From a bacterium (GTDB taxonomy: Bacteria; JAHJDO01): DNA of 5,290 nucleotides. The DNA lies in NCBI GenBank assembly GCA_030652805.1, contig JAUSPT010000061.1, positions 1-5,290 on the forward strand, written 5' to 3'. Made by a program: the position numbers and the translations under genes. The notes under the pieces were generated by a model. It was given only the letters and a program-made list of their open reading frames with translations, did no database searches and had not been told where the DNA came from. Within the stretch, counting starts at the first letter, position 1. Each line of letters starts with the position of its first letter. Positions 1 through 5,290 of the stretch are shown here, piece by piece.

Positions 1-26
1 TGTTACCTATGTGCCCAGCCAGCACA
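1..26 (+). mobile_element. Terminal end of an IS481/IS3-superfamily-like insertion sequence (left copy, mostly outside the window)
   Basis: Positions 1-27 are a perfect reverse complement of 5152-5178, and the two copies diverge immediately inside the module. The end of the IS is therefore best placed at 26/27, with its tip reading TGTGCTGG on the - strand (a TG...CA-type end). The body of this copy would lie to the left of the window. The same bases encode the last residues of a transposase (see the CDS entry). Only 26 bases are visible, so whether this copy is complete cannot be judged. Family assignment rests on the right-hand copy. Confidence 0.6.
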
Positions 27-27
27 T
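1..27. repeat. 27-bp inverted repeat, left copy
   Basis: This stretch is identical, on the opposite strand, to 5152-5178 with no mismatch over 27 bases. It contains its own small dyad (TGTGC/GCACA separated by 7 bases). The 27th base may match by chance, since the likely IS tip lies at 26. Confidence 0.9.
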
Positions 28-35
28 CATCTTGA
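1..35 (+). CDS. Transposase/integrase C-terminal end (partial, left IS copy)
   Basis: Reading from base 3 gives LPMCPASTSS followed by TGA at 33-35. The LPMCPAST part is identical to the end of the transposase read on the - strand at the right edge. The last two residues and the stop codon lie beyond the inferred IS boundary at 26, so they come from flanking DNA rather than the element. The rest of the protein, including the DDE catalytic core, is off the window to the left, so its integrity is unknown. Confidence 0.6.
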   Translation, partial: LPMCPASTSS

Positions 36-61
36 CATAAAGGGATATTTCCCGTTATACT
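32..61 (+). promoter_or_regulatory. Sigma70-type promoter for the tRNA-Asn / FNT transcript
   Basis: A perfect -35 box TTGACA lies at 32-37. A -10 box follows as TTATAC at 55-60 (17-nt spacing) or TATACT at 56-61 (18-nt spacing). The expected start is near 67-69, about 20 nt before the tRNA. The spacer holds a short dyad, GGGA-TATT-TCCC at 42-53. The -35 box begins only 5 bases past the inferred IS end and overlaps the transposase stop codon. Confidence 0.7.
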
Positions 62-86
62 TAGCAGTCTTTTTGATATATAAAAT

Positions 87-159
87 TCCTCGGTAGCGCA
101 ATCGGTAGAGCACTTGGCTGTTAACCAGGGGGTTGCTGGTTCGAGTCCAGCCCGAGGAG
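87..159 (+). tRNA. tRNA-Asn (anticodon GTT)
   Basis: The full cloverleaf can be folded by eye. The acceptor stem is 87-93 with 152-158 (7 bp) and the discriminator base is G159. The anticodon stem is 113-117 with 125-129, with anticodon GTT at 120-122. The T stem is 135-139 with 147-151 around a TTCGAGT loop, and the variable loop is 5 nt. CCA is not encoded: the next bases are CTA, so the cell must add CCA enzymatically. The D stem (96-99 with 108-111) has a G98/A109 opposition at tRNA position 12-23, where bacterial tRNA-Asn normally has U-A. A strong promoter precedes it and the FNT gene follows after 17 nt, which suggests a joint transcript. Confidence 0.95.
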
Positions 160-161
160 CT

Positions 162-169
162 AAAAGGAG
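162..169 (+). promoter_or_regulatory. Ribosome binding site that fixes the TTG start of the FNT gene
   Basis: AAAAGGAG ends 7 nt before the TTG at 177-179. The open frame continues upstream to a TTG at 114, but that lies inside the tRNA anticodon arm and has no binding site of its own. This site therefore decides the start. It begins two bases after the tRNA 3' end. Confidence 0.8.
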
Positions 170-176
170 TTACGTT

Positions 177-1013
177 TTGAATAATGATACACCACCAAAG
201 GGATATGATCCAAAATTAAGTCCTAAAGAACTCCAAACCCAAATATCATCCCTGGGAATTAAAAAGGCAAATACAAAAATCTGGCAGCTATTTCTTCTGG
301 GAATTCTGGCAGGACTATATATCAGCATAGGAGGACATGCATTTCTTGTTGCACTTGAGCAAGGGATGGGGAAAATTGTTGCAGGTGCTGTTTTTAGTGT
401 CGGACTGGTATTAGTTGTTATTGCAGGAGCTGAGCTGTTTACTGGAAACATAATGATGATAGTAGGAGCCATATCAACATTCTTCCCAATTCGAAAAATG
501 TTGAAAAATTGGACAGTTGTTTATTTAGGCAATTTTGTTGGCGCTTTTTTATTTGCATTTCTTATCTTTAAATCAGGTCTTCTTGGTACACACTTAGACA
601 TCAACAAGTTGGGACAATTAGCAATAAAAATATCCGATAATAAACTGGATTTATCGTTTACAGAATGTTTTATTAGAGGGATATTCTGTAACATGCTGGT
701 TATTCTTGCCATTATTATGGCATATTTCTCAAAAGATATTATTTCTAAAATATTCTGCTGTATATTGCCAATTATGGTGTTTGTGGCCTCAGGATTCGAG
801 CACTGTGTTGCAAATATGTACCTAATCCCAATAGGCCTTTTTGTAAAAGGCGTCCCTTTTTACAAGCAATACATAATATTCCAAAATCTTATACCTGTAA
901 CGCTAGGGAATATAGCAGGCGGATTGTTTATCCTAATTATACATCCAAATAGAATAAGACAGCTTATTACATTGTTTTCTCACAAGCCTTCTTCACGCAC
1001 TAATACTAAATGA
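177..1013 (+). CDS. Formate/nitrite transporter (FNT) family channel
   Basis: This 278-residue membrane protein belongs to the FocA/NirC family, pentameric channels that move formate or related small anions across the cytoplasmic membrane. The first FNT signature is visible as VIAGAELFTG (residues 81-90). A version of the second is GIFCNMLVILA (168-178), followed by GFEHCVANMY (206-215), whose His209 matches the conserved pore histidine of the family. About six hydrophobic segments can be seen (near 37-60, 66-90, 112-133, 165-184, 190-206 and 234-256), with a soluble N-terminal stretch of about 35 residues. The start is TTG at 177, chosen for its well-spaced AAAAGGAG. Length is typical of the family. 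The 3' end overlaps hydE tail to tail by 34 nt. Substrate cannot be decided from sequence; the hydrogenase neighbours favour formate over nitrite by inference only, so no FocA/NirC symbol is given. Confidence 0.92.
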   Translation: MNNDTPPKGYDPKLSPKELQTQISSLGIKKANTKIWQLFLLGILAGLYISIGGHAFLVALEQGMGKIVAGAVFSVGLVLVVIAGAELFTGNIMMIVGAISTFFPIRKMLKNWTVVYLGNFVGAFLFAFLIFKSGLLGTHLDINKLGQLAIKISDNKLDLSFTECFIRGIFCNMLVILAIIMAYFSKDIISKIFCCILPIMVFVASGFEHCVANMYLIPIGLFVKGVPFYKQYIIFQNLIPVTLGNIAGGLFILIIHPNRIRQLITLFSHKPSSRTNTK

Positions 1014-2017
1014 TTTGGTATTAGAGAATGCCCATGGTCTTGCGCGATCTTTCTGCCAATTTTCTTTACTCTATTTTCCATACAGTATCTGCAGGTTATA
1101 GGGTCTTCTCCTATGCACGGTTTATCAGGATAAAGCCTATAATTTTGTTTGTATCTCTGCGGTGTAATGTTCGGCATCACCACATTAGCCCCGGACTGTA
1201 GTATTATTTCCCTGGCATCAGAACGCAATACATCCATAGCTGTAGTAGCAGGCAGGAGAACCTTTGGACAGAGGATTCTAACCAATGCAATGAATTTTTG
1301 CACAATCGAAAAATCTCCATTTTTACTGCCAGAGAGAGGTGTGTCGTTATTCGAAATATAAGGTCCTGCGCCTACCATGTGAAAGTTCCATTTTTTTATA
1401 AACAGGATATCATCTGCTATATGTTCTATTGTTTGTCCCGGCAGGCCTATCATAGAACCGCTGCCAACCTGATATCCAAGCTCAAACAACCATTGGAGGC
1501 ATTTTAATCTTTCATGGTAATTGTCGTCAGGATGCAGTTTCATGAACAGGTTTTCATTACTTGTCTCAAATCTTAACAGATATCTGTCTGCGCCTGCATC
1601 TTTGAATGCCTTATACTCATCAAAACTTCTCTCACCGATGCTTAGAGTTACAGCCAGATCAGTATGCGTTTTGATGTCTTCTACTAATTTGGCTAATACC
1701 TTTTTTGTAAACCATATATCTTCGCCTGACTGGAGAACGATTGTTTTAAGACCATGCTTATCTATCAGGACGGCTGTCCGGAGAATTTCTTCAGGAGACA
1801 TCCTGTAACGAGGAATCTTTTTATTTGATTTGCGAAGACCGCAGTAAAGACAATCTTTTCTGCAAAAATTTGAAAATTCGCATATGCCTCTTAGATGAAC
1901 CTCATCGCCGACATTTTCTTTTCTTATACAGTCAGCTTGCTTAACAGTATCTAAGAAATCGTCTCTCTTTAATATCTCAATTATGTCACGTTTAGAAATA
2001 TATGTCTCTTTCTCCAT
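980..2017 (-). CDS. hydE: [FeFe]-hydrogenase H-cluster radical SAM maturase HydE
   Basis: This cytoplasmic radical SAM enzyme acts on the organometallic iron product of HydG during assembly of the H-cluster 2Fe unit. Using ATG at 2017 gives 345 residues, close to the roughly 350 usual for HydE. The radical SAM motif CRKDCLYC supplies Cys52, Cys56 and Cys59. The family-typical LSIGERSFDEY and GADRYLLRFETSN follow in mid-protein. A C-terminal CX7CX2C (CIGEDPITCRYC; Cys301, 309, 312) matches the accessory cluster site seen in some HydE proteins. A TTG at 2023 is also in frame, but only the ATG has a purine-rich GAGAGAG at a usable distance (6 nt). The gene overlaps the hydG end by 26 nt, implying translational coupling, and is last in the operon. 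Its stop at 980-982 lies inside the convergent FNT gene. Confidence 0.95.
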   Translation of the reverse strand: MEKETYISKRDIIEILKRDDFLDTVKQADCIRKENVGDEVHLRGICEFSNFCRKDCLYCGLRKSNKKIPRYRMSPEEILRTAVLIDKHGLKTIVLQSGEDIWFTKKVLAKLVEDIKTHTDLAVTLSIGERSFDEYKAFKDAGADRYLLRFETSNENLFMKLHPDDNYHERLKCLQWLFELGYQVGSGSMIGLPGQTIEHIADDILFIKKWNFHMVGAGPYISNNDTPLSGSKNGDFSIVQKFIALVRILCPKVLLPATTAMDVLRSDAREIILQSGANVVMPNITPQRYKQNYRLYPDKPCIGEDPITCRYCMENRVKKIGRKIAQDHGHSLIPNHLVLVREEGL

Positions 2018-3488
2018 TCTCAACTCTCTCGTAGTCTTTCATAAGTTTTGCATAAAATTCAGGCATGAGTTTTTTAATTTCTTCAATTTCCTTGTTTATA
2101 ATTTTTTCTCCTGCAATATTTGTTTCTTTACTGCCAAAATCATCCAGCCACTCTCTGAAAGTAAGAATCGCGTTCAATTTGCAGAACTTCCCTTCCTTAC
2201 CTGTTTTTAAAAGGTTCATAATGCACTTGCCTGTTCTGCCGCAGCGATATCCTGCAGTGCAAAACGAAGTAATATATCCCATTTCCGCAAATTCTCTTAT
2301 TACCTCATCAAGACTGCGTGTATCTCCCAATAAGAATTGCTGACGTTCCTTTTCCTGCTTGGTATATCTGTCACTGTAAGCCCCAATCCCTATGCGTGTT
2401 GATGCATCCGTTTGCGTACACCCTAACGAAAAAGTCTCTCTTCGCATTTGAGCACTCTCTCTTGCAGTAATAATCATCCCTGTATACGGCACTGCCAAAC
2501 GTATCACTGTTACCAGCTTCTTGAAATCGTTATCACTTACCTTATGCTTTGGATCCTGTGTAATCGGAGAATTTGACGCAGGTTCAAGACGCGGAAAAGA
2601 AATAGTGTGAGGACCTATGCCAAATTTTCTTTCTAATTCCCTTGCATGGTATAGAAGTCCCATAACCTCAAATTTCCAGTCATACAAGCCAAATAAAGCA
2701 CCTATTCCAACATCGTCAATTCTTGCTTCCATTGACCTGTGCATGCAGTACAATCTCCATCTATAATCTGATTTTATCGTGCCTTTTGGATGAACTTCCT
2801 GATAGGTTTTATGATGATAGGTTTCCTGAAATACCTGAAACGTTCCTATTCCAACTTCCTTTAGTTTCTTCAAATCCTCTATTGACAACGGAGCAGCGTT
2901 CACATTAACTCTGCGGATGCTTCCATATCCGTTTTTCGTTTTTACTTTAACATCGTATATCTGTTTTATACTGGAAGTCATGTAATCTATATTTGCAACA
3001 GGATGCTCGCCATAAACAACTATCAGCCGCTTATGCCCGATTTTACCTGCTAAAACCTCCGTTTCTTTCTTTACTTCTTCCAATGTAAGCACTCTTCTTT
3101 TCTCATCCTTATTCTCTTTTCTGAATCCACAATAGAGACAGCTGTTCACACACAAGTTTCCAAGATAAAGAGGAGCAAATGTTACAATCCTGTTGTCATA
3201 AACCTTTTTCTTAATCTTAGTCGCTGTACTTGCCATTTCCTCCAGAGTATCTTTGTCATCCACATTGAGTAATACAGCTGTTTCCTCTGGCGTAAGCGTT
3301 TCAACAGCCATTGATTTGTCAAGAATGTCTCTTATCTTTTTTTTGTCAACGCATTTATTATTTTCTAATTTCTCTGTGATCTCTTCATCATTTATAAAGT
3401 CTTTGTCTCCATCCATATATTTTGTAATCTCGTTTCTTTTAATCCTGTTATCTATCCACGATTTTGTATCAATTATTTTCGCACACAT
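1992..3488 (-). CDS. hydG: [FeFe]-hydrogenase H-cluster radical SAM maturase HydG (tyrosine lyase), variant C-terminal cluster motif
   Basis: HydG cleaves tyrosine with SAM to p-cresol and a fragment that becomes CO and cyanide bound to iron, giving the Fe(CO)2(CN) building block. The protein has 498 residues, somewhat longer than the roughly 470-480 typical. The radical SAM cysteines are 113, 117 and 120 (CVNSCLYCGFR). Strong family signatures follow: DDVGIGALFGLYDWKFEV near 258-275 and GPHTISFPRLEPA near 292-304. The C-terminal auxiliary cluster motif is unusual. Published HydG proteins use CX2CX22C; here it reads CTAGYRCGRTGKC, so Cys410 and Cys436 are in place but position 413 is Gly, with extra cysteines at 416 and 422. 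AAAGGAG at 3505-3499 precedes the ATG by 10 nt. The gene overlaps hydF by 16 nt and hydE by 26 nt. Identity is secure; catalytic equivalence at the auxiliary cluster is not. Confidence 0.94.
   Translation of the reverse strand: MCAKIIDTKSWIDNRIKRNEITKYMDGDKDFINDEEITEKLENNKCVDKKKIRDILDKSMAVETLTPEETAVLLNVDDKDTLEEMASTATKIKKKVYDNRIVTFAPLYLGNLCVNSCLYCGFRKENKDEKRRVLTLEEVKKETEVLAGKIGHKRLIVVYGEHPVANIDYMTSSIKQIYDVKVKTKNGYGSIRRVNVNAAPLSIEDLKKLKEVGIGTFQVFQETYHHKTYQEVHPKGTIKSDYRWRLYCMHRSMEARIDDVGIGALFGLYDWKFEVMGLLYHARELERKFGIGPHTISFPRLEPASNSPITQDPKHKVSDNDFKKLVTVIRLAVPYTGMIITARESAQMRRETFSLGCTQTDASTRIGIGAYSDRYTKQEKERQQFLLGDTRSLDEVIREFAEMGYITSFCTAGYRCGRTGKCIMNLLKTGKEGKFCKLNAILTFREWLDDFGSKETNIAGEKIINKEIEEIKKLMPEFYAKLMKDYERVENGERDIYF
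2024..2030 (-). promoter_or_regulatory. Ribosome binding site for hydE, inside the hydG coding end
   Basis: GAGAGAG lies 6 nt before the ATG at 2017 and within the last codons of hydG. It directly abuts the alternative TTG at 2023, leaving no room to serve that codon, so it favours the ATG. It is a weak match to the Shine-Dalgarno consensus. Confidence 0.5.
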
Positions 3489-4738
3489 TTTTCATCAGCT
3501 CCTTTAGCTTTTTTAAATACATCCATAGCAGCGGGAAATGGAGAAAGCACTCTTTCCAACACTCCGTGCAGGAAAGAAATACACACGCCGTAATTTGTTA
3601 TAGGAACGCCTTCCTGTTTAGCCCGCTGAATTCTAAACAGCATTTCTCTTCTGTTGATCATACATCCACCGCAATGAATAATTAGTTTATAGTCCTTTAA
3701 GTTTTCGGGATAATCATGTCCTGAATATGTATCTATATTTAATTTTTTCCCTGTATATTCTTTCAGCCATCGCGGAATTTTTACTCTTCCAATGTCATCC
3801 TCCACCGGATGATGACTGCACGCCTCAGCAATGAGAACCTTATCTCCTGAAACCAGTTTATCTATTTCGCACACACCTTTCACTACCTCTATTAAATCTC
3901 CTTTGTATCTGGCAAAAAGGATTGAAAATGTTGTGCATTTAACATGTTTTGGAGTATCAGCCACCATTCTTGAAACGACCTGAGAATCACATACTGAAAC
4001 GTCAGGCGGTCTCTTTAGATTGTCCAGTATATGAGCGTATTCACTCTCCTTAACAATCAATGCGGCAGAGTCATTATCTAAAGCATCTCGTATTGTCTGG
4101 ACCTGCGGTAGAATAATTCTTCCCTTTGGAGCTTCCATATCAATAGGAACAATTAATACTGCCAGTCCTCCTGAAGGAATAATATCTCCTATGATAGTAG
4201 GCGGATTCAGGAAATCATCTGGACAGATTTCTGTAAGATGCTTTTTTAAGTCATTCACATACATATCTCTATTGTTAAAATCCATACTGGCGCAAAGAAT
4301 AATCCTCTCTGTCTTAGCTTTTAGTTTTTTTGCAAACTCAAGGGAAGGTGATTTCTGATCAATCTTATTCACAACGATAATGAAAGGCGTATTTCTATTT
4401 TCCGTTTCACGCAAAATAGCATCTTCGTATTTTCCCCATATATCTGCTTCAGTCAGAAGTAAAATAATATCTGCTCTGTCAAATATGTTCTTTGTTTTTT
4501 TGATTCTTAACTCTGAAATGGACGATGTGTCATCTATTCCCGCTGTATCCAGAAACACAACCGGACCAAGGGGCAAAAACTCCATGCTTTTTTCAACCAC
4601 GTCACTGGTTGTACCCGGAACAGGCGAAGTTATTGCTATGTCCTGATTGGCAACCAGATTCAGAAAGCTGGATTTACCAACATTAGTTCTTCCAAATAAT
4701 CCTATATGAAGCCGCAATGATTTAGGCGCTTTTTTCAT
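3473..4738 (-). CDS. hydF: [FeFe]-hydrogenase H-cluster maturation GTPase HydF
   Basis: HydF is the scaffold that receives the products of HydE and HydG and transfers the 2Fe subcluster to the hydrogenase. The protein has 421 residues. The N-terminal GTPase domain is complete: P-loop GRTNVGKS (16-23), switch I PGTTSD (41-46), DTAG (64-67), NKID (124-127) and CAS (149-151). The C-terminal metal-binding domain has CSH (Cys307, His309) and HCGGC (His355, Cys356, Cys359), matching the CXH...HCXXC cluster motif of HydF with 45 residues between the two histidines. All expected ligands are present, so it looks functional. The ATG at 4738 overlaps the preceding stop codon as ATGA, so it is probably translated by coupling; its own binding site (AAAGG about 10 nt upstream) is only moderate. 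Confidence 0.96.
   Translation of the reverse strand: MKKAPKSLRLHIGLFGRTNVGKSSFLNLVANQDIAITSPVPGTTSDVVEKSMEFLPLGPVVFLDTAGIDDTSSISELRIKKTKNIFDRADIILLLTEADIWGKYEDAILRETENRNTPFIIVVNKIDQKSPSLEFAKKLKAKTERIILCASMDFNNRDMYVNDLKKHLTEICPDDFLNPPTIIGDIIPSGGLAVLIVPIDMEAPKGRIILPQVQTIRDALDNDSAALIVKESEYAHILDNLKRPPDVSVCDSQVVSRMVADTPKHVKCTTFSILFARYKGDLIEVVKGVCEIDKLVSGDKVLIAEACSHHPVEDDIGRVKIPRWLKEYTGKKLNIDTYSGHDYPENLKDYKLIIHCGGCMINRREMLFRIQRAKQEGVPITNYGVCISFLHGVLERVLSPFPAAMDVFKKAKGADEKCVRK
3499..3505 (-). promoter_or_regulatory. Ribosome binding site for hydG, inside the hydF coding end
   Basis: AAAGGAG lies 10 nt before the ATG at 3488. It sits in the final codons of hydF, as expected for a tightly packed operon. 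The spacing is slightly long. Confidence 0.65.
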
Positions 4739-4992
4739 CTGCTTTTTACCTTTCCCAGTGCTGATTTTACTGATACGCCCTCAATAGCGCCCAGCTTTCC
4801 TGTTAAAGATCCAAGCTCATCTGTAGTAGCATCTACTACAAGCGTGATAACACAGCAATTCTTCTCTTTATAAGGAATACCAACGCGCGCTGCAATAATA
4901 TCTCCGTATTCTGAAAGCAAACTGTTAATTCTTGAAGAAGCCTTTTTTCTATCCTCAATTATGATTCCAACAAAACCCAGTCTTTTATCCAT
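4735..4992 (-). CDS. TM1266-like iron-only hydrogenase system putative regulator (ACT-fold)
   Basis: This 85-residue protein matches the small family named after Thermotoga maritima TM1266 and annotated as a putative iron-only hydrogenase system regulator. It is known mainly from its association with HydE/F/G. Hallmarks are an opening beta strand LGFVGIIIEDR, then YGDIIAARVGIPY, a second strand pair CCVITLVVDATTDELGSLTGKLG, and the ending GVSVKSAL. The alternation of strands and helices fits a ferredoxin-like ACT domain. No DNA-binding domain is visible, so a transcription-factor role is only an annotation habit. ATG at 4992 is preferred because GGAGG lies 5 nt upstream; ATGs at 4995 and 5004 are too close to it or overlap it. 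First gene of the hyd operon, joined to hydF by an ATGA overlap and preceded by a terminator-containing leader. Confidence 0.9.
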   Translation of the reverse strand: MDKRLGFVGIIIEDRKKASSRINSLLSEYGDIIAARVGIPYKEKNCCVITLVVDATTDELGSLTGKLGAIEGVSVKSALGKVKSR

Positions 4993-4997
4993 CATAT

Positions 4998-5002
4998 CCT
5001 CC
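4998..5002 (-). promoter_or_regulatory. Ribosome binding site for the TM1266-like gene
   Basis: GGAGG lies 5 nt before the ATG at 4992 and decides among three closely spaced in-frame ATG codons (5004, 4995, 4992). It follows the T-rich tail of the leader terminator directly. Confidence 0.75.
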
Positions 5003-5009
5003 ATTAAAT

Positions 5010-5045
5010 AAAAATTCCCGATCTCTATCCTGCAAAGAGACCGGG
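5010..5045 (-). terminator. Intrinsic terminator in the hyd operon leader
   Basis: In the - strand RNA, CCCGGUCUCU (5045-5036) pairs with AGAGAUCGGG (5026-5017) as a 10-bp stem containing one G-U pair. The loop is 9 nt. The tail is AAUUUUU, ending at 5010, with a further AUUU after it. It lies only 7 nt upstream of the first ribosome binding site of the operon, so it can only make sense as a conditional terminator. Confidence 0.72.
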
Positions 5046-5094
5046 AAAACACCATCAGCCCCTTGGTTTCAGGAAGAAACCCCTCCCCGCAGGA
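5017..5094 (-). ncRNA. Structured leader RNA of the hyd operon (candidate attenuator or riboswitch)
   Basis: On the - strand, TCCTGC (5094-5089) pairs with GCAGGA (5033-5028), closing a 67-nt domain. Just inside, GGGA (5087-5084) can pair with TCCC (5046-5043), extended by G-U pairs. A perfect 6-bp hairpin GGTTTC/GAAACC occupies 5081-5065 with a 5-nt loop; with that hairpin formed, only one of the G-U pairs remains possible. The remaining segment, about 5064-5047, includes GGGGCTGATGGTG and is largely unpaired. The inner stem needs 5043-5046, while the terminator uses 5036-5045 as its 5' arm and holds 5033-5028 in its loop. The two folds thus compete, which is the classic arrangement of a transcription-attenuating leader. 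I do not recognise a named riboswitch class; similarity to the fluoride class is limited to a short CTGATGG and lacks the upstream half of that motif. Confidence 0.5.
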
Positions 5095-5151
5095 AATAAG
5101 TTTTAATATACTAACATAATAATATCATTTATTACTCTAAGAAACCACCAA
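5095..5151 (-). promoter_or_regulatory. Probable promoter region of the hyd operon (elements not resolved)
   Basis: This AT-rich stretch lies between the structured leader and the IS end, the only native space left for a promoter. On the - strand a TATATT hexamer is a possible -10 box, but no good -35 box lies 16-18 nt upstream. TTAGAG with TATGTT at 16-nt spacing is a weaker alternative. No operator for a known redox regulator was seen. Transcription entering from the IS is a second possibility. Confidence 0.3.
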
Positions 5152-5290
5152 ATGTGCTGGCTGGGCACATAGGTAACACTTTTTGTTTAAGATTCTCATT
5201 GTGATTCTCAATATATCTCATGGGTGTTAAATAATCAAGCGCTTGATGAGGGCGATTAAAATTGTACTCAATCAGCCAATTTGTTACAGC
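5132..5290 (-). CDS. Transposase/integrase C-terminal end (partial, right IS copy)
   Basis: The visible 52 residues start AVTNWLIEYNFNRPHQAL, followed by DYLTPMRYIE and ending KVLPMCPASTFGGFLE. The (I/V)EYN..RPHQ.L.YLTP pattern is typical of the region just after the catalytic Glu in rve-type DDE transposases of the IS481/IS3 groups. The gene enters from beyond the right edge, so the catalytic residues are not visible. The final FGGFLE and the stop codon (5134-5132) lie past the inferred IS boundary at 5153 and differ from the ending of the left copy. The frame therefore appears to borrow its stop codon from the target DNA. Confidence 0.85.
   Translation of the reverse strand, partial: AVTNWLIEYNFNRPHQALDYLTPMRYIENHNENLKQKVLPMCPASTFGGFLE
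5152..5178. repeat. 27-bp inverted repeat, right copy
   Basis: This is the exact reverse complement of 1-27. The identity cannot be extended outward because the left copy leaves the window, and it stops inward at the IS tip. Confidence 0.9.
5153..5290 (-). mobile_element. IS481/IS3-superfamily-like insertion sequence, right copy (partial)
   Basis: The boundary is set by the point where identity to the left copy ends, and the tip reads TGTGCTGGCTGG inward on the + strand. The sub-terminal ACATAGGTAACA fits my recollection of IS481-type ends. The transposase gene is transcribed on the - strand toward the hyd operon. This copy is in inverted orientation relative to the one at the left edge. Confidence 0.75.

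Follow-up and report, generated by a model that had tools for sequence, protein, structure and literature searches.

A conserved hairpin, the hyd-leader motif, in a probable transcription attenuator upstream of an [FeFe]-hydrogenase maturation operon

The leader RNA of an [FeFe]-hydrogenase maturation operon carries a small hairpin, a divergent copy of one that recurs, with the covariation expected of a conserved RNA structure, upstream of hydrogenase maturation genes in many unrelated anaerobes. We named this apparently undescribed cis-regulatory RNA family, which is dedicated to [FeFe]-hydrogenase maturation, the hyd-leader motif. It is probable (roughly 0.7) that the leader analysed here is a transcription attenuator controlled by this motif; the effector, for which the protein TM1266 is our preferred candidate, was weighed separately. 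To our knowledge, the regulation of [FeFe]-hydrogenase assembly in bacteria and the role of TM1266 are open questions. Both could be approached through a definite molecule that is easy to test, since the leader RNA precedes TM1266 and maturase genes across a broad phylogenetic range that includes Thermotoga. If the proposal is true, this RNA represents either a new orphan riboswitch or a new attenuation-protein system.

The window, i.e. the whole stretch of 5,290 nucleotides that was analysed, is the entire contig C61 of genome G000, which belongs to a phylum represented by five genomes of one genus. Its minus strand encodes a TM1266-family putative hydrogenase-system regulator (4735-4992; TIGR03959, 108 bits against a cut-off of 60.8; Pfam TM1266-like and NikR_C), followed by hydF (3473-4738; TIGR03918, 532 bits), hydG (1992-3488; TIGR03955, 476 bits) and hydE (980-2005; TIGR03956, 364 bits). 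The Pfam domains of TM1266 and its solved relative (PDB 2nzc) point to a NikR-C-like regulatory fold without a DNA-binding domain. A gene for an FNT-family formate/nitrite transporter (174-1013, plus strand) converges with the maturation operon and adjoins a tRNA-Asn gene (87-159). The identities of all five protein genes are firm.

The Shine-Dalgarno sequence of TM1266, GGAGG, lies at 4998-5002 (minus strand). An extended -10 promoter element, TGATATTAT, was predicted at 5119-5127 (minus strand) by consensus match only; it reads TGRTAYYAT in four congeners, and when the four genomes are aligned it stands out as conserved from a spacer that has otherwise diverged. Transcription would be expected to start at about 5112. 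An identical 26-base sequence, TGTTACCTATGTGCCCAGCCAGCACA, was observed at both contig ends (1-26, plus strand; 5178-5153, minus strand). Both copies are apparently IS481-like ends; the right-hand one lies where an IS481-like transposase gene ends, which places an IS copy immediately upstream of the leader and operon promoter in G000. The IS copy is absent in three congeners, and the leader is kept there.

The motif was recognised in TM1266 upstream regions of unrelated families by the recurrent element CUGAG-AUG-A-AGG...CCUGA-CAUC-GAGGAG. Its common core is a hairpin of about 38 nt with the layout P0-[GA/RA]-P1-[R/GA]-P2 and the consensus YYCU-[GA][AC]-GRUG-R-[AG]GG-loop-YCU-GA-CAYC-RA-GG[AG]RR. 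A covariance model, R1, was built from nine seed sequences, two of them from Thermotogota, with the window lineage left out. Among these seeds, two-sided changes occurred at 8 of 13 pairs, and the score was 0.423, compared with 0.10-0.20 for slid controls. R1 matched 50 of 64 Thermotogota TM1266 upstream regions (25-47 bits, E 1e-4 to 2e-11), and the covariation in these matches was far above that of shuffled and slid controls. In 98 distinct sequences, 90.8% of the cells pair and 158 two-sided changes were counted, versus 51 in shuffles and 9-55 in slid controls; the covariation was confirmed on a 100-sequence alignment, in which C4, U5, G8, C39 and G50 are invariant. P0 contains a C-G pair in 98/98 sequences and a U.G wobble in 95/98, and covariation at the outer P0 pairs involves C-G, U-A and A-U. 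A tandem purine mismatch makes up internal loop 1, in which a 5' GC co-occurs with a 3' AA, and the second pair of P1 covaries between A-U and G-C.

When the window and family members were scanned against Rfam 15, no accepted family and no riboswitch class was returned, only chance-level matches and a sub-threshold resemblance to PyrR; the sequence-only reading had likewise recognised no known class in the window. No description of the motif was found in the open-access papers that were searched, and subscription papers could contain one. In 385 genomes, weak R1 matches that scored less than about 30 bits fell mostly inside coding sequence and were discarded, as were two matches without a hydrogenase gene (L315, L327).

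When a refined model, R2, was run on whole genomes, second copies on which it had not been trained were detected directly before hydF, hydG, hydE and hydA (gene identities by NCBIfam). Because of these extra copies, the motif marks a regulon rather than one gene. In one Thermotogota genome, a copy precedes genes for an NMT1-like substrate-binding protein and an ABC permease (L289:501-2345), and the substrate of this transporter could hint at the effector. At four loci (L294, L301, L305, L288), hydF has its own motif copy and is followed by a gene that by eye looks aspartase-like. Five TM1266 leaders (L039, L038, L112, L113, L109) have terminators before the RBS and no motif called by the models; one of them, L039 (CUGAGUUGAAAGGG..CCCGACUGCAAAGG), resembles a divergent motif copy.

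In the window, the best match of each model lies at 5095-5058 (minus strand), with 15.1, 14.4 and 16.1 bits and E values of 0.0064, 0.0046 and 0.0061 (filters off) for R1, R2 and R3, respectively; the next-best window matches reached 8-9 bits. All three models were built without window-lineage sequences. R3 was built on the subgroup with the GC/AA form of loop 1, which was picked after the window had been seen, though from independent sequences. The P0 helix is formed by U5094CCU5091 and G5062GGG5059, in which U5091.G5062, C5092-G5061 and C5093-G5060 agree with the P0 pattern of the family. Internal loop 1, G5090 C5089 opposite A5064 A5063, fits [GA][AC] opposite RA, and the same GC/AA combination occurs in members such as L128, L129 and L320. 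The core of P1 (G5088 G5087 with C5066 C5065) has two standard pairs of about four, plus two G.A oppositions. Beyond internal loop 2, P2 (A5084GG5082 with C5073CU5071) gives AGG...CCU-GA, as in [AG]GG...YCU followed by GA. The L320 leader, found in another family and located before hydG, has CUGAAACCAAGGG and the GC/AA loop in common with the window; its CCUGCGGUGAGGAGCAACUCUGAAACCAAGGGUG is strikingly like the window's CCUGCGGGGAGGGGUUUCUUCCUGAAACCAAGGGGC. The three congeners with TM1266 have a match at the same place. Within the window's own genus, the model search detected no further copies before hydA. A search for a DNA pattern in GTDB genomes returned only two congeners and one unrelated chance match and was set aside.

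This hairpin is smaller than, and different from, the 67-nt sensor domain proposed in the sequence-only reading, and it is one copy of a wider RNA family. The inner hairpin drawn at 5081-5065 in that reading did not survive the comparison with relatives: it needs G5080, a position at which the three congeners all have U, so that the pairing with the invariant C5066 is lost. The conservation and covariation in relatives that the reading called for were found in the family, on the hairpin redrawn at 5095-5058. The link to H-cluster assembly that it suggested is plausible; the leader lies directly upstream of the maturation set TM1266-hydF-hydG-hydE, in keeping with the gene context of the family.

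Downstream of the hairpin, an intrinsic terminator (5006-5047, minus strand; 5' arm 5047-5036, 3' arm 5026-5015, T-tract 5014-5006) is located directly before the RBS. It had been noticed earlier as a 10-bp stem; the actual stem has 12 bp, with an energy of about -18 kcal/mol. When the leader was shuffled 1000 times with dinucleotides preserved, only 4 shuffles produced a perfect stem of 12 bp with a comparable U-rich tail. On the minus strand of the window, it is the sole such stem of at least 9 bp. Variants in the congeners preserve the pairing, e.g. U-A to U-G. A competing antiterminator (5035-5064, minus strand) can form through 9 bp between A5064AGGGGCUG5056 and C5043GGUCUCUU5035, which is mutually exclusive with both P0 and the terminator. 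This pairing is invariant in four congeners except for a one-base deletion in G003; the duplex alone is no better than shuffles (21/100). The attenuator geometry described earlier, a terminator before the RBS with competing pairings, was borne out. As for the outer stem of that description, UCCUGC (5094-5089) with GCAGGA (5033-5028), the pairing itself stands, being invariant in four congeners, and is predicted to close the nascent antiterminator fold (5028-5094, minus strand) instead of a stable sensor domain.

The leader is also unusually conserved. In each of the three congeners, 41 of 43 positions are identical (first 45 alignment columns), compared with 63-82% identity at the fourfold-degenerate sites of hydF and TM1266. 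This slower evolution than that of synonymous sites indicates that the window leader is under selection. Covariation within the window lineage is limited to one-sided changes in the congener comparison. Compared with shuffles, the overall fold had just a mild advantage (z of -1.31, and of -0.8 to -1.6 for the nascent RNA), so folding energy alone would not support an attenuator; the comparative data do.

Could the family be real elsewhere and the window leader be an ordinary terminator-bearing leader that matches it by accident? The window score of 14-16 bits, compared with 24-54 bits for most family members, the missing outer P0 pair, the weakened P1 and an antiterminator that is not significant alone all speak for such an accident. 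However, three models that had never seen the window lineage placed their top match at the right position and on the right strand, and in 79 kb of mostly TM1266-related loci the only R3 matches with E<=1 were the four window-lineage leaders. The conservation far above synonymous sites, the terminator before the RBS and the GC/AA loop pairing common to another subgroup argue in the same direction, and we regard an accidental match as unlikely. Far less probable still is a role of this conserved stretch as DNA, namely as the operator of a repressor, and not as an RNA element. Near-identity of the sequence within the genus would suit an operator, but the helix covaries across families, and the motif lies downstream of the predicted promoter, overlapping terminators and RBSs.

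Across 104 distinct leaders, 69 have a downstream terminator, with whose 5' arm the 3' strand of P0 can usually pair, 14 have a P0 3' strand that is itself the Shine-Dalgarno sequence, and 21 passed neither simple test. Complementarity suited to an antiterminator beat all 100 shuffles in 52 of the 104 leaders (mean -18.1 versus -10.1 kcal/mol), and Thermotogota leaders often show 12-16 bases of complementarity between the hairpin's 3' strand and the 5' arm of the terminator. With either platform, terminator or Shine-Dalgarno overlap, a folded hairpin implies OFF. At L290, L291, L292 and L293, a short reading frame that starts with ATG or GTG stands between the GGAGG of the motif and hydG, and some of these loci also have a hairpin and T-tract; this arrangement is possibly translation-coupled attenuation.

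From these arrangements we infer the direction of control, the default state and the place of an effector. By default, the 3' strand of the hairpin (AAGGGGCUG) would pair with the 5' arm of the terminator, aided by UCCUGC/GCAGGA, and polymerase would read through into TM1266-hydF-hydG-hydE. An effector would stabilise the P0/P1/P2 hairpin with its two conserved internal loops and thus withhold the 3' strand; the terminator would then form before the RBS, and the operon would be OFF. In other species, where the P0 strand is the Shine-Dalgarno sequence itself, folding would give a translational OFF state. By nearest-neighbour estimates, the forms of the switch are nearly isoenergetic when the whole terminator arm is present, and in the nascent RNA the antiterminator has an advantage of about 9-12 kcal/mol, which on these estimates would suit a default-ON switch.

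Two kinds of effector can be considered. The first is the TM1266 protein, either by itself or together with a ligand; it may repress the operon that encodes it, as an attenuation protein of the PyrR kind. We hold this at a little under an even chance and prefer it slightly, since the motif turned up only alongside TM1266. In Thermotogota, the motif was present in 64 of 67 genomes with TM1266 and in 0 of 36 without it (the latter taken irrespective of hydF), an association that is partly circular since the seeds were collected upstream of TM1266 and the genomes are related. Among hydF-containing genomes outside the training set, it was present in 8 of 24 with TM1266 and in 0 of 50 without; 16 of 32 genomes with both genes had no recognised motif. 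The congener G004 keeps hydF and lacks both TM1266 and the leader, which were lost together at this locus (L139, G004:C113). Sequence conservation of TM1266 showed no clean split between motif-bearing and other genomes. The co-occurrence and the regulatory fold of TM1266 suggest that this protein might act through the hyd-leader RNA much as PyrR does on its own targets. Metal, SAM, redox or formate had been proposed earlier as inputs, and a protein effector is at least as likely as these.

The other candidate is a small-molecule riboswitch, in which the internal loops would bind a metabolite or ion of H-cluster assembly for end-product repression, and TM1266 would merely be a frequent target. 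The hairpin is compact, its loop nucleotides are highly conserved across many families, two kinds of expression platform are used, as in riboswitches, and the targets include hydE, hydF, hydG, hydA and one NMT1-like ABC transporter. That no motif was found in the 50 hydF-containing genomes without TM1266 is, however, unexpected for a free-standing sensor, and we place this possibility, the main rival, somewhat short of even odds. A narrower version, in which a class of RNA sensors dedicated to the H-cluster would bind one of its assembly intermediates or the precursor of one directly (e.g. a HydG or HydE product), in bacteria from Thermotoga to several other groups, seems quite improbable to us.

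PyrR attenuators combine an anti-antiterminator hairpin, a competing antiterminator and a terminator; the regulator gene stands first in the operon, and copies precede other genes of the pathway. The hyd-leader resembles them (RF00515) in the hairpin/antiterminator/terminator layout, in the regulator-like gene at the first position and in the recurrent copies, but the best PyrR score in the family was 27.8 bits (L208) against a cut-off of 54, with none on the window. The contexts also differ, hydrogenase maturation here versus pyrimidine synthesis, and the role of the protein is putative in the present case. Small riboswitches of the NMT1/xanthine class are hairpins whose conserved paired internal loops lead to RBS sequestration or termination. 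The hyd-leader likewise has a hairpin with conserved internal loops feeding one or the other output, but unlike that class (PMC7373994) it matches no Rfam riboswitch and has a different gene context. Compared with the molybdenum-cofactor RNA motif (PMC2408646), it also has no Rfam match, is much smaller and differs in sequence; the two are alike as leader RNAs that govern, or in our case would govern, the assembly pathway of a metal cofactor.
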